Below, piece by piece: positions 1-55,819 of a stretch of 55,819 bases of DNA. The stretch spans positions 1 to 55,819 of the IMG/VR virus record IMGVR_UViG_3300044832_000059; one strand, given 5' to 3'. Both the position numbers and the translations under genes were made by a program. The DNA comes from a virus. The notes under the pieces are model-generated. The model did no database searches. It was not told where the DNA came from and saw only the letters and a program-made list of their open reading frames with translations. Numbering within the stretch: the stretch's first letter is position 1; each line of letters starts with the position of its first letter.

Positions 1-127
1 ATATCCATATGTCCATTAAAGATTAGCACTCGATAACATTCATTGATAAGGTGAAAGAGATTGTCGATATGCTCAAGGACATGGTGTGCTTTGATTTCAT
101 CAACAGAATTGTCTTTGAAAGGTAATT
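1..127. repeat. Terminal direct repeat, left copy (contig circularisation overlap)
   Basis: The first 127 bases are identical to the last 127 (55693-55819). A methyltransferase reading frame continues without interruption when the two ends are joined. An exact 127-bp overlap is what a k=127 assembly gives for a circular or terminally redundant molecule, so I read it as closure of a 55,692-bp circle rather than a biological repeat. Confidence 0.95.
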
Positions 128-266
128 TCATTCTAGGATTATCAAGATCCATAACAATATCGATAGAATCCTCCTGTTGATATTTATCGATACTTGTCCA
201 CCCTTCTTGCCTGACTATTCCAGCACCCAAATCAATCTTTATACTTTTCTTAGGTTCTTCTTTCAT
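1..266 (-). CDS. SAM-dependent methyltransferase, N-terminal part (gene spans the contig junction)
   Basis: Starts at ATG 266 and runs leftward off the window; the rest is at 55404-55692. The joined protein is 184 aa. The N-terminal part carries the class I methyltransferase SAM-binding loop 'IDLGAG' near residues 11-16 and 'HHVLEHIDN' near 61-69, the usual post-motif III region of Methyltransf_11-like enzymes. It lies directly between two glycosyltransferase genes in the minus-strand sugar operon, so sugar or glycan O-methylation is the likely role. Substrate unknown. It resembles the methyltransferase at 53931-54401. Confidence 0.85.
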   Translation of the reverse strand, partial: MKEEPKKSIKIDLGAGIVRQEGWTSIDKYQQEDSIDIVMDLDNPRMKLPFKDNSVDEIKAHHVLEHIDNLFHLINECYRVLIFNGHMD

Positions 267-267
267 A

Positions 268-939
268 TTAAAAATCCTCCAAAGGAAGTGTTAGTTTTTT
301 ACTGATCCTATCCTTTTCTCCTATCACGTGACATCCTGCATTAACACCTTTCTCCCCAAGCTGCAAAAGTTCAAGATGCTTACATTCACCTTCTACTTGT
401 GTAAAGGTAAATCCTTTTTTCCTTGCTTCACTTCCAAAAAGTACATCATACATTCCATATACTTTGTGTGGGTCAGCAGAATACCAAGAAAGATTAGATA
501 TGTTGAATGCTTTATCAGCCTTAAATATTGGCTTATCAAATGCCTCAAGAACAGAGCGTTTCATAAACGTACATCCAAATCCTGTAAAGAGAATCTTACC
601 TGTAATCTCTGATTTTACAATTGTGTTATATCCCCCATTAAACCCATAATCTACGGCTGCAATATCAGCTTCAACCATGATATCGAGAAATCTATCAAGT
701 GCTTTAACAGGAGGTACGGTATCCTCCTCAATCCACCATATGTATGCAATATCTGCATCTCGTAATGCTTGTTCTGCAAGTGTATTAAAGCATTCGGGGA
801 TGGGAAGACTGTTTGTTCTAAAAACAACGATGTTGGGGTAAGTGCTTCGTACATCCTCAATGTACTGTTCAACTTCAGTAAAAGAGAGTCCTCTAGTAGG
901 CACGAGTATTGCGACTTTTGGTTGCTGTTTTATTTCCAT
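268..939 (-). CDS. GT-A type glycosyltransferase
   Basis: 223 aa from ATG 939. An upstream in-frame extension to 1209 overlaps the preceding zinc-protein gene and is rejected. The protein opens with a strand 'VAILVPTRG' (9-17) and carries 'WWIEEDTVPP' (68-77), where EED (71-73) sits in the DxD metal/nucleotide-sugar position of a GT-A fold. A later 'GFGCTFMKR' segment resembles the acceptor-side motif of family 2-like enzymes. It precedes the junction-spanning methyltransferase by 1 nt and belongs to the glycan operon. Donor and acceptor are unknown. Confidence 0.75.
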   Translation of the reverse strand: MEIKQQPKVAILVPTRGLSFTEVEQYIEDVRSTYPNIVVFRTNSLPIPECFNTLAEQALRDADIAYIWWIEEDTVPPVKALDRFLDIMVEADIAAVDYGFNGGYNTIVKSEITGKILFTGFGCTFMKRSVLEAFDKPIFKADKAFNISNLSWYSADPHKVYGMYDVLFGSEARKKGFTFTQVEGECKHLELLQLGEKGVNAGCHVIGEKDRISKKLTLPLEDF

Positions 940-952
940 TATCGTATTTTTA

Positions 953-1354
953 CTAGGATGAATTAGCTTTTTTAGCCTCATTCTCCTTTTGTATTTGTAC
1001 CATTGTTGGGGCAAGTTGAATACATCCTTTACAGTAATATTCTTTATTAAATACTTCAAATGCTGCCTTTTTCTTGCATAACTGACAGAAATGTTTTGGA
1101 GTATAAATTGCAAATGTTCCTGCAAGGTTATCATAAAAAACACCAATTTCTTTACTAGAAGAATGTCCCACTCGTGGAACGCATATTGAATTGATAAGAT
1201 TAATAGCAAGTGTCTTTGCCATCTCCCCCATCTCTTTTATCACAGAGTACGTGTTTATTAATGTCAGTTCACCTTTGGTAAAAGTATACTCTGATTTTGT
1301 ATAAAACCTTTCTGGATACTGCTCTTGTTCAATAGCTTTATCTTCAGTTGTCAT
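953..1354 (-). CDS. Hypothetical protein with C-terminal zinc-ribbon motif
   Basis: 133 aa. The only recognisable element is a C-terminal CxxC...CxxC cluster ('CQLCKKK' and 'YYCKGC'), a small treble-clef or ribbon-like metal site; the rest has no family signature I know. Its start overlaps the stop of the upstream gene by 4 nt (ATGA), so it is translationally coupled to the run of small zinc proteins feeding into the glycan operon. Confidence 0.75.
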   Translation of the reverse strand: MTTEDKAIEQEQYPERFYTKSEYTFTKGELTLINTYSVIKEMGEMAKTLAINLINSICVPRVGHSSSKEIGVFYDNLAGTFAIYTPKHFCQLCKKKAAFEVFNKEYYCKGCIQLAPTMVQIQKENEAKKANSS

Positions 1355-1635
1355 AAACTATCCTTTATGATGTTGTCATCAATACTTTCATTCATTGTGT
1401 CTGAAAAACCATCATCTGTTTCTTTTATAATGTTTGGCATGGTCCCCTTTTCAAGGTTGTCTTTATAGTTCTTCATTGAAGCATTGAAACAGTTACCAGG
1501 ATGCAACATATACATCGGTCCACCTTCTGAGAAACGAGCTTGATACAATTCCTTTGCTGGACGATGACAATAATGACACCGCTTTTGATAAGAATTACCC
1601 TTATTCTCAAATCTGAGCCTTCGTACCATTGTCAT
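1351..1635 (-). CDS. Hypothetical small zinc-binding protein
   Basis: 94 aa, ATG 1635 with an AAAGGAG site upstream. Residues around 19-50 hold 'CHYCHRPA' followed by 'HPGNCF', a CxxC...HxxxC pattern typical of small phage metal-binding proteins. The C-terminal third is acidic and probably disordered. Overlaps both neighbours by ATGA, indicating coupled translation. Function unknown. Confidence 0.75.
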   Translation of the reverse strand: MTMVRRLRFENKGNSYQKRCHYCHRPAKELYQARFSEGGPMYMLHPGNCFNASMKNYKDNLEKGTMPNIIKETDDGFSDTMNESIDDNIIKDSL

Positions 1636-2102
1636 TGTAATAACTCCTTTCCTTTTCTTGTAAATGTTCTTTTCTTTGGTTGTGTATATCCTGTATCTTC
1701 TATTGACTCATTGTAATGTGGATTCAAATAAGGAACAACTCGTGAATGAATATTCTTCTTGCATTCTATACAGAAAGCAAAGATAACTGATTTTCCATCT
1801 ACCTCAGCACTTAGTGTTGACACCGCTGTTACATGCTTTGGACAATCTCCTGAGAACCTATATTCAAGTTTTATTTCCTCTGGTTCTTTTGCTGTAACAG
1901 GTTCTGGTGGTTTAGCTCCTGATTGGCTTCTTGGAAGTGGTATAGGTCCTGATGGTGTATCTACCATGATTACGTCGTCTGTAGACGATTCTGTGACCTT
2001 TGGTGATGCTTTCTGTGGTCCTTCTATTCGGTTAATCATCTCCATGAATTCTTGGTCTGGTAACATTTCAGGAGGAATGCTTTGTTGTGCTGAATTATCC
2101 AT
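1632..2102 (-). CDS. Hypothetical protein with disordered N-terminus and zinc-ribbon C-terminus
   Basis: 156 aa. The first about 80 residues are rich in P, S, E and T and probably disordered. The second half has 'GDCPKHV' and 'AFCIECKKN', two Cys-containing knuckles about 25 residues apart, consistent with one zinc ribbon. It overlaps the upstream gene by 8 nt and the downstream gene by ATGA. No family is recognised. Confidence 0.7.
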   Translation of the reverse strand: MDNSAQQSIPPEMLPDQEFMEMINRIEGPQKASPKVTESSTDDVIMVDTPSGPIPLPRSQSGAKPPEPVTAKEPEEIKLEYRFSGDCPKHVTAVSTLSAEVDGKSVIFAFCIECKKNIHSRVVPYLNPHYNESIEDTGYTQPKKRTFTRKGKELLQ

Positions 2103-2478
2103 TGAGCTTCTTTACCTGCCCTTCTGTTGGTAATGCTATTCCTGAGTCCTTAGAAAGAAGCCGATTATATCGCATCTTTGCAATCTCTCCAACCAACTCC
2201 ATATCATGTATTGAGAGAACTGATAACCCACTTCGCTCAAGATCGGTAAGCGTTACAAGCATCTCCCTGAGTCTTTCCTCCATATGTCTCAGTTGCTCTT
2301 CGGTAAAATTAAAATCTTCAACCAATATCTGTTCAATTGCAAGCGTATATTCCTGTGCAGTCTCCATCATTGAAGTTCCTACTCGCTCAACTTCTTTGAA
2401 CGCAGCAATATGCTTCTCAGATAACTCCATCTTTCCGTTCTTTTTCTCAATTACTGGTAAGTTATTTTTCTTTTTCAT
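2095..2478 (-). CDS. Hypothetical helical protein
   Basis: 127 aa, strongly helical with a long coiled-coil-like middle (about residues 20-90, rich in E, L and M). No catalytic motif seen. It overlaps the upstream gene by 17 nt and the downstream gene by 8 nt in the same operon. Role unknown. Confidence 0.7.
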   Translation of the reverse strand: MKKKNNLPVIEKKNGKMELSEKHIAAFKEVERVGTSMMETAQEYTLAIEQILVEDFNFTEEQLRHMEERLREMLVTLTDLERSGLSVLSIHDMELVGEIAKMRYNRLLSKDSGIALPTEGQVKKLNG

Positions 2479-2689
2479 TTGGTGTTAAGAAAATGTTCTG
2501 TATAATACTGCATCGATACCCTATTGTCGCATCACCTTCAACTTTTGTTGATAAAATAATCTCTGTAACAGGTATCTTCTTTGGACTCCACATGGGAACA
2601 AGTATTGATTGTTCCTCAATAAACTGTGCATCCTGATCGAGAACTTCTATTCTCTGCCCATTCTTTGCATTAATCAAATAAGTAATCAT
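2462..2689 (-). CDS. Hypothetical small beta-rich protein
   Basis: 75 aa. The predicted content is mostly short strands, with no Cys pairs and no membrane segment. Its start lies inside the end of the upstream zinc-finger gene (20-nt overlap), so the pair is probably co-translated. No function assigned. Confidence 0.65.
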   Translation of the reverse strand: MITYLINAKNGQRIEVLDQDAQFIEEQSILVPMWSPKKIPVTEIILSTKVEGDATIGYRCSIIQNIFLTPNEKEK

Positions 2690-2831
2690 TATTTCTTGTT
2701 CTCTTCTTACCGAAGTCCCTTATCCTACAAGCATTATCAAAATAAAGACGAGGAGGATACGAATGCTTTGACTGTTTCTCCTGCTTTATCACCTTTCCAC
2801 ATCCACAAGCGCATAGTCGTTCAGCAATCAT
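2670..2831 (-). CDS. Small zinc-finger protein (CxCGCG...CR type)
   Basis: 53 aa, short enough to be missed by length cut-offs. It starts at ATG 2831 with a GGGAGA ribosome site 5 nt upstream. It carries 'LCACGCGKVI' (6-15), then 'YPPRLYFDNACR' (25-36). The CxCGC knuckle followed by a Y/F-x-x-A-C-R element is a pattern common in small phage zinc-finger proteins. It is the first gene of the minus-strand operon and follows a clear promoter. Nucleic-acid binding is likely but not shown. Confidence 0.75.
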   Translation of the reverse strand: MIAERLCACGCGKVIKQEKQSKHSYPPRLYFDNACRIRDFGKKRTRNNDYLFD

Positions 2832-2842
2832 ACTTCTCCCTA

Positions 2843-2872
2843 GTTATAAACCAAAAAAGATAGGAATGTCAA
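2843..2872 (-). promoter_or_regulatory. Sigma70-type promoter of the leftward zinc-protein/glycan operon
   Basis: On the minus strand TTGACA (2872-2867) is followed after 18 nt by TATAAC (2848-2843). Transcription would start a few bases before the ribosome site of the 2831 gene. It is divergent from the promoter at 2892-2921. Confidence 0.7.
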
Positions 2873-2891
2873 CTATCAATAGGGATCGATG

Positions 2892-2921
2892 TTGACACAT
2901 ATTATAGTAATACTATATACT
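2892..2921 (+). promoter_or_regulatory. Sigma70-type promoter in front of G/T array A
   Basis: TTGACA (2892-2897), 18-nt spacer, TATACT (2916-2921). The spacer contains the short palindrome ATAGTAATACTAT, a possible operator. The transcript would begin near 2928 and contain the whole pentamer array as its 5' leader before the gene at 3081. Confidence 0.7.
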
Positions 2922-2942
2922 ATGAAACAGGTATACCTACCG

Positions 2943-3060
2943 TCGGGGTAAGTTGTGTTGGGGTGGGATCGGGCATGGCAGTCAGGGTTAGTCTAGTCAA
3001 ATTATGTCAAGGCATGTTGTGGCAGTCATGGAGAGTTAGGTTATGGCAAGGAGAGTCATG
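2943..3060 (+). repeat. Pentamer-register G/T-rich array A
   Basis: A non-coding leader built of GCAG tetramers (2978-2981 and 3022-3025) each followed by whole pentamers of the form (T/G)NNNG: 7 before the first box, 8 between, 7 after. By hand count 21 of 22 pentamers end in G. GGCAGTC boxes are at 2977-2983 and 3021-3027 (44 nt apart). The 51-bp module 2977-3027 is identical to the reverse complement of 42121-42171. It lies between a promoter and the ribosome site of the 3081 gene and is co-oriented with transcription. Confidence 0.85.
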
Positions 3061-3080
3061 ATGAAAGGGGGTGAATAATA

Positions 3081-3443
3081 ATGAGTGAAGATGTATTAAA
3101 AAAATTTTCAAGTAATACTAATATTCTCAAGTTCAATGAGGATGGAGAGATCTCTGGAATATACAAAAAGGTGTATGAGGAAGATGATCCATTCAGTAAG
3201 GATGGAGGAAAAAGGCTTATTTATCTTATTAAGTCTGATGACGACAATAAGGAGAAGCAGCTTTCTTCAACATCAAAGCGACTTGCGAGAGCGATGTATG
3301 AATCAGGTGCAAATTTTGGGGATCATATCACGATTATGCGTTTTGGTGAAAAATACGAAACAGCATTTAAAGTGAAAGTGTCTGCAAAAGAACAAGTAAC
3401 TGAAACTGAAGAAGCAGTTCCTGATATCGCAGCAGACTTTTAA
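3081..3443 (+). CDS. Acidic hypothetical protein, possible single-strand nucleic-acid binder
   Basis: 120 aa, ATG 3081 with a strong GGGGGTGA site. The N-terminus and middle look like a compact beta domain with an acidic linker ('YEEDDPF') and a conserved-looking 'STSKRLARAMYESGANFG' helix; the C-terminal 25 residues are very acidic, as in many phage single-strand DNA-binding proteins. That tail, the short length and the position between arrays A and B suggest an SSB-like or RNA-binding role. This is inference: no family motif is decisive. Confidence 0.75.
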   Translation: MSEDVLKKFSSNTNILKFNEDGEISGIYKKVYEEDDPFSKDGGKRLIYLIKSDDDNKEKQLSSTSKRLARAMYESGANFGDHITIMRFGEKYETAFKVKVSAKEQVTETEEAVPDIAADF

Positions 3444-3444
3444 G

Positions 3445-3547
3445 GGCAGTCATGGTGGGTCTAGTTATGTTATGTCAAGTCATTTTATGTTTTGGCAGTC
3501 ATGGAGCGTTGGGGCGAGTCATGGACAGGTTGGGAGCGGCAGGAATG
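3445..3547 (+). repeat. Pentamer-register G/T-rich array B
   Basis: Begins one base after the stop of the 3081 gene. GGCAGTC boxes are at 3445-3451 and 3494-3500, with a truncated GGCAG at 3538-3542; the distances are 49 and 44 nt. Between boxes the sequence divides into 9 and 8 pentamers, 16 of 17 ending in G. The register fades after 3547. Same unit rule as arrays A, C and D. Confidence 0.8.
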
Positions 3548-3596
3548 GTTTCATGTCTAATCTGGGGTGTTCTTCGGTCACAGGAGGGCATCCCTG

Positions 3597-4217
3597 ATGA
3601 GGTATGAAGTAATTATGAAAGTAGGATCAAAAACGAGTTTACATTTAAAATCAGGCGCATACGCAGCAATGCTAGGAAGAATGCGTTGTTTTTCTTGTAG
3701 AAAAAAGATTGTTGTACTGTTAGGAGGTAAGATACAAGATCTTCTTTGGGAAGATAAATTTTATTGTGAAGGATGTATCTTGCAGGTATCTCATGGTATT
3801 AAAATGCCAAGACAAATCTTTAATCCAATTTATTGGATACCTTGTCCTATCGAAGGATGTAAAAAGTATCGCAAACGATCTTTTCCTTCATGCTCAGAAC
3901 ATTTTGTATTAGTACCAAGCAAAAATCCTCCTGGAACTGCAAAAAAACTGAGAAGAAAAATCTATTATGAAGTAAAAAGGAAACCAAAAGTAACTGATTC
4001 ATCATTTAATTCTCATGGTGATACAGGAACTCTTAAAAAAGACCTCGCTTTTTGTCAAAATTACGACTGTCCTGATAAAAAACCACTACTAAGAAAAGAA
4101 ATGTACAAAATGAGAGTTGGTAATCTGAGTTTACGACCAATGTACTTTTGCTCTGTATGGTGTAAATTTGTTATAAAGGGAGAGAATCCTTCTGAAAGAT
4201 ATAAAGAATGGGTTTGA
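3597..4217 (+). CDS. Hypothetical protein with several zinc-knuckle motifs
   Basis: 206 aa. ATG 3597 is preferred over an upstream GTG (3567) because AGGAGG lies 9 nt before it. At least three Cys clusters are visible: 'RCFSCRKK' with 'YCEGCI' near 32-65, 'CPIEGCKKY' with 'FPSCSEH' near 82-103, and 'FCQNYDC' with 'YFCSVWC' in the last third. It is Lys/Arg-rich between clusters, which fits nucleic-acid binding. No catalytic domain recognised. It ends just before the promoter at 4222. Confidence 0.75.
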   Translation: MRYEVIMKVGSKTSLHLKSGAYAAMLGRMRCFSCRKKIVVLLGGKIQDLLWEDKFYCEGCILQVSHGIKMPRQIFNPIYWIPCPIEGCKKYRKRSFPSCSEHFVLVPSKNPPGTAKKLRRKIYYEVKRKPKVTDSSFNSHGDTGTLKKDLAFCQNYDCPDKKPLLRKEMYKMRVGNLSLRPMYFCSVWCKFVIKGENPSERYKEWV

Positions 4218-4221
4218 CCTC

Positions 4222-4250
4222 TTGACATTTCTTCTGTTTTTTTCTATAAA
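4222..4250 (+). promoter_or_regulatory. Sigma70-type promoter
   Basis: TTGACA (4222-4227), exactly 17 nt, TATAAA (4245-4250). It is followed within 30 nt by a complex hairpin ending in a T-run and then directly by a start codon at 4345. Confidence 0.75.
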
Positions 4251-4277
4251 TATCATGCTAGAAGAGATAGGTTATTT

Positions 4278-4344
4278 AAGACTCTTTGATGTGGGGTTTG
4301 GGAGACCTAACCCATCTAGCACCTCACATTAAGGGGTCTTTTTT
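4278..4344 (+). terminator. Leader hairpin/terminator between promoter and gene
   Basis: Outer stem AAGACTC (4278-4284) pairs with GGGTCTT near 4334-4340, followed by a T6-7 run. Inside is a second stem ATGTGGGGT/ACCTCACAT and a small TGGG/CCCA hairpin, so the leader can fold as a branched structure. The T-run runs into ATG 4345. It looks like an attenuator or a short terminated RNA. Similar promoter-hairpin-T-run-gene arrangements occur at 15521-15661 and 21024-21113. Confidence 0.6.
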
Positions 4345-4488
4345 ATGTTTAAATTATTACACTCTCAACATAGGTATTCAGTAATCAAGCGTATAAAAAA
4401 AGACTCTTTAGGAAGAGAATACGTAATATGGGTATGTAAATCTTGTCCTCATCTTAAAATTAGATACATTAATTTAGAAAAGGGATAG
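4345..4488 (+). CDS. Small hypothetical protein with CxxC
   Basis: 47 aa, starting within the T-run of the leader terminator. Basic, with one 'CKSC' motif (residues 34-37). No ribosome site is obvious, so expression would depend on read-through of the leader. Low-information protein; the intact frame from leader to structured region is the main support. Confidence 0.5.
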   Translation: MFKLLHSQHRYSVIKRIKKDSLGREYVIWVCKSCPHLKIRYINLEKG

Positions 4489-4690
4489 AGCAGCAGAGTA
4501 GATTAACTGCAACCTACCGTAAGAACCATTGACAGGGATGTAACAAGCGGTTTCCCGTCCTTTAACTGTCAGTAAGTGTTCAGCTAGACATCTGTGAGGT
4601 GAAGACCAAGCCAGTGATGCTGATAATAAAAACAACGAGGTTCTGGTGTACTTATTCTTATAGGGAAGGAGAGAGTATATATACTCTAGT
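4489..4690 (+). ncRNA. Candidate structured RNA between small genes
   Basis: About 200 nt without a credible gene, richer in GC than its surroundings and full of nested inverted repeats: GCAG/CTGC near the start, GTAG/CTAC around 4500-4518, TGACAG/CTGTCA enclosing a GGGA/TCCC pair near 4530-4580, TCAGC+ATC/GAT+GCTGA near 4580-4625, and GAGTATATATACTC just upstream of the next gene. It looks like a folded RNA but I do not recognise the class; covariance data would be needed. The reverse-strand frame here (4474-4698) is judged spurious. Confidence 0.4.
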
Positions 4691-4696
4691 TTTGTC

Positions 4697-4873
4697 ATGC
4701 AATATAAATACTATTTACTTTTAGAACTTGAAGTGAGAGTAAAATACAAAGAAAAGTTACTCAATAACTGGAAGAAAGGAGTACCTTTCTTTACTCTTGA
4801 GCCATATGAAAAGAAATACATTCTAACAATGTGTAAGAAAGATATTGATTGGGGACAATATAACAAAGTATGA
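4697..4873 (+). CDS. Small hypothetical protein
   Basis: 58 aa, ATG 4697, with AAGGAG-like sequence about 30 nt upstream beyond a palindrome. Basic and aromatic-rich (Y, K, W), no Cys. Its stop overlaps the next start as ATGA (4870-4873), which supports it being translated. Confidence 0.6.
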   Translation: MQYKYYLLLELEVRVKYKEKLLNNWKKGVPFFTLEPYEKKYILTMCKKDIDWGQYNKV

Positions 4874-5106
4874 TACCACCACTCACCTTACAACTTGAAC
4901 AGGCTGAAAGATTAAGAAAAGCAAATCAACTGAGAAAGTTTGGTCATCTAGCAACTTGGAAAGAACTCTTTATCTTTCAATGTACTGTCGCAACGCCTGA
5001 ACAGATACAAATGATATCAGGATATGCCTATAGGAAAAATCATGGGGAACCTATAACATTGCCACTAAAAGATTATGCTATTCAACAAAAGTTATTGACA
5101 AGTTAA
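4870..5106 (+). CDS. Hypothetical protein
   Basis: 78 aa, coupled by ATGA to the gene before it. Mostly helical and basic in the first half; no recognisable motif. It precedes the glycosidase by 23 nt. Confidence 0.65.
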   Translation: MIPPLTLQLEQAERLRKANQLRKFGHLATWKELFIFQCTVATPEQIQMISGYAYRKNHGEPITLPLKDYAIQQKLLTS

Positions 5107-5129
5107 TTGTTTTTTTTTAAGGTAAAAGA

Positions 5130-6344
5130 ATGAGTAATATCATATCATTTGACATCATGAAGTACACAAAGGACACACTAGGTTTTCAGCCTAGTGCAAA
5201 AGCTTTGACAAGTATTTTATCTGTTGTTAAGGCAAACTTTCCTGGAGTAACACACATTGCTTTTTCAATTCCTCTTAATTCTACGGATCAATTTAAGCAG
5301 TATGGGACTACTCCTTCCCCTCTTTCTGTTGAAGCGTTTACTGATATGGTTCTTGATGTGATTCACAATGCAGGGTATGGAACGATTATCAGAGGTACTG
5401 ATTGTGGTATGGAGCAAATCTATAATTTTCCTCTTATATCGAAGAACCCTACCTTTTATACCACTCAGGTGGTAGGGTGGTTAAATCTTCATAAGTCACA
5501 TCTAGCAAACGGTGATGTTGGGGCATTCTATACTGAAGCTGATGGGCATATCAATTACAACGGTGCATCTCCAGTTGACGAAGGGTCACATGACTGGAGA
5601 ACTGATTACAATGCTCTCTGGCAACAATTGCCTCTTACGGTTAAGAAGTGGGGTACAGCAAATGGGTTATCACTGTTATGTCACACCTCAGTAAATGGAA
5701 CTTCTATTTCTAATGCATCGTATGATGGGAGGACGTTTAATGTGAGTGGGGCAGATCAGTTGCAGAATCAGGATGCTATTAATGCTCAGGGTGGGATGAT
5801 TATTGACTGGTACAACTATGGGAATGCCCCAACGGATGAGGCTGGGTATATTTCGTGGTATAAGGAGTCACTTGATTTCTTTTCTAGGTTGCATAGTGGG
5901 AATAGTATTTTCGTTCAGGAGTGGGGGGATACGAGGGGAGATAAGGGTGGTGTAATTCAGAAAAACGATCCTGGGTTGTCGGCAAACTTGGCAGATCAAG
6001 TATTCTTTCCTTATTTGAAATCAGGGAAAATGTTTGGGATAAATTTCTGGAATTTGTTTGATACGCCTCAAGAGGGTATCTTAAGTGCTGGAGGAAATGA
6101 CATTATGTATTTGAATGGTGGGGGAGCAGTGATGCTTAATCAAAAAGGGATACTTCTTGCAAGCATTTTTAAGAAATGGTTTGGAGGGCTTACACCTACA
6201 CCAGTGCCGACACCCGTTCCAACTCCGACACCCATTCCTACGGGTATTACAGTGTCATCAGAGGGGGTTCCAGTAGGGTCTCCCCATTATCATGATCTTA
6301 TCTTTAATGGGAAAGTGTTGGGGAAGATAATTATTTACTATTAA
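5130..6344 (+). CDS. Putative clan-A-like glycoside hydrolase with Pro/Thr linker
   Basis: 404 aa. Residues about 1-350 look like a TIM-barrel glycosidase, with alternating strands and helices, an acidic 'YTEADGHINY' segment mid-barrel and 'VQEWGDTRG' late, where the Glu of 'QEWG' fits the nucleophile position of clan GH-A enzymes. A linker of repeated P-T-P-V/I units follows, then a small C-terminal beta domain. No signal peptide, so it may be virion-associated or released on lysis. It could degrade a host polysaccharide for entry or release. The family number cannot be fixed by eye. Confidence 0.65.
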   Translation: MSNIISFDIMKYTKDTLGFQPSAKALTSILSVVKANFPGVTHIAFSIPLNSTDQFKQYGTTPSPLSVEAFTDMVLDVIHNAGYGTIIRGTDCGMEQIYNFPLISKNPTFYTTQVVGWLNLHKSHLANGDVGAFYTEADGHINYNGASPVDEGSHDWRTDYNALWQQLPLTVKKWGTANGLSLLCHTSVNGTSISNASYDGRTFNVSGADQLQNQDAINAQGGMIIDWYNYGNAPTDEAGYISWYKESLDFFSRLHSGNSIFVQEWGDTRGDKGGVIQKNDPGLSANLADQVFFPYLKSGKMFGINFWNLFDTPQEGILSAGGNDIMYLNGGGAVMLNQKGILLASIFKKWFGGLTPTPVPTPVPTPTPIPTGITVSSEGVPVGSPHYHDLIFNGKVLGKIIIYY

Positions 6345-6371
6345 CGTGTTTACTTCGGATGCGCTACCCCG

Positions 6372-6449
6372 TTATTGACATAGATGCATACCTCCCATAC
6401 GCTCTCCGCATGAGCTGCATACACCTATTGTTTTATTTTTATCGCTCAT
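6372..6449 (-). CDS. Possible 25-residue zinc peptide
   Basis: 25 aa, starting inside the end of the upstream gene and containing 'CSSCGERMGGMHLC', a CxxC...C pattern. It fits the operon's overlapping style and its zinc-ribbon theme, but it is very short and could be chance. Confidence 0.35.
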   Translation of the reverse strand: MSDKNKTIGVCSSCGERMGGMHLCQ

Positions 6450-6630
6450 GATTCACCTCCACCTTTTTCAGTCTCTTGGTAAGGAAGGACTCGATATCTT
6501 GAGGAATTACTGATATATGCTCGCTCAATCCAGGTATAACTTTCTCGGTGGCTTGATGCTCAGAGCACCATTTAAATAATTTAGGTATTTCTTTCAGTAT
6601 CTTCTCAATGGTTGGTGATAGTGGTTTCAT
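6439..6630 (-). CDS. Small hypothetical protein
   Basis: 63 aa, helical, mixed charge, no motif. The start overlaps the preceding stop by ATGA (6627-6630), indicating coupled expression in the 9.1-6.4 kb minus-strand operon. Confidence 0.6.
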   Translation of the reverse strand: MKPLSPTIEKILKEIPKLFKWCSEHQATEKVIPGLSEHISVIPQDIESFLTKRLKKVEVNHER

Positions 6631-6782
6631 GTTTTTTGTACTTGTATTAACGCTCGTTCTAATCGCTTAAGCATTTTTTTCTCTTCTCGTAAAAGATTTT
6701 CATATTTGTAAATTCTTAATCTGCTTCTTGTTACCATGCTTTTAATAATCCACCACGGTTTAATTGCATAACTACTTGGCAC
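6627..6782 (-). CDS. Small basic coiled-coil protein (GTG start)
   Basis: 51 aa from GTG 6782, chosen because GAGGGG lies 7 nt upstream and the start overlaps the preceding gene's end. A longer frame to 6872 would sit inside the upstream gene. The C-terminal 30 residues form a Lys/Arg/Glu-rich amphipathic helix. Function unknown. Confidence 0.55.
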   Translation of the reverse strand: MPSSYAIKPWWIIKSMVTRSRLRIYKYENLLREEKKMLKRLERALIQVQKT

Positions 6783-7038
6783 TCGTTGACCCCTCTGTGC
6801 TATCAGGACAGACAATGCTTGCTGTTGGGTGACTCTGTACCGTATCAGCGTAGACAACACAATTCTTTCCATGAATAGATACTACCTGAAGTACTTTGAC
6901 ATCTTTACTTTGTGGAGATTTACTTGGCTCATTATTCCAATCTTTAGGAAGGAAAAAGAAGATAATTCCAACGGTAAACCCTAACAAAAAGAAAAAAAGA
7001 AAAAGTAAATAGTTTTCTTTGATAAATATATTTCTCAT
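6772..7038 (-). CDS. Single-pass membrane protein
   Basis: 88 aa. A phenylalanine-rich hydrophobic segment (about residues 8-30) is followed by a polar soluble domain with two Cys. The topology suggests an inner-membrane anchored protein with its C-terminus outside. It overlaps the upstream gene by 4 nt. Function unknown. Confidence 0.65.
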   Translation of the reverse strand: MRNIFIKENYLLFLFFFLLGFTVGIIFFFLPKDWNNEPSKSPQSKDVKVLQVVSIHGKNCVVYADTVQSHPTASIVCPDSTEGSTSAK

Positions 7039-7280
7039 AAAAGAATCCTTTCACTATGTATTTTTTCTTTATTCATTTTCTGTTTGTAATTACCCTTTGG
7101 CATTGACGTAATATGATAATGCGTCTTACCAGTTAACTTACATGAATATGCATTTTCATTCTTTCGTTTCTTCCCTCGTCGAATCGTTGTAAGTGCTTCA
7201 TTCTTTGTTAAATACGGTATTTTATTGTAGCAACTCCTATTTAACTTTGTGCTTTTGCTGATCTTTGTAATATCTTTCAT
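7035..7280 (-). CDS. Small basic protein of a phage-type zinc family
   Basis: 81 aa from ATG 7280. A longer start at 7322 lies within the upstream gene. It is very Lys-rich, with 'TKNEAL' then 'AYSCKLTGKTHYHITS', a Cys/His cluster typical of small phage proteins with a 'Y-x-C...G-x-x-H' ending. RNA or DNA binding is plausible; no name assigned. Confidence 0.6.
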   Translation of the reverse strand: MKDITKISKSTKLNRSCYNKIPYLTKNEALTTIRRGKKRKNENAYSCKLTGKTHYHITSMPKGNYKQKMNKEKIHSERILL

Positions 7281-7494
7281 ATTTCTCAATCGCTCTTTGT
7301 AAGTTTCCCCTTCCCATCCCAAATAAAAACCTTATCTCTTCATAGTATTGTTTCTTTGTCATTTTTTCCTCAAGTAAATCAAGTGTCCAATTAAACAGAT
7401 CTTCTTCTGCAATCTTTGCAAAGAGTCCTTTGAATTGGTTGTAAAGAAGATCATTTGTTATGAAATATGCTTTGAAAAGGTCTTTTCTGTTCAT
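7237..7494 (-). CDS. Hypothetical helical protein
   Basis: 84 aa from ATG 7494, which overlaps the upstream stop as ATGA. Amphipathic helices throughout, with aromatic residues clustered in the middle ('DLFNWTLDLL'). No catalytic signature. It overlaps the downstream gene by 44 nt. Confidence 0.6.
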   Translation of the reverse strand: MNRKDLFKAYFITNDLLYNQFKGLFAKIAEEDLFNWTLDLLEEKMTKKQYYEEIRFLFGMGRGNLQRAIEKYERYYKDQQKHKVK

Positions 7495-7772
7495 GTTTGA
7501 AAGTTGTCTCGCATCACAAGCGCACGGATATTCTTGCAATACTCAGAAAGAATAGTCCACTTGTAATAAAGTCGTCTCACATCCGCTTTAAGCTCCGACA
7601 CTCGTTCACCTAACCCCTCCTCATTAAGAATTGATTTGACTTCAGCCTCTTTCATGGGTAGGGTCGCCATCCCAGAATGCAGATACAACTCTGAGTACCG
7701 TTTCTCATACTCGAATTCTATTTTCTGGAACTCTTTCGCTTTGATTTCGTATTCACGAAAGATTTCATACAT
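7491..7772 (-). CDS. Hypothetical coiled-coil protein
   Basis: 93 aa from ATG 7772, just after the upstream stop; an alternative GTG at 7841 would overlap that gene by about 60 nt. Long helices rich in E, K, Y and L suggest a coiled coil. No family recognised; start uncertain. Confidence 0.55.
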   Translation of the reverse strand: MYEIFREYEIKAKEFQKIEFEYEKRYSELYLHSGMATLPMKEAEVKSILNEEGLGERVSELKADVRRLYYKWTILSEYCKNIRALVMRDNFQT

Positions 7773-7779
7773 TTTGTTG

Positions 7780-8052
7780 TTAGCTTCTTGAAGATTCGTA
7801 TGAATTCCCCCTTTCGGACTTGTGGTTTTTATCCCATTCACGAATAAGTTTTACCGTTTCTGCTGCTTCTTTCCATTCTTCTCGATCATTTGGTAGTGTT
7901 CGCATATCGCCAGTCCAGCCATGATGCTTATTGTCCAACATCAAAACTTCTCCGAGTAATTCCTTTTCTTCAATAATGATTTTCTCTCTTTTAAGAATTT
8001 CTTCGATATTCAAAACTTTTTTTACTATTTCTTCAAAGGTTATTGTTTTCAT
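7780..8052 (-). CDS. Hypothetical protein
   Basis: 90 aa, ATG 8052 with GGAAAG a few bases upstream, 2 nt after the preceding stop. An acidic/basic helical first half is followed by 'LDNKHHGWTGDMRTLP', which looks like a small conserved core. No function assigned. Confidence 0.6.
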   Translation of the reverse strand: MKTITFEEIVKKVLNIEEILKREKIIIEEKELLGEVLMLDNKHHGWTGDMRTLPNDREEWKEAAETVKLIREWDKNHKSERGNSYESSRS

Positions 8053-8054
8053 AA

Positions 8055-8231
8055 TTAACACTTTCCGCAGTGGTCAGGATCAACACAGTTACGCTCGTGA
8101 CTCAACCAGTCTAATTCTTCTACTTTCTTCTCAAGCGCAATGATCCTATCAATCAATTGACTCATGAGTGTTATCTGTCCCTGCTCTATATCTAAAAGAC
8201 TTTTAATGTCACTTGATAATGTATCTTTCAT
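8055..8231 (-). CDS. Small coiled-coil protein with C-terminal Cys/His cluster
   Basis: 58 aa. Residues about 10-42 form a leucine-rich coiled coil, followed by 'HERNCVDPDHCGKC', a possible metal-binding tail. The start overlaps the upstream stop as ATGA (8228-8231). Unnamed. Confidence 0.65.
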   Translation of the reverse strand: MKDTLSSDIKSLLDIEQGQITLMSQLIDRIIALEKKVEELDWLSHERNCVDPDHCGKC

Positions 8232-8431
8232 TGTTTCCCCTCATCTCGTAATGTCTTGACATATTGTTCAAACGTAAAAAGCGTATCAATAAGAAAGTCC
8301 TGCTGTCTTTTGTTGAGAACTGAATAACTCTTTTTATCTGTCTCAATAATCGCTTTTGATAAGATAGAACATACCGCCATGAGTGATATAACTTGTGTCT
8401 GTAACTCCTCAAACTTATCTGAACCAGGCAT
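8228..8431 (-). CDS. Small hypothetical helical protein
   Basis: 67 aa from ATG 8431 with GAGAGGAG upstream. Helical with several Cys-free amphipathic stretches. It overlaps the end of the fic gene by 17 nt and could be a Fic partner, but it carries no antitoxin motif, and the Fic protein has its own inhibitory motif. Confidence 0.6.
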   Translation of the reverse strand: MPGSDKFEELQTQVISLMAVCSILSKAIIETDKKSYSVLNKRQQDFLIDTLFTFEQYVKTLRDEGKQ

Positions 8432-8933
8432 AGTACTTGCTCCTCTCTTCATACTTGATAATGTCAATTGGTAAGCCTACTTGCTTGCGTGTCCAATTAT
8501 AAAATATTCGTCCAGTTCTTCCATTCCCATCAAAGAACGGATGAATGTACTCATAAGCAATATGCTGATCTCGTATCATATCTGCCAGATCTATCTCATT
8601 AATCTTCTTTGTATTCCCTTCAACAATCGTTTCATTAATCGTACCAATTAACTCCTCAAGTGCTGGCTTAATCTTCCAATGATTTATCCCCTCTCGTCCC
8701 CCAATCCATACAGGGCCAGTTCTAAACCTCCCTTTCCATGAATCATCACAATCCCTTGTTCGCATAAGAATCTCATGCGTCTCAAGAATATTATTAAATG
8801 TTAACTTTGTGAATCTACTCAGATAATTCCATGCACGAATTGAATCATCAAGTGCCTCTTGTGACCACTCCTCCTCAATGTGATTAGACTCCTCAAGAAA
8901 GTTTGTTACCTGTAATGCGTTTGGTTCTTTCAT
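8415..8933 (-). CDS. Fic family protein (predicted AMP/NMP-transferase)
   Basis: 172 aa. The Fic signature 'HPFFDGNGRTGR' is complete at residues 131-142, including the catalytic His131 and the phosphate-binding GNGR loop. 'GRFRTGPVWIGG' upstream is the flap region. The N-terminus has 'SNHIEEE' (S16...E20), matching the (S/T)xxxE core of class II autoinhibitory helices, so activity is probably self-restrained. Fic enzymes transfer a nucleotide to Ser/Thr/Tyr of target proteins; host targets would be expected. It is the second gene after the 9135-9163 promoter. Confidence 0.9.
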   Translation of the reverse strand: MKEPNALQVTNFLEESNHIEEEWSQEALDDSIRAWNYLSRFTKLTFNNILETHEILMRTRDCDDSWKGRFRTGPVWIGGREGINHWKIKPALEELIGTINETIVEGNTKKINEIDLADMIRDQHIAYEYIHPFFDGNGRTGRIFYNWTRKQVGLPIDIIKYEERSKYYAWFR

Positions 8934-9118
8934 AAATTAATTATCATATCTCGTGTATACGTGTCCCCACAACCTGTACAGGATACCCCTTCAGAGGTCA
9001 CAGGTTGCTCGTAGACGAACGTTCCACATGATTCGCATACAAAGATACCTCTTGACTCATTCCCAGGAATATTATCAAGTAATTGTTGCTGCTTTTCGAT
9101 GTAATCTTTGAGTGTCAT
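8930..9118 (-). CDS. Small zinc-ribbon protein
   Basis: 62 aa from ATG 9118. An upstream in-frame start (9163) lies within the promoter and is rejected. Two knuckles, 'FVCESCGTF' and 'VSCTGCGD', form a rubredoxin-like CxxC-CxxC ribbon in the second half. First gene of the operon, with a short 17-nt leader; its stop overlaps the fic start as ATGA. Confidence 0.75.
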   Translation of the reverse strand: MTLKDYIEKQQQLLDNIPGNESRGIFVCESCGTFVYEQPVTSEGVSCTGCGDTYTRDMIINL

Positions 9119-9134
9119 ATTATTTATACCTATC

Positions 9135-9163
9135 ATTATACCATAAATCGTTATATATGTCAA
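9135..9163 (-). promoter_or_regulatory. Strong sigma70 promoter of the fic operon
   Basis: TTGACA (9163-9158), exactly 17 nt, TATAAT (9140-9135), with an extended -10 TGG. The -10 neighbourhood (ATGGTATAATGATA) differs by one base from the promoter at 47385-47413. Confidence 0.85.
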
Positions 9164-9306
9164 TATACCTGTATTTTGTTATAGAGGTAAACAGGGGAGA
9201 AACGAGAACCAAAATAATTTCTGATTTGGGTACAGGATTTTGTAGCGTTGGTCACGGATGGATTTTGGGATATCTTATTTTCAAGATTTTACTTTTTTGA
9301 GAAAGT
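9164..9306. other. Non-coding gap upstream of the fic promoter
   Basis: No convincing gene. It contains the hairpin TACTTT/AAAGTA at its right edge, next to the A-tract repeat at 9307-9344. Possible control or origin region, but no iterons were seen. Confidence 0.3.
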
Positions 9307-9344
9307 AAAAAATAAAAAAAAATATAAAAAATAAAAAAAAATAT
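9307..9344. repeat. Perfect 19-bp tandem duplication of A-tracts
   Basis: Two identical units of six A, T, nine A, TAT (9307-9325 and 9326-9344) directly after the stop of the 9349 gene. On the minus strand this is a long U-rich tail. It may act as a terminator or as bent, easily melted DNA. Confidence 0.8.
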
Positions 9345-9348
9345 ATGA

Positions 9349-10041
9349 TTATTCAGCTTCATCAGTGCCATATCTATCAATTGGCATATTCTCAAGGACT
9401 ATTGGGTTGACCCCATTTAATTGATCCAAAGTTGACCGTCCTCCACCTCGTGTTCTGACCGTTATTCTTGCGTTTCGTAGTGCTTTGGTTGCAAAGCCTA
9501 TCATACTCACTTGCTCACGTTTTTTTGCGTATGCTCTATACAAATGCTCGCATGAAAAGCAAAACGACACAAGAATTGTATAATTTCTTATATTGTCTCG
9601 ATCATTATGTTCTGAAATGAAGTAACCTTTTACTTTTTCCTCACACCCACGACACAAAAATACTCCCAGTCTTCCATAAAAGTTATGTTTGCAAAAGGTT
9701 AGATACTTTTCAATAACAAAAAGATTTTTAGGAATAAGCAGAAGTGGCTTTTCTTCTTCTTGTTTCCAGTAATATTCACTTGGTAAATCTCCTTGTTGTA
9801 CTTTTATTTTTGTTATCTGTTCAAGGGGAATATATTGTTTTGTGTACTGAATAATGTCTGTTCTTATTTCTTCAGTTGGTAAGGTTGGATCAGCTTGCAT
9901 CGTTCGTATATTATTCGCAAGAGCTGCTCTCTCAGATGAACCACTAGTGTTAAACGTATAGTATTGGTTTAATAGATCCGTTAAATGCGGGTTTTTACGT
10001 TCTATCTGTGTCTTTATGAGGGTAAGTCTATATAAAATCAT
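9349..10041 (-). CDS. Hypothetical protein with zinc-knuckle pair
   Basis: 230 aa from ATG 10041; an upstream ATG at 10065 lies in a hairpin and is less likely. The C-terminal half has 'FLCRGCEEK' and 'FCFSCEHL' about 40 residues apart, forming a likely metal site, followed by a basic, Gly/Arg-rich stretch ('VRTRGGGRS'). No enzyme signature. It follows the glutamine amidotransferase gene in the same direction. Confidence 0.7.
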   Translation of the reverse strand: MILYRLTLIKTQIERKNPHLTDLLNQYYTFNTSGSSERAALANNIRTMQADPTLPTEEIRTDIIQYTKQYIPLEQITKIKVQQGDLPSEYYWKQEEEKPLLLIPKNLFVIEKYLTFCKHNFYGRLGVFLCRGCEEKVKGYFISEHNDRDNIRNYTILVSFCFSCEHLYRAYAKKREQVSMIGFATKALRNARITVRTRGGGRSTLDQLNGVNPIVLENMPIDRYGTDEAE

Positions 10042-10090
10042 AGTATTATAGCCGTCTACATACAAGTAAACGGCTCTTGTCTTAATCAGA

Positions 10091-11224
10091 TTATCTTGCG
10101 TAGATAATCTTTCTTGTCGATTGCTTTGACACTACCTTGTCAACTGCTCGCTGTGCCTCAATACATGAGGGGCACTCTCTCTTTTTGAGATGATTGCGAC
10201 AATGAACACAAAGCTTTTTTTCTTCTTTATCAATGAGTTTTTGTTTACTCTTTGAAGAATCAAAACTAGATCCACCACCAGGAGATAGGGAAAGTACTTG
10301 TTCGCCTTCAATAACTTCTGATATGCCCCTTGCCATGTCTCTTTGACTCTCTCTATTCATCCACCAATCAAGATAATCATCTTCCTCATCTATTGAGGGA
10401 TTTTTTGATTGATGCTTGGCATAGTCTCTTTGCCACTTGTTATAGTCAGACGCATAACTTCCCACGTATGTATCAGCACTAGAATACTTTGAACTACTTG
10501 CGTAATGCTCCGAAAAGTACGGCTTTGCTTGTATCGTTACTTTACTTACTGCAATTGACCCATTCAGTGAATAAAAGCTGTACTGTATATTCTGCCCCCC
10601 GTCAACAAACTGAAAACCTCTATGGCCCCTGAGTGCCTTACGCAAGTGATCTATATCACTGGAGTAATACACTTGATTGCCTCGTATCGCATAACTAAAC
10701 ACTTGGTCATGTACTGCTACATTAAGCGTATCAAGCTCTCTTTGATCCACGTAAGGAATAGCAAATGATCCTTGTAACTCTTTAAATGCATCAAACTTAT
10801 TTTTCTTATGATTCAAGAGATATCCAATGATTTGACTATCAACCTCATACTCGACCCCAAACTTTCTCTCAAGTTCAAAGAAATTACTCAGTACCCCGTT
10901 ATGAGTGAAAAAGTAATCACCCTCTTTAAATGGATGAGCGTTCTCACTTGTTACCGCACCATGCGTTGCAAACCGTGTATGTCCCAAAATCGTTATAAAC
11001 GGTTGACGACGATATGCACAAAGTAATGTTATAAGCTTTTGATCCTTGAAAAAGGTATCAGCTTCGACAATGTTTTTATAGATAATTGCCTTACTCGGCT
11101 CTTGTCCAATAAGCGCAAGCCCTGTACTATCACGACCTCGTGACACGTTGAGTTCGCCTAACTTCTTAATGATCCCCGTTGTTTGTTTTGTTGGATTGCC
11201 TGTAAATCCGTAAATACCGCACAT
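10091..11224 (-). CDS. Class II glutamine amidotransferase with C-terminal zinc ribbon
   Basis: 377 aa. It begins 'MCGIYGF', exposing the N-terminal nucleophile Cys2 of Ntn-type class II amidotransferases, followed by 'RGRDSTG' near residue 30 and 'GHTRFATHG' near 95, the usual glutamine-binding elements. This domain hydrolyses glutamine to ammonia. No synthase domain follows; instead there is a low-complexity region and a zinc ribbon (C339, C342, C351, C354). A free-standing GATase-II near an amidoligase gene fits the phage peptide/amide-modification gene sets described for amidoligases. Acceptor unknown. Confidence 0.88.
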   Translation of the reverse strand: MCGIYGFTGNPTKQTTGIIKKLGELNVSRGRDSTGLALIGQEPSKAIIYKNIVEADTFFKDQKLITLLCAYRRQPFITILGHTRFATHGAVTSENAHPFKEGDYFFTHNGVLSNFFELERKFGVEYEVDSQIIGYLLNHKKNKFDAFKELQGSFAIPYVDQRELDTLNVAVHDQVFSYAIRGNQVYYSSDIDHLRKALRGHRGFQFVDGGQNIQYSFYSLNGSIAVSKVTIQAKPYFSEHYASSSKYSSADTYVGSYASDYNKWQRDYAKHQSKNPSIDEEDDYLDWWMNRESQRDMARGISEVIEGEQVLSLSPGGGSSFDSSKSKQKLIDKEEKKLCVHCRNHLKKRECPSCIEAQRAVDKVVSKQSTRKIIYAR

Positions 11225-11233
11225 AGTAAATAA

Positions 11234-11268
11234 TTATAGGATAGTAGTAATGCTACTTAATCCTATAA
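11234..11268. promoter_or_regulatory. Long inverted repeat at the amidotransferase start
   Basis: TTATAGGAT (11234-11242) and ATCCTATAA (11260-11268) form a perfect 9-bp stem that continues, after a 2-nt bulge, with five more pairs. It spans the stop codon of the HNH gene and a possible minus-strand TATAAT. It could be an operator or an RNA hairpin; no T-run follows. Confidence 0.5.
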
Positions 11269-11712
11269 TGTCTTTTCACCTCCTTTCATAAATTGACCCT
11301 TATTGTTTCGCTTTCTTTGCATATTATGGTATTGAGCATGACATATCTTATGAGCCTTGGATATGTTATTCTTGATATATCCTATAGCGTTATCTATTCG
11401 ATGAATAATCAATGAAAATTCTATAGGTTTGTTACAAAATAGGCACACATTTGGTAGTTTCTCAATGTCTTCTTTTGTTACTGTTACTGTTCTGTTTTTG
11501 TATGATTCAGTGTGATTGATTCTCCAATTCATATTTTTGATAATTGCACTCCCTCTTTTACTTGCACATGCTTTACATTCTGGTCGCAAGCCGTCCGAGC
11601 TTCTTTTGTCCTTGTCAAATTGATAAGCATATCGTTTCTTCTTGCAGATACTACATGCTTTCTCAAGCATAAATTCTTTACCGCAATGTATACATAAATG
11701 GTTACATTCCAT
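11263..11712 (-). CDS. HNH-type homing endonuclease
   Basis: 149 aa. N-terminal zinc knuckles ('CIHCGKEF', 'CSICKKKRY', 'CKACASK') are followed by an HNH/His-Me finger core, 'CLFCNKPI', then 'HRIDN' and 'AHKICHAQYHNM'. It resembles the free-standing HNH nucleases scattered in phage genomes. It sits between the amidoligase and the amidotransferase, so it may be a mobile insertion in that gene pair. A minus-strand TATAAT (11726-11721) precedes it. Confidence 0.8.
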   Translation of the reverse strand: MECNHLCIHCGKEFMLEKACSICKKKRYAYQFDKDKRSSDGLRPECKACASKRGSAIIKNMNWRINHTESYKNRTVTVTKEDIEKLPNVCLFCNKPIEFSLIIHRIDNAIGYIKNNISKAHKICHAQYHNMQRKRNNKGQFMKGGEKTL

Positions 11713-11750
11713 ATAAAACCATTATACTACACTTTTTTGCTTAATAATTC

Positions 11751-11772
11751 CCTCTAGGCTCTCAACTAGAGG
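11751..11772. terminator. Hairpin between amidoligase and HNH genes
   Basis: CCTCTAG (11751-11757) and CTAGAGG (11766-11772) form a perfect 7-bp stem with an 8-nt loop. The T-run is weak on both strands, so the terminator call is tentative. Confidence 0.4.
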
Positions 11773-11793
11773 AAACTATAAACAAACAAAGTA

Positions 11794-13032
11794 TTAACTT
11801 TGTAAATTTGCATACTCAGCCTCATAAGCTCTATTGATCGTTCTATAGTCCTGTTCAGCCTTTGTATATGTCTTTTGTGCCTTTTGTATCTTTTTAATGT
11901 TCTTAATGATTTTACCGGCACTTTCTTGCTGCTTGGCTAGATGATCGAATAAGAACTTATGCACTCGACCTTTGAAATAGACCTCTTGCTTCTCAGTCAG
12001 ACCTAACATATTGCATATATTTGTGATCTTTTGGTCTGAGATCTTTTGGTCAAACAACGCAGTCACTTCACGATGATTGTAATTTTTCAAACAATAGGTG
12101 AAGAACAAAAGCATCAAGTTTACCCACTCAATGACTTTCTTGTATTGCGTTGTCCCTGCATGTAACCGTATCTCAATCGTCCCATGTTGACTCAACGCTT
12201 GCAGATTCATCGTTTGATACCTGCCATTGTTTGTCGAACTTAATTGGTTGATAAGATTCTGTTTACCTCTCAAGAGCTTTCTTCCATTCTTTTGGTCATG
12301 AACATATTGCGAAAGATATCTTTTACAATACGTATTGTTAAATCTTGACCGTGGTTGCGTCGCAAGAAGAAAGTCTTCTATCGCACTCCACGTTAAAATA
12401 ATCCTATTCATGATAAGAGGCGTGAAAAAGCGTTTATTACTCACATGTAAATGAAACCCACATGATGTATTGATATAGACATCGTTGTCAGCAAATGCAT
12501 CACATAGTTTTTTCGTTTCCGCTTTTAGCTCTGTATACGTAAAAGGTCTTTCACCCTTGAACTCTACCCCTTCTGTGTCACTGTCAGTCTCAATTGACCC
12601 GTCACTGTCCCATTCAAATGGTAAGTTACTTACCGCACCCCGTAAATCATCCTCCTGCTCATCAGGTACTAAAGTCTCTAGCTCTATGCCTAACTTAAAG
12701 GATTTATAAGGAATTTTAGGAAGCTCACGTTGTTTAATAATAAAAGGTTTTTTTGTAATACTACTCACCCCCTTTAGTACTTCTGTTTTGTTAGTTTCAA
12801 CGTACGGGGATAACATGCAGTCAGACCATGACCACCTGCTTTGTGATTCGATTTCAATGCTTATCTCATATGAAGAACTATTGATTCTAATTATTGTCGC
12901 ATATCTGCCTATGAGGCTTTCCATGTCTCTATTAGTAGAGCAACAATTTTCTGTTCTTTCCCCATTAGCTCTATAACAATAGCCTGGTGGGTGTGTTTTT
13001 ATAATGACTCTATCGCCTATTTTGTAATTCAT
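11794..13032 (-). CDS. Amidoligase (glutamine-synthetase-like COOH-NH2 ligase)
   Basis: 412 aa. After an about 90-residue N-terminal beta domain, the pfam Amidoligase_2 pattern appears: 'KLGIELETLVPDE' (metal-binding Glu strand), 'GFHLHVSN' (His strand) and 'GTIEIRLHAGT' (the late Glu/Arg element). The C-terminal about 60 residues are a basic coiled coil. Such enzymes join a carboxylate to an amine using ATP, and in phages they occur with GATase-II and ATP-grasp genes, as here (10091, 32749, 40396). Likely role: amide modification of a peptide or wall component; substrate unknown. Confidence 0.85.
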   Translation of the reverse strand: MNYKIGDRVIIKTHPPGYCYRANGERTENCCSTNRDMESLIGRYATIIRINSSSYEISIEIESQSRWSWSDCMLSPYVETNKTEVLKGVSSITKKPFIIKQRELPKIPYKSFKLGIELETLVPDEQEDDLRGAVSNLPFEWDSDGSIETDSDTEGVEFKGERPFTYTELKAETKKLCDAFADNDVYINTSCGFHLHVSNKRFFTPLIMNRIILTWSAIEDFLLATQPRSRFNNTYCKRYLSQYVHDQKNGRKLLRGKQNLINQLSSTNNGRYQTMNLQALSQHGTIEIRLHAGTTQYKKVIEWVNLMLLFFTYCLKNYNHREVTALFDQKISDQKITNICNMLGLTEKQEVYFKGRVHKFLFDHLAKQQESAGKIIKNIKKIQKAQKTYTKAEQDYRTINRAYEAEYANLQS

Positions 13033-13082
13033 ATATTTATACTCACAATCTTTACTTAATTAACTGAGAAGTCTAAGCATTA

Positions 13083-13244
13083 TTACTTAGACAATAGTTG
13101 CTTTCGCAACTGAGATATTCTTATGTATTGATTAAATGTTGTAATATCTTTTCGCTCTACCCCTCGGGGCATCTTGCGATAACTTGCCTTATCAATCCCC
13201 AAATTGCACACTCTTTGTTTTGGTACAAAGCTCAATTCTTTCAT
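13083..13244 (-). CDS. Small basic hypothetical protein
   Basis: 53 aa, ATG 13244, no clear ribosome site. Lys/Arg-rich with no motif. Supported only by an intact frame, suitable orientation and spacing 50 nt before the amidoligase. A TTGC/GCAA tetraloop hairpin lies near its end. Confidence 0.4.
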   Translation of the reverse strand: MKELSFVPKQRVCNLGIDKASYRKMPRGVERKDITTFNQYIRISQLRKQLLSK

Positions 13245-13442
13245 GATAAAACGCTGTTAGATTTACTTGTATAAACTATCTAATGCAATACATAAGAATG
13301 TATTTTCAGTGATTAATTCTTTGTTATGGGCAGCGTCGTTTACAATGCTATAAATAATAATAAGCTCTTGATAAACATGTATAACAAAATTGTTATCACT
13401 CTCTCAGTTGTTAGTACCATTAGTTACTTGTGTAACTATGCC
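13245..13442. other. Gap with no supported gene
   Basis: A short minus-strand frame reads as protein-like sequence but lacks any ATG, GTG or TTG start, so it may be a decayed gene. No repeats or promoters recognised. Confidence 0.3.
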
Positions 13443-13631
13443 CTAGTCACTCACAATACGTTTTGTTGTTTTGTGAGTTACTTTTTTATCTCTCAAATCG
13501 GTATAGATCTCTTTATATGCACTTGAGTAATCATCTATTATGTTTTTAACCGCATAGATAAGAAATGCTATCACTGTCATTACCCCTGCAAAGTATATGA
13601 GTATCATCATAATTATTGTATTGTCTGTCAT
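13443..13631 (-). CDS. Small single-pass membrane protein
   Basis: 62 aa from ATG 13631; an earlier start at 13673 lies inside the upstream gene. One hydrophobic helix (about 5-28) is followed by a charged cytoplasmic tail rich in D, K and T. It forms a pair with the two-helix membrane protein upstream. Function unknown. Confidence 0.6.
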   Translation of the reverse strand: MTDNTIIMMILIYFAGVMTVIAFLIYAVKNIIDDYSSAYKEIYTDLRDKKVTHKTTKRIVSD

Positions 13632-13632
13632 A

Positions 13633-13806
13633 TTATTTATTGTTTTCTTTCTCTTTTCGTATACGTTCATCAAGTGCTTGATTATTTAGTTCATCAAAGA
13701 TATACGCTCCAAGGCATAGCAGTAACACAAGAACAATGAGTACTTGCGCTATCCAATTGCCCATAAGTGCTAAAATTATTACGATAATAAAAATTAATAA
13801 AAACAT
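13633..13806 (-). CDS. Small membrane protein with two helices
   Basis: 57 aa. Nearly the whole first 37 residues are hydrophobic, split by 'GNW', giving two membrane helices, followed by a charged tail. ATG 13806 overlaps the TAA of the tiny frame upstream in AT-rich context. Holin-like size, but far from the lysis genes. Confidence 0.55.
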   Translation of the reverse strand: MFLLIFIIVIILALMGNWIAQVLIVLVLLLCLGAYIFDELNNQALDERIRKEKENNK

Positions 13807-13808
13807 AG

Positions 13809-13913
13809 TTATCTTATCAATCCTCTCTTATCTGCTACTTGCAGCATCTTTCCTAACGTCCCGAACGTAAGCTCAAACAGTATCTCAATGATTGTCATGC
13901 GTAATGTATTCAT
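13809..13913 (-). CDS. Possible 34-residue peptide
   Basis: 34 aa amphipathic helix ending in a basic tail. It fits exactly between its neighbours (3 nt from each), which is the only support. Confidence 0.3.
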   Translation of the reverse strand: MNTLRMTIIEILFELTFGTLGKMLQVADKRGLIR

Positions 13914-13916
13914 AGT

Positions 13917-14213
13917 TTAATAATCAGCTATAATAAATCTCTCTGTCTCTTTTATCTTAATAACCGTCGTTTTATCCTCTAGCTCTTCCATTGTCTTAAT
14001 ATCCCAGTAAACACCTTGTAACTCTTCAAAAGAATCATACTCAGTGTATTCAGTACAAAGCGCAACCGTATCAAGCTCTATCGTCGTGTCGCAATCTGCT
14101 TCGTACTGCTCCAAGTAATCAAACAACGCTCTCTTACCCTCATCACTGAAATAAGTATCATATTGCTCTGAAAAGCTACTCATAAAATCTGTAAATGTCA
14201 CTGTCTGTGTCAT
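13917..14213 (-). CDS. Acidic small protein of a widespread phage family
   Basis: 98 aa from ATG 14213. Very acidic, with the pattern 'FS...G..ALFDYLE..E' then 'ALCTEYTEY', which I recognise as a recurring uncharacterised phage protein type. The charge and size are compatible with DNA mimicry, but this is a guess. It lies in the small-gene run after the 14.6 kb promoter. Confidence 0.65.
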   Translation of the reverse strand: MTQTVTFTDFMSSFSEQYDTYFSDEGKRALFDYLEQYEADCDTTIELDTVALCTEYTEYDSFEELQGVYWDIKTMEELEDKTTVIKIKETERFIIADY

Positions 14214-14214
14214 A

Positions 14215-14487
14215 TTATTTATTATTATGTCTATCCTCAATCTTGATTAAATAGTCCACCCCTCTTTGTGGTATATGTATCTGCTTGTTTATTGTCATTG
14301 CGTAAAAAGTATCTATCTCTTTATCGCTATAGTCTTCTTTCAACTCGCCATTGTCAGTGCAAGGTATCTGGTAATAAGTTTCACATAACTCTTTAGCACT
14401 TGCCTTGTGCGTTGTCATTGTTAAAACTAACAACCCTATCAAAGGTATAATAGTTATTGTTAAAATAATCTTGTTCGTGTTCTTCAT
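14215..14487 (-). CDS. Small secreted protein with signal peptide
   Basis: 90 aa from ATG 14487. The first 31 residues form a classical signal peptide: a basic start, a hydrophobic core, and an 'ASA' signal-peptidase-I site before 'KEL'. The mature part is acidic with two Cys. In-frame earlier starts (14550, TTG 14571) would add a CxxC segment and bury the signal, so the shorter form is preferred. First gene downstream of the 14.6 kb promoter. Confidence 0.6.
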   Translation of the reverse strand: MKNTNKIILTITIIPLIGLLVLTMTTHKASAKELCETYYQIPCTDNGELKEDYSDKEIDTFYAMTINKQIHIPQRGVDYLIKIEDRHNNK

Positions 14488-14589
14488 ATTATTAGCATCC
14501 CTTATTGTCTTTTCGCATTTCTTGCAAGTTGTAAATAGTGTGTTGTTCATATAGTTATCGTTAAGCGTCAATCACTTAATCTAATTAGT

Positions 14590-14618
14590 ATTATACTACA
14601 TACATATCAATATGTCAA
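14590..14618 (-). promoter_or_regulatory. Strong sigma70 promoter of the 14.5-11 kb minus operon
   Basis: TTGACA (14618-14613), exactly 17 nt, TATAAT (14595-14590). Upstream lies an AT-rich stretch with repeated ATAGATA/TATCAATA words. Confidence 0.85.
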
Positions 14619-15113
14619 TAGATAGATATATCAATAGATAATAGTATACAAAAGATCTAAAAGAGAGGGAGGGGAAGGGAAAGAGTAACTGTAGATGTAG
14701 GACGTAACAGAACATACAAGAGAGAGGATAGACTCAAATGAACTATAACTATATTTTTGTTTATATATAGGTAGTCGTGCCTAGCTTCTCTTGTCTTGAG
14801 GCTAGACGTGTCGTATAAGGTATATTGTGCGACGTAAGATATTGAGCCAATACAATGCGATATAAGGTACATGAAATAAGATCAATGTATAAATCATCAT
14901 CTTATTATCTTTCTCTTGTTATAGAGCATCTCATGACATCAGTGAGGCTGTACACCCACCCCAATGAAGGAGTCCCATCGACTTGAGCGTTACTTCTACT
15001 GCCTCTAAAGGTGAAAAAAAATCATAAGTAATCCTTAAACTATTCAAATTTTCTACAGTATTTGAACTTGTTAATCCTTAGATTAATTCAATTTTATTTA
15101 CTATTTGAACTTA
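14619..15113. other. Long divergent intergenic region
   Basis: About 500 nt between the leftward promoter and the rightward RHH gene with no credible gene; the minus frame 14657-14872 looks spurious. It contains a purine-rich block (14655-14730), a CTAGC/GCTAG hairpin near 14780-14808, and a GC-richer segment closed by GAGGC/GCCTC (about 14943-15005) that could fold as RNA. Two direct copies of TATTTGAACTT lie near 15060 and 15103. Candidate control or origin region. Confidence 0.4.
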
Positions 15114-15373
15114 CCGTATTGCCTTAAGTAAGGGAGTATTGTAAGATGGTTGTATGGTTAAAACAACATTAGTATTAACAGATGAAATCTATGAACAGCT
15201 TCGGAAGGAGTCATTTGAGTCTAGAAAGAGTTACAGTACCATTGTGTGTGATGCCTTACATACGGTATTACATAAGCCCGTAAGTACGGTAGACCGTAAG
15301 GATGTAGGCATGAGTGATAATCATGAAGAGCATATTGCCGTACATAAGGATAACCATAAGACCGTAACTACGG
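15114..15373. promoter_or_regulatory. Cluster of CCGTA/TACGG words in and before the RHH gene
   Basis: Eight copies of CCGTA or its complement TACGG lie in 260 bp: 15114, 15261, 15278, 15285, 15294, 15338, 15362 and 15369. Most are inside the coding sequence and some form short palindromic pairs. About 0.5 would be expected by chance. They may be operator sites for the RHH protein itself. Confidence 0.45.
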
Positions 15374-15489
15374 TACAGGGTGATAACATAATGGATAAGC
15401 TTAAGAAGTTACAAGAGAAGAAGAAAGATACTGTGCTTAAGAGTTTCATTCATCCTAGTGGTGAGATGGATGTTGATAATTACGTATAG
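15154..15489 (+). CDS. Ribbon-helix-helix (CopG/Arc-like) DNA-binding protein
   Basis: 111 aa. The N-terminal about 45 residues follow the RHH plan: strand 'KTTLVLTDEIYEQL', helix, turn 'SRKSYSTIV', helix 'CDALHTVL'. The remainder is His- and Lys-rich and ends in a short acidic tail. It stands alone upstream of the packaging genes and could repress or activate late transcription. Unusual CCGTA clusters lie in its own gene. Confidence 0.75.
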   Translation: MVKTTLVLTDEIYEQLRKESFESRKSYSTIVCDALHTVLHKPVSTVDRKDVGMSDNHEEHIAVHKDNHKTVTTVQGDNIMDKLKKLQEKKKDTVLKSFIHPSGEMDVDNYV

Positions 15490-15520
15490 CCCCCCCTATG
15501 AGAGAGGTTATTGGGTCCCA

Positions 15521-15549
15521 TTGACATAAAAACGGTTTTGTTTTATCGT
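15521..15549 (+). promoter_or_regulatory. Candidate late promoter
   Basis: TTGACA (15521-15526), 17 nt, TATCGT (15544-15549); the -35 is perfect and the -10 weak. It is followed by a leader and an intrinsic terminator before the terminase small subunit gene. Confidence 0.5.
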
Positions 15550-15609
15550 TACAGTAAGATTTATCTTCGCAAAAGAGGTAAGTCCTATTTATACTCACAT
15601 GTAAATGAA

Positions 15610-15645
15610 AAGACCTAGAGTTGTAAAAGGCTCTGGGTCTTTTTT
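15610..15645 (+). terminator. Intrinsic terminator in the leader of the packaging genes
   Basis: AAGACCTAGAG (15610-15620) pairs with CTCTGGGTCTT (15631-15641) across a 10-nt loop, then T6. It lies downstream of a promoter and directly upstream of the terminase genes, so late transcription must read through it or start beyond it. Confidence 0.8.
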
Positions 15646-15660
15646 ATTGGGGGAGAAGGC

Positions 15661-16392
15661 TTGACTTACGAGGCATTCTTTTTTATACATAGGGGTATGA
15701 TATCGAATGATACGCCAGATCCAGATTACTTTGCTTTAGTACAAGAGGGGATGAAGCCGAAGGGTTCAACGCTTCCGCATTCTGCTGATTGGAAAGGGTA
15801 TGGGACGGGTCCCATGCATCCTGATGATCTAAAGGCAAGGCAGAAGAGGTTAGATGATGAGAATAAGATAACGCATATGGAGCACGTTGAGCAGGGGAAG
15901 AAGTTGTATACGCTTAATCCAGTAGAGGCGGAGGATTACCAGTATCGGTTTAAGAGTGGTGCAAATGGGAGACGGAGAAAGTTAACGAAAAAGCAGATGG
16001 GTATGGCGAAGTATATGCTTGAGGGGTATACAAGGAGACAGGCAATGTTAAAGGCTGGGTATTCTCAGCATGTAGCAGATAAATCAGTTCTATCACAGCA
16101 GAAGACGGTACTCAGTTTCTTTGAAGGGGTGAGGGGTCGGTTTTCAAAGCTTGGTATTAATGAGGACTTTATGGCTGAGAAGATGGCAGAGTGGTTGAAT
16201 GCTGACAAGACGATTGTTACCAAGAATGGTGAGGTGAGTGTTCCTGATTATAAGACGCAGATTGAGGCATATGACAGATTTAGTAAGTTAATTGATCCAG
16301 TGAAGACTGATAAGGGTAAGAAGAGGGAGATAAAACTTACTGAGTGGATATCTGGCGAGAAGGAGGAGAAAGAGGAGGAGCAACAGAGTTAG
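15661..16392 (+). CDS. Terminase small subunit
   Basis: 243 aa if translation starts at TTG 15661, which has GGGGGAG 6 nt upstream; ATG 15697 (231 aa) is the alternative. The middle holds a helix-turn-helix with the typical 'LTKKQMGMAKYMLEGYT' then 'AGYSQHVADKS' pattern of Terminase_2 DNA-recognition subunits. The C-terminus is acidic. It recognises phage DNA and hands it to the large subunit. Only 4 nt separate its stop from a tRNA gene. Confidence 0.8.
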   Translation: MTYEAFFFIHRGMISNDTPDPDYFALVQEGMKPKGSTLPHSADWKGYGTGPMHPDDLKARQKRLDDENKITHMEHVEQGKKLYTLNPVEAEDYQYRFKSGANGRRRKLTKKQMGMAKYMLEGYTRRQAMLKAGYSQHVADKSVLSQQKTVLSFFEGVRGRFSKLGINEDFMAEKMAEWLNADKTIVTKNGEVSVPDYKTQIEAYDRFSKLIDPVKTDKGKKREIKLTEWISGEKEEKEEEQQS

Positions 16393-16396
16393 ACGA

Positions 16397-16470
16397 TCTT
16401 GGGTCGTCTAAAGGTAGGACGTTGGGTTTTGGCCCCAATAATTAAGGTTCGACTCCTTACCCAAGAACCA
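16397..16470 (+). tRNA. tRNA-Gln (anticodon UUG)
   Basis: Full cloverleaf read by eye: acceptor TCTTGGG/CCCAAGA, D arm GTC...GAC with A14, GG and A21, anticodon arm TTGGG-TTTTGGC-CCCAA (anticodon TTG at loop positions 3-5), T arm TAAGG-TTCGACT-CCTTA, discriminator A and encoded CCA (16468-16470). It decodes CAA, and CAG by wobble. The virion proteins encoded downstream are strikingly Gln-rich. It sits between the two terminase genes, 2 nt before the large-subunit ATG. Confidence 0.95.
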
Positions 16471-16472
16471 TT

Positions 16473-18137
16473 ATGATTGATTATGATTTTACGAAGAAAG
16501 GTATTGAGAAATTATTCTTTGTTACTGATAAAAACGGTAAGACAATGCCGTTTAAGCTTAATGGGACACAGGACCGTCTTCTTAAAGAGTTAAGTGGTGA
16601 GGATTTGGTTCTGAAGTCACGGCAGCAGGGTATATCCACGCTTTTCCTCGCATATATGACGCTTCTCTTCCTCACAACGCCTAATATTAAGTGTGTTGTT
16701 ATTGCTCATGAGGCAGGGGTGACACAGCGACTCTTTGATCGGGTAAAGGGGTTTCTTGATTCAGTCAAACATAACTATCCAGGGCAGGTTCCGTATGAAC
16801 TTAAGTACAATTCAAGACGTGAGTTAGTTAATATTAAGAATAATGCCACCTTTTATATTGGTACAGCAGGGCAGAGGTCATTTGGACACGGGGATACTAT
16901 TAATATACTGCACATATCAGAGTTCTCTCGGTATCCAAATCCAGAGACCATGCTTTCAGGACTGTTGCAAGCAGTTCCGAAAGGTGGTCAGACGTTTATT
17001 GAGAGTACAGCGAACGGGTATAACTACTTTTACCGTTTATGGGAGAATACAAAGAATCGAAAGACCTCATATACGAATCATTTCCTTCCATGGTTTGAGA
17101 CTGTTGAATATGCATTGCCGATTCCTTCAGGGTTTGAGTTAACGGAAGAAGAACTTGAGGTCCTCAATAAGTATCATTTGTCTAAGGAGCAAATGGTATG
17201 GAGACGATGGAAGATTGAACAGTTAAATGGGGATCTTGATAACTTTAATGAATCATTTCCTGCAACAGCAGCAGAAGCCTTCATCTCTAGTGGAAATAAT
17301 GTCTGGAGTAATACACTTCTCTCCTCATATATGCTGCATACCCAGAAGCCACTCGGGGTAGGTAATATTATTGGCTATAATCCTTTGACTTTCGTTGAGA
17401 ATGAGAAGGGGTATTTGAAACTCTTTAAAGAACCAGAGGAGTTTCATAACTATGTTATTGGTGCAGACGTTTCAGAAGGGAAGATTGTTGCGGAAGGGGA
17501 CAGTGAACATGAAACAGACTATTCATGTGCTCAAGTAATTGATCGTAATACATATGAGCAGGTTGCAGTATGGCATGGAAGAATCGATCCTGACCAATTT
17601 GGGAGGCAAGTTGAATCACTCGGGAGATATTATAATGATGCACTCATTGCAGTTGAACGTAATGCAGTGGGACTTACCCCTCTTATTATTCTACGGGACT
17701 TGAACTATCCTAATCTTTATTATCGAGAAATCTATGGACAGATATCTGAGAAACGTACTCCAGAGTTGGGATGGACAACTGATCGACATACAAAAGAACT
17801 TATTATTAATGAAGGAACACAATTACTCCGTGAACATCGGGTGACAATCTATGATGAAGATACAATTGATGAGATGATGTCGTTTGTCAGACAAGCAAAT
17901 GGGTCTGCTTCTGCTGCGAGTGGTGCTCATGATGATCGAGTGATGAGTTACTTGATTGCTCTTAAGATGCTTACGCAAGCAATGCCGACGATTAGAGGTA
18001 ATCCCATTGAACGATCCGATGCAGAACAAGAAGGGAATATCTTCTATATGAATGGTGTGCCGTTTAATCAGTATGGACAGCCAATTGATCCTGACTCAGC
18101 GTATGGGGAGTCTGAGGGGGGAGGGTTTGAGTTCTAA
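16473..18137 (+). CDS. terL: Terminase large subunit (packaging ATPase/nuclease)
   Basis: 554 aa. The ATPase domain has the Walker A variant 'SRQQGIST' (49-56), a Walker B-like 'HISEFSR' near 146-152 and motif III 'ESTANG' near 178-183. The nuclease domain has 'IGADVSEG' (catalytic Asp strand), 'AVERNAVG' (second acidic) and 'GAHDDRVMSYLIAL' (third Asp), as in RNase H-like terminase nucleases. It pumps DNA into the prohead through the portal and cuts the concatemer. Its ATG follows the tRNA directly with no SD site. Confidence 0.95.
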   Translation: MIDYDFTKKGIEKLFFVTDKNGKTMPFKLNGTQDRLLKELSGEDLVLKSRQQGISTLFLAYMTLLFLTTPNIKCVVIAHEAGVTQRLFDRVKGFLDSVKHNYPGQVPYELKYNSRRELVNIKNNATFYIGTAGQRSFGHGDTINILHISEFSRYPNPETMLSGLLQAVPKGGQTFIESTANGYNYFYRLWENTKNRKTSYTNHFLPWFETVEYALPIPSGFELTEEELEVLNKYHLSKEQMVWRRWKIEQLNGDLDNFNESFPATAAEAFISSGNNVWSNTLLSSYMLHTQKPLGVGNIIGYNPLTFVENEKGYLKLFKEPEEFHNYVIGADVSEGKIVAEGDSEHETDYSCAQVIDRNTYEQVAVWHGRIDPDQFGRQVESLGRYYNDALIAVERNAVGLTPLIILRDLNYPNLYYREIYGQISEKRTPELGWTTDRHTKELIINEGTQLLREHRVTIYDEDTIDEMMSFVRQANGSASAASGAHDDRVMSYLIALKMLTQAMPTIRGNPIERSDAEQEGNIFYMNGVPFNQYGQPIDPDSAYGESEGGGFEF

Positions 18138-18295
18138 TGCAAGAAATTGAAGTAGTACTAGAGATAATGCGTAAACAGTTGCAGGATCAGATCGCTCGTG
18201 GGTATGGGATTGCTTCATTTGCCATTCATATTCAGGATGGGAAGATCGTTCTTATTAAGTATAATCAAGAAGTCTCCATGAAGATCGGCTCTTGA
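18137..18295 (+). CDS. Small hypothetical protein
   Basis: 52 aa. Its ATG shares a base with the terL stop, so it is coupled to it. A helix is followed by two strands ('FAIHIQDGKIVLIKY'), a compact alpha-beta-beta unit. No name. Confidence 0.6.
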   Translation: MQEIEVVLEIMRKQLQDQIARGYGIASFAIHIQDGKIVLIKYNQEVSMKIGS

Positions 18296-18327
18296 TTTAC
18301 GGTAGATAGTTGTTTAGAGTAAAGTGT

Positions 18328-18738
18328 ATGCGATGGTATCATCTTTTTGTTCTTCCTCGTTATATTTCAGGACTAGAGGATCGTCTTTCGGGGCTTGAGA
18401 AGACTGCTGTTCTTTATCCAACCTTTAAACAGTTAGAGCAAGAGGTAGTGGATCAGAAGCAAGAGTTCTCTTATTTTAAAGATACGATTGAAGCTCTTGA
18501 AAAGAAGTTTGCTCCGTTAGGTGCTCCGAATGAGATTGAGGATGAGGATGATGGATCAATTGAGATAGATGAGAACTATCGAATCCCGATTGTTGATGGT
18601 ATAAGTATACGAGAAGAAGGTAAGAGTCAGGATTCGGCATCATCACTTCGAATCTATAGTCAAGCACATCCTGAAGTAATTACGAAGTCATCATTAAAGG
18701 CTTATGGATCAAGACAAAGCAAGAAGAAGATTAACTAG
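18328..18738 (+). CDS. Coiled-coil protein preceding the portal
   Basis: 136 aa from ATG 18328; an upstream TTG at 18310 is possible. Residues about 17-60 form a clear coiled coil ('LEDRLSGLEKT', 'LEQEVVDQKQE'), then an acidic stretch. The end overlaps the portal start by 35 nt in another frame. A minor virion or assembly role is likely by position. Confidence 0.65.
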   Translation: MRWYHLFVLPRYISGLEDRLSGLEKTAVLYPTFKQLEQEVVDQKQEFSYFKDTIEALEKKFAPLGAPNEIEDEDDGSIEIDENYRIPIVDGISIREEGKSQDSASSLRIYSQAHPEVITKSSLKAYGSRQSKKKIN

Positions 18739-20854
18739 CGAACAACAGCGAGTTGAAGACTCAAAAACCTCAGATAATAAGGAGAAATCCCAACGTCGGA
18801 TGTTTATTGCTGATGGAAAAGAACTTCTTGGGAGAGCGGCAGATTCAAGACGACGATATGATTATGAATGGATGGTTCGGGATCTCTTCCGTCGTGGGTA
18901 TCACTTCAGTCGTTATCAACCAACAACACAAACAGTTATTCTTGCAAGTAAACAGTCTGCGAAGATTCCGATAAACCTTTGTGCTGCTGCAATGCGATCT
19001 ATTCGTAATCAAGTTACTTCATTTAAACCAAAGTGGGAATGTCTTCCTCGGTTCACTACAGAAGAATCAAAGGTGCAAGCTCGATATACGGGTATGTTTC
19101 TTGATTATCTCTTCGATCATCTCCGTCTTAAACATAAGATCAAAGAAACAATTACACAAGGACTCATAACCTCAGTAGGTATTTGGCGAGTATTGTATGA
19201 CGAACAGCGTAAGGAGGTTCGGATTTATCTTGTTGACCCTTTTGATTTGTATATTGATCCGTATGCTGAGACAGTTGATGATGCTGAGTATATGATTATG
19301 GCTGCTCGTAAACCTCTCTCGTGGGTTCTTAATAATCCTGATTATGATGAAGAGGCGAGGGCACAGATTGTTTCCCCTGAAGCACGACTTGCTTACTCTG
19401 AGTATAAGCAGTTCATGATTCAAGCTGTGAAGAACATGGCTCAGTATCAGACTGATCGCAATGCAACAGTTATTGTGTTTGATGGGGAGTTTCGTATATG
19501 GAAAGAGGGGAAGAGTTTTATTCGTCGAGCGATCTGGACAGATCAAAACACTGATCCACTCTATTATAAGGATACGGAAGAAGAGGATTACACTTTTGCA
19601 GTGTATCAAGCGGATATTAATCCTAAAGAAATTTATGGTGAGAGTTGGATGAAGCATACCATGCCTATTAATCGAGTCATTGATATGCTTGAGTCAAGCA
19701 TTTATGACTATAATCATCGAGTTGCAAAGGGAAGAATTGTTGTTGATAGAGATGCTGGGGTACGAACAATTCACAATGTACATGGTGAGATCATTTCAAA
19801 GAACAGAGGGTCAGAGGTGAGAGCACTTGATATGCCAGCTCTTCCTATCTCTGTTGCATCACAAGCAGAGCGAATGATGACATACTTTGAAGATATTTCA
19901 GGAGCACACGATGCTTCTCTTGGTCGTGTTCCTGCTGGAGTTAAGTCAGGTGTTGGAGTTGCAGAACTTAAACAGGCTGATTCAACAAATCAAGATGATC
20001 TTGTTGATAACCTTGAGGACTTTCTTGAGGATGTTGCTCGTAAAGTAATGAGTGTTGTTTCTAAAGAGTATACAAGCTATCAGGTTGTACAAGCATTAGG
20101 ACACGTTGAAGAAGAGGCAAAGTACTTCGCTGTTGTTGGAAAGGGTTCTGGGAAGAAGGGGAGTGCTGATGATGCTCATAAAGGTAAAGTTAAAATCGGT
20201 CCTGATTGGCTAGACCTTGTTGTTATTGGTGATGATAATAATGTACGGGTAACGGTTGGTTCATGGCTTGGATATACGAAAGAGATGATGCAACAGAAGG
20301 TTGAGAAGTATATTGCAGCAGGAATTATCGATCAGAAGACGGGACTTCGGTTGCTCGAATTTGGCAACATTGATTCGATTATTCAGGAAACACGTAAGGA
20401 GCAACTCCTAAAGTCTCGGTTGACACAGCAGCCACAACAGGGGCAACATCCAGGAGAACAAGATCAATATACTTTGGCACAGGTTGAAAATCAGATGCTT
20501 CTTGAAGGTAAACCAATAAAGCCAGATCCACATGATGACCATGAGGTGCATATTGCAGTTCATCAGGATGCGCTCGGTATGGGTGCAGATGACATGGTTG
20601 GACAGCATATTGAACTGCATCAACAATATGCGAATGCTCAATGGGGAACAGATCATGCAGCAGGGTCACAGCAACAAGAACAAGATCAACAAAGGAATCA
20701 GCAGGTACAGCAGCAAGGGCAACCTGATCCGAACGCACCACAAGATCCTAATGCAGGTATGCCTCCAACACCTCAAGGACAACCAAGGGGTGGGGGAGCA
20801 GTTGGTGGACCAATGCCACAGCCACCACAGGGAGGACAACCACCACAGGGGTAG
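18704..20854 (+). CDS. Portal protein (podovirus type)
   Basis: 716 aa, ATG 18704. The first 550 residues have the clip/stem/wing organisation of long podovirus portals, with conserved-looking segments such as 'RRYDYEWMVRDLFRRGYHF', 'DPFDLYIDPYAETVDDAEY' and 'ISGAHDASLGRVPAGVKSG'. The last about 130 residues are low-complexity Gln/Pro/Gly-rich and probably disordered. It forms the dodecameric vertex for packaging and neck attachment. Order (terL, portal, scaffold, coat) is the usual one. Confidence 0.9.
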   Translation: MDQDKARRRLTSEQQRVEDSKTSDNKEKSQRRMFIADGKELLGRAADSRRRYDYEWMVRDLFRRGYHFSRYQPTTQTVILASKQSAKIPINLCAAAMRSIRNQVTSFKPKWECLPRFTTEESKVQARYTGMFLDYLFDHLRLKHKIKETITQGLITSVGIWRVLYDEQRKEVRIYLVDPFDLYIDPYAETVDDAEYMIMAARKPLSWVLNNPDYDEEARAQIVSPEARLAYSEYKQFMIQAVKNMAQYQTDRNATVIVFDGEFRIWKEGKSFIRRAIWTDQNTDPLYYKDTEEEDYTFAVYQADINPKEIYGESWMKHTMPINRVIDMLESSIYDYNHRVAKGRIVVDRDAGVRTIHNVHGEIISKNRGSEVRALDMPALPISVASQAERMMTYFEDISGAHDASLGRVPAGVKSGVGVAELKQADSTNQDDLVDNLEDFLEDVARKVMSVVSKEYTSYQVVQALGHVEEEAKYFAVVGKGSGKKGSADDAHKGKVKIGPDWLDLVVIGDDNNVRVTVGSWLGYTKEMMQQKVEKYIAAGIIDQKTGLRLLEFGNIDSIIQETRKEQLLKSRLTQQPQQGQHPGEQDQYTLAQVENQMLLEGKPIKPDPHDDHEVHIAVHQDALGMGADDMVGQHIELHQQYANAQWGTDHAAGSQQQEQDQQRNQQVQQQGQPDPNAPQDPNAGMPPTPQGQPRGGGAVGGPMPQPPQGGQPPQG

Positions 20855-20877
20855 TAAGAAAGGAGGTGTATTGATCT

Positions 20878-21012
20878 ATGGCAGTAAATAAAAAGAAAAC
20901 ATCAGTTAAAGGAAATCCTTTTCAGGCTGGTAAAAAAGTAGCAATTAAAGGAAATCCTTTTCAATCTGGTAAGAAACAATCAGTTAAAGGAAAAAAAGTA
21001 GCTTACAAGTAA
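20878..21012 (+). CDS. Tiny hyperbasic protein with internal repeat (protamine-like 1)
   Basis: 44 aa, ATG 20878 with a perfect AAGGAGGTG site 9 nt upstream. About a third of residues are Lys; 'VKGNPFQAGKK' (9-19) is repeated as 'IKGNPFQSGKK' (22-32), then 'VKGKK'. No acidic residue. First of three consecutive tiny basic genes between portal and scaffold. Likely a DNA- or scaffold-binding virion peptide, by analogy with condensing proteins; not proven. Confidence 0.75.
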   Translation: MAVNKKKTSVKGNPFQAGKKVAIKGNPFQSGKKQSVKGKKVAYK

Positions 21013-21023
21013 TATAATCACTC

Positions 21024-21052
21024 TTGACTTTTCTTAGGAACTTGTTTAATTT
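21024..21052 (+). promoter_or_regulatory. Weak candidate promoter before the second hyperbasic gene
   Basis: TTGACT (21024-21029), 17 nt, TAATTT (21047-21052). The words TTGACWTTTCTT are shared with the 4222 promoter. The -10 is poor; TATAGT at 21056 is an alternative without a good -35. Confidence 0.3.
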
Positions 21053-21078
21053 GGTTATAGTATAGGTAAGAGGACATA

Positions 21079-21112
21079 CCTCAGCCCCAAAGAAATGGGC
21101 TGAGGTTTTTTT
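21079..21112 (+). terminator. Strong intrinsic terminator inside the virion operon
   Basis: CCTCAGCCC (21079-21087) pairs perfectly with GGGCTGAGG (21097-21105) across a 9-nt loop, followed by T7. It ends one base before ATG 21113. Third copy of the hairpin/T-run/start arrangement; it would reduce expression of genes after portal unless read through. Confidence 0.85.
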
Positions 21113-21244
21113 ATGCGAACAATTAAGAAAAAGCCCAAGATGAGTGGGCGGATGAAACGAGCTGTAGGGATTGTTACAGAATCACGTAGAGGAATTGGAT
21201 CTCATGGAAGATCAAAGGGGTCACGAAGAGGGAGTACAAGATAA
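21113..21244 (+). CDS. Tiny hyperbasic Arg/Ser/Gly-rich protein (protamine-like 2)
   Basis: 43 aa, starting right after a terminator T-run. Arg+Lys about 35%, with 'RGIGSHGRSKGSRRGSTR' at the C-terminus and a single Glu. This composition is like protamines or adenoviral core peptides. No SD site. Coupled within 2 nt to the next basic gene. Confidence 0.65.
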   Translation: MRTIKKKPKMSGRMKRAVGIVTESRRGIGSHGRSKGSRRGSTR

Positions 21245-21246
21245 CT

Positions 21247-21417
21247 ATGGCATCAATTAAAAAATCACCATCGCTAAGACAAACAAAGATCTCTGTAAAG
21301 GGATTGAGTTCTAAGGCAATGAAATCTCCTTCAATGAAAATGCCTAAGATGGCTATTGCAAAAGTAAAAGCACCAAAGAAAGCAGCTAAGGGTAAAGCTG
21401 TGAAGATCAAACTTTAA
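21247..21417 (+). CDS. Tiny Lys/Ala/Pro-rich protein (histone H1-tail-like, protamine-like 3)
   Basis: 56 aa, no acidic residues, about 30% Lys, with 'KAPKKAAKGKAVKIKL' at the end and 'SPSLRQ' and 'SPSMKMPKM' elements, resembling histone H1 C-terminal tails. Third of the hyperbasic set. A role in condensing packaged DNA or in head assembly is inferred from composition and position only. Confidence 0.7.
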   Translation: MASIKKSPSLRQTKISVKGLSSKAMKSPSMKMPKMAIAKVKAPKKAAKGKAVKIKL

Positions 21418-21421
21418 TTAT

Positions 21422-21634
21422 ATGCCATTACGAGTATTTACAGATAAATTACAGAAAATTGCAAAGGAAATGCCTGGAATGGAAGGGGATATCGAACCCG
21501 TAGATGCATGGGGTGGATATGTTGCTGTTGATAAATATGCTCCAGACAATCTAGCTAAGACACAAGATAATATTCAATGGAAAATACAACTCAAATCAGT
21601 AAATGACTTTGACAAGGAGGTGAGACCAAAATAA
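21422..21634 (+). CDS. Hypothetical virion-cluster protein
   Basis: 70 aa, compact mixed alpha/beta, no motif. Starts 4 nt after the third basic gene in AT-rich context. Probably assembly-related by position. Confidence 0.65.
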   Translation: MPLRVFTDKLQKIAKEMPGMEGDIEPVDAWGGYVAVDKYAPDNLAKTQDNIQWKIQLKSVNDFDKEVRPK

Positions 21635-21636
21635 CT

Positions 21637-21930
21637 ATGGCAGTTTCAAAGAATCCAATAGCAAATAAGAATTATGAAGGTCCCGTACACGGAGGAGAGG
21701 GAAAAGATAAACTGAAAATTTCAGGGGAACCTGAGTTCTCAGGGGTATATCGTTCCGCTCCTAATCCTAAGCTTTCACCTGCGGTTGGGTATACATCCAA
21801 ACGAGATGGAGCAGAGGATTCAGCAGGATCAATTAATAGTAAAGTAGGAACAACGGGTTATGGTGGACCACAACGGTTTACGCCTAAAAACCTTGGTGAT
21901 CGTCACCCTGATGACTTACAACGTTCGTAA
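21637..21930 (+). CDS. Hypothetical virion-cluster protein, Gly/Pro-rich
   Basis: 97 aa, rich in G, P, K and S with little hydrophobic core, so probably extended or disordered. Starts 2 nt after the preceding stop. Could be a minor head protein. No family recognised. Confidence 0.65.
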   Translation: MAVSKNPIANKNYEGPVHGGEGKDKLKISGEPEFSGVYRSAPNPKLSPAVGYTSKRDGAEDSAGSINSKVGTTGYGGPQRFTPKNLGDRHPDDLQRS

Positions 21931-21990
21931 TATTACGCTCCATTCTTCTCACAACGGGGAATGGGGGGCAAGATTATGAAGCATTTCGCA

Positions 21991-22019
21991 ACCTGATAGC
22001 TCGTACAGGTGTTAGCTAT
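21991..22019 (+). other. Possible H-type RNA pseudoknot upstream of the scaffold gene
   Basis: ACCTG (21991-21995) pairs with CAGGT (22006-22010), and ATAGCT (21996-22001) pairs with AGCTAT (22014-22019). The interleaved order gives an H-type pseudoknot with perfect stems of 5 and 6 bp. It lies in the 146-nt gap before ATG 22077. Chance formation cannot be excluded. Confidence 0.35.
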
Positions 22020-22076
22020 AACTAGAATAGTCGGTTCGTGAACGTTATTACAGAGAGAAAGGACGGTGAGAAGCAA

Positions 22077-22841
22077 ATGACTGATGAATTAAATCAAATG
22101 CTTCAAGGCGAGAACCAGGATTCTCCCGCTGAAACACAATCAGAAGATACAAGTTCTGGGTCTTATTCTGATACTGGTGCTGATGGCACTCAAGGAACAG
22201 AAGGATCAGATGAGGAGGCAGAGTGGAATAAACTCTCGGGAAATGCGACTGATAGATTTCGTAAGGTTTACAATGAACGGCAACGTTTCATACAGGAAAA
22301 CCAGAAACTACGAGATCTCATATCGCAAGGAGGTGTAGCGCAAGATCAATCAGGAGGAATTAAAATAACTCCACAGGTTGAGCAAGCGGTGAAACAACTT
22401 GATACTGTTGGGATTGCAACGAAAGAATACGTGCAAAAACAAGTTCAAGATATCCTTGCACAGAAGACGTATTACGATGAGTTAGGGAAACTTGAGTCTA
22501 AACTCGATGGAGCTGATGGGAAGCCACGATTTGCAAGAGAAGAATACTTCGACTATGTAGATCGTCACCCCCAATACAAAAATTACTTACCAGAAGATGT
22601 CTATGAAAAGATGTTTACTGAAGAATTAGGTAATTGGAAATCAGACAATCGAGGGACGCAAGGACAGACCCAAAGACGCTCTCAAGCACTGAGACCGACC
22701 CGAACTGCATCAAGGGAGACTGACTTAACGGTTGATGAGATCGAGGCAAAGTTAAAATCTTTACCCGAACCTCAGCGATCAGCATGGTATCAAGCTAATC
22801 AAAAAAAGATTAATGATGCTGTACAAAAAGCAGGTTCCTAA
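22077..22841 (+). CDS. Scaffold protein
   Basis: 254 aa from ATG 22077 with GGTGAG 7 nt upstream; the longer GTG frame from 22038 is less likely. Acidic, Gln/Ser-rich and disordered for the first 60 residues, coiled-coil and helical in the middle ('RQRFIQENQKLRDLI'), and ending in a basic-amphipathic helix. This layout and its position just before the coat gene are those of scaffold proteins that direct prohead assembly and leave on maturation. Confidence 0.8.
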   Translation: MTDELNQMLQGENQDSPAETQSEDTSSGSYSDTGADGTQGTEGSDEEAEWNKLSGNATDRFRKVYNERQRFIQENQKLRDLISQGGVAQDQSGGIKITPQVEQAVKQLDTVGIATKEYVQKQVQDILAQKTYYDELGKLESKLDGADGKPRFAREEYFDYVDRHPQYKNYLPEDVYEKMFTEELGNWKSDNRGTQGQTQRRSQALRPTRTASRETDLTVDEIEAKLKSLPEPQRSAWYQANQKKINDAVQKAGS

Positions 22842-22924
22842 GTTTCGCTAAGACTCACCTTCTCATTCAATACCGTCGCTGTTTTATAACAGAATTTAAC
22901 ATTGAAAGGGGGTGAGTTTTTTAT

Positions 22925-23785
22925 ATGGCAAATATTACTACTACTACAGCAGCAGTTTTTCTTCCAACCCTTTGGTCGGTTGAAACATTGCGAGCTACAG
23001 AGACTGCACTTGTTGCTGCTGGTTTGGTGAAGAGATACGATGCTCTGGTTCAGGCTCGTGGTCAAACAATCAACATTCCAAACATTTCTAATTTGGTTGC
23101 GAATGCAAAGGTTGCAAACACCGCTGTGTCAACGCAAGCAATTACTGAAACGCAAACACAGCTTAACGTTAATAAATGGTATGAGTCTTCTTTTGAAATT
23201 GAGGACATGGTTTCTGTTCAAGCAAACTATGATCTTCGATCTGAATACTCAGAGAAAGCTGGATATGCAATTGCAAAACAGGTTGATACTGACTTGTTAG
23301 CATTGTGGAATACCTTTACTACAACAGCACAGGGGTCTTATGCAATTGATGTTTCAGATGCAGTTCTTGTATCGGCAATTCTCCAATTAAATTTGGCAGA
23401 CATGCCGCTTGAGAATCGTGCATTTATTATCCATCCTAATCAGTTGGCAGCTATCATGAAAATTGATAAGTTTGTTAAGGCTGATTACAATGGTGAATAT
23501 CAGTTGCCGACACCTGTTAAGAAAGGTCCAAACAGTCGGTATATGTGGGGAGAAATCTATGGAATTCCTGTGTATTACACAACGAATATTCCTGTGATTG
23601 CTTCGACACCAACCCAAACGCACAATGTGTTAATTCACAAAGAGGCATGGGCTTTGGCACTTCAGCAAGCACCACGTTTACAGGCAGCTTATTGGCTACC
23701 TGATCTTGCATGGAAAGTTGTTGTTGACGTTATTTACGGAATCACAGCTCTTCGTACGACAGGAGGTGTTGAGGTTAAGAGTTAG
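22925..23785 (+). CDS. Major capsid protein (HK97 fold, T7/P22-coat-like)
   Basis: 286 aa, ATG 22925 with GGGGGTGAG upstream, one of the strongest ribosome sites in the window. 'LVKRYDALVQARGQTINIP' and 'VQANYDLRSEYSEKAGYAI' match the spine-helix and E-loop-following regions of T7 gp10-like coat proteins ('D...YD(V/L)RSEY'). It forms the icosahedral shell. A stable hairpin follows the gene. Confidence 0.9.
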   Translation: MANITTTTAAVFLPTLWSVETLRATETALVAAGLVKRYDALVQARGQTINIPNISNLVANAKVANTAVSTQAITETQTQLNVNKWYESSFEIEDMVSVQANYDLRSEYSEKAGYAIAKQVDTDLLALWNTFTTTAQGSYAIDVSDAVLVSAILQLNLADMPLENRAFIIHPNQLAAIMKIDKFVKADYNGEYQLPTPVKKGPNSRYMWGEIYGIPVYYTTNIPVIASTPTQTHNVLIHKEAWALALQQAPRLQAAYWLPDLAWKVVVDVIYGITALRTTGGVEVKS

Positions 23786-23801
23786 TTCACTAACTTTTTA
23801 T

Positions 23802-23834
23802 GGAGTGGTAAGTGGTTTCGGCACTTATCACTCC
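23802..23834 (+). terminator. Hairpin after the capsid gene
   Basis: A 13-bp stem from GGAGTG (23802) to CACTCC (23834) with one G-T pair and a 7-nt loop, followed by a partial T-run (CTTTTAT). Likely attenuates transcription into the genes behind the coat gene. Confidence 0.6.
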
Positions 23835-23848
23835 TACTCAACTTTTAT

Positions 23849-24160
23849 ATGAAAATTATTACTGTTGGATCACATTTGCCAAGAGACACGGAACATCTTG
23901 TTATTACTTTAACTGATGAACCTGTTATGTATTTTTTTCAAAGGCAAGTTGATGATATTTTAATTACATCTCCTGATGGGGATGTTTTGTTGTGTTGGGA
24001 TGTTGTTCATGAAAGTGAATGGGATGATAATAATTGCATACTTTTACAATCAAGAGAAAGTATGAAGGAGATTGGGAATATTAAGACTAGTCTTATAGCA
24101 ATGAAAGCAAGGGAGTCTGGTAAATCATTAAAGGTTTACTTGACTGCTCAAATAAATTAA
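23849..24160 (+). CDS. Hypothetical virion-cluster protein
   Basis: 103 aa, mostly strands, with 'LLCWDVVHESEWDD' in the middle. No ribosome site. Between coat and decoration-like genes, so a minor structural role is possible. No family assigned. Confidence 0.65.
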   Translation: MKIITVGSHLPRDTEHLVITLTDEPVMYFFQRQVDDILITSPDGDVLLCWDVVHESEWDDNNCILLQSRESMKEIGNIKTSLIAMKARESGKSLKVYLTAQIN

Positions 24161-24184
24161 TTTGAAGGGAGGTGAAAGATTTAT

Positions 24185-24541
24185 ATGTTAAAAACATACA
24201 TTAATACATCTAACCTAGCAACAGGAGGAGTTGCTCTTGACGCTACAGGGGGAGATGTTGAGATAGTAAAACTTATTATTGGTAATCCAGTTGCTTCTGC
24301 AAATATTTATATTTACGATGAAAGTAATGTTGGAAATATTTCAACAAATACTACAGGGCTTGTATCTAAACTTACACTTCCTGCATCGTTTGCAACGGGA
24401 CAATTACCGTTTACAATAGACCTTACCGATGGGGGTGGACATGGAATAATTCTTGGACAGGGTGGAACTGTTGGTATTGACCAAGCGCTCCAACTAACGG
24501 TTATCTATGGTCCTTCTCAACAAGAAGGTAATACTATATAG
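24185..24541 (+). CDS. Probable capsid decoration-type protein
   Basis: 118 aa, beta-rich with many G, T, N and A and no charge clusters; SD site GGGAGGTGA upstream. Position after the coat gene and composition suggest an outer head or neck beta-sandwich. The repeated 'GG' and 'TGG' turns are typical of such proteins. Specific family not recognised. Confidence 0.65.
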   Translation: MLKTYINTSNLATGGVALDATGGDVEIVKLIIGNPVASANIYIYDESNVGNISTNTTGLVSKLTLPASFATGQLPFTIDLTDGGGHGIILGQGGTVGIDQALQLTVIYGPSQQEGNTI

Positions 24542-24555
24542 TTTTTTGGTTTCTT

Positions 24556-24584
24556 CTATCGTTCTTTGGGCAGGAGGACGATAG
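24556..24584 (+). other. Hairpin between two head genes
   Basis: CTATCGT (24556-24562) and ACGATAG (24578-24584) form a 7-bp stem. No T-run follows; a good GGAGG site for the next gene is downstream. May protect or tune the mRNA. Confidence 0.4.
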
Positions 24585-24614
24585 GAATAAGCTAAGAAAG
24601 GAAGGAGGTATTTT

Positions 24615-24893
24615 ATGGCAGATAGTTCAATTATCGCAAGACATAGTTCGTCAGTTCCCAATTCGGGTCAGACCGTAATTGATTTTGGTACAACAGTACA
24701 GCAGCTTATTTTTACTGTTTTAACAAATGATATTTTTGTTGAATTTAATGGTTCAGTTAATACGGATAGTTTTAGAATCGAAGCAGCTCAACCGTCACTT
24801 GTAATTGACTGTAAGGGTTCAAATGTTCGATATATCAGTATAGTTTCAGCAACTGGTACGGCAAATGTGTACGTTCTTGGAATCGTAGCATAG
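24615..24893 (+). CDS. Small beta-rich head protein
   Basis: 92 aa, ATG 24615 with AAGGAGG. All-beta pattern, hydrophobic-polar alternation, ends 'VYVLGIVA'. Similar in character to the preceding gene and probably a decoration or neck component. Confidence 0.65.
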   Translation: MADSSIIARHSSSVPNSGQTVIDFGTTVQQLIFTVLTNDIFVEFNGSVNTDSFRIEAAQPSLVIDCKGSNVRYISIVSATGTANVYVLGIVA

Positions 24894-24902
24894 AAAAATA
24901 TT

Positions 24903-25637
24903 ATGGCTAAAACATTTTCAGATTTACAAGTTGGTACTCGTGTTTATCTTGATGAGGCAAGTGCTGCTGATTTTCTTGATACACAAGTAAAGCGATCAAT
25001 TAATTATGCATATCATCAGGTTATTACGGGAATAATTGGTGTGTATCAAGGGTATCGAGAAACGACAACACCATTTACTTATGCAGTTGTTGCAAATCAA
25101 CAAGAATACCTGATTGACTCAACAATTATTAAACCGACACGAGTTGAGATTAATTATTCTCCACGAACATCTGGATCAGTTCCTCTTCGGGCAATACCTA
25201 TAAAGATGGAGGAGGCTCTTCTTAATATTTCAAATTCGGCAACAAGCGGATCAGTGTTTAATGCTGGGTATTATATTCATGGAGATATAGGATTGCAATA
25301 TATTGGTTTCATTCCGATCCCACAACAGGGGGATTTAACAGGTAAATCAATATCGGTGTGGGGATATGCGTTACCAACGGATCTTGTTAACTCTACGGAT
25401 CAACCACTCATTCCTTATGTTGATGCATGGGGATATCTGATTGAGCTTAAGGCTGCTCAGATCTTAATGAGTAAAGGACAAGAGAATGAAGCCGTTGCAT
25501 CTCAATATTCAAATATGTATGAGCAAGGATTGTCAAAGTATGTGCAATTCCTTTATGAGAGACAGGCAGACGGAGTGAATATGATTGTTGATTCTGAGCT
25601 TGATAATCTTGACTTTTCTACTTTGCCTCCATTTTAG
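24903..25637 (+). CDS. Head-to-tail adaptor (tail tubular A-like)
   Basis: 244 aa. The opening 'FSDLQVGTRVYLDEAS' and the following helix 'LDTQVKRSINYAYHQVI' are the start of podovirus adaptor proteins (gp4/gp11-like) that dock helices under the portal. The later beta region and the C-terminal helix 'YLIELKAAQILMSKGQ' fit. It connects portal and nozzle. Confidence 0.8.
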   Translation: MAKTFSDLQVGTRVYLDEASAADFLDTQVKRSINYAYHQVITGIIGVYQGYRETTTPFTYAVVANQQEYLIDSTIIKPTRVEINYSPRTSGSVPLRAIPIKMEEALLNISNSATSGSVFNAGYYIHGDIGLQYIGFIPIPQQGDLTGKSISVWGYALPTDLVNSTDQPLIPYVDAWGYLIELKAAQILMSKGQENEAVASQYSNMYEQGLSKYVQFLYERQADGVNMIVDSELDNLDFSTLPPF

Positions 25638-25649
25638 AGTAAAATAATT

Positions 25650-27473
25650 ATGCAAAAAATTAACAATTCAATCAAAGAAGAAAAGTTTTTAGGATACAAC
25701 GATAATCTTCCTGCGCAACTTATACAGCCAGGACAGTTTGCTAGTCTTCTTAATGTTCGTATTTCAAATGGAAAGATAGCTAAGGCAACAGGGACATCAA
25801 ACATTGCACCTCAAATTGCTAATCAACAATTTACTGGATTAGCAGAGCTTGAGAATCTAGCAACAGGATCAAAATATATTGTCGCTTCCCTTAATGGAGC
25901 AAGTAATGCGAGCTGGTATTCATGGAGTGGGTCAGGGAGTTTCGCTGCTATTTCTGGGGCAAACACATTGACTAATAGTGCTAATTTCTCTTTTGAAACG
26001 GCAGTCAATGTTTTGTATGGACTTAATGGTAAAGAGGTAGGTTCATGGGATGGAACAACGTTTACCAAGAACCCAGGTAGCATCCCTAAGGGGTATTTCC
26101 CCATTTGGTTTCATAATTATCTCTTTGTTGCCAGGACTGACAGTTTTCCTAATAGATTATATTGGAGTGCTCTTGGGCAACCGACTAACTTTGCAGGAGA
26201 TGTCTTAACGATTAGCGTCGGATCGGGAGGGAATGGATATGTGGTTGGTGATAAATTAACTATTACAAATATTACAGGACAACCTGCAACGGTAAGTGTT
26301 ACAACGGTTTCATCAGGTGCTGTGACGGGCGTATCGCTTCTCTCCGCAGGGACAGGTTATACCGTAACAAGTGCTATGGCAGTAACAGGGGGAACTGGTT
26401 CAGGAGCGACAATTAACGTTCTGAGTGTCGGTACGACAACTGCTGCCAATTTCATTGATATCAATCCAGGTGACGGTGATGAGATCATGGGTCTTGGAAT
26501 CTTGAATGATGAACTCTTTGTCTTTAAGAGAAGTACTATCTGGTCGATTACGGGATTCTCAGGTTCTACATTTTCAGTATCGACGGTTAATTCGCAGAAT
26601 ACTAATAATCGAATTAAGGGATATGGTTGTATTGCTTCAGGATCGATTGTTTCGACAGGGCAAGATCTTTATTTTCTTTCTTTTGTTGGTGATGTTCCAC
26701 ATATACGGTCACTTGTTAAGACTTCATTTGCAACAACAATTGAAGGCGGAGCTATTACGTCTGATATCACAGGTACGATGTCAGGGTTAAGTAAAACATC
26801 ACTTGGAACGTGCCAGGGAATTTATGATGGTCGCTATATTAAATGGGCTGTCGCAACGGGAGGCACAGCTCTTCCTGATTTAATTATTGAGCTTGATACA
26901 TATAGTATTGCAAAAAGTAGAGGAAGAACTATCTATCCGTTTGTAAAGCGAGGAGGATTACACCCGCACTTCTTTATTGTTTCAACAATATCAGGAACAG
27001 CGAAGGTATATTTTGCAGACTGGCTAAGCACTTCTCCGTACACGCAGGGAGTGGTATATCTGTTTGACTCGACAATCTATTCTGATCTTTTGGTTGCGAA
27101 TCAGATTCCTTTTCAGGTTATTACCAGAGCATATATGCCTGATCCTGCGAGAAAATGTAAGTATAAATATCTTTATCTTAGATATGATACGGGTCAGATA
27201 TCAATGCTTTCTATTAATAGCATAATTGACCAAGGAGATGCAGTTAATCAGGCAATACTGGACTTGAATACGGGTGACGGTAATAGGCTTGATTCTTTTG
27301 TTCTTGATACATCAACGCTTGGTGGGGGTAATTCTGTTGCATTACGAAGAATAGATTTATCAGGTATGATAGGTAAGACGGCTCAGTTCAATTTCTTTGA
27401 ATCAAGTAATGCTCCATTATCTCTTTATGATTTTGAAACATACTATATACCAAAGCCATTAAGATGGAACTAA
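25650..27473 (+). CDS. Tail nozzle (tail tubular B-like) with an inserted beta domain
   Basis: 607 aa, beta-propeller-like: repeated blades with 'FLGYNDNLPAQLIQPGQFAS' near the start and 'NRLYWSALGQPTNF' and 'NFIDINPGDGDEIMGLGIL' around one blade. Between the latter two, about residues 190-268, sits a Gly/Thr/Val-rich module with the pattern GxGY..GDxLTI...GxGYT...GGTGSGATINV, a domain found inserted in various phage virion proteins. Forms the tail tip tube of podovirus particles. Confidence 0.8.
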   Translation: MQKINNSIKEEKFLGYNDNLPAQLIQPGQFASLLNVRISNGKIAKATGTSNIAPQIANQQFTGLAELENLATGSKYIVASLNGASNASWYSWSGSGSFAAISGANTLTNSANFSFETAVNVLYGLNGKEVGSWDGTTFTKNPGSIPKGYFPIWFHNYLFVARTDSFPNRLYWSALGQPTNFAGDVLTISVGSGGNGYVVGDKLTITNITGQPATVSVTTVSSGAVTGVSLLSAGTGYTVTSAMAVTGGTGSGATINVLSVGTTTAANFIDINPGDGDEIMGLGILNDELFVFKRSTIWSITGFSGSTFSVSTVNSQNTNNRIKGYGCIASGSIVSTGQDLYFLSFVGDVPHIRSLVKTSFATTIEGGAITSDITGTMSGLSKTSLGTCQGIYDGRYIKWAVATGGTALPDLIIELDTYSIAKSRGRTIYPFVKRGGLHPHFFIVSTISGTAKVYFADWLSTSPYTQGVVYLFDSTIYSDLLVANQIPFQVITRAYMPDPARKCKYKYLYLRYDTGQISMLSINSIIDQGDAVNQAILDLNTGDGNRLDSFVLDTSTLGGGNSVALRRIDLSGMIGKTAQFNFFESSNAPLSLYDFETYYIPKPLRWN

Positions 27474-27477
27474 TTCT

Positions 27478-28041
27478 ATGAATGTGACCAGAACAACACA
27501 ATGGATCTCAGGACAAGTATTAACTGCTGCGTCTCTTAATACTGAGTTCAATAATCTTTTAAATGCACCAGGTATTGTCAATGCAGATGTATCAGGAAGT
27601 GCAGCTATTTCTCCATCAAAGATATTGTTTGGAGGATCGAATGGTCAATTTGTTAAGTCTGATGGAGCAGGAGGGTTGACGTATGCCAGTACTGCTGCTG
27701 TTAATAGAGCGTTTGGATTCTCTTCTCCTGGGGTTCAAGTTGTTGCTAATGATGTCTCATGGGACCCTACGGTTCCAGAGGCAATGACAGCAGTAAAGCT
27801 CTGGGCGTACTGCAAGACTGCTCCTACTGGGGCTTCATTAACAGTTCAAGTGTATGATATTACGCAAACAAGAGTTGTTGCGAGTGTATCAATTACTGCT
27901 GGAACTACTTCTGCCAATACAACTTCAATGACAAATGCTGCATTAACTGCTGGAGATGTTTTGCGGATGGATGTGACAGCAATTGGCTCTGGTGTAGCAG
28001 GTTCAGATGTGAGCATTGTACTTGAAACAACTCAGCCTTAA
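27478..28041 (+). CDS. Tail fibre/appendage protein with tail-attachment N-terminus
   Basis: 187 aa. The N-terminal 'WISGQVLTAASLNTEFNNLL' is the standard beginning of many phage fibre or virion-appendage proteins; a beta-sandwich-like C-terminus follows. Starts 4 nt after the nozzle gene. Probably trimeric, near the tail. Confidence 0.7.
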   Translation: MNVTRTTQWISGQVLTAASLNTEFNNLLNAPGIVNADVSGSAAISPSKILFGGSNGQFVKSDGAGGLTYASTAAVNRAFGFSSPGVQVVANDVSWDPTVPEAMTAVKLWAYCKTAPTGASLTVQVYDITQTRVVASVSITAGTTSANTTSMTNAALTAGDVLRMDVTAIGSGVAGSDVSIVLETTQP

Positions 28042-28045
28042 CACT

Positions 28046-28720
28046 ATGGCAGCTTTAACAATAACTAATTTACAAACAAGTTCAAATAATGGTAACAGTG
28101 GTATTACGAGCTTCTCAACAGCGAGTCTTACTCCTGCCCCTAATCAGGCAATGTTAGTTGCTATGGCTTCTCGGGTCGCTTCTGGAACACCAAATGTACC
28201 AACGCCAAGTTTATCAGGGTGGGTTTTTAGTCAGATTAATACTGTTACATTTGGAACAAGTCGAATAACACTTTTTACTGCAATTGGTACAGGTACAGGA
28301 GCGATACTTTTTGATTTTGCAGGACAAGGACAACAGATCTTTAGTTGGTCAGTGGTGCAAGTAGGAAATGGTAAGAAATCAGGAACAGGAGGTTCTGCTG
28401 TTGCCGTACAGAGTGCTACATTTTCAAGCGGTAGTGCTTCTAGTTATACAATATCTCTTGGTGCTTTTGCGAATGTTAATAATGGTGTTTTCTCTTGCGT
28501 TGCGAAGGATGCAACAAATGATGTTGTTCCACAATCAGGATATACTGAGCTTGGAGAAGCACCTGTATCAAGTCCTAATTGGGACATTGAGTCGATGTGG
28601 AGGCCAGACAACAACCTTAATCCTCATGCAACCTTTACTGGTTCTGGTGGAGATTCGGTTGGAGCTATTGCTATTGAGGTAGCCTTTCTAGCGCCATTTT
28701 TAGGAGGAGCCATAATATAA
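28046..28720 (+). CDS. Beta-sandwich virion protein
   Basis: 224 aa from ATG 28046 (an earlier in-frame start overlaps the preceding gene). All-beta with G, S, T and A repeats and 'NPHATFTGSGGDSVGAIAIEVAF', a jelly-roll-like ending seen in phage carbohydrate-binding modules. Likely a tail appendage. Confidence 0.65.
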   Translation: MAALTITNLQTSSNNGNSGITSFSTASLTPAPNQAMLVAMASRVASGTPNVPTPSLSGWVFSQINTVTFGTSRITLFTAIGTGTGAILFDFAGQGQQIFSWSVVQVGNGKKSGTGGSAVAVQSATFSSGSASSYTISLGAFANVNNGVFSCVAKDATNDVVPQSGYTELGEAPVSSPNWDIESMWRPDNNLNPHATFTGSGGDSVGAIAIEVAFLAPFLGGAII

Positions 28721-28721
28721 T

Positions 28722-29594
28722 ATGGACCCAAATACTTTAGCATCATTACAAACAGCACTTGGGAATACTAATACCCCAAATGTCGCTGCAATGAATCCAA
28801 TGTCAGGGGCAGTCCAGTTTAATCCAAGTGATTTTAATGTTCCTGACCTTAATGCGTACTTGAAAACTGCATACGATCAATTGGCTCCGTACTATTCTAA
28901 ACTTCTTGCTCAAGCTCAGGGTGACTATGGTAATGCAATTACAATGTTACAAAATCATAAGTCAGTAGCTGATTATCAGGCTCAGGCTGAGGCTTCATTA
29001 GCTGATTATCAGCAAAATCAGATCACTCAAGCTGCACTGGAAACCTTAGGAGCAAAAATTCCTCAAGAGACGCAGCAGCTTTTGGATAGTATGAATAAGA
29101 GGGGTGTGGCTGTAACGCAAGGTCAACCAGGAGCAAATCCGACTTCCCTTAATGTTGGAACAGAAGGACAGGGTGGAACTGAGATGAAACAATTATCTTC
29201 AGATCAAACGCTTCGTCAAGAAGCTCTTAATAGATCAGCACAGCAAGCTAAACAAAATACTGCATTGACACTTCAGAGTAAGAATCAAAATGCAGCACAA
29301 ACCTTACAGGAAGGTACGTATGCACAGCAAAAGAGTTTGAGAGATACACAACAACAGGAACAGCAAAATCTTGAGTCAGGAACTATGGATCTTGCTAAGC
29401 AACAATCGGCTAATGCGCTAGCGCAGCAACAATTAAAGATGCAAGCGCAACAAAATATGAATCAATTTGGTGGAGGATCTGGTGGAGATAATACGTTTAA
29501 TAGAGCAAAGAACACTGGAACTCTTAATGGACAAACATTTACTGATATTAATGCTTGGAATAAAGCAGGAGGGAACTTTGCTAACGCAAATTAA
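28722..29594 (+). CDS. Internal virion/ejection protein, Gln-rich coiled coil
   Basis: 290 aa. The middle 150 residues are a Gln/Ala-rich coiled coil with the runs typical of gp14-like ejection proteins; the C-terminus is Gly/Asn-rich. Gln is the commonest residue. First of three consecutive Gln-rich proteins after the tail genes, the usual position of podovirus ejection proteins. Confidence 0.7.
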   Translation: MDPNTLASLQTALGNTNTPNVAAMNPMSGAVQFNPSDFNVPDLNAYLKTAYDQLAPYYSKLLAQAQGDYGNAITMLQNHKSVADYQAQAEASLADYQQNQITQAALETLGAKIPQETQQLLDSMNKRGVAVTQGQPGANPTSLNVGTEGQGGTEMKQLSSDQTLRQEALNRSAQQAKQNTALTLQSKNQNAAQTLQEGTYAQQKSLRDTQQQEQQNLESGTMDLAKQQSANALAQQQLKMQAQQNMNQFGGGSGGDNTFNRAKNTGTLNGQTFTDINAWNKAGGNFANAN

Positions 29595-29599
29595 ATACT

Positions 29600-30952
29600 A
29601 TGGATTTACAAAAAACAGCAGATAACTATGCAGGACAAGCTACGACGATGAAGGCAGATTACCCTAACTTTCAGGCAAGAACATTGCAAGGGAATATTAA
29701 TCAAGCAGGGCTTCCTCAAGCTGCACAACAGCAGAATGTTGATTATCAAACATTTGCAAAGATGTTTCAGAGTGATCCATATGGGCAGCAGTATATGAAT
29801 CAAAACTTTAATAATGCTGGGTCAATTGGTAGTCCTACTGGCACTCCTGTGCAATCAACTGCTAGTAATGTTGTTGACAAAAGCCTTCAGGGGATTGTTC
29901 CTAACATGCCAAGCCTTCGTGATCCGAGTCTTGTCTCGACGATTCCCCAACTGACTCAACAGAATATCGGACAGGGTTTCCAGGGTTTTACCAATCCTAC
30001 TTATGCAGCAGAGGCTAGAACTCAGGATCTAAGTAATGTTTCTGGAACAATGAAAGCTATTCAGGATCTTATTGGTAATAATTGGACTGCTGCACAGAAT
30101 GCATCAAATCAAACGGATACGAATCAACTTGCAAAGATTGAAGCACTGATGAGTCTTGCTAATTATTATCAGTCAGGAGCTACTGCAAAGGCTTCTGCTT
30201 CAGGTGGTGGAGGCGGTGGTGGTACTGGTGCAACAACAGGTTCTACGAATCAAGCTGGAGGTACTTATGATGACATTGTAACTAACGTGCAAAAGGCTAA
30301 GGGTGGGAAGGCAACAAATACAGATGTTTGGAACTATATTAATCAGCACAGTGGAGCATTAAAGGATCAAGGCGTTGATGTTGGCGAATTATGGAAATTA
30401 CAAAAAGAGGCTTCAGATAAATCAGGTGGACCCCATGCTGCGATAGCAGGTGGAGTAACAGGAGATAAGTCAGCAGCATCAGCTATGTCTTCGGGAGAGA
30501 AGTCTACTATCAAGAATCTATTAGAGAAATATCTAGCAAAATGGAAAGGCATGAGTAAACTCGATAGAATTAATCCAGGGAATCCAGACTATCAATATCT
30601 TTCTAACTTACGAACAAACATGACTTCGATAATGAGAAAAGCTATTGTTGGAGGTCGTGCAAGTAATCAGGATATGACCGTAATGATGGGTGAACTACCT
30701 CCTATTGGAGTTGTTACACCGATTACAAATAAAGTGAACATTGATCCAGCCTTTGTTGATAATACGGGTGGAAATGCAAAGATTCAGGGGATATATGATT
30801 CTTTCGGAATCAATGCTACAGTAGGTGGCGATCAAGGGAGTGGAGGGGGAAGTAGTGTGGATAGACAGGGTATTGTAAGTAAATTAAAGAGTTCGGGTTA
30901 CAATGATTCTGCAATACATGAATATCTCAAAATGAAAGGAATCGATAAGTAA
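29600..30952 (+). CDS. Internal virion/ejection protein
   Basis: 450 aa, Gln/Asn/Ala-rich at the N-terminus, a glycine run near residue 205, and an ordered helical region about 300-370 ('LAKWKGMSKLDRINPGNPDY'). No transglycosylase motif seen. Its stop overlaps the next start. Ejection role inferred from order and composition. Confidence 0.65.
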   Translation: MDLQKTADNYAGQATTMKADYPNFQARTLQGNINQAGLPQAAQQQNVDYQTFAKMFQSDPYGQQYMNQNFNNAGSIGSPTGTPVQSTASNVVDKSLQGIVPNMPSLRDPSLVSTIPQLTQQNIGQGFQGFTNPTYAAEARTQDLSNVSGTMKAIQDLIGNNWTAAQNASNQTDTNQLAKIEALMSLANYYQSGATAKASASGGGGGGGTGATTGSTNQAGGTYDDIVTNVQKAKGGKATNTDVWNYINQHSGALKDQGVDVGELWKLQKEASDKSGGPHAAIAGGVTGDKSAASAMSSGEKSTIKNLLEKYLAKWKGMSKLDRINPGNPDYQYLSNLRTNMTSIMRKAIVGGRASNQDMTVMMGELPPIGVVTPITNKVNIDPAFVDNTGGNAKIQGIYDSFGINATVGGDQGSGGGSSVDRQGIVSKLKSSGYNDSAIHEYLKMKGIDK

Positions 30953-32415
30953 TGTTAGACCCAAAACAAATTTCACATATGGATCAAGTAACTGGTCTAG
31001 GCAAAGCTCAAGTAAGTGCAATGGATAAAGTTGTACAGCAGAAGAAACAACCACAAACTCCTGAAGATAAAGTAACAGGAATGGGCAAGACAGTGCTTAA
31101 TACTACCCAGGGTATTGGAGGGTTTCTTAATTCGATTGGTTTAGGTGGGGCAGTAGATATCGCTGCGAATACACCTGTTGCTCAAGAGATACAGAGTGCA
31201 AGCGGTGTAAATCCTCTTGAAAATTCTCAACTCATGAAGGATAAGATGAAGAATCCTTTACTGTCGGGTGCTCAGGATGTTGTCGGTGCAGCATCATGGA
31301 TGGTTCCAGAAACGAAAGCATTACAAGCAGTCCCAATGGTAGGAAAAACACTTAACGCAGCAAGAGCAGTTCCATATGTAGGAAAGGCTGTTAATCCTCT
31401 CTTGAACGTTGCAAAAGGCGCAATGCAGGGAGGGTTACAAAATGCTTCGCAGCAAGGGGCTACTCCTGATTCGATTATGAATAGTGCAGAGATGGGAGGG
31501 TTTGAAAATCCTCTGCTGTCGCTTGGAGGAAAGTTGGCAACTAAAGGGTTTCAGAGTGCAGGGAAAGCTATTATGGGTAATGTTATTAATCCATTAACAA
31601 AGAATGCTCCAGGGTGGGCTGCGGAAAAGGGTAAGGCAATTCAAGCTATTGCTGATTCCACAGGTGGAGCAATTACGCATGGAAGCATTGATAAACATTT
31701 AACAGACAATTTGACTAGAATAACAAATGAGATCAAAGATAAATTGGGTAAATATAAAGGGAATAATTTTAATGTTAATAATTTGGTTAGTAATATCGAA
31801 GATCATCTGGGTTCAAATGTTGCAGGATATGTAAAACCAGAATTGAAACTGAAATCATCAGGGAGGGGGCAACAGTCCAAGCCTGAACATGATATGGTTA
31901 ATCAATTTCATACTCTTATGAGTAAGTTTGCTGAGCACGGAATAGGGAAAAATTCGAGAAAAATAAAAACAGAGATAACTCCATTAAATTTTTTTAAGTT
32001 AAAGCAGGAATGGGGAAAGGTGTTGAGTGGTAGTGGAGTTTGGAATAGACAAGAGCCAAGTGTGGCGGATAATACGGGAAAGGCAATTTATGGATATCTG
32101 AAGGATGCAATGACCAAGAATATTGATCCTTCTATTGCAAAGGCAACAGAGATTGAGCATCAATTGTTCGATGTAAGTCATGGCAATTTTAAGGGGGGGA
32201 ATAGGTCACAAAGTATGGATATGGGTAGTATGGGTAGTATTATCAATACTTTAGCAGGAATGAGGGATTTTCCTCAGATGGCTGCTGGTCGAGTATTATA
32301 TGGGGCAGGGAAACTTAATGAGAAAGCAACGCCTCCACCCGTGCAGAAGATATTGCAGCAGCTCGGAATTAGTTTACCTAATAATGCGCTGAATCTTCCA
32401 GGGGGAACTCAATGA
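30952..32415 (+). CDS. Internal virion/ejection protein with amphipathic membrane-active region
   Basis: 487 aa. Residues about 60-240 are rich in G, A, V, P, N and K with several moderately hydrophobic stretches, as in proteins that form the periplasm- or membrane-spanning conduit. The C-terminal half is helical and polar. Overlaps both neighbours by 1-4 nt. Confidence 0.65.
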   Translation: MLDPKQISHMDQVTGLGKAQVSAMDKVVQQKKQPQTPEDKVTGMGKTVLNTTQGIGGFLNSIGLGGAVDIAANTPVAQEIQSASGVNPLENSQLMKDKMKNPLLSGAQDVVGAASWMVPETKALQAVPMVGKTLNAARAVPYVGKAVNPLLNVAKGAMQGGLQNASQQGATPDSIMNSAEMGGFENPLLSLGGKLATKGFQSAGKAIMGNVINPLTKNAPGWAAEKGKAIQAIADSTGGAITHGSIDKHLTDNLTRITNEIKDKLGKYKGNNFNVNNLVSNIEDHLGSNVAGYVKPELKLKSSGRGQQSKPEHDMVNQFHTLMSKFAEHGIGKNSRKIKTEITPLNFFKLKQEWGKVLSGSGVWNRQEPSVADNTGKAIYGYLKDAMTKNIDPSIAKATEIEHQLFDVSHGNFKGGNRSQSMDMGSMGSIINTLAGMRDFPQMAAGRVLYGAGKLNEKATPPPVQKILQQLGISLPNNALNLPGGTQ

Positions 32416-32741
32416 AACGGCCAATAGCTTCTGATTTTGATGGTACGTATGATGCTCACCCAGAGATATGGGGGCAGGTTAATATTATTATTACAGGTAA
32501 CCCTTGGGATAAGTACGAAAGCGTTATGAACCGCTGGGTAGGTCCAGAGAAACCTATTTACTTTAACCCTGCACCTCCTGATGGAAATGTTATGGCAATA
32601 ATCTCTCATAAGGCAGATATTTTAAATAAGACAAAAGCACGTAAGTTTTATGAGGATCAACAGGAGCAAGTTGATATTCTTAAGATTATGGCTCCAGAAT
32701 GTGAAATCATACTTGTCAAAGAGGGTTCAACTTTTATATAA
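32412..32741 (+). CDS. HAD-like small phosphatase
   Basis: 109 aa. 'SDFDGTYDAHPEIW' near the N-terminus is HAD motif I (DxDGT), followed by 'IIITGNPWDKYE' resembling motif II (T/S). It lacks an obvious cap, as in minimal HAD phosphatases. Coupled by ATGA to the ejection gene upstream and 7 nt from the ATP-grasp gene, so it may dephosphorylate that enzyme's product. Inference. Confidence 0.7.
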   Translation: MKRPIASDFDGTYDAHPEIWGQVNIIITGNPWDKYESVMNRWVGPEKPIYFNPAPPDGNVMAIISHKADILNKTKARKFYEDQQEQVDILKIMAPECEIILVKEGSTFI

Positions 32742-32748
32742 GTAAAAT

Positions 32749-34071
32749 ATGACATATTTAATATTATCACCCATCGCTCTCTCTCTTTTCCTTGTTAATA
32801 GGCTGGGAACCTCTAAGTCTGTTGATAAGGTTTATTTCTGGGTGGGAGACCCTTCTCTTCGTGCCACAGGTAAGCACATGGAGGACTACGAGGGGTATGA
32901 GAAGCTAGAGCTTGTTGATGACTACAATGAGGTGCTAAATGAGGAATCTAAGGATAATTTAATAATCTTTATTGATGATATTGGCATGGGAGAAACGGGG
33001 CATAGTCTTAGAAAGCAAGGATGGTCTGTTATCGGTGGCTCTCCTTTCGCAGACAAGATAGAAGATGAACGAGGTTATGCTCAGGAGGTTGTTCAGGGAA
33101 TCATGGAGGTCCCTGAAACATATGAGTTTGAGAGTTTTGATGATGGAATGAAATTTGCAAAGACCAGGAGTAAGGATGAGGTGTTCTTTTTTAAGCCAAA
33201 TGACTCACAAGTACCAAAAGATTATACGTATCGAGCGAAGAATATCAAGGATCTTGTCTCTGCACTCAAGAATTTCAAGGATGAATGGAAGTGGAAGGAA
33301 TCATTTCAGCTTCAGATGGAAGTTAAGGGGCAACTCATGGACTTCTCTTGTTTTATTGACAAGAATGGACAAATTCTTCCTAACTCTTTGATCTATTACT
33401 TTGAGAATAAGCCACTTATGAATGATGATGTTGGGCCACAAACAGGAGGAGCTATTGCTGTTGAATACGCTCACAAATTGGAAGGACAGTTTTATGAGAT
33501 CTTTCAAAAGCTCTTACCAAAACTGACAAGTGATGGCTATTATGGACAGATTGCTATCAACTGTATCATTGATGAAGAGACGAAGAAACCATACTTTTTA
33601 GAGTTTTGTGGTAGGGTTGGCTATCCTTCTCTTCCGGCAGACGTTACTTTGGTTGAGGATAAAGGAAAAACGGTTCACGACCTATTCCTGGCACTAGTTA
33701 CAGGTAGTCTGCCAAATCTCTTCCCAACCAATAAAATCGCAACAACGATCTGGATTGGTATTCCTCCATATCCTTTTAAGGAGGGGACAGATAAGAACAA
33801 GGGTGTGCCTATTTCCTGGGATAAGAAGTATGATAGCTACTTTTTCCCTTATTACGTGATGCATGATGAGAAGAAAGGTTTGGTTGCAGCAGGAGTTGGA
33901 GGGGAGATATTGCAAATTACTTGTTGTGATGTAACATTGAATGGTGCGGTATCGATGCTGATGGACACGTATCTTCCAACACTAAGACTCAAGAATGCAA
34001 TGTATCGAACGGACCTAGGCAAGGATGCACGAGATAGAATGAAGAAGTTGCAGGAGTGGAAAATTATATGA
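32749..34071 (+). CDS. ATP-grasp ligase, PurD-like
   Basis: 440 aa. An N-terminal Rossmann-like region, then an ATP-grasp core: 'FFFKPNDSQVPKDYTY' (lysine strand), 'FQLQMEVKGQLMDFSCFIDK' (hinge and Glu), 'QTGGAIAVEY' and 'PYFLEFCGRVGYPSLP' (metal-binding E-x-x-x-R). The layout follows phosphoribosylamine-glycine ligase, and PurD-like proteins of this kind occur in phage virion clusters. It should couple a carboxylate to an amine via acyl phosphate. The real substrate need not be purine-related. Its stop overlaps SpeD. Confidence 0.8.
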   Translation: MTYLILSPIALSLFLVNRLGTSKSVDKVYFWVGDPSLRATGKHMEDYEGYEKLELVDDYNEVLNEESKDNLIIFIDDIGMGETGHSLRKQGWSVIGGSPFADKIEDERGYAQEVVQGIMEVPETYEFESFDDGMKFAKTRSKDEVFFFKPNDSQVPKDYTYRAKNIKDLVSALKNFKDEWKWKESFQLQMEVKGQLMDFSCFIDKNGQILPNSLIYYFENKPLMNDDVGPQTGGAIAVEYAHKLEGQFYEIFQKLLPKLTSDGYYGQIAINCIIDEETKKPYFLEFCGRVGYPSLPADVTLVEDKGKTVHDLFLALVTGSLPNLFPTNKIATTIWIGIPPYPFKEGTDKNKGVPISWDKKYDSYFFPYYVMHDEKKGLVAAGVGGEILQITCCDVTLNGAVSMLMDTYLPTLRLKNAMYRTDLGKDARDRMKKLQEWKII

Positions 34072-34472
34072 GTAAAAAAATATTTGGAAGAGAATTGCTA
34101 GTTGATGCATATGGATGCAATGTTGAGGCTTTAAATAGCCTTGATATCTGTGCTGCTTTCTTAAAACAAGCAGTTGTTGTTCTTGAGGTATCGGAGCAAT
34201 CACCTCCCTTTGTCTTTGTCTCTCCTTTAAAGGGGCCACATGGCGAAGATTGGGCTGATAAAGCAGGTATATCAGGATGGATTCCACTTATTGAATCGGG
34301 TATACAAATTCATACGCTTACACCAAAGAAATTCTTATCAGTTGATTATTATACTTGCAGTAAGGTTGATGAGGGAGTTAAAAGGAAGCTCCTTGAGCTT
34401 GTTAAAGAGTATTTTCATCCAATAGTTATGGATTCCCAACTTATTGATCGAGGAGTGGACTATTATGATTGA
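34068..34472 (+). CDS. speD: SpeD-family pyruvoyl decarboxylase (AdoMetDC-like)
   Basis: 134 aa from ATG 34068 (ATGA overlap with the ligase). 'GRELLVDAYGC' (7-17) is the family's opening. The self-cleavage pair is Glu76-Ser77 in 'LIESGIQIHT', with His82 and Cys97 ('VDYYTC'). The Ser/His/Cys spacing (+5, +20) is exactly that of T. maritima AdoMetDC (S63/H68/C83). Such enzymes decarboxylate S-adenosylmethionine for spermidine synthesis; some relatives act on ornithine or arginine. The residue after Ser is Gly rather than His. No speE is present, so a host enzyme or a changed substrate is implied. Confidence 0.88.
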   Translation: MSKKIFGRELLVDAYGCNVEALNSLDICAAFLKQAVVVLEVSEQSPPFVFVSPLKGPHGEDWADKAGISGWIPLIESGIQIHTLTPKKFLSVDYYTCSKVDEGVKRKLLELVKEYFHPIVMDSQLIDRGVDYYD

Positions 34473-35376
34473 CCAAATAGCGAGAGCTAGACTCAGAGAG
34501 GCACAGCAACAGAAAGCTCTTATTAATGGTATTAAGAGTGCTGTTTCTAGTAATTCTCCGAGTAAAGATGATATTGAGATGGAAGCATTATCAAATGCCC
34601 CTTTTAAAGAGGTTCTTCGTCTTGCATCAAGAAAAGATGGAGAGAAAGAGCTTCTTTCTTTGACGAATAAGATCGGTCAGGCAATAGCAAAGGTGTATCA
34701 AAAGATCCCTGCGAATATTGTTCTTCCAAAGATATTTCAAGTACAAGGAGACGTTACGGCAACAGTTGTCTCGACTCCTGATCTAAAGATAACTAATCTT
34801 TCTGATCTACAACCATACTTTGCTGCTCTTGAAAAGAGATTAGGACAAATGGCAACTGCGATAAGTATGATTGCTACGACTCCACCTCCAATGCAAAAAG
34901 ACATTAAGTTCCCTGAATTTGATACAAAACCTCTCATTGAAGCTATTAATAACATTCCAAAGGGAAAAGACAGTGGTAGCTCAGATCTTATTGATAAGTT
35001 GGTTGATATAGAAGAAGGTATCGCTGCTCTCTATAATAAGCCTCAGATGACTCCTAATCCTGTGACTCATGTTTCTTTGAATGCTCTTAACGGGACATTA
35101 AAGACAAGTAATATTCAATTAGGTTCAACAGTGACAGCAATGCCAGCAGTTGCGTTAGTTAATAGGAGAGCATTGCAAATGTATAACAATGGATCAAATA
35201 CTATCTACTTTGGAGGATCTAATGTTTCAAGCTCTAATGGTATTCCTGTTTCATCAGGAGCATTCAGCGATATCCTTGCGTTTGGGCAGAATATTTCAGT
35301 TTATGCTATATCAGGAGCAGGACAAAATAATGATATACGAGTTCTCGAAGTAAGTGACGAAGCTTCAGGAAGGTAA
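34465..35376 (+). CDS. Virion protein with coiled-coil N-terminus and beta C-terminus
   Basis: 303 aa from ATG 34465 with GAGGAG 9 nt upstream; overlaps the SpeD end by 8 nt. A helical first half ('RARLREAQQQKALI') is followed by an immunoglobulin-like beta domain in the last 100 residues ('ALQMYNNGSNTIYFGGSNV'), a module common in phage tail proteins. Probably a tail appendage hub. Confidence 0.65.
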   Translation: MIDQIARARLREAQQQKALINGIKSAVSSNSPSKDDIEMEALSNAPFKEVLRLASRKDGEKELLSLTNKIGQAIAKVYQKIPANIVLPKIFQVQGDVTATVVSTPDLKITNLSDLQPYFAALEKRLGQMATAISMIATTPPPMQKDIKFPEFDTKPLIEAINNIPKGKDSGSSDLIDKLVDIEEGIAALYNKPQMTPNPVTHVSLNALNGTLKTSNIQLGSTVTAMPAVALVNRRALQMYNNGSNTIYFGGSNVSSSNGIPVSSGAFSDILAFGQNISVYAISGAGQNNDIRVLEVSDEASGR

Positions 35377-35378
35377 TT

Positions 35379-36632
35379 ATGAACGGAATTGGAACACCAG
35401 CTATACCATCAACGGGAGGGGGAGGAGTTGCCTCAAGTGTAACGGTAACTAATTTTCCTGCAACACAGCCTGTTTCTGGTACAGTTACAGCAAATCAAGG
35501 CACAGCTAATGCTACTCCTTGGAATGAAAATATTACTCAAGTCAAAGGAGTTGCAATAAGTACTGGTGGAGGTAGTGTTGACAGCGGAACTCTTCGAGTA
35601 TTTCTTGCATATGACCAATCTGTTGTCCCTGTAGCTGGAGCTATTGGCTCAGGAGGGGCAAATAGTGGTAATCCTTTAAAAATAGGTAGTGTTTTTAATA
35701 CAACTCAGCCAACAGTAACAAATGGTCAAATAGTTGACCAACAATCCACTGCAAGAGGAGCTTTGATCGTTGGCACAGGCGTGGATACGTTTAATGCCAC
35801 GATTAACGCAGCTCTTCCAGCAGGAACCAATCTTATCGGTAAAGTTGGTATTGACCAGACAACTCCTGGTACAACAAATGGAATTGTAGCAAAAGATGCA
35901 AGTAATACGGCTATCTTTGGGACTGCTGCTGCAATGGCTGATTCTACAGCAAATCCTACACTCGGAAGCAACCAAGCCTATTTAATGGCATTTAATGGTT
36001 CTACTTGGGATAGGTTGCATGATCTATTCTTAACTTCTGATGGTCAAGGAGTTCAGACGGGTTTATTTACACTACCTCAAAACCTTGTCTTTAATGGATC
36101 TACCTGGGATCGAATGAGGGGGAATACTACTGCTACTTTCGCTCAAGGAACAGTTGCTACCAATGTAGCTATTACAGCTAACCCTATGAATCTGGGAGCA
36201 CAAGCAGTTAGTAGCGAAAATGCAGCAGTGACAACAGCAAGGCAAGTTCAGCTTGTAGCTGACTTGGTAGGTAAACTTATTGTTCTTCCTTATGCAAATC
36301 CCGAGAACTTTGTATCAGGTGCAATTACCAGTGCCATGACAGGAACAACGAGTACTTCACTTATTGCTGCTCCAGCTTCAGGCCTTCGTAACTATATCAC
36401 CCAAATTACGGTGAGTAACGCTCACGCTACTGTAGGTACAGATATGATTGTTCAAGATGGTTCAGGAGGAACGACACTCTATACCATTCCAGCAGCAGCA
36501 GTTTACGGTGGTGCTGCTATTACTTTTCCAACGCCATTAAGACAACCGACTACGGCTACTGCTATTTTTATTGCCAATGTAACCACAGGTGCAAGCACCA
36601 AAGCATCAGCCTCAGGATATAAGGGAATTTAA
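35379..36632 (+). CDS. Tail fibre/carbohydrate-binding protein
   Basis: 417 aa, all-beta and G/T/A/V-rich. It opens with 'TVTNFPATQPVSGTVTA', a repeat common in phage appendage proteins, and carries two copies of 'FNGSTWDR' (middle), a sugar-binding-like module. Ends with a small beta domain. Likely contacts the host surface. Confidence 0.75.
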   Translation: MNGIGTPAIPSTGGGGVASSVTVTNFPATQPVSGTVTANQGTANATPWNENITQVKGVAISTGGGSVDSGTLRVFLAYDQSVVPVAGAIGSGGANSGNPLKIGSVFNTTQPTVTNGQIVDQQSTARGALIVGTGVDTFNATINAALPAGTNLIGKVGIDQTTPGTTNGIVAKDASNTAIFGTAAAMADSTANPTLGSNQAYLMAFNGSTWDRLHDLFLTSDGQGVQTGLFTLPQNLVFNGSTWDRMRGNTTATFAQGTVATNVAITANPMNLGAQAVSSENAAVTTARQVQLVADLVGKLIVLPYANPENFVSGAITSAMTGTTSTSLIAAPASGLRNYITQITVSNAHATVGTDMIVQDGSGGTTLYTIPAAAVYGGAAITFPTPLRQPTTATAIFIANVTTGASTKASASGYKGI

Positions 36633-36634
36633 GT

Positions 36635-38521
36635 ATGGCATTTACAAAGAAATTCTATTTAAACGATGCAGCTTCCACGTATAGTCCAGCTGTTGCAAAA
36701 GGCGCATGGGATGATGTAACAGGTCAGCCCAACATAGGTGACGCAGGAGAATTGCCAACTGGTGCATATACAACCATTGGAATCGCTGAAACTTCTGTTA
36801 CAAATAATTGGGACGTTCTTATTGCTACATTTGTTACAGCAACACTCGCAAACAATGTGAGCTTTAAGACAAGTGATGTAGTAACAGGCGTATTATCGGT
36901 ACTGGAATCAAACGCAGCAGCGAATGACTTTACACATATTCATATCTGGGTAACAACAGGAAACACCGATACAGTACGAGGAACACTTTTAAATGATTCT
37001 ATTAGCGCAACTGAATGGCCGACAACAACTGCAGGACAAAACATTGGGACATTAAGCCTCACAAATAACGTCAATGCACTTGCTGGGGATCACATTGTTA
37101 TTGAGATCGGTTATCGAGCAGTAAACACGAGTTCTACTAGCTTTACTGGTACGCTTGGATTTGGTACGAATGATACAGCAGGAATTGACTTGACCGATGG
37201 TGATGCTACTGTTACCACTCATCCTTCATGGGTTGAATTCTCAACTGATTTTGGTCCTGAAGTGGTACTGCTTGGTTCACTCTTTGATACTAATTCAGGA
37301 ACACATACAGTCACAGCAACTCCCCAGCCAAATGATCTTATTGTTATCGTTACAGGATCAACAGGTAATACTGCTGACACTACGCCTACAGACAATAATA
37401 CGCATGGAGGAGTGTATACACAGATTGTTAATCCACTTAAAAATAGCAGCGCTGATAAAATGGCTGCTTATGTAAGAACTGAATTTATCCAGTATAAAGT
37501 CTCAACTGTTTTTACTCATGCACCAGGCGCATCAACGGGTGGAGGACTATCGGTGTATGCGGTTCGTGGTATGGCAAAAGTAGGAAGTGGAGCCATTAAG
37601 CAATCGGCCTCGCAAGCTGCTCAGGCATCGGGTACTCCTGCACCGACATTTGGTGCTTCTGTTCTTACTGGAAATCCTGTTATTAGTGCTATCTTTAATG
37701 GTACGAATCCAGGTGGTATTACAGCAAAGTCTGGCTATACTAGGGACGTAAATACAGGGTATGCAACGCCTACTACGGGGTTTGATTCGATGCACCAAAA
37801 CTCAGGAGAAACAGGAACAGCAATCACATGGGGTAGTTCTTCAGCTTCGGCATTCTGCTCTTTGGCGATAGAACTCGATATGAGTATTACGACACTTCAA
37901 AATCAGACTGATACATTCCCAGGATCATCCCTTGACGCTACAAAATGGTACGATAATACTCAGGCAGGTGGAACGCAAACTGTTGCAGCAAATACAGTAG
38001 TACTTACCGCACCTCTTTTAACAGCAGGGGCACTCGCTGAGATAGAATCACAAAAACGATATGATTTAACGGGAAGTTATGCACTTGCTCAAGCGGTTGT
38101 CACACAAGTTGCCAATATTAATGCTGAGGCAGGATTAACTGCTTATCATGATGAATATGGGAATCAGTTACAATTAATCGTTGATAACGGTAATTTAGTA
38201 GGAGGTTATCAAATAGCAGGAGCCACAACCAATGTTGCCACTATTGCCTATAACTCCTCAACAATGGCATGGTGGAGGATACGAGAATCAGCAGGAACAA
38301 TCTTTTTTGATTACAGTTCTGATGGCATTACTTGGACAAATTTGGGGAGTTTTTCGGCCTCCTTAATTCCTTGGGGAATAACACTTGTTCGCACTTCGGT
38401 TCTTGCCTATGATGGTGTGTCTAGTGCAACTGCTGAGGTAGGTACATTCTCAAATTTTAATAATGCACCAGCGTCAACTACTGTCTCGCCCCGTAAGGCT
38501 CTTCTTGGTGTGGGATTATGA
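36635..38521 (+). CDS. Receptor-binding tail protein with lectin-like C-terminus
   Basis: 628 aa in three beta regions: about 1-200, 205-410 (a jelly-roll like the 28046 protein), and 415-600, where 'DTFPGSSLDATKWYD' and 'WWRIRESAGTIFFDYSSDGITW' are typical of concanavalin/LamG-type sandwich domains that bind glycans. Last and largest of the tail set; best candidate for receptor recognition. Confidence 0.75.
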   Translation: MAFTKKFYLNDAASTYSPAVAKGAWDDVTGQPNIGDAGELPTGAYTTIGIAETSVTNNWDVLIATFVTATLANNVSFKTSDVVTGVLSVLESNAAANDFTHIHIWVTTGNTDTVRGTLLNDSISATEWPTTTAGQNIGTLSLTNNVNALAGDHIVIEIGYRAVNTSSTSFTGTLGFGTNDTAGIDLTDGDATVTTHPSWVEFSTDFGPEVVLLGSLFDTNSGTHTVTATPQPNDLIVIVTGSTGNTADTTPTDNNTHGGVYTQIVNPLKNSSADKMAAYVRTEFIQYKVSTVFTHAPGASTGGGLSVYAVRGMAKVGSGAIKQSASQAAQASGTPAPTFGASVLTGNPVISAIFNGTNPGGITAKSGYTRDVNTGYATPTTGFDSMHQNSGETGTAITWGSSSASAFCSLAIELDMSITTLQNQTDTFPGSSLDATKWYDNTQAGGTQTVAANTVVLTAPLLTAGALAEIESQKRYDLTGSYALAQAVVTQVANINAEAGLTAYHDEYGNQLQLIVDNGNLVGGYQIAGATTNVATIAYNSSTMAWWRIRESAGTIFFDYSSDGITWTNLGSFSASLIPWGITLVRTSVLAYDGVSSATAEVGTFSNFNNAPASTTVSPRKALLGVGL

Positions 38522-38536
38522 ATAATGTATATTTAA

Positions 38537-38545
38537 TGCTATAAT
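38537..38545 (+). promoter_or_regulatory. Extended -10 promoter candidate
   Basis: TG-C-TATAAT (38537-38545), a perfect extended -10 with no clear -35, about 20 nt before the GTG start at 38566. Confidence 0.5.
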
Positions 38546-38565
38546 ATGGAAGAGGGTGATTATTT

Positions 38566-38745
38566 GTGAATAACTATGTATTAACACAAGAGCAGGGAGA
38601 TAAAATCATTACATATCTTACTACTCAGCCATATAAGGATGTTGTAGGTATTATTGAAATATTGAAAACATTGCCTGTTGTTACAATTCAACAGGAACAA
38701 CCAAAAGAAGTAACACTTGAAACAGAAGCACCTCCTGAAGCGTAA
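38566..38745 (+). CDS. Small hypothetical protein (GTG start)
   Basis: 59 aa, GTG 38566 with GAGGGTGAT just upstream. Short helix-strand pattern, then an acidic Glu/Pro-rich tail. Last plus-strand gene of the virion block; its stop is 2 nt from the convergent gene's stop. Confidence 0.6.
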   Translation: MNNYVLTQEQGDKIITYLTTQPYKDVVGIIEILKTLPVVTIQQEQPKEVTLETEAPPEA

Positions 38746-38747
38746 GA

Positions 38748-39029
38748 TTATTTAACGAAGAACCTCAGTAATATCTCGACAGTAACTATAACCCCAACAC
38801 CTGTATAGACAAGTCGTGTGAGTGATTCAACTACCTTCTCTAACGCTTGTAGTTGTGCCTTGGTAGCCACATCTCCTCGTAATTCGTTTAGCAAATCGAA
38901 TCTTTTTTCTGCTGCAACCTCTGTTTTTTGATTTTCTGCTTTTACTGCAATAAGTGCGGCATTGAGGGCTTTATCTTTTTCCTCCAATATCTTTTCAAAA
39001 TATTCCCTGAGGCTTATATACTCTTTCAT
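38748..39029 (-). CDS. Coiled-coil protein with C-terminal membrane anchor
   Basis: 93 aa: coiled coil about 5-70, then a single hydrophobic helix (73-90). Tail-anchored topology like small phage lysis accessory or XhlA-type proteins. In a minus-strand trio next to the endolysin. Confidence 0.65.
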   Translation of the reverse strand: MKEYISLREYFEKILEEKDKALNAALIAVKAENQKTEVAAEKRFDLLNELRGDVATKAQLQALEKVVESLTRLVYTGVGVIVTVEILLRFFVK

Positions 39030-39032
39030 ACT

Positions 39033-39320
39033 CTACATACCACCATTAAATTTATAGAAACCTAAGGCTATTGCTACGATTGTTGAGATCAAAGAGAAGG
39101 TCGCAAGAATAATCTTCTGTACATCTATCCGAGGTTGTGCGGCATCCTGTACGATCTGTGCTGCCTGGAACTTCTCAAGGTCAATCAGTCTCTTATCCGT
39201 ATCTGACTTGTACTGATCGAACTTAATCGTGATATTCTGCAAGAGTCCTTTAACTTCTCCGAGCTGATACATAATAAGTTCTGTTGACGTTTGGGGATGA
39301 GTTGAGTCGAGTTCTGGCAT
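39033..39320 (-). CDS. Coiled-coil protein with C-terminal membrane anchor (XhlA-like architecture)
   Basis: 95 aa: helical coiled-coil region (15-55) with 'LGEVKGLLQNI', then a hydrophobic helix (about 68-90). The same architecture as hemolysin XhlA-type proteins that assist holins; similarity is of layout only. Confidence 0.65.
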   Translation of the reverse strand: MPELDSTHPQTSTELIMYQLGEVKGLLQNITIKFDQYKSDTDKRLIDLEKFQAAQIVQDAAQPRIDVQKIILATFSLISTIVAIALGFYKFNGGM

Positions 39321-39321
39321 G

Positions 39322-39735
39322 TCAGTAGTATTTTTTGTTCTTAGTAAAGTCTAGTATAGCAAAACCATAGCCAAGCGTTAAGATGATTGTTGGTAATTGA
39401 TCTTGAAGGATAAACTGCCACGAACGAATTACCCCATCTGCATAGTGTTGCATAAAGATATAGTTAAGTGCTGAGCCTGTCGTGAGTAACAAAAAGAACT
39501 GTTGTGGCATAAAGAAAACAAACCGCCATCTTTTATAGGAAGGAAGTGTTAACCCGTACAGAGCAAGAAGGACTGAGAGAAACATAAGGATGCCACCGAA
39601 ATAGGGATATGGAAAGAGTTCATAGAAGATACCCATACGGGCAACGATTAACGGATAGGGATAACAGAGAATGAGTAAAGACGTGACAAGATCCATCATA
39701 GTGACAGACATAATAAGAATATTACCATTTTTCAT
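39322..39735 (-). CDS. Four-helix integral membrane protein
   Basis: 137 aa with four hydrophobic segments, short loops and a Lys-rich C-terminus. No family signature; size and position allow a holin or antiholin-like role. First of the minus-strand trio. Confidence 0.65.
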   Translation of the reverse strand: MKNGNILIMSVTMMDLVTSLLILCYPYPLIVARMGIFYELFPYPYFGGILMFLSVLLALYGLTLPSYKRWRFVFFMPQQFFLLLTTGSALNYIFMQHYADGVIRSWQFILQDQLPTIILTLGYGFAILDFTKNKKYY

Positions 39736-39802
39736 GCTGTCTATTGACTATAACACATTACGCTTATTGACTTCTTCATAAAAGTTGTTTTAGCATATCT
39801 TT

Positions 39803-40201
39803 ATGCAAGGATTAACAGTTGATAACTTTATTCAGTTTTGGAATGGCATTTATGGAGATTATGATGGATGGTATGGTCCTCAATGCTTTGACTTAGCAAA
39901 CTACTATTCCAGGTGGATTGGTGGACAACGATTTGCGGGTGGAACTGCTGATGCTATTTATCAGCAAACACAAAATGGATTTTATACACAGATTGCTAAT
40001 GAACCTCTTAATTATCCGATAAAAGGAGATATCGTTATCTTTAATTGGCCTCATGTTGGTATTGCAACAGGAAAGAACACTGACGTTAATCATCTTGAGC
40101 TGCTTGAAATGAATGACCCTAAAGGATCTAATTCGCACATAAAGTTTTATGATAATTATAATGGAGTAATTGGATGGTTAAGGCCAGTCCATTTACCTTA
40201 A
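39803..40201 (+). CDS. CHAP-domain endolysin
   Basis: 132 aa. The whole protein is a CHAP (NlpC/P60-like) amidase/peptidase: catalytic Cys28 in 'GPQCFDLANYY' and His84 in 'WPHVGIATG', with 'KGDIVIF' before the His. It would cut peptidoglycan stem peptides or amide bonds at lysis. No separate wall-binding domain and no signal peptide, so a holin is needed; one follows 4 nt later. Confidence 0.88.
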   Translation: MQGLTVDNFIQFWNGIYGDYDGWYGPQCFDLANYYSRWIGGQRFAGGTADAIYQQTQNGFYTQIANEPLNYPIKGDIVIFNWPHVGIATGKNTDVNHLELLEMNDPKGSNSHIKFYDNYNGVIGWLRPVHLP

Positions 40202-40205
40202 AATT

Positions 40206-40448
40206 ATGGGAATGACAGCAGATCAACAAATACAGACTCCTCCTACGCCACCTGTTACCAAGCAGGATAACGTTGGTGTTATTGAGTTTCTTTCAGGCAA
40301 AAAGACTTATACTGTTGCTTTTCTTATGGTTGTATATGCAGCGAGTGGATATCTTGTGCATCAATTAACACAGGATCAAGCAATGACGGTTGTCTTTAAT
40401 GCTCTTGCTGTCTCTGGTCTTCGCTCTGCGATAAATTCTCTGAAATAG
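40206..40448 (+). CDS. Holin
   Basis: 80 aa: polar Pro/Thr/Gln-rich start, one clear membrane helix (about 34-52) and a second weaker hydrophobic segment (about 58-75). Size, position directly after the endolysin and topology fit a holin. Its 3' end overlaps the convergent ATP-grasp gene by 53 nt. Confidence 0.7.
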   Translation: MGMTADQQIQTPPTPPVTKQDNVGVIEFLSGKKTYTVAFLMVVYAASGYLVHQLTQDQAMTVVFNALAVSGLRSAINSLK

Positions 40449-41157
40449 CCCTCTTAAAATACTCCACATATTTACTTAATCCATAAGGACTAAGTGCTGG
40501 TGCAGTATTCACTTCACAAATAACTGCATGAGGAAGGGATATATCTGTTGGTTCACTCATAATGTCTACAGCTCCAAAATCAAGCTCTAGAGCTTTAATT
40601 GCCTTCTTTGCTAGTCGAATCACTTCAATGTCCCATTCATGCTGATACAGGTATCTGAATTTGAATCCCTTCTTATGATTCCAATTCTTTGCATGTAAAT
40701 CACCATTCTCTTTAATTGAAATTGCAATAAGCTTTCCTGAACCAATATGTACTCGATATTCTTTTGTTTTTGGGTAGTAAGGACTAAAATATTGTGCTCC
40801 TTTTCTTATTGCTCTTCTCACATCATAAATGTCATGACAGTAGAAGAACTTTCTTCCTCCCTTATGATGATCTGGTCGTGCGACGCAAGGGAACGTTTCA
40901 GGAGGAACAGAGAGAAGCTGAGGCGTTGGTAAGTCATTATTCATAAAGATACGTCTTGCGGTTTCTTTATTTGTTGCGTTTCTTACTGCTTGTGCTGAAT
41001 TGAGATAATTGCCTTGGGGTCCCGAAGTAGTTACTCCCCATCGTATAATTGTTGAAACAGGTGGCTTATAAGATGAATTGGGGTAGAAAAGAGAAAAGTC
41101 CAGCATTTCTGCTAGACTTTTGCTTGTCTTTGATTTAACACTAAAAATACCAATCAT
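40396..41157 (-). CDS. ATP-grasp ligase (RimK/YheC-like)
   Basis: 253 aa. ATP-grasp features: 'FPCVARPDHHKGGRKFFYC' (nucleotide-binding lysine and Gly loop), 'EYRVHIGSGKLIAI' (hinge strand) and 'AVICEVNTAPALSPYG' (E-x-N metal ligands). This class forms amide bonds, for example adding amino acids to peptides. Second ATP-grasp of the genome; together with amidoligase and GATase it implies amide chemistry. Array C lies immediately upstream as its leader. Confidence 0.82.
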   Translation of the reverse strand: MIGIFSVKSKTSKSLAEMLDFSLFYPNSSYKPPVSTIIRWGVTTSGPQGNYLNSAQAVRNATNKETARRIFMNNDLPTPQLLSVPPETFPCVARPDHHKGGRKFFYCHDIYDVRRAIRKGAQYFSPYYPKTKEYRVHIGSGKLIAISIKENGDLHAKNWNHKKGFKFRYLYQHEWDIEVIRLAKKAIKALELDFGAVDIMSEPTDISLPHAVICEVNTAPALSPYGLSKYVEYFKRAISENLSQSEDQRQQEH

Positions 41158-41171
41158 ATTCTCATATCCTT

Positions 41172-41420
41172 AACTGCCAAGACCTGCCTCGACAGAACTA
41201 AACACAACCCAACTTACCCTGACTGCCAATACACAACGGTACACAACACAACTCGCCACGACTGCCTGTACACTCCTTAACACTACCAGACTAACCCCGA
41301 CTGCCCTACCTGGACACAACACAACTCGCCACGACTGCCATGCATTGCCCCAACAGTCCCAGACCCTCCCTGACTGCCTTGCCATGACTAAACCCACCTT
41401 GACGGTCCTTGACTGCCACA
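41172..41420 (-). repeat. Pentamer-register G/T-rich array C
   Basis: Between two minus-strand genes. Box complements at 41411, 41372, 41333, 41299, 41260 and 41221 (GACTGCC) and a variant AACTGCC at 41172 give distances 39, 39, 34, 39, 39 and 49 nt. Read on the minus strand it is GCAG plus 7, 7, 6, 7, 7 and 9 pentamers; 42 of 43 end in G and all begin with T or G. Two units share the same first 20 nt after the box. It precedes the ATP-grasp gene. Confidence 0.88.
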
Positions 41421-41423
41421 TAC

Positions 41424-41936
41424 TTATTTTTCTAGTTCAGATTCAATTTCTTTTAATTTCTCTTCGTTAATTATTCCATTTAATTCAGAAACCATTTTGT
41501 ATTTTTCCTGAGCATGTCTTATTTCACGAATAGCACTCCTTAATACAGCAGAATGTAATTTTTCATTGTTTAGTACTTGTTCGATAGGAAAGTATTTACG
41601 TACTTTCTTATCTTCCAAAGTAACTTGTACATTAAAGAATGCAGGTTTTTCTTTACCTTCTATGGTTACACGAACGCTATTGATGAGTAGACGAGCTTGC
41701 ATTAATCGGTATCGATCTCCAGCTCTCTTATCATCCCATTCAAAGATTCTATGAAGAGGAGATGTCTCTGATTTTGCTTCTTCGACAACATCTTGAGGTG
41801 TTAATTCTTCTCCATTTTTTGCAGCAAGAAGTTCTAAAGCCTTTTTATATTCTCCTCTTTTTGTGTTTTCTTTAATTTCAATGTAATCTTTTTTTGTTAA
41901 TGTTGATAGTAATCTATCATATCCTTGATATTTCAT
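41424..41936 (-). CDS. Hypothetical protein of a common phage family
   Basis: 170 aa from ATG 41936 with GGGGGGTGA upstream. It has the pattern 'LTPQDVVEEAKSETSPLHR' then 'FEWDDKRAGDRYRLMQAR' and 'LINSVRV', a recurring uncharacterised family often near single-strand DNA-binding or recombination genes of phages. C-terminal coiled coil. Bracketed by arrays C and D. Confidence 0.75.
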   Translation of the reverse strand: MKYQGYDRLLSTLTKKDYIEIKENTKRGEYKKALELLAAKNGEELTPQDVVEEAKSETSPLHRIFEWDDKRAGDRYRLMQARLLINSVRVTIEGKEKPAFFNVQVTLEDKKVRKYFPIEQVLNNEKLHSAVLRSAIREIRHAQEKYKMVSELNGIINEEKLKEIESELEK

Positions 41937-41969
41937 AATATTCACCCCCCTTTACTAGAGTAGGACTTA

Positions 41970-42205
41970 CTTGCTGGTCCACACCTTGCCTTGACGCAAC
42001 TTGACGCAACTAGCCCAGACTGCCCTGACATACCCATCCACATCAAACCACTACATACCGAAACGGACCTTGCCTGGACTGCCATGCCCTACTGAGACAC
42101 AACCCAACTTGACATTCCCCGACTGCCACAACATGCCTTGACATAATTTGACTAGACTAACCCTGACTGCCAAGACCTGCCTCGCCCCAATTCACCATGA
42201 CTGCC
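41970..42205 (-). repeat. Pentamer-register G/T-rich array D
   Basis: Box complements at 42018, 42077, 42121, 42165 and 42199 give distances 59, 44, 44 and 34 nt. On the minus strand the blocks hold 6, 8, 8, 11 and then about 10 pentamers; 39 of 43 end in G. The block 42121-42171 is identical over 51 bp to array A. It ends just before the SD site of the 41936 gene. Confidence 0.88.
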
Positions 42206-42258
42206 AAGATAAGAAGAAGAGGTAATATGTAAAAGACTACCTCTTCTTCTCGTTAAAA

Positions 42259-42864
42259 CTATTCATCAGTAGTTTCGATTTCGAACGTTCCATTATCGCC
42301 ATTTCGTTCTGGTCTCCATTCTCCAAGTCCTTGACTAAATCCTGCTCGTTGTAACAGATTAAGAACCTGTTCACTAGAGAGGATGTTGGCATCGAACTTA
42401 ATCATAAGTTCCATTGACCATCCTTCCACTTGTCCTCGGAAACGAATGTCGGCAGTTCCCATTCCTACAGTAACCATATCTTGTCTCATGGTTTTTTCCT
42501 TATAGGTAAGTGGAATGAATCCATCTTTATCTCCTTCGACAAAGAGTGCCCCACGAAGAATTGTCATTGGGACACCATTGATGAATCGTGCTGATCCGAC
42601 AATTGCTTGCTTAATATTTCGTGCTGGGAAAGCAATGTTTCCTTCTGAGTCGTAGTAGAAACTACTTTCGTATTCCTTTTCAGGATCACGAACCTCACGT
42701 CCTTTCTGAGCTTTTTTCATTTGCTTATCAAGGATCATTCTGATTGCTTTTTCGTCCCATTTATGAAAAATTAAGGGAGCAGTTCCGTTGATCTTAACTT
42801 TCATTAATTGAATGTTCATTGCGGGAATTGATAATCCCTGAACGTCTTTTTTTGCTATTGGCAT
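42259..42864 (-). CDS. Phage protein of the 'GxGEWRP' family (RAMP/Cas7-like candidate)
   Basis: 201 aa, ATG 42864 with a strong GGGGGTGA site. 'MKVKINGTAPLIFHKW' near 20-37, a middle with 'AFPARNIKQAIVGSARF', and the C-terminal 'GLGEWRPERNGDNGTFEI'. This family is frequent in phages and lacks a known activity; its beta-alpha-beta pattern with a Gly-rich C-terminal loop recalls RAMP-fold proteins such as Cas7. If so it would bind nucleic acid along its backbone. Upstream of array D, same operon. Confidence 0.7.
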   Translation of the reverse strand: MPIAKKDVQGLSIPAMNIQLMKVKINGTAPLIFHKWDEKAIRMILDKQMKKAQKGREVRDPEKEYESSFYYDSEGNIAFPARNIKQAIVGSARFINGVPMTILRGALFVEGDKDGFIPLTYKEKTMRQDMVTVGMGTADIRFRGQVEGWSMELMIKFDANILSSEQVLNLLQRAGFSQGLGEWRPERNGDNGTFEIETTDE

Positions 42865-42918
42865 AATATTGTTTCACCCCCTCTCAAATACTTAACTTGT
42901 TTCTGAAGAAGCGTTTCT

Positions 42919-42941
42919 GCCTAGAACGATGACAACTAGGC
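42919..42941. other. Hairpin upstream of the 42259 gene
   Basis: GCCTAG (42919-42924) and CTAGGC (42936-42941) form a perfect 6-bp stem with an 11-nt loop in the 108-nt gap between two minus-strand genes. No T-run; role unknown. Confidence 0.35.
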
Positions 42942-42972
42942 GGTAACTGTCTCATCTCCAGAGATAAATTAA

Positions 42973-43365
42973 CTATTTACAGTCCTCTTTATTTTCATCC
43001 AAGAGTTCTGTTGCCATTTCTCCAAATGTTTCTTTGTTTTTCATAAGGTATCGTGACAATACAGTATCTTTGCCTGTATCTGTTAAACTCAAATCTGCGT
43101 TTAACCAACCAACTTTAATCATTCTTTTATAGTCTTCATCAAGAAGACCTCGTGCAATATTAGTAATCTTCATTGGGTTTTTATGGCAATTGTCGGAAAC
43201 AAGTTCCCAGTAATTAGAACAACTGCATCCATGTTTGTTGACGATATTAGTCCTTAATTTTTCGATACAACATGAACACCTGACAAGTTCATATTCAAGT
43301 CCTTTTACTGCGTTAGAACAAGAAGATTTCATGCGAATTCTATCTCCTTCTTTAAATTTTGCCAT
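42973..43365 (-). CDS. Hypothetical Cys-rich protein
   Basis: 130 aa, ATG 43365 with GGAGGTGA. The first 60 residues form a small beta-barrel-like domain starting 'KFKEGDRIRMKSSC' with 'CSCCIEK' and 'HGCSCSNYWELV', a possible zinc site; the C-terminus is helical and acidic. No name. Confidence 0.65.
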   Translation of the reverse strand: MAKFKEGDRIRMKSSCSNAVKGLEYELVRCSCCIEKLRTNIVNKHGCSCSNYWELVSDNCHKNPMKITNIARGLLDEDYKRMIKVGWLNADLSLTDTGKDTVLSRYLMKNKETFGEMATELLDENKEDCK

Positions 43366-43402
43366 ATATTATTCACCTCCTTTCATTTGTTTTTCCTATT
43401 TG

Positions 43403-43549
43403 TTATTTACTTGCACCAATTCTAAACATTTTGGTGTTGCAAGTAGGGCATGCCCCTTTGTGTGCAGGTTTTCCGTTTTTCATCGTTACTTCCTCCACGT
43501 CTTTTGCTTCTCTTTTTTCTCTGCATTTTAAACAATACATTTCTGTCAT
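43403..43549 (-). CDS. DUF5679-type zinc-ribbon protein
   Basis: 48 aa with GGAGGTGAG upstream. 'MYCLKCREKREAKDVEE', then 'MKNGKPAHKGACPTC' and 'TKMFRIG' match the DUF5679 small zinc-ribbon pattern (CxxC...CPxC). The family is common in phages and bacteria, of unknown function. Below usual length cut-offs. Confidence 0.85.
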   Translation of the reverse strand: MTEMYCLKCREKREAKDVEEVTMKNGKPAHKGACPTCNTKMFRIGASK

Positions 43550-43555
43550 AATATC

Positions 43556-43729
43556 TCACCTCCCTTCAAGGTTTTGATCTCGATAGCTAGTAAGTGCCTC
43601 TGCTTTCTCCTGTTCTATTGTTGCAAACTCAATAATCTCATTATCACTCATATCAATGAACTGTTGCTCATTCCAATACCCCTCATTGATTCCTTCTTCA
43701 ATGTAATCTCTTGCTTCTGTAATACTCAT
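43556..43729 (-). CDS. Small acidic hypothetical protein
   Basis: 57 aa, acidic and helical ('DYIEEGINEGYWNEQQF'). It overlaps the upstream XRE gene by ATGA (43726-43729) and its stop lies in the SD site of the next gene. Unnamed. Confidence 0.6.
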   Translation of the reverse strand: MSITEARDYIEEGINEGYWNEQQFIDMSDNEIIEFATIEQEKAEALTSYRDQNLEGR

Positions 43730-44172
43730 TTTTCGTTCTCCTTATTCATAATTTCTTTAATGAATTCTTTTATCATAGATGGCTTAACTGGTTCAGATCC
43801 TCTAAATTGCCAATCATCTCCATCATATCCAGGTGCGTTATCAGGATGGTTTACTCGTGTAAATTTCTTATTAAATTGCTCTTCCCATGTTAATGGTGCT
43901 TTTTTAGAGCGAAGACCACTATTTCTCAGTACTGTAATAAGAATATTTTTCTGTTCTTCAGTAAATTTCGCACCAAGTTCCTCTAGTTTTTGTGTCATCT
44001 CTCTTGATGGGGAACTTTTTCCATTCTCCCATTGCCAAACCGCAGAGAACGTTAATCCCAGCTTATTTGCAAGGGCTTGAACTGTTATCCCTAGAGTGCC
44101 TCGCAATCGAACGATTTCATTTGCTATTTGTTTTTTGTATATAAAATACATTGATTCTTCTGATTGTTTCAT
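43726..44172 (-). CDS. XRE-family helix-turn-helix regulator
   Basis: 148 aa from ATG 44172. Residues about 20-70 form an XRE HTH: 'LRGTLGITVQALANKLGLTFSAVWQWENGK' with the typical 'WxxG' ending. The remainder is a helical domain and a polar tail. Possible phage repressor for the paired promoters at 45.15 and 47.39 kb. A GGGGT/ACCCC hairpin separates it from the ParB-like gene. Confidence 0.8.
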   Translation of the reverse strand: MKQSEESMYFIYKKQIANEIVRLRGTLGITVQALANKLGLTFSAVWQWENGKSSPSREMTQKLEELGAKFTEEQKNILITVLRNSGLRSKKAPLTWEEQFNKKFTRVNHPDNAPGYDGDDWQFRGSEPVKPSMIKEFIKEIMNKENEK

Positions 44173-44223
44173 AATAATTAATTTGTAACTGTGGGGGTAA
44201 GGAGAGCTGCTCACCCCTCACAA

Positions 44224-44949
44224 TTAGTAAAACCTTATCTGGTTGGTTTTTAGGCCGTAATTGTAAATATCTTCAAGGTCACGAAGATATTCTTTTGTTG
44301 ATAATCGAGAACGCAGTCTCTCTCCTCGTTCAATAACTTTCTCTTGAAAAGTTTCTTTATCAACTTTACTCCATACCTTTTTGATTGCAGAGATGAAGTC
44401 TCGTGATCTCCATACCTGTCCTTCGGTATATGGTTTAAGTTTTGTCAAAGCTTGCGCTTCTTCATCAGCTTGTTTAAGAGATGTAACCTTAAACAATCCT
44501 GTTTTAAAGATGTATAATCGACCTCCTGACGAAATAGGAGACTCAGGTGATACGCCACTCAATAAGGAAACTGATACCGTTATCGGAAGATTATATTTAT
44601 CTAAGAAATCCTTAAGAATCATATATTCTTCGTTTTCTAGCTCAATATAACTGTCAAGATAATCTTGCAATGTCCATGGCTTTGTATTAACATTAAGACG
44701 ACGAACATCTTCAAGAGTTCCTTCTTCACGTTCAATGTAATAAAAGGGAACTTCAAGAATCTTTGCAGCTTCTAATCGATGTTGTCCATCAATAATTTTT
44801 CCGCTAGCTACGATAATGGGGTTTTCTTCAAGCATGTTTTTCTCCTGGATAGATTTAACCAAGTGACTGACATGACTTTTGTAGACCTTTCTGTTACCAA
44901 CAAAGGTATCAAATTGGTCGTAATTTGATGTTTTAACTATTGTATTCAT
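44224..44949 (-). CDS. ParB-like nuclease-domain protein
   Basis: 241 aa, ATG 44949 with GGAGGTGAG. N-terminal ParB/sulfiredoxin domain: 'VSHLVKSIQEKNMLEENPIIV' then 'GKIIDGQHRLEAAKIL', the conserved GQHRxxA nucleotide-binding motif. The helical C-terminus does not look like a partition HTH. Phage members of this family act as regulators or nucleases; no parA is present. Confidence 0.85.
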   Translation of the reverse strand: MNTIVKTSNYDQFDTFVGNRKVYKSHVSHLVKSIQEKNMLEENPIIVASGKIIDGQHRLEAAKILEVPFYYIEREEGTLEDVRRLNVNTKPWTLQDYLDSYIELENEEYMILKDFLDKYNLPITVSVSLLSGVSPESPISSGGRLYIFKTGLFKVTSLKQADEEAQALTKLKPYTEGQVWRSRDFISAIKKVWSKVDKETFQEKVIERGERLRSRLSTKEYLRDLEDIYNYGLKTNQIRFY

Positions 44950-44979
44950 TTATACTCACCTCCTCTCACACAAATATTT

Positions 44980-45141
44980 TTACTCAGTCTTTTTGTCCTG
45001 AGTCTTTAACGTTTTCAGCAATATGTTTCTAATATATTCTGATGTACTCGTGTTCTCCTCAAAAGAACTCATTCTAATTCTTTTATGTTCTTCGGGCAAT
45101 ACATAAATAGTAATTCTCTTCCAATCTAACGCTTTTGTCAT
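44980..45141 (-). CDS. Ribbon-helix-helix transcription factor
   Basis: 53 aa. Strand 'RITIYVLPEEHKRI', helix, turn 'TSTSEYIRNILLKTL' give the full RHH fold in a single small protein. ATG 45141 is only 7 nt after a TATAAT, so its mRNA is probably leaderless. Likely autoregulator through the palindrome overlapping that promoter. Confidence 0.8.
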   Translation of the reverse strand: MTKALDWKRITIYVLPEEHKRIRMSSFEENTSTSEYIRNILLKTLKTQDKKTE

Positions 45142-45148
45142 AATAGGT

Positions 45149-45177
45149 ATTATATCATAATATTAACATATTGTCAA
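45149..45177 (-). promoter_or_regulatory. Sigma70 promoter with palindromic operator, leaderless RHH gene
   Basis: TTGACA (45177-45172), exactly 17 nt, TATAAT (45154-45149), extended TGA. The word ATTATGATATAAT spans the -10 and is a palindrome (ATTAT-N3-ATAAT); an inverted TATCATAAT lies beyond the -35. ATG follows the -10 by 7 nt. Confidence 0.85.
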
Positions 45178-45197
45178 TACTACATTATGATATGTGT

Positions 45198-45581
45198 TTA
45201 TACTCCTTTCTGTAAATATTTTTCAAGATACTTTCTTGCCTCTTCGAATCCTCGGGCAATATAAGCATCAGTCGTTTTTCCTTGTAGTTTAACGTTCCAC
45301 TCGATTTGTTCAGGACTTGTACTTGATCCCTTTATCCTTTTAAGTTCAATGAAGATAACTTTTTCTTTTGTAACGATAATATAGTCAGGAACACCTTTTC
45401 GTACTCCTTCTTGTTTGTTCTTTGTTTTTGTTCCCCAGTTCTTTGTAAACGTTTCATTAGGGATATGAGAGAACAATTCAACTTCACCTTTATTCTGGAA
45501 AAGAGTAAGATACTCTGTTAAGAGAACTGCCTCTTCATGTTCTGTTGGGGGAGGTAAAGATGTCACTTGTCCTTCTTCCAT
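45198..45581 (-). CDS. VRR-NUC nuclease
   Basis: 127 aa. 'PTEHEEAVLL' supplies the N-terminal Glu, 'GVRKGVPDYIIV' the PD-Asp, 'VIFIELKRIKG' the ExK, and 'TSPEQIEW' the conserved Gln of the VRR-NUC PD-(D/E)XK fold. Such phage enzymes cut branched or mismatched DNA in recombination and packaging. The only clear DNA-processing nuclease besides terminase and HNH enzymes. Confidence 0.88.
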   Translation of the reverse strand: MEEGQVTSLPPPTEHEEAVLLTEYLTLFQNKGEVELFSHIPNETFTKNWGTKTKNKQEGVRKGVPDYIIVTKEKVIFIELKRIKGSSTSPEQIEWNVKLQGKTTDAYIARGFEEARKYLEKYLQKGV

Positions 45582-45979
45582 TTACGTAGTGTTTTATCAA
45601 TTTTATCTTCATATTTTACCCAATCAATATTTAATGCATTTGCAATGAGTGATTCGACATCATTAGCTTTCAGATGCTGATAATAGTAAGGAGCTTCTTC
45701 ATGCTCTCCTGGGTTAAGACAATGAGTATGCTCTTTATCAAACTTAGTTACCTCTTTATCAGTAATACCTTTTTCATAACAAAGATATTGCTCAACAAGT
45801 GCATGAATAAGAACAAGAAAGTTATATTTACGATTACCTGTGTCAGCAGTTTGTGTAAGGAAATGTATATAGTCACCAACAATCTTAGGGTCCTGCCAAT
45901 CATCAATGCTGCAATATCTGTGTTCCTCAATTTTATCAGTAGATAAGAAAAAGTTTATTTTACTTGGTTTACTTTTCAT
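45563..45979 (-). CDS. Uncharacterised phage protein (HALVEQYLC family)
   Basis: 138 aa from ATG 45979 with GAAGAGGT upstream. 'LIHALVEQYLCYEKGIT' followed by 'FDKEHTHCLNPGEHEEAPYY' is a pattern I recognise from many phage genomes, always unnamed. Conserved His, Glu, Cys and Asp might form a metal site. Overlaps the VRR-NUC gene by 19 nt. Confidence 0.7.
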   Translation of the reverse strand: MKSKPSKINFFLSTDKIEEHRYCSIDDWQDPKIVGDYIHFLTQTADTGNRKYNFLVLIHALVEQYLCYEKGITDKEVTKFDKEHTHCLNPGEHEEAPYYYQHLKANDVESLIANALNIDWVKYEDKIDKTLRKWKKDK

Positions 45980-45980
45980 A

Positions 45981-46292
45981 TTAATTACCTCTTCCCGTTT
46001 TAGGTGCTCCCGTTGGTGCAACCATTGTGTTGACGCTCGCTGTATGGTCATTACTCGTAGCTACCGTATCAGTGCTAGTGGGTGTTACCTCTATTGTCGG
46101 CATCAGTGTCGGTGTGCAAGAGGGAGTAGGGGTTGATTCGATAGGAGTTAAAGATTCTGTTGGTGTAGGAGTACAAGAAGCATCATCAGCACATGCTCTT
46201 CCTGAAAACACCATAATAAAAAGTATCGCAAAGAGAATGATAGATATTGTTAACAATGAATTAAAAATTAAATAGTACTTATGCTGCATCAT
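45981..46292 (-). CDS. Secreted Pro/Thr-rich protein with PKTG-like tail
   Basis: 103 aa. A hydrophobic signal segment (about 5-33, ending 'GRACADD') precedes a long P/T/S-rich stretch and a C-terminal 'GAPKTGRGN'. That motif resembles a sortase signal, but no following membrane helix exists. Might be a surface-exposed phage protein, for example superinfection exclusion. Inference from composition. Confidence 0.6.
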   Translation of the reverse strand: MMQHKYYLIFNSLLTISIILFAILFIMVFSGRACADDASCTPTPTESLTPIESTPTPSCTPTLMPTIEVTPTSTDTVATSNDHTASVNTMVAPTGAPKTGRGN

Positions 46293-46464
46293 TTGGTGTA
46301 AATGGTTCCCCTCTCTTTAGATTTCTCATTGTAGTAAGATTGTATACTTTTGCGTCTGTCATATTGTAGATCGGTAATCCTTCTCCTTCAACTATCTCTT
46401 CTGCTGTTCTTATTATAATCTTTCCCAATAGTACTTCCTGTGGTACAATTTTTCTTTCATTCAT
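46279..46464 (-). CDS. Small hypothetical protein
   Basis: 61 aa from ATG 46464, which overlaps the upstream stop by ATGA. Alternating strands and helices with no motif. Co-expressed with membrane proteins. Confidence 0.6.
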   Translation of the reverse strand: MNERKIVPQEVLLGKIIIRTAEEIVEGEGLPIYNMTDAKVYNLTTMRNLKRGEPFTPNDAA

Positions 46465-46628
46465 TTCTTTGTTTCTATAGCCCAAAATAAGGCTATTCCC
46501 ATAGCATAAATCATTGATGTTGTTGAAGCAATATAAGGACTAAACATAGGAAAAAAGAAATATATAAGCAGTACTTCACCACCAAGTGTTAAAAGAAATA
46601 TACTGAGAAATATAAGTAAACGTATCAT
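46461..46628 (-). CDS. Small two-helix membrane protein
   Basis: 55 aa with GGAGGT upstream. Two hydrophobic helices (about 2-26 and 32-50) with a short polar turn. Linked to neighbours by tight overlap. Confidence 0.65.
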   Translation of the reverse strand: MIRLLIFLSIFLLTLGGEVLLIYFFFPMFSPYIASTTSMIYAMGIALFWAIETKK

Positions 46629-46631
46629 ACG

Positions 46632-47021
46632 TTATTTACCTCCTTTAATCGTGTCAAAAATAAACGATATTGCATAATATTCAGGATTAAGGATGTGTTG
46701 TACGGAATCTGATAAAGCCACAACTCCAATTACTACTATCATTAAGAAGAAGAAGCCTCCAAAGATTCCTCCACATATCCATCCAAAACCATCATCCGAC
46801 TCATCCATATGTCGCTTTGCAAACTGATAGTACTGGAAGAAAGAAACAGCCGCAATAATACAAAAGAGAATAATTGCAACAATCGTCCCAATACCCGAAA
46901 CTACTTGTTGCCTTACTAATACCTCATAGACATGCGCTCCTGTCGATCCAAGAGTCTGTGAAGCCTTGTTGATAAAGTCTGACGATCTATCAAGTAATTG
47001 TTGCTGTATCTTTACATCCAT
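46632..47021 (-). CDS. Membrane protein with two helices
   Basis: 129 aa: polar helical start, membrane helix about 41-66, charged linker with 'MDESDDGFG', second helix about 81-104. No known family; likely inner membrane. Confidence 0.65.
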   Translation of the reverse strand: MDVKIQQQLLDRSSDFINKASQTLGSTGAHVYEVLVRQQVVSGIGTIVAIILFCIIAAVSFFQYYQFAKRHMDESDDGFGWICGGIFGGFFFLMIVVIGVVALSDSVQHILNPEYYAISFIFDTIKGGK

Positions 47022-47023
47022 AT

Positions 47024-47377
47024 TTAGTCTGCTTTCTGTCCATTTTCCATGTCTGTTATACTAAGAAGAAGCTTTTTTGCCTCTTCAACAGCGTTTAGTT
47101 TTCCAACACTTTCACCAATAAATAAATTGATTGTTATTAATAAGAAAAGAAACTCTTCGTCAGTCTTTGGAATGTCAGAAAACATAACAGATTTAAGAAG
47201 ATAATGTCCAGTTAACGAATCATCTTTTTTTGCTTCTTTAAGTAAATTTTCTTGGAGTTTGCTAACCTCGTCTGCAAGTTCTTTGATACGTTTTTTTGAA
47301 ATGCTATAGAAGAGGTCATCAATAGATGAGGATTCTTTATTTAATTGTAACGATTTAAAGTGGGTGCTCACACGCAT
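47024..47377 (-). CDS. Hypothetical helical protein, probably leaderless
   Basis: 117 aa. ATG 47377 is chosen because it lies 7 nt after the -10 TATAAT; an earlier in-frame ATG (47386) lies within the promoter. Helical with a hydrophobic patch ('FLFLLITINLFIG'). First gene of the 47.4-45.2 kb operon. Confidence 0.7.
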   Translation of the reverse strand: MRVSTHFKSLQLNKESSSIDDLFYSISKKRIKELADEVSKLQENLLKEAKKDDSLTGHYLLKSVMFSDIPKTDEEFLFLLITINLFIGESVGKLNAVEEAKKLLLSITDMENGQKAD

Positions 47378-47384
47378 GGATATC

Positions 47385-47413
47385 ATTATATCATAATAAC
47401 GTTATTACGTCAA
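47385..47413 (-). promoter_or_regulatory. Sigma70 promoter with operator palindromes, leaderless transcript
   Basis: TTGACG (47413-47408), exactly 17 nt, TATAAT (47390-47385). The spacer contains the perfect palindrome AATAACGTTATT and the word ATTATGATATAAT identical to the 45149 promoter. ATG 47377 is 7 nt downstream of the -10. Confidence 0.85.
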
Positions 47414-48091
47414 CTAGAAGAGATTTGGTTTATTATGAGTTTTTGTTTTACTTGGAATACCCTTGTCATCAAAGGTAAGATACACAGAGTTTCTCCCAAA
47501 TCCTACATTCTTAATGTAGTCTTTCCTTGTTATTGCGAGATGCCTTCCTCCCTTTGCAATGCGTTGATGATATCCGTCGTCAACTCCATCAAAGGGAAAC
47601 TCTTCTAACGAATCCCTCCGAAAACCATAAACAGAAGAAACAAAATCATTAACAATATTACAATTAGGTCTTTCTTCCAAAATTTTGAATCGTTCATCAT
47701 TTGGGTCATAATTGTTGTAATTGAAAAGAGATATTGCTGAAACATCTTCATTGCTCTTAAGAGCATTTACCGCTGTAGAAAGCCATCCATCTTCAAAAGT
47801 AACATCTGTATCAATTTTGAATAAATATTCTCCTTCAGATACTCCTAGACAATTCTGAAATGACTTACCAACACCTCTATTCTTACCCCCAACAATAATA
47901 AGTTTTGAGAGTTTTTGTGCTCTCATAAAACTATACGCTATATCTACTGATTCATCCATTTCCCCTTCACTTCCATCAACGTTAACAATGATCTCACAAG
48001 GATAATCAACCGTTGCATGAAGTGTGTCAAGACAATTGATTAACATCTCTGGCCTTTTATATGAAAGAATGCATAAACTAGCAAGTCTCAT
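47414..48091 (-). CDS. Family 2-like glycosyltransferase
   Basis: 225 aa from ATG 48091 (ATGA overlap with the methyltransferase). 'CILSYKRPEMLINCLDTL', 'EIIVNVDGSEG' and the metal motif 'FKIDTDVTFEDGW' (DTD) are canonical GT-A features. Last gene of the glycan operon; ends against the 47.4 kb promoter. Cytoplasmic, no membrane helices. Confidence 0.85.
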   Translation of the reverse strand: MRLASLCILSYKRPEMLINCLDTLHATVDYPCEIIVNVDGSEGEMDESVDIAYSFMRAQKLSKLIIVGGKNRGVGKSFQNCLGVSEGEYLFKIDTDVTFEDGWLSTAVNALKSNEDVSAISLFNYNNYDPNDERFKILEERPNCNIVNDFVSSVYGFRRDSLEEFPFDGVDDGYHQRIAKGGRHLAITRKDYIKNVGFGRNSVYLTFDDKGIPSKTKTHNKPNLF

Positions 48092-48729
48092 TTTACGTAT
48101 CCACTTACCTTTCTTGCTAGGAATGCATGGGCTGGTTGCTTTCTCCATCCATAAACGAGCTTATCATGTGCATAGTCAAGTTCCCATACGAACTCAAAGT
48201 CTTTATCTAGATATTCATGGATGACTTCAGGGTTAACGTTGTGTGCATGGGCTTCATGGGGGTGAGAGTAAGCATTATCAATTGCGTGAATCATTGCTAC
48301 ATATGCTCCAGGTTTCATAAATGTGTAAAGTTGTCGTAAGAATTCTTGTGGTCTGTCAAAATGGTCTAGCGCATTAGTAATAATAATGAGATCAGCAAAT
48401 TTCAGATCACCTTGTATATCTTCTGCTTTTTTACTGAGACCATTATAAATTGGGTAGTTCTTTTTGTATTCATCAATGAGGGGATCAATACGGGTTGTCA
48501 GTCGTGATTTGAGTACCGTTGAAACGCCACCAAACGGCCCACAACCGATGTCATACACATGCATGTCAGAAGTATCAAGCGCATCAAGTCCCATCTGTTT
48601 TCGCAGGAGAGGATAGCGGATAATCTCCCTGATCCTTTTATCTCTATTGATTTGTGAATCATCAGAAAACCAAGAATCAAGTTCAGATTTTTGCGTCTTA
48701 TCAAAATTATTTGCTTTTGTATTCATCAA
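48088..48729 (-). CDS. SAM-dependent methyltransferase
   Basis: 213 aa. 'MHVYDIGCGPFGGVST' is motif I of class I methyltransferases; 'DLIIITNALDHFDRPQEFLR' corresponds to motif II/III. Probably methylates a sugar made by the neighbouring epimerase or added by the transferases. Overlaps both neighbours. Confidence 0.85.
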   Translation of the reverse strand: MMNTKANNFDKTQKSELDSWFSDDSQINRDKRIREIIRYPLLRKQMGLDALDTSDMHVYDIGCGPFGGVSTVLKSRLTTRIDPLIDEYKKNYPIYNGLSKKAEDIQGDLKFADLIIITNALDHFDRPQEFLRQLYTFMKPGAYVAMIHAIDNAYSHPHEAHAHNVNPEVIHEYLDKDFEFVWELDYAHDKLVYGWRKQPAHAFLARKVSGYVK

Positions 48730-49756
48730 GCATTAATTGAATCCCCTGCTTGGGACTCACGGTTGGCTTCCACCCAAGTGCTTTTTGCACTTTTGTTGTA
48801 TCTGATATGTAAATTCGTTGATCTGCATGTCTCCAAGGTTTGAATTCGAGCGTCGCTCCCTTTCCTGATATATTTTCAATATAAGAAATTGCTTCGATAA
48901 GAGAAAGCGTATTATCAATACCTCCTCCAACATTGAAAACATTCCCCTTAACAGTACTAATCTTCTCTAGCTCATCAAGATAAAGATTTGCAACATCTGA
49001 ACCAAACAACATATCTCTTACCTGTTTACCATCTCCGTAAATATTGATCTTTCCATCTCCCATCCCAATAGATCGAATGAAGAAATCAATCCACCCTTGA
49101 TCTTCCACGCCTTTTTGATAAAGCCCATAGATGCAACTCATACGATTAATAACAACAGGAACATCATACGTGTGAAAGTATTCTTGACAGTACGTGTCCC
49201 CTGTAAGCTTTGATGCACCATAAGGTGAGTGTGGGTACTTTTGGAATCCGTCAGTTGTAAAGCCTTCGTTAATACCACGAGGCGTTACCCCATCCATCCA
49301 TCCTTCTTTTGGTTGGTTCCACTCATAACGAGTCTCTTGTTCTTTTAAGGGAATAGTGTTAATCATGTCAGAATAACACTTGTTTGTTGATGCGTAGATT
49401 ACGGGGATTTTACCATGAGTTCGTGAGTATTCAAGAACATTTATTGTTCCTTGGGCATTAACCTCGAAGTCATAGAGAGGATGAGCAATGGACCAAGGAA
49501 TACCAGGGTTTCCAGCTCCATGCCATATTCCGACTATTTCTCTCTTAGGTAGTCTTCCGAAATCTTCTTGATTTCTAACATCTCCTCTAAATATTTCTAC
49601 TCCATGTTTTTGTAAGATAGCAATGTTCTCTTCAGATCCTTTTCTTATTAAGGAATCAAAAGCAATTACTTCGTATCCTCTTCTTCTTGCTTCTAGGCTG
49701 ATATTTGTACCTATAAATCCAACTCCTCCAGTGCAAATTAAAGTACCTTTATTCAT
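48707..49756 (-). CDS. NAD-dependent NDP-sugar epimerase/dehydratase (extended SDR)
   Basis: 349 aa from ATG 49756. 'CTGGVGFIGTNI' (NAD-binding GGxGFIG), 'YASTNKCYSD' (catalytic Ser region), 'SPYGASKLTGD' (YxxxK) and 'INRMSCIYG' are extended-SDR motifs. The NKxYxD region and length resemble CDP-paratose/tyvelose epimerases. Makes an activated sugar for the phage's glycosyltransferases. Product cannot be fixed by eye. Confidence 0.88.
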   Translation of the reverse strand: MNKGTLICTGGVGFIGTNISLEARRRGYEVIAFDSLIRKGSEENIAILQKHGVEIFRGDVRNQEDFGRLPKREIVGIWHGAGNPGIPWSIAHPLYDFEVNAQGTINVLEYSRTHGKIPVIYASTNKCYSDMINTIPLKEQETRYEWNQPKEGWMDGVTPRGINEGFTTDGFQKYPHSPYGASKLTGDTYCQEYFHTYDVPVVINRMSCIYGLYQKGVEDQGWIDFFIRSIGMGDGKINIYGDGKQVRDMLFGSDVANLYLDELEKISTVKGNVFNVGGGIDNTLSLIEAISYIENISGKGATLEFKPWRHADQRIYISDTTKVQKALGWKPTVSPKQGIQLMLDEYKSK

Positions 49757-50238
49757 TTTAGAAACCTCACTCTTCCTCCCCACGTATCAGTTTGTCGATG
49801 ACAAGAAACACAAAGGGTTCTTCCATTATCTATTGCATATCGCAAATCAGGATACAAGCTCCATGGCTTAATATGATCTGCTTCCAGTTTACCTCCACGA
49901 GTATTACAGGTTTGGCAGGTGTAATCATCCCTCATAAAAACTGCGGTTCTCCATATGATGTAATCTTGTCTTTGCATTAACATTTGTCGTTCACTTTTAG
50001 TTCCACCCTTATAATTTGCGGGTCTTACTCCTACTCTTTGTGCCGACATCATTGCTTTAGATTCAAAAGAATGAGTTTTTCCTGTGAATGGATTTTTAAC
50101 AAAACTATTATGTCCTGTTATATATTTTTTACAACGTCCTTTATAAATAGTCGTAAAGTCTCCACATCCACAAGCGCACTTAATTGGTTCAGGGATGGGG
50201 TTTGTCATGAATCTACCGTTAGCTCCTCGTATTTTCAT
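49753..50238 (-). CDS. HNH homing endonuclease
   Basis: 161 aa. N-terminal 'CACGCGDFTTIYKGRCKKY' zinc-like region, then a textbook HNH: 'YTCQTCNTRGG', 'LEADHIKPWSLYPDLRYAI', 'NGRTLCVSCHRQTDT'. Free-standing nuclease inserted in the sugar operon between the acetyltransferase and the epimerase, coupled by ATGA. Likely a selfish element. Confidence 0.9.
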   Translation of the reverse strand: MKIRGANGRFMTNPIPEPIKCACGCGDFTTIYKGRCKKYITGHNSFVKNPFTGKTHSFESKAMMSAQRVGVRPANYKGGTKSERQMLMQRQDYIIWRTAVFMRDDYTCQTCNTRGGKLEADHIKPWSLYPDLRYAIDNGRTLCVSCHRQTDTWGGRVRFLK

Positions 50239-50253
50239 AAGATAGTAATAATG

Positions 50254-50760
50254 CTAAACAATTCCTTCATACTTTTCAATGAACAAATCAACATCTCGCA
50301 TGTATGATATAGCTACTTTAATTTCTTTGTCTTCCCATTCCCACCATTTAATAAGAGATAATCTCCTTATTTGTTCGTTAGTAAATCTCTTTCTTAATAC
50401 CTTCCAAGGGTTTCCGATTGCAACAGTATAGGGAGGGACATTTGATCCAATAACTGAATTTGAACCAATAATTGATCCGTCTCCAACTGTTACTCCTTCA
50501 AGAATCGAAACATCTTCTCCAATCCATACGTCATGTCCAACGGTAACTTTACCATCCATTTTAGAAGGATAGTAATCTACTCCCCAAACTTCTTTAAAAG
50601 GAAACTGAGTTACTGCTTGTGGGTTTTCAACACAAGGATGTTGCCCAGAGATAATCTTTAACCCTGACGCAATACTACAAAAGTTACCAAACGTTAACAA
50701 AACACCTTCATAGCATTTTATATCGTCTGGAATAAACGTATGCCTTCCTGCGATTATAAT
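50254..50760 (-). CDS. Hexapeptide-repeat acetyltransferase (CatB-like), possible ATT start
   Basis: Left-handed beta-helix acyltransferase: 'HDVWIGEDVSILEGVTVGDG' and 'GSIIGSNSVIGSNVPPYTVAIGNP' are the conserved end of CatB/LpxA-like O-acetyltransferases. No ATG, GTG or TTG lies at the expected start; ATT at 50760 has GGGGGG 8 nt upstream and follows the preceding gene's stop region. A longer frame from 50835 would overlap that gene by about 80 nt. Probably acetylates a sugar. Confidence 0.75.
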   Translation of the reverse strand: MIIAGRHTFIPDDIKCYEGVLLTFGNFCSIASGLKIISGQHPCVENPQAVTQFPFKEVWGVDYYPSKMDGKVTVGHDVWIGEDVSILEGVTVGDGSIIGSNSVIGSNVPPYTVAIGNPWKVLRKRFTNEQIRRLSLIKWWEWEDKEIKVAISYMRDVDLFIEKYEGIV

Positions 50761-50951
50761 GAGATGTTCCCCCCTCGAATGATGTAAATTCCTGCACCGA
50801 GAAAAATTACTCCAACAAGAACATTCCAATACCATGCTCCTAACCCAACACCAAAGAGAAAAGTAAGTCCAACTGCTGCTAGTAGTAACGCTATTCCTAC
50901 AAATGCCAAAATGATTCCAATTATCTTTATGATTATTTCTGATAAACTCAT
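50754..50951 (-). CDS. Small two-helix membrane protein in the glycan operon
   Basis: 65 aa: hydrophobic helices about 6-32 and 38-57, Gly-rich. ATG 50951 overlaps the glycosyltransferase stop (ATGA) and has GGGGTGAG upstream. Might anchor a glycosylation complex. Confidence 0.65.
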   Translation of the reverse strand: MSLSEIIIKIIGIILAFVGIALLLAAVGLTFLFGVGLGAWYWNVLVGVIFLGAGIYIIRGGNISL

Positions 50952-51769
50952 ATTATCTCACCCCATTTCTTATCTTTGTTAACCTCGTATATTCCCTTGT
51001 GAATGTTATCTTCTGATATCTTGCCATTTCTTTCTGCTGCATCATATATATTGTACTTGTAAAAGCTCTTATCATGCCACTGATGGATTACTGCAATATC
51101 AGAGAATTTACTTACTCCATGACCTATAAGCGCAAGCCTATTGAATAGATCAAAATCATCAAACCCATGCCCCTCAAAGCTTTCATCAAATCCCCCAACT
51201 TTGAGTAGCCATTCTTTTCTTGTTGCAAAGAGGACTCCAGCATTACAATGCTTCTCCCCTGTTATTCCCCAATCACTATCAGGTGCTTGATCGTTTTGGG
51301 GACGATGTGAATCAGTTAGCACTGCATAGGGGTGAGTGATAATCTTACGAGGATCTGCAAAGGATTCTTCTGGTAAGTTCTTATATATCTTCTCCCCCAT
51401 TGTCCATACTTGAGATGCAAGAATTGTATTATCTGGATATTCTTCCATCTTCTTTAAGAGTTGTTCAATCGTATTGCCAACATGAAGACCTTCTGGTTCT
51501 GTAAAAATGATAACATCACCTGTTGCTTGTTTAATGCCAACATTACGGGGAATACAAGAAATGCGTGGTTCAGTATGATCTATATAGATGTATCTCATAT
51601 CCACCCTGATAGACCAAATTGGCTCGATAAGATCCTGTGTTCCGTCAGTTGAACCATCATCTACGATGATTATTTCATCTGGTAAAACATCTTGGCAAAG
51701 AATAGTTTGTAATCCTCGATTAAGTTGTTCTTTACGATTATATGTACAAATTACTATAGACGTGCTCAT
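50948..51769 (-). CDS. Family 2 glycosyltransferase (TEPE variant)
   Basis: 273 aa. 'VICTYNRKEQLNRGLQTI', 'EIIIVDDGSTDGT' and the C-terminal 'GGFDESFEGHGFDDFDLFNR' are GT2/galactosyltransferase-like elements. The usual DxD is replaced by 'IIFTEPEG', as in the 52169 paralogue. Start overlaps the HNH gene stop by ATGA. Confidence 0.85.
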   Translation of the reverse strand: MSTSIVICTYNRKEQLNRGLQTILCQDVLPDEIIIVDDGSTDGTQDLIEPIWSIRVDMRYIYIDHTEPRISCIPRNVGIKQATGDVIIFTEPEGLHVGNTIEQLLKKMEEYPDNTILASQVWTMGEKIYKNLPEESFADPRKIITHPYAVLTDSHRPQNDQAPDSDWGITGEKHCNAGVLFATRKEWLLKVGGFDESFEGHGFDDFDLFNRLALIGHGVSKFSDIAVIHQWHDKSFYKYNIYDAAERNGKISEDNIHKGIYEVNKDKKWGEII

Positions 51770-52167
51770 AATTGTTTCATAAACCTTCCTGTTTTCAAAT
51801 CTTTATTTGGATTTTCCATTGTCGTTTTCCATTTACCTACAAAAGTTTTACCTCGCTTAACCCAATCATATTGTCGATGACATTTAATACAAAGTTGAGT
51901 CCAGTCACCTATATCTCGTAAGTAATACCCTGAAACATTTGCCCACTCATATTTAACCTCCTTATGATCTAGATCAAATGAACAATGAATAGGTTTACCA
52001 AGAGTTCTTGTTATCCATGTGTGAATTCCTGAATACGTAATATTCTTTTTCAAGTTACCATGATTAGGATTATTTGATCCTTTATTTGCACATGATTTGC
52101 AAAGTATTGATTTGCTCCAAATATTTTTATCACACTTTAAGCAGTAATTAGTTTTAGTTTCTGGCAT
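51766..52167 (-). CDS. HNH-type endonuclease
   Basis: 133 aa. Zinc knuckles 'CLKCDKN' and 'CKSCANKG', then 'FDLDHKEVKYEW' and 'WTQLCIKCHRQYDW', an HNH core. Third free-standing HNH of the genome and second in the sugar operon, between two paralogous glycosyltransferases. Confidence 0.75.
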   Translation of the reverse strand: MPETKTNYCLKCDKNIWSKSILCKSCANKGSNNPNHGNLKKNITYSGIHTWITRTLGKPIHCSFDLDHKEVKYEWANVSGYYLRDIGDWTQLCIKCHRQYDWVKRGKTFVGKWKTTMENPNKDLKTGRFMKQL

Positions 52168-52168
52168 A

Positions 52169-52993
52169 TTATTTCCTTATAATACCCCATTCAATTTCCT
52201 GATTAGCTATTAGTCTTAGATCATCTCTGTCAACAATATCATCTAGGTGTGCATCTTTCATTCGTTGTTCATTACGCTGCATAGCACTTCCCATGACATC
52301 AGGATTAGGATGAGAATGGAACTGATGGATTGCTTCCATCTCCTTATCGACAACCTGTCCATGTCCTGCAATACGAAGTCTTGTGCATAGCTCTATATCA
52401 TCAAATCCCCATACTTCAAAGTCTTCTCTCCACCCACCAAGCTTCATGAGCCACTCTTTCATATAAAGACAGGCAAATGTTGCTTGCATGTTTACTGTTT
52501 TACAAAATCCATTTGGATCATAGGGTCTTGGTTCAGTAATATAATCTTCAACAATTGATTCTGAGAGAAATTGTTTAGGCCTAGTATAGGCCAAATCTCG
52601 TACATGAGAGTTTGGTTGTCCATGATAAATAGTTCCAACAGAAACAATGTCTTCTGGATGTTCATTGTGCTGTTTTAACATCTGAGGAATAATATCAGTA
52701 ACCCAGATTAGCTCTGGTTCTGTCGTAACAATAATGTCACAGTCAGTATTCTTTATTCCAATATTGGAAGCAAGTGATCTTGTTGTCCATTCAGGATTGT
52801 TATTGTAGATATATCGTATTGGTAGACGACTTTCAAACCCTTTACAGACCCATTCTGTTGCATCAGTCTGTCTATCTGAACCGTCATCAATAACAAGCAC
52901 TTCATCTGGTAATGTGAGATGCGTTAATCGTTCAAGGCTCTTTTCAAGGAGAGTCGATCTGTTGAACGTAGTAATTAATAAACATGTCTTCAT
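52169..52993 (-). CDS. Family 2 glycosyltransferase (TEPE variant)
   Basis: 274 aa. 'LLITTFNRSTLLEKSLERL', 'EVLVIDDGSDRQT', 'IIVTTEPELIWV' in place of DxD, and 'GGWREDFEVWGFDDIELCTR' with 'HQFHSHP' near the end. Paralogue of the 50948 gene. Overlaps the upstream GT-B gene by ATGA. Confidence 0.85.
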   Translation of the reverse strand: MKTCLLITTFNRSTLLEKSLERLTHLTLPDEVLVIDDGSDRQTDATEWVCKGFESRLPIRYIYNNNPEWTTRSLASNIGIKNTDCDIIVTTEPELIWVTDIIPQMLKQHNEHPEDIVSVGTIYHGQPNSHVRDLAYTRPKQFLSESIVEDYITEPRPYDPNGFCKTVNMQATFACLYMKEWLMKLGGWREDFEVWGFDDIELCTRLRIAGHGQVVDKEMEAIHQFHSHPNPDVMGSAMQRNEQRMKDAHLDDIVDRDDLRLIANQEIEWGIIRK

Positions 52994-53928
52994 ACTATTT
53001 TTGCAATTATATCAATAAATCTTCGTTCATATGTATGCTTATCAAGTGCTTCCTGTTGCATTTTCTGTGTAAGTGCTTTCCTGTCTATCTCGTTAATAAT
53101 GAATTTATAGAATTTTTCTAAAAACATAGCACTTCCTTTGAATGAAACACTGTCAGAGTACTCATTTATTTCTGGAAATCGTACATCATCAATCATCTGA
53201 AAACAGCCCATCATATTCAGTTCAAAGAATCTATTGTTAGGACTCGATGCCTTGACCATCCCTTTATTTGCTATAGGCATTTCATCTGACAATCTATGAA
53301 GATTAAGCGCCACCTTTGTCCCCCTGTAGTATTTGATGTACTCTTCTGCATTAAGTCCTGTATTAATAATCTTTTGTCCTGTAGTATCAGGAAGAAACTC
53401 CCACCCTGTTCCCGCTATAACTACCTTGTAGTCTTTAAGGTAAGGCAGAACTTCCCTAAAGAACTTGAGCCTAGAAGGATATGCTGCACCAATAAAACAA
53501 AGATCCGAACGGTACTCAAAGGGAACGTCTATAGTCTTAGCAAGGTCTTTATCAGCAGCGTGAGGTACGTGAATAAACTTGTTTGGGTCCTCTGACTTTA
53601 GTGCTTCAACAGATGATTTGTCCTGTAGTAGTACTTTACTGAAGAAGTGATGATACTTTCTGATATAGTCTATCTCCCAAGGCTGTTCCCAATCCCACAG
53701 TATCTTGTGACAAGTGATCTTTTCTATTCTGTCTATAGTATCTTTATCAAACTCCTTGAGAAAATGGTGGAAGAAGATTACTACTTGTGGTTGAAATTTG
53801 TCATATGACTCTTCCATGTTCCAAAGGGGAGATTCAATGTAATCAGCATTCATTCGCTTTAATGAATTAATCATTCCTTGTGGAAGCCCACCGTATCTTG
53901 ATGTGATAAAAAGAATTTTACCGAGCAT
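52990..53928 (-). CDS. GT-B glycosyltransferase (CgeB-like)
   Basis: 312 aa. 'RYGGLPQGMINSLKRM' start, 'FIHVPHAADKDL', 'CFIGAAYPSRLKFFREVLP', and the C-terminal 'NNRFFELNMMGCFQMIDD' with 'KHTYERRFIDI' are typical of CgeB/Glyco_trans_1_2 proteins. Acts in the cytoplasm on a soluble nucleotide sugar. In the coupled sugar operon. Confidence 0.85.
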   Translation of the reverse strand: MLGKILFITSRYGGLPQGMINSLKRMNADYIESPLWNMEESYDKFQPQVVIFFHHFLKEFDKDTIDRIEKITCHKILWDWEQPWEIDYIRKYHHFFSKVLLQDKSSVEALKSEDPNKFIHVPHAADKDLAKTIDVPFEYRSDLCFIGAAYPSRLKFFREVLPYLKDYKVVIAGTGWEFLPDTTGQKIINTGLNAEEYIKYYRGTKVALNLHRLSDEMPIANKGMVKASSPNNRFFELNMMGCFQMIDDVRFPEINEYSDSVSFKGSAMFLEKFYKFIINEIDRKALTQKMQQEALDKHTYERRFIDIIAKIV

Positions 53929-53930
53929 AA

Positions 53931-54401
53931 TTATTTTTGTAAATGCACTTGAAGATTCCAGCCATGTTCCAAAAGTTCCCAGACCACCTTGAATTTACTT
54001 GTTATTCCATACTCTTCTCTTGCATCAGCAGTTGTCGGATCATCACAGAAGTAATCAAAGGTTCGTCTGACAAACATCTTCTTATGAGTCGGGTCTTGCG
54101 CCCACGGTTCTGTGAAAGCAAGCGGTGTTGATACTTCCATAATCGCTCCAGGTTTCATAACTCTGTAGCAGTCATTAAATAAAGGAATGACTGTATCTAG
54201 GTGTTCAATTAATTGGTGGCATCGAATTCCTTCAATATCAAAAAGTGCTTTAGGAAACAATTTATTTAATTCATATCCATTCTCAGGGAGTGGTAGTCCT
54301 TTGTTTAGATCCCAAACAATGTCAGCCGTTGATACAAGATCAATGTTGATATGTCCAGGTGCTTTTGTATTATTTGTCCCTCCTCCTAGGTCAAGTCTCA
54401 T
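53931..54401 (-). CDS. SAM-dependent methyltransferase (small)
   Basis: 156 aa. 'MRLDLGGGTNNTKAPGHINI' (SAM loop) and 'IRCHQLIEHLDTVIPLFNDC' are class I methyltransferase elements, as in the junction-spanning gene. Start overlaps the preceding small gene as ATGA (54398-54401). Sugar methylation likely. Confidence 0.85.
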   Translation of the reverse strand: MRLDLGGGTNNTKAPGHINIDLVSTADIVWDLNKGLPLPENGYELNKLFPKALFDIEGIRCHQLIEHLDTVIPLFNDCYRVMKPGAIMEVSTPLAFTEPWAQDPTHKKMFVRRTFDYFCDDPTTADAREEYGITSKFKVVWELLEHGWNLQVHLQK

Positions 54402-54538
54402 TCTACTACCTCATATCCTGCTTCATAGTCAAAAACTCCTGAAGGAATTTGAAACCAAGAATCCATTACCCACATTGGGTCGTTTTTTCTATGTCTATCA
54501 ATATTTTTATTACAATCAATACACAGATTTATCTTCAT
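54398..54538 (-). CDS. Small zinc-knuckle protein
   Basis: 46 aa with N-terminal 'LCIDCNKNID' (CxxC) and a Trp/Phe-rich middle. Its stop overlaps the methyltransferase start. May be a fragment of an HNH-type protein whose zinc knuckle looks similar, or an independent small gene. Confidence 0.55.
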   Translation of the reverse strand: MKINLCIDCNKNIDRHRKNDPMWVMDSWFQIPSGVFDYEAGYEVVE

Positions 54539-54552
54539 AACTACCAGTTATA

Positions 54553-55407
54553 CTATACTTCCTGTTGCCACTCAATAGGAGGAACCCAGCTTATTTTCCA
54601 AGATTCATATGCTTCTTTACTTGCTTCTATTAATCCATAATCAGGATCTTCTGATCCAAAATGTCTAAGATTTATTATCTTTACAAATTCAGGGATTTTC
54701 TCTCTTCGTGCAGAAATTACTTCATGTTCGTGATGCCATCCTAGTAGTTCTTTATCAAGAGAAAAGACTGCACCAGTTTGAACAAGCTGTAACCCGAAAG
54801 ATCCATCTTCGCATCCAGCCCCAATATCTTCTGGGTACTTTCCTGCTTTAAAAAACAATTTTCGGGGTACTAATAATGATCCCCCAAAGCAACTCAATCC
54901 ATATGATATTCCCGTATTTTTCTCTTCTACGGGGTGATCTAAAAATGATTGCCATCTCACATCTTGTTGGTAATTGGCAATATCTGACTCATACCATCTT
55001 GGTGTCCAAATGAGAGGAGTCTGCATGTAATGGTATGGTCCAATAATTACACGGTTAGGATCAGGATCTTGTAAATAATCGTCTATAAGACGTTGAATTC
55101 GATTAGGTGGTAGCATAACGTCAGAATCAAGAAAGTAATACGCGTCAGTATCAGTATCTGCTGCTCGTGCTCCTTGATTACGTGGTTTTGAGGCATTCCA
55201 ATCATGCTCACGAGGCCGTTTTATGTACGTTAACTTTGGCAAGATTCCTTTAAGAGCTATCTCTTCTGTTCCATCATCTGACCCATCATCAACAAGAATT
55301 GTCTTGACGGTATGTTGTGGCTGAATCTCTTGATTCTTTAAACAGTAAAGGACTCGTCCAATATTATCTTTTCTGTTATATGTTGGAATGATTATTGTTA
55401 GTTTCAA
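54553..55407 (-). CDS. Family 2 glycosyltransferase
   Basis: 284 aa. 'IIIPTYNRKDNIGRVLYCL', 'TILVDDGSDDGT', 'YYFLDSDVMLPPN' (canonical DSD) and 'GCEDGSFGLQLVQTG' mark a GT2/galactosyltransferase-like enzyme. Start overlaps the methyltransferase stop as ATGA (55404-55407). Confidence 0.88.
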   Translation of the reverse strand: MKLTIIIPTYNRKDNIGRVLYCLKNQEIQPQHTVKTILVDDGSDDGTEEIALKGILPKLTYIKRPREHDWNASKPRNQGARAADTDTDAYYFLDSDVMLPPNRIQRLIDDYLQDPDPNRVIIGPYHYMQTPLIWTPRWYESDIANYQQDVRWQSFLDHPVEEKNTGISYGLSCFGGSLLVPRKLFFKAGKYPEDIGAGCEDGSFGLQLVQTGAVFSLDKELLGWHHEHEVISARREKIPEFVKIINLRHFGSEDPDYGLIEASKEAYESWKISWVPPIEWQQEV

Positions 55408-55819
55408 CTTGATGCCTCCTTATTGTCAAGATTTGGGTCCCATCCTGGAAGTGGCTCTTTCTCAGGTTGTAAGTACACGTGAAGCTCTCTTTGCTTATGA
55501 ACAGTAATGTTTGTTGTATCCTCAGTATATGGAGGAGTCCAGTCATTAAGAAGAATCTTCCAATAACCTTTGACATCTGGATTGTGGTAATTGCCAGGAG
55601 GATTACTGGTAAAGTAATGGAATGAAGTCTCTGAAAACGCTCGAACATGTGAAGGATCTCCAAATGCTGCGACATATCCAAGAGGAACAATAATATCCAT
55701 ATGTCCATTAAAGATTAGCACTCGATAACATTCATTGATAAGGTGAAAGAGATTGTCGATATGCTCAAGGACATGGTGTGCTTTGATTTCATCAACAGAA
55801 TTGTCTTTGAAAGGTAATT
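55404..55819 (-). CDS. SAM-dependent methyltransferase, C-terminal part (continues at 1-266)
   Basis: The 3' part of the gene begun at 266, read across the circle junction; bases 55693-55819 duplicate 1-127. The C-terminal half has 'AFGDPSHVRAFSETSFHYF', the DPxHxRxF motif of a methyltransferase subgroup found in sugar and glycan operons. The full protein is 184 aa. Confidence 0.85.
   Translation of the reverse strand, partial: LPFKDNSVDEIKAHHVLEHIDNLFHLINECYRVLIFNGHMDIIVPLGYVAAFGDPSHVRAFSETSFHYFTSNPPGNYHNPDVKGYWKILLNDWTPPYTEDTTNITVHKQRELHVYLQPEKEPLPGWDPNLDNKEASS
55693..55819. repeat. Terminal direct repeat, right copy
   Basis: Identical to 1-127; see the left copy. Marks circular closure. 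Confidence 0.95.

Follow-up and report, generated by a model that had tools for sequence, protein, structure and literature searches.

The four intergenic arrays of this phage (IMG/VR record IMGVR_UViG_3300044832_000059; the window is the whole stretch of 55,819 nucleotides analysed) are best explained as guide RNA (vrRNA) arrays of a phage VIPR system, a reading to which we assign a probability of about 0.94. The identification is based on the grammar of the arrays, their conservation, their association with particular genes, the homology of a neighbouring gene product to Vipr, its predicted fold, and matches decoded from the guides. As described in the main text of a preprint (PMC13142463), VIPR (Viral Interference Programmable Repeat) is used between phages and consists of a RAMP protein, Vipr, and of vrRNAs made of GGY/NN pentamers, in which GGY is fixed and dsDNA is recognised through the NN pairs, one base being skipped between them. 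According to the same text, the Vipr protein of SUSP1 can bind and repress dsDNA whichever strand is targeted, transcription of the target is silenced by this binding, and type II vrRNAs comprise 9–16 repeats; the preprint also mentions related consensus motifs, as well as arrays in which overlapping vrRNAs are staggered, and the latter may be the boxed architecture present in the window. The first-pass annotation of this DNA held that the arrays match no element known to its author, a statement overtaken by the description of VIPR in 2026. The kind of element is already known; new are a GTY-rich consensus, box-delimited guides and probable transposase targets.

Grammar of the arrays

All four arrays, which lie where they were first noticed, are strings of pentamers G-K-Y-N-N whose register is reset at GGCA boxes, and all four are located on the mRNA-sense strand of the flanking genes. 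Arrays A (2944–3064, + strand) and B (3445–3547, +) are remote from vipr and lie upstream and downstream, respectively, of ORF 3081. Array C (41172–41417, −), downstream of the accessory gene, contains six short guides of 6–7 pentamers and a terminal double box, and array D (41976–42205, −), between vipr and the accessory gene, contains at least five box-delimited guides. When pentamers were read starting at the final G of each GGCAG box, positions 1–3 were occupied by G (93%), K (99%) and Y (85.5%) in the 103 pentamers of closed box-to-box segments, with positions 4 and 5 free. Over 299 segments from all loci, the corresponding fractions were.94,.96 and.91, again followed by two free bases. 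The consensus of the window is rich in GTY (T at 64% of pentamer positions 2), compared with the published GGY. The K-NNN-G pentamer described in the first-pass annotation is the identical string in another phase; its claim that base identity outside K and G is loose was correct for positions 4 and 5 and overlooked a third conserved position, the pyrimidine.

For the register statistics, 2000 dinucleotide shuffles were generated with the boxes held fixed. G was found at position 1 in 76 of the 81 scored pentamers (shuffles 28.7 ± 4.0, maximum 42; z = 11.8), K at position 2 in 80 (z = 6.5) and Y at position 3 in 67 (z = 6.9), showing that the periodic register is real and is not reproduced by shuffled sequence of matched dinucleotide composition. 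A recount of the 13 box-to-box distances (GGCAGT boxes, plus the last GGCAG of array B) returned the values reported earlier, 34, 39, 44, 49 or 59 nt, all of them 4 modulo 5; for 12 out of 12 long spacings the chance of this is 4e-9. The GGCA box measures 4 nt, one short of a pentamer, and so resets the register. If every GGCAG is counted, GGCAGGTCTTGGCAG, present once in C and once in D, adds two spacings of 10 nt; in these double boxes one of the two boxes is merely in register, and the 4-modulo-5 rule is unchanged. Apart from one tRNA, Rfam detected no ribozymes or other known RNAs in the window, and the arrays lack the hammerhead ribozymes of VIPR systems with hammerhead-interspersed arrays. 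A promoter and terminator scan of the locus remained at chance level. A tRNA gene (16397–16467, +) immediately precedes the gene for the terminase large subunit (16473).

The Vipr homologue and neighbouring genes

By homology and predicted fold, ORF 42259 (42259–42864, −; 201 aa) is a vipr gene whose product is a RAMP protein predicted to bind array RNA. In a phmmer search, the single sequence matched PDB entry 36pp ('SUSP1 Vipr protein') with an E-value of 2.8e-8 and gave no other real match; the profile of its 19-member family reached 7.8e-17 with the same entry. The AlphaFold2 model (pLDDT 81.8) matched Csm3/Cas7 in Foldseek (E = 1.4e-6, probability 1.0), with type III and VII RNA-targeting complexes as the best structural neighbours, and the protein carries a Gly-rich loop, GLGEWRPERNGDNGTF. 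The nearest named phages found by tblastn were Gordonia phage Ecliptus (39%) and Mycobacterium phage Donkeykong (37%), SUSP2 and its Felixounavirus relatives being more distant (27–28% identity, E = 2e-8). Between arrays C and D lies the accessory gene, a vap candidate (phrog_15946; 41424–41945, −; 173 aa), such that vipr is accompanied by intergenic arrays and a vap candidate, with D and C surrounding ORF 41424. A fold search with ORF 41424 gave no confident match, and the protein is unrelated (hhalign probability 0.2%) to the second ORF of SUSP2, which we infer from its position to be Vap1.

ORF 42259 is likely the protein that reads the register of the arrays. The multimeric reader with a 5-nt step envisaged in the first-pass annotation is therefore well supported in its Cas7-like form by this neighbouring Vipr/RAMP protein, and unsupported as a TRAP-like ring. 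Of the three binders proposed there, ORF 42259 is the likely reader, ORF 41424 is a conserved accessory protein, and ORF 3081 is tied to the arrays only by its position between A and B. ORF 3081 (3081–3443, +) encodes 120 aa with an acidic tail ending in PDIAADF; no relatives were found in the viral contigs, phages or families searched. The acidic tail had raised the idea of a single-stranded DNA-binding protein (SSB), for which nothing was found in support. Other genes of the same phage include a gene for a ParB-like protein, upstream of the VIPR genes (44224–44949, −), a RimK/ATP-grasp-like gene directly behind array C (40396–41157, −), and glutamine-amidotransferase-like and amidoligase-like genes (10091–11224 and 11794–13032, both −); the last three possibly form a peptide or surface modification set.

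Distribution in phages and bacteria

A search of viral metagenomes with the array grammar, as proposed in the first-pass annotation, was carried out in IMG/VR with a pattern taken from part of that grammar, and among the many matches listed numerous other loci were found. A permissive array filter retained at least 33 entries of one locus strand each, including four that cover the window itself in overlapping sections; most keep the 4-modulo-5 spacing. Protein clustering placed the families of ORF 42259 and ORF 41424 in at least 27 array-bearing loci each, where they almost always adjoin each other and an array. A search with the Vipr profile returned 37 loci in bacteria, and GKYNN/GGCA arrays are present at nearly all of them. 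Dozens of phages and prophages, from many bacterial phyla, combine Vipr, the accessory gene and a boxed array, and the register is kept in many viral and nearly all of the bacterial loci.

Two cultured phages, Donkeykong and Ecliptus, have arrays with the same boxes and pentamers as the window, next to Vipr proteins 37–39% identical to ORF 42259, and their genes are annotated as hypothetical. The array precedes vipr in Donkeykong and follows it in Ecliptus, and the window has two further, remote arrays. In Donkeykong the boxed array (L426, 2507–2816) lies before vipr (gp49), in a region of repressor, anti-repressor and excisionase genes.

Comparison with known systems

With the type II VIPR of SUSP1 and SUSP2, as presented in the main text of PMC13142463, the window shares a Vipr homologue, pentamers of fixed GKY and free NN, and the one-base-skip code; in both, intergenic vrRNA lies around vipr and a second small gene lies behind it. 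In contrast to the window, SUSP2 has separate pentamer tracts, each with a longer non-pentameric tail, and no arrays with GGCAG boxes; the window has boxed multi-guide arrays without tails, a different accessory protein and GTY-rich pentamers. Individual vrRNAs with an invariable 3' tail and a match to Vap1, which are features of type II and the SUSP1 clade, were not found in the window, and the window guides (6–11 pentamers) include guides of 6–8 pentamers that are shorter than type II vrRNAs. Behind one pentamer tract of SUSP2 (L424, 3060–3110), a GGCAG is followed by a CTGCC with which it could form a hairpin, and the lone GGCAG in boxed arrays may represent what is left of a tail of this kind. 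Staggered VIPR arrays (S18 in PMC13142463) presumably resemble the window in having guides head to tail without individual tails. The decoded targets match box-to-box segments only.

The RAMP fold predicted here and the G-loop are shared with the Csm3/Cas7 backbones of class 1 CRISPR-Cas systems. Such backbones form an oligomer on guide RNA with periodic unpaired positions, the period being 6 with one displaced base. By analogy, the Vipr protein of the window would form an oligomer on guide RNA with periodic unpaired positions, its period being 5 with three fixed bases, and there is no repeat/spacer array; no Cas families were present among the Pfam, NCBIfam or PADLOC matches of neighbouring ORFs. 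Leaders bound by TRAP carry (G/U)AG triplets with spacers of 2–3 nt, unlike the window arrays, in which positions 2 and 3 are K and Y rather than A and G.

Decoding of the free bases

If the NN pairs are target bases, their statistics are expected to resemble those of coding DNA. For the 2652 NN pairs of all loci, a model of codon positions 1–2 scored 84 log units above genome-wide dinucleotides and a model of codon positions 2–3 scored 172 below them, codon positions 1–2 being ahead by 255 log units; this preference was not visible in the 95 NN pairs of the window alone. A guide of 12 pentamers from a Sphingopyxis indica locus (L164), read with a skip of one base, matched 23 of 24 bases at a single site among 398 family genomes, in which its control found no match and about 7e-4 matches are expected by chance (arithmetic from genome sizes). 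The target keeps the reading frame (AAYNNLGHVKPGNI) of a prophage tail-module gene, which lies directly downstream of the tape-measure gene; the same guide had no match in six named genomes. A guide of 11 pentamers from a Rhizobium leucaenae locus (L135) gave one match (20/22), which lies within a phage portal gene (PF04860), keeps its reading frame and has both mismatches in one codon; about 0.3 such matches are expected, so that the number alone is not significant. Because these two guides decode in frame, boxed arrays also obey the wobble-aligned code with its one-base skip, and, judged by these matches, the predicted targets of their guides include structural genes of phages. Guides of two further loci (L140 and L155) gave marginal matches with no open frame in the expected phase and were rejected. 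A comparison of all guides with 1.4 Mb of fetched loci at skips of 0–3 gave matches at chance level.

In L164, L135 and two guides of array D (D4 and D5, the latter without a closing box), complementarity fills the box-to-box segment, and at no offset tested does it extend to the adjacent segment. One targeting unit thus corresponds to one box-to-box segment, and guides running through the boxes are unsupported, since complementarity ends there. The box may be a processing or capping site.

Guides of the window and their probable targets

Guide D4 (42025–42079, −; 11 pentamers) decodes with a skip of one base to CANAANCCNTCNATNGTNTTNGTNTGNATNAG, the antisense of the motif (I/V)HTNTIEGFW of IS1595-family transposases. 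Its first 16 specified bases had 100 matches in viral contigs, compared with 11 when the pairs were taken in reversed order. At 68 loci an ORF carries (H)TNTIEGFW at the site, with the guide on the antisense strand and the skips on wobble positions, and three example target ORFs are IS1595-family transposases (PF12762). Four of the remaining six bases are matched in 24 contigs and five in three contigs, resulting in 27 contigs at 20/20 or better and 3 at 21/22, homologous matches counting as one family event with about 0.04 chance events at 20/20 expected per guide (11/256) and several guides tried. None of the copies seen matches both bases of the last pair (Leu codon CTN). On ten IS1595 genes taken independently from plasmids, only a skip of one base scored above shuffled guides. 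The 398 genomes of the phylum of G007 yielded only 3-mismatch matches for D4, equally many in the control, and six genomes yielded no match.

Guide D5 (41976–42020, −; 9 pentamers) reads in frame as CYAKAKNVP of IS1-like transposases. It had 17 matches, four of them in divergent IS1-like transposases (PF03400), including two at 18/18, and the target ORFs read (C/I)DE(I/A)W(S/A)FCYAKAKNV. For the other window guides, matches to IS1595 and IS1 genes did not exceed those of shuffles. The guide shared by arrays A and D (A1 and D2) had 119 matches, AT-rich and mostly with in-frame stops, and guides B2 (12 matches) and D3 (11 matches) were also at chance level; three of the five window guides searched thus gave only chance-level matches, and most window guides are without a target. 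On the strength of these matches, D4 and D5 quite probably aim at transposase genes of mobile elements of the IS1595 family and the IS1-like group, respectively. More tentatively, and at somewhat less than even odds, the phage VIPR array may be directed largely against insertion sequences, with guides on codons of the IS1595 and IS1-like catalytic motifs, and would then constitute programmable transposon silencing with box-delimited guides that can be copied between arrays. Guides A1 (2981–3020, +) and D2 (42128–42167, −; 8 pentamers) are identical over the whole 40-nt segment including both boxes and lie 39 kb apart, indicating that guides are copied from one array to another. In array C, the first four pentamers of two guides are the same (GTCGT GGCGA GTTGT GTTGT) and the later ones differ, and the guides of this array look as if they had been shuffled piecewise.

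Alternative explanations

The arrays could be untranslated binding ladders for a multimeric regulator, TRAP-like or an autoregulating SSB, with free bases that carry no message. In line with this, all four are mRNA-sense and beside genes, and arrays A and D end just before the starts of ORFs 3081 and 41424, respectively. We consider such ladders highly improbable, as over all loci the NN pairs follow codon positions 1–2 and decode to phage and transposase genes in frame, a predicted RAMP fold accompanies the array family, and no relative of ORF 3081 turned up in the collections searched. The earlier picture of a protein-bound ladder was right in assuming a protein reader and has to be revised in that the free bases are the message and the arrays guide RNAs rather than passive ladders. 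Only marginally more probable is that these VIPR arrays target RNA instead of DNA, as the analogy with the Csm3/Cas7-like fold and its best neighbours, the type III and VII RNA-targeting complexes, might suggest. Targeting of RNA is unlikely: L164, L135 and D5, three of the four guides decoded, have coding-strand sense, which prevents base-pairing of their RNA with the target mRNA; moreover, the main text of PMC13142463 reports binding and repression of dsDNA by SUSP1 Vipr for either strand.

Clearly more probable than these two, and still unlikely in our view, is that the VIPR guides are true and the IS1595 and IS1 matches are chance matches to abundant conserved families, the real targets being unsampled phages. 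IMG/VR is redundant, and one chance match to a family therefore yields many matches; an exact 22/22 IS1595 site was not found, including in the 398 genomes of the phylum of G007, and other guides gave small chance clusters. Against this stand the reversed-order control of D4 (11 versus 100), the agreement of its remaining pairs, the excess of the one-base skip alone over shuffles on independent IS1595 genes, and the independent finding of transposases as targets of two guides of array D, each in wobble register. We thus retain transposase genes as the probable targets of D4 and D5.

Proposed mechanism and implications

By analogy with the published SUSP1 system, the arrays would be transcribed on the strand reading GKYNN and assembled into a ribonucleoprotein, in which the RAMP protein encoded by ORF 42259 would coat the array RNA with one subunit per pentamer, holding the fixed GKY and leaving the following two bases free. 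Each GGCA box would end one guide, start the next and reset the register. The NN pairs of one segment, read NNxNNx..., would pair with dsDNA, mostly coding, with the skip on the wobble position, and the target-bound complex would silence transcription of the target as in characterised VIPR. At least two guides of the window phage would most likely be aimed at IS1595-family and IS1-like transposase genes; if so, one guide would cover many IS variants because the wobble bases are skipped. The main text of PMC13142463 names no insertion sequences as VIPR targets.

The VIPR grammar was here rediscovered independently from raw sequence alone, and the system is extended by box-delimited arrays whose guides can be decoded to named genes. 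With cultured phages of harmless laboratory hosts that carry the same type of array, the processing of boxed arrays becomes directly testable. If the transposase reading is true, conserved catalytic codons are chosen as targets, and VIPR, besides serving as a weapon between phages, would be a means by which phages check mobile elements.
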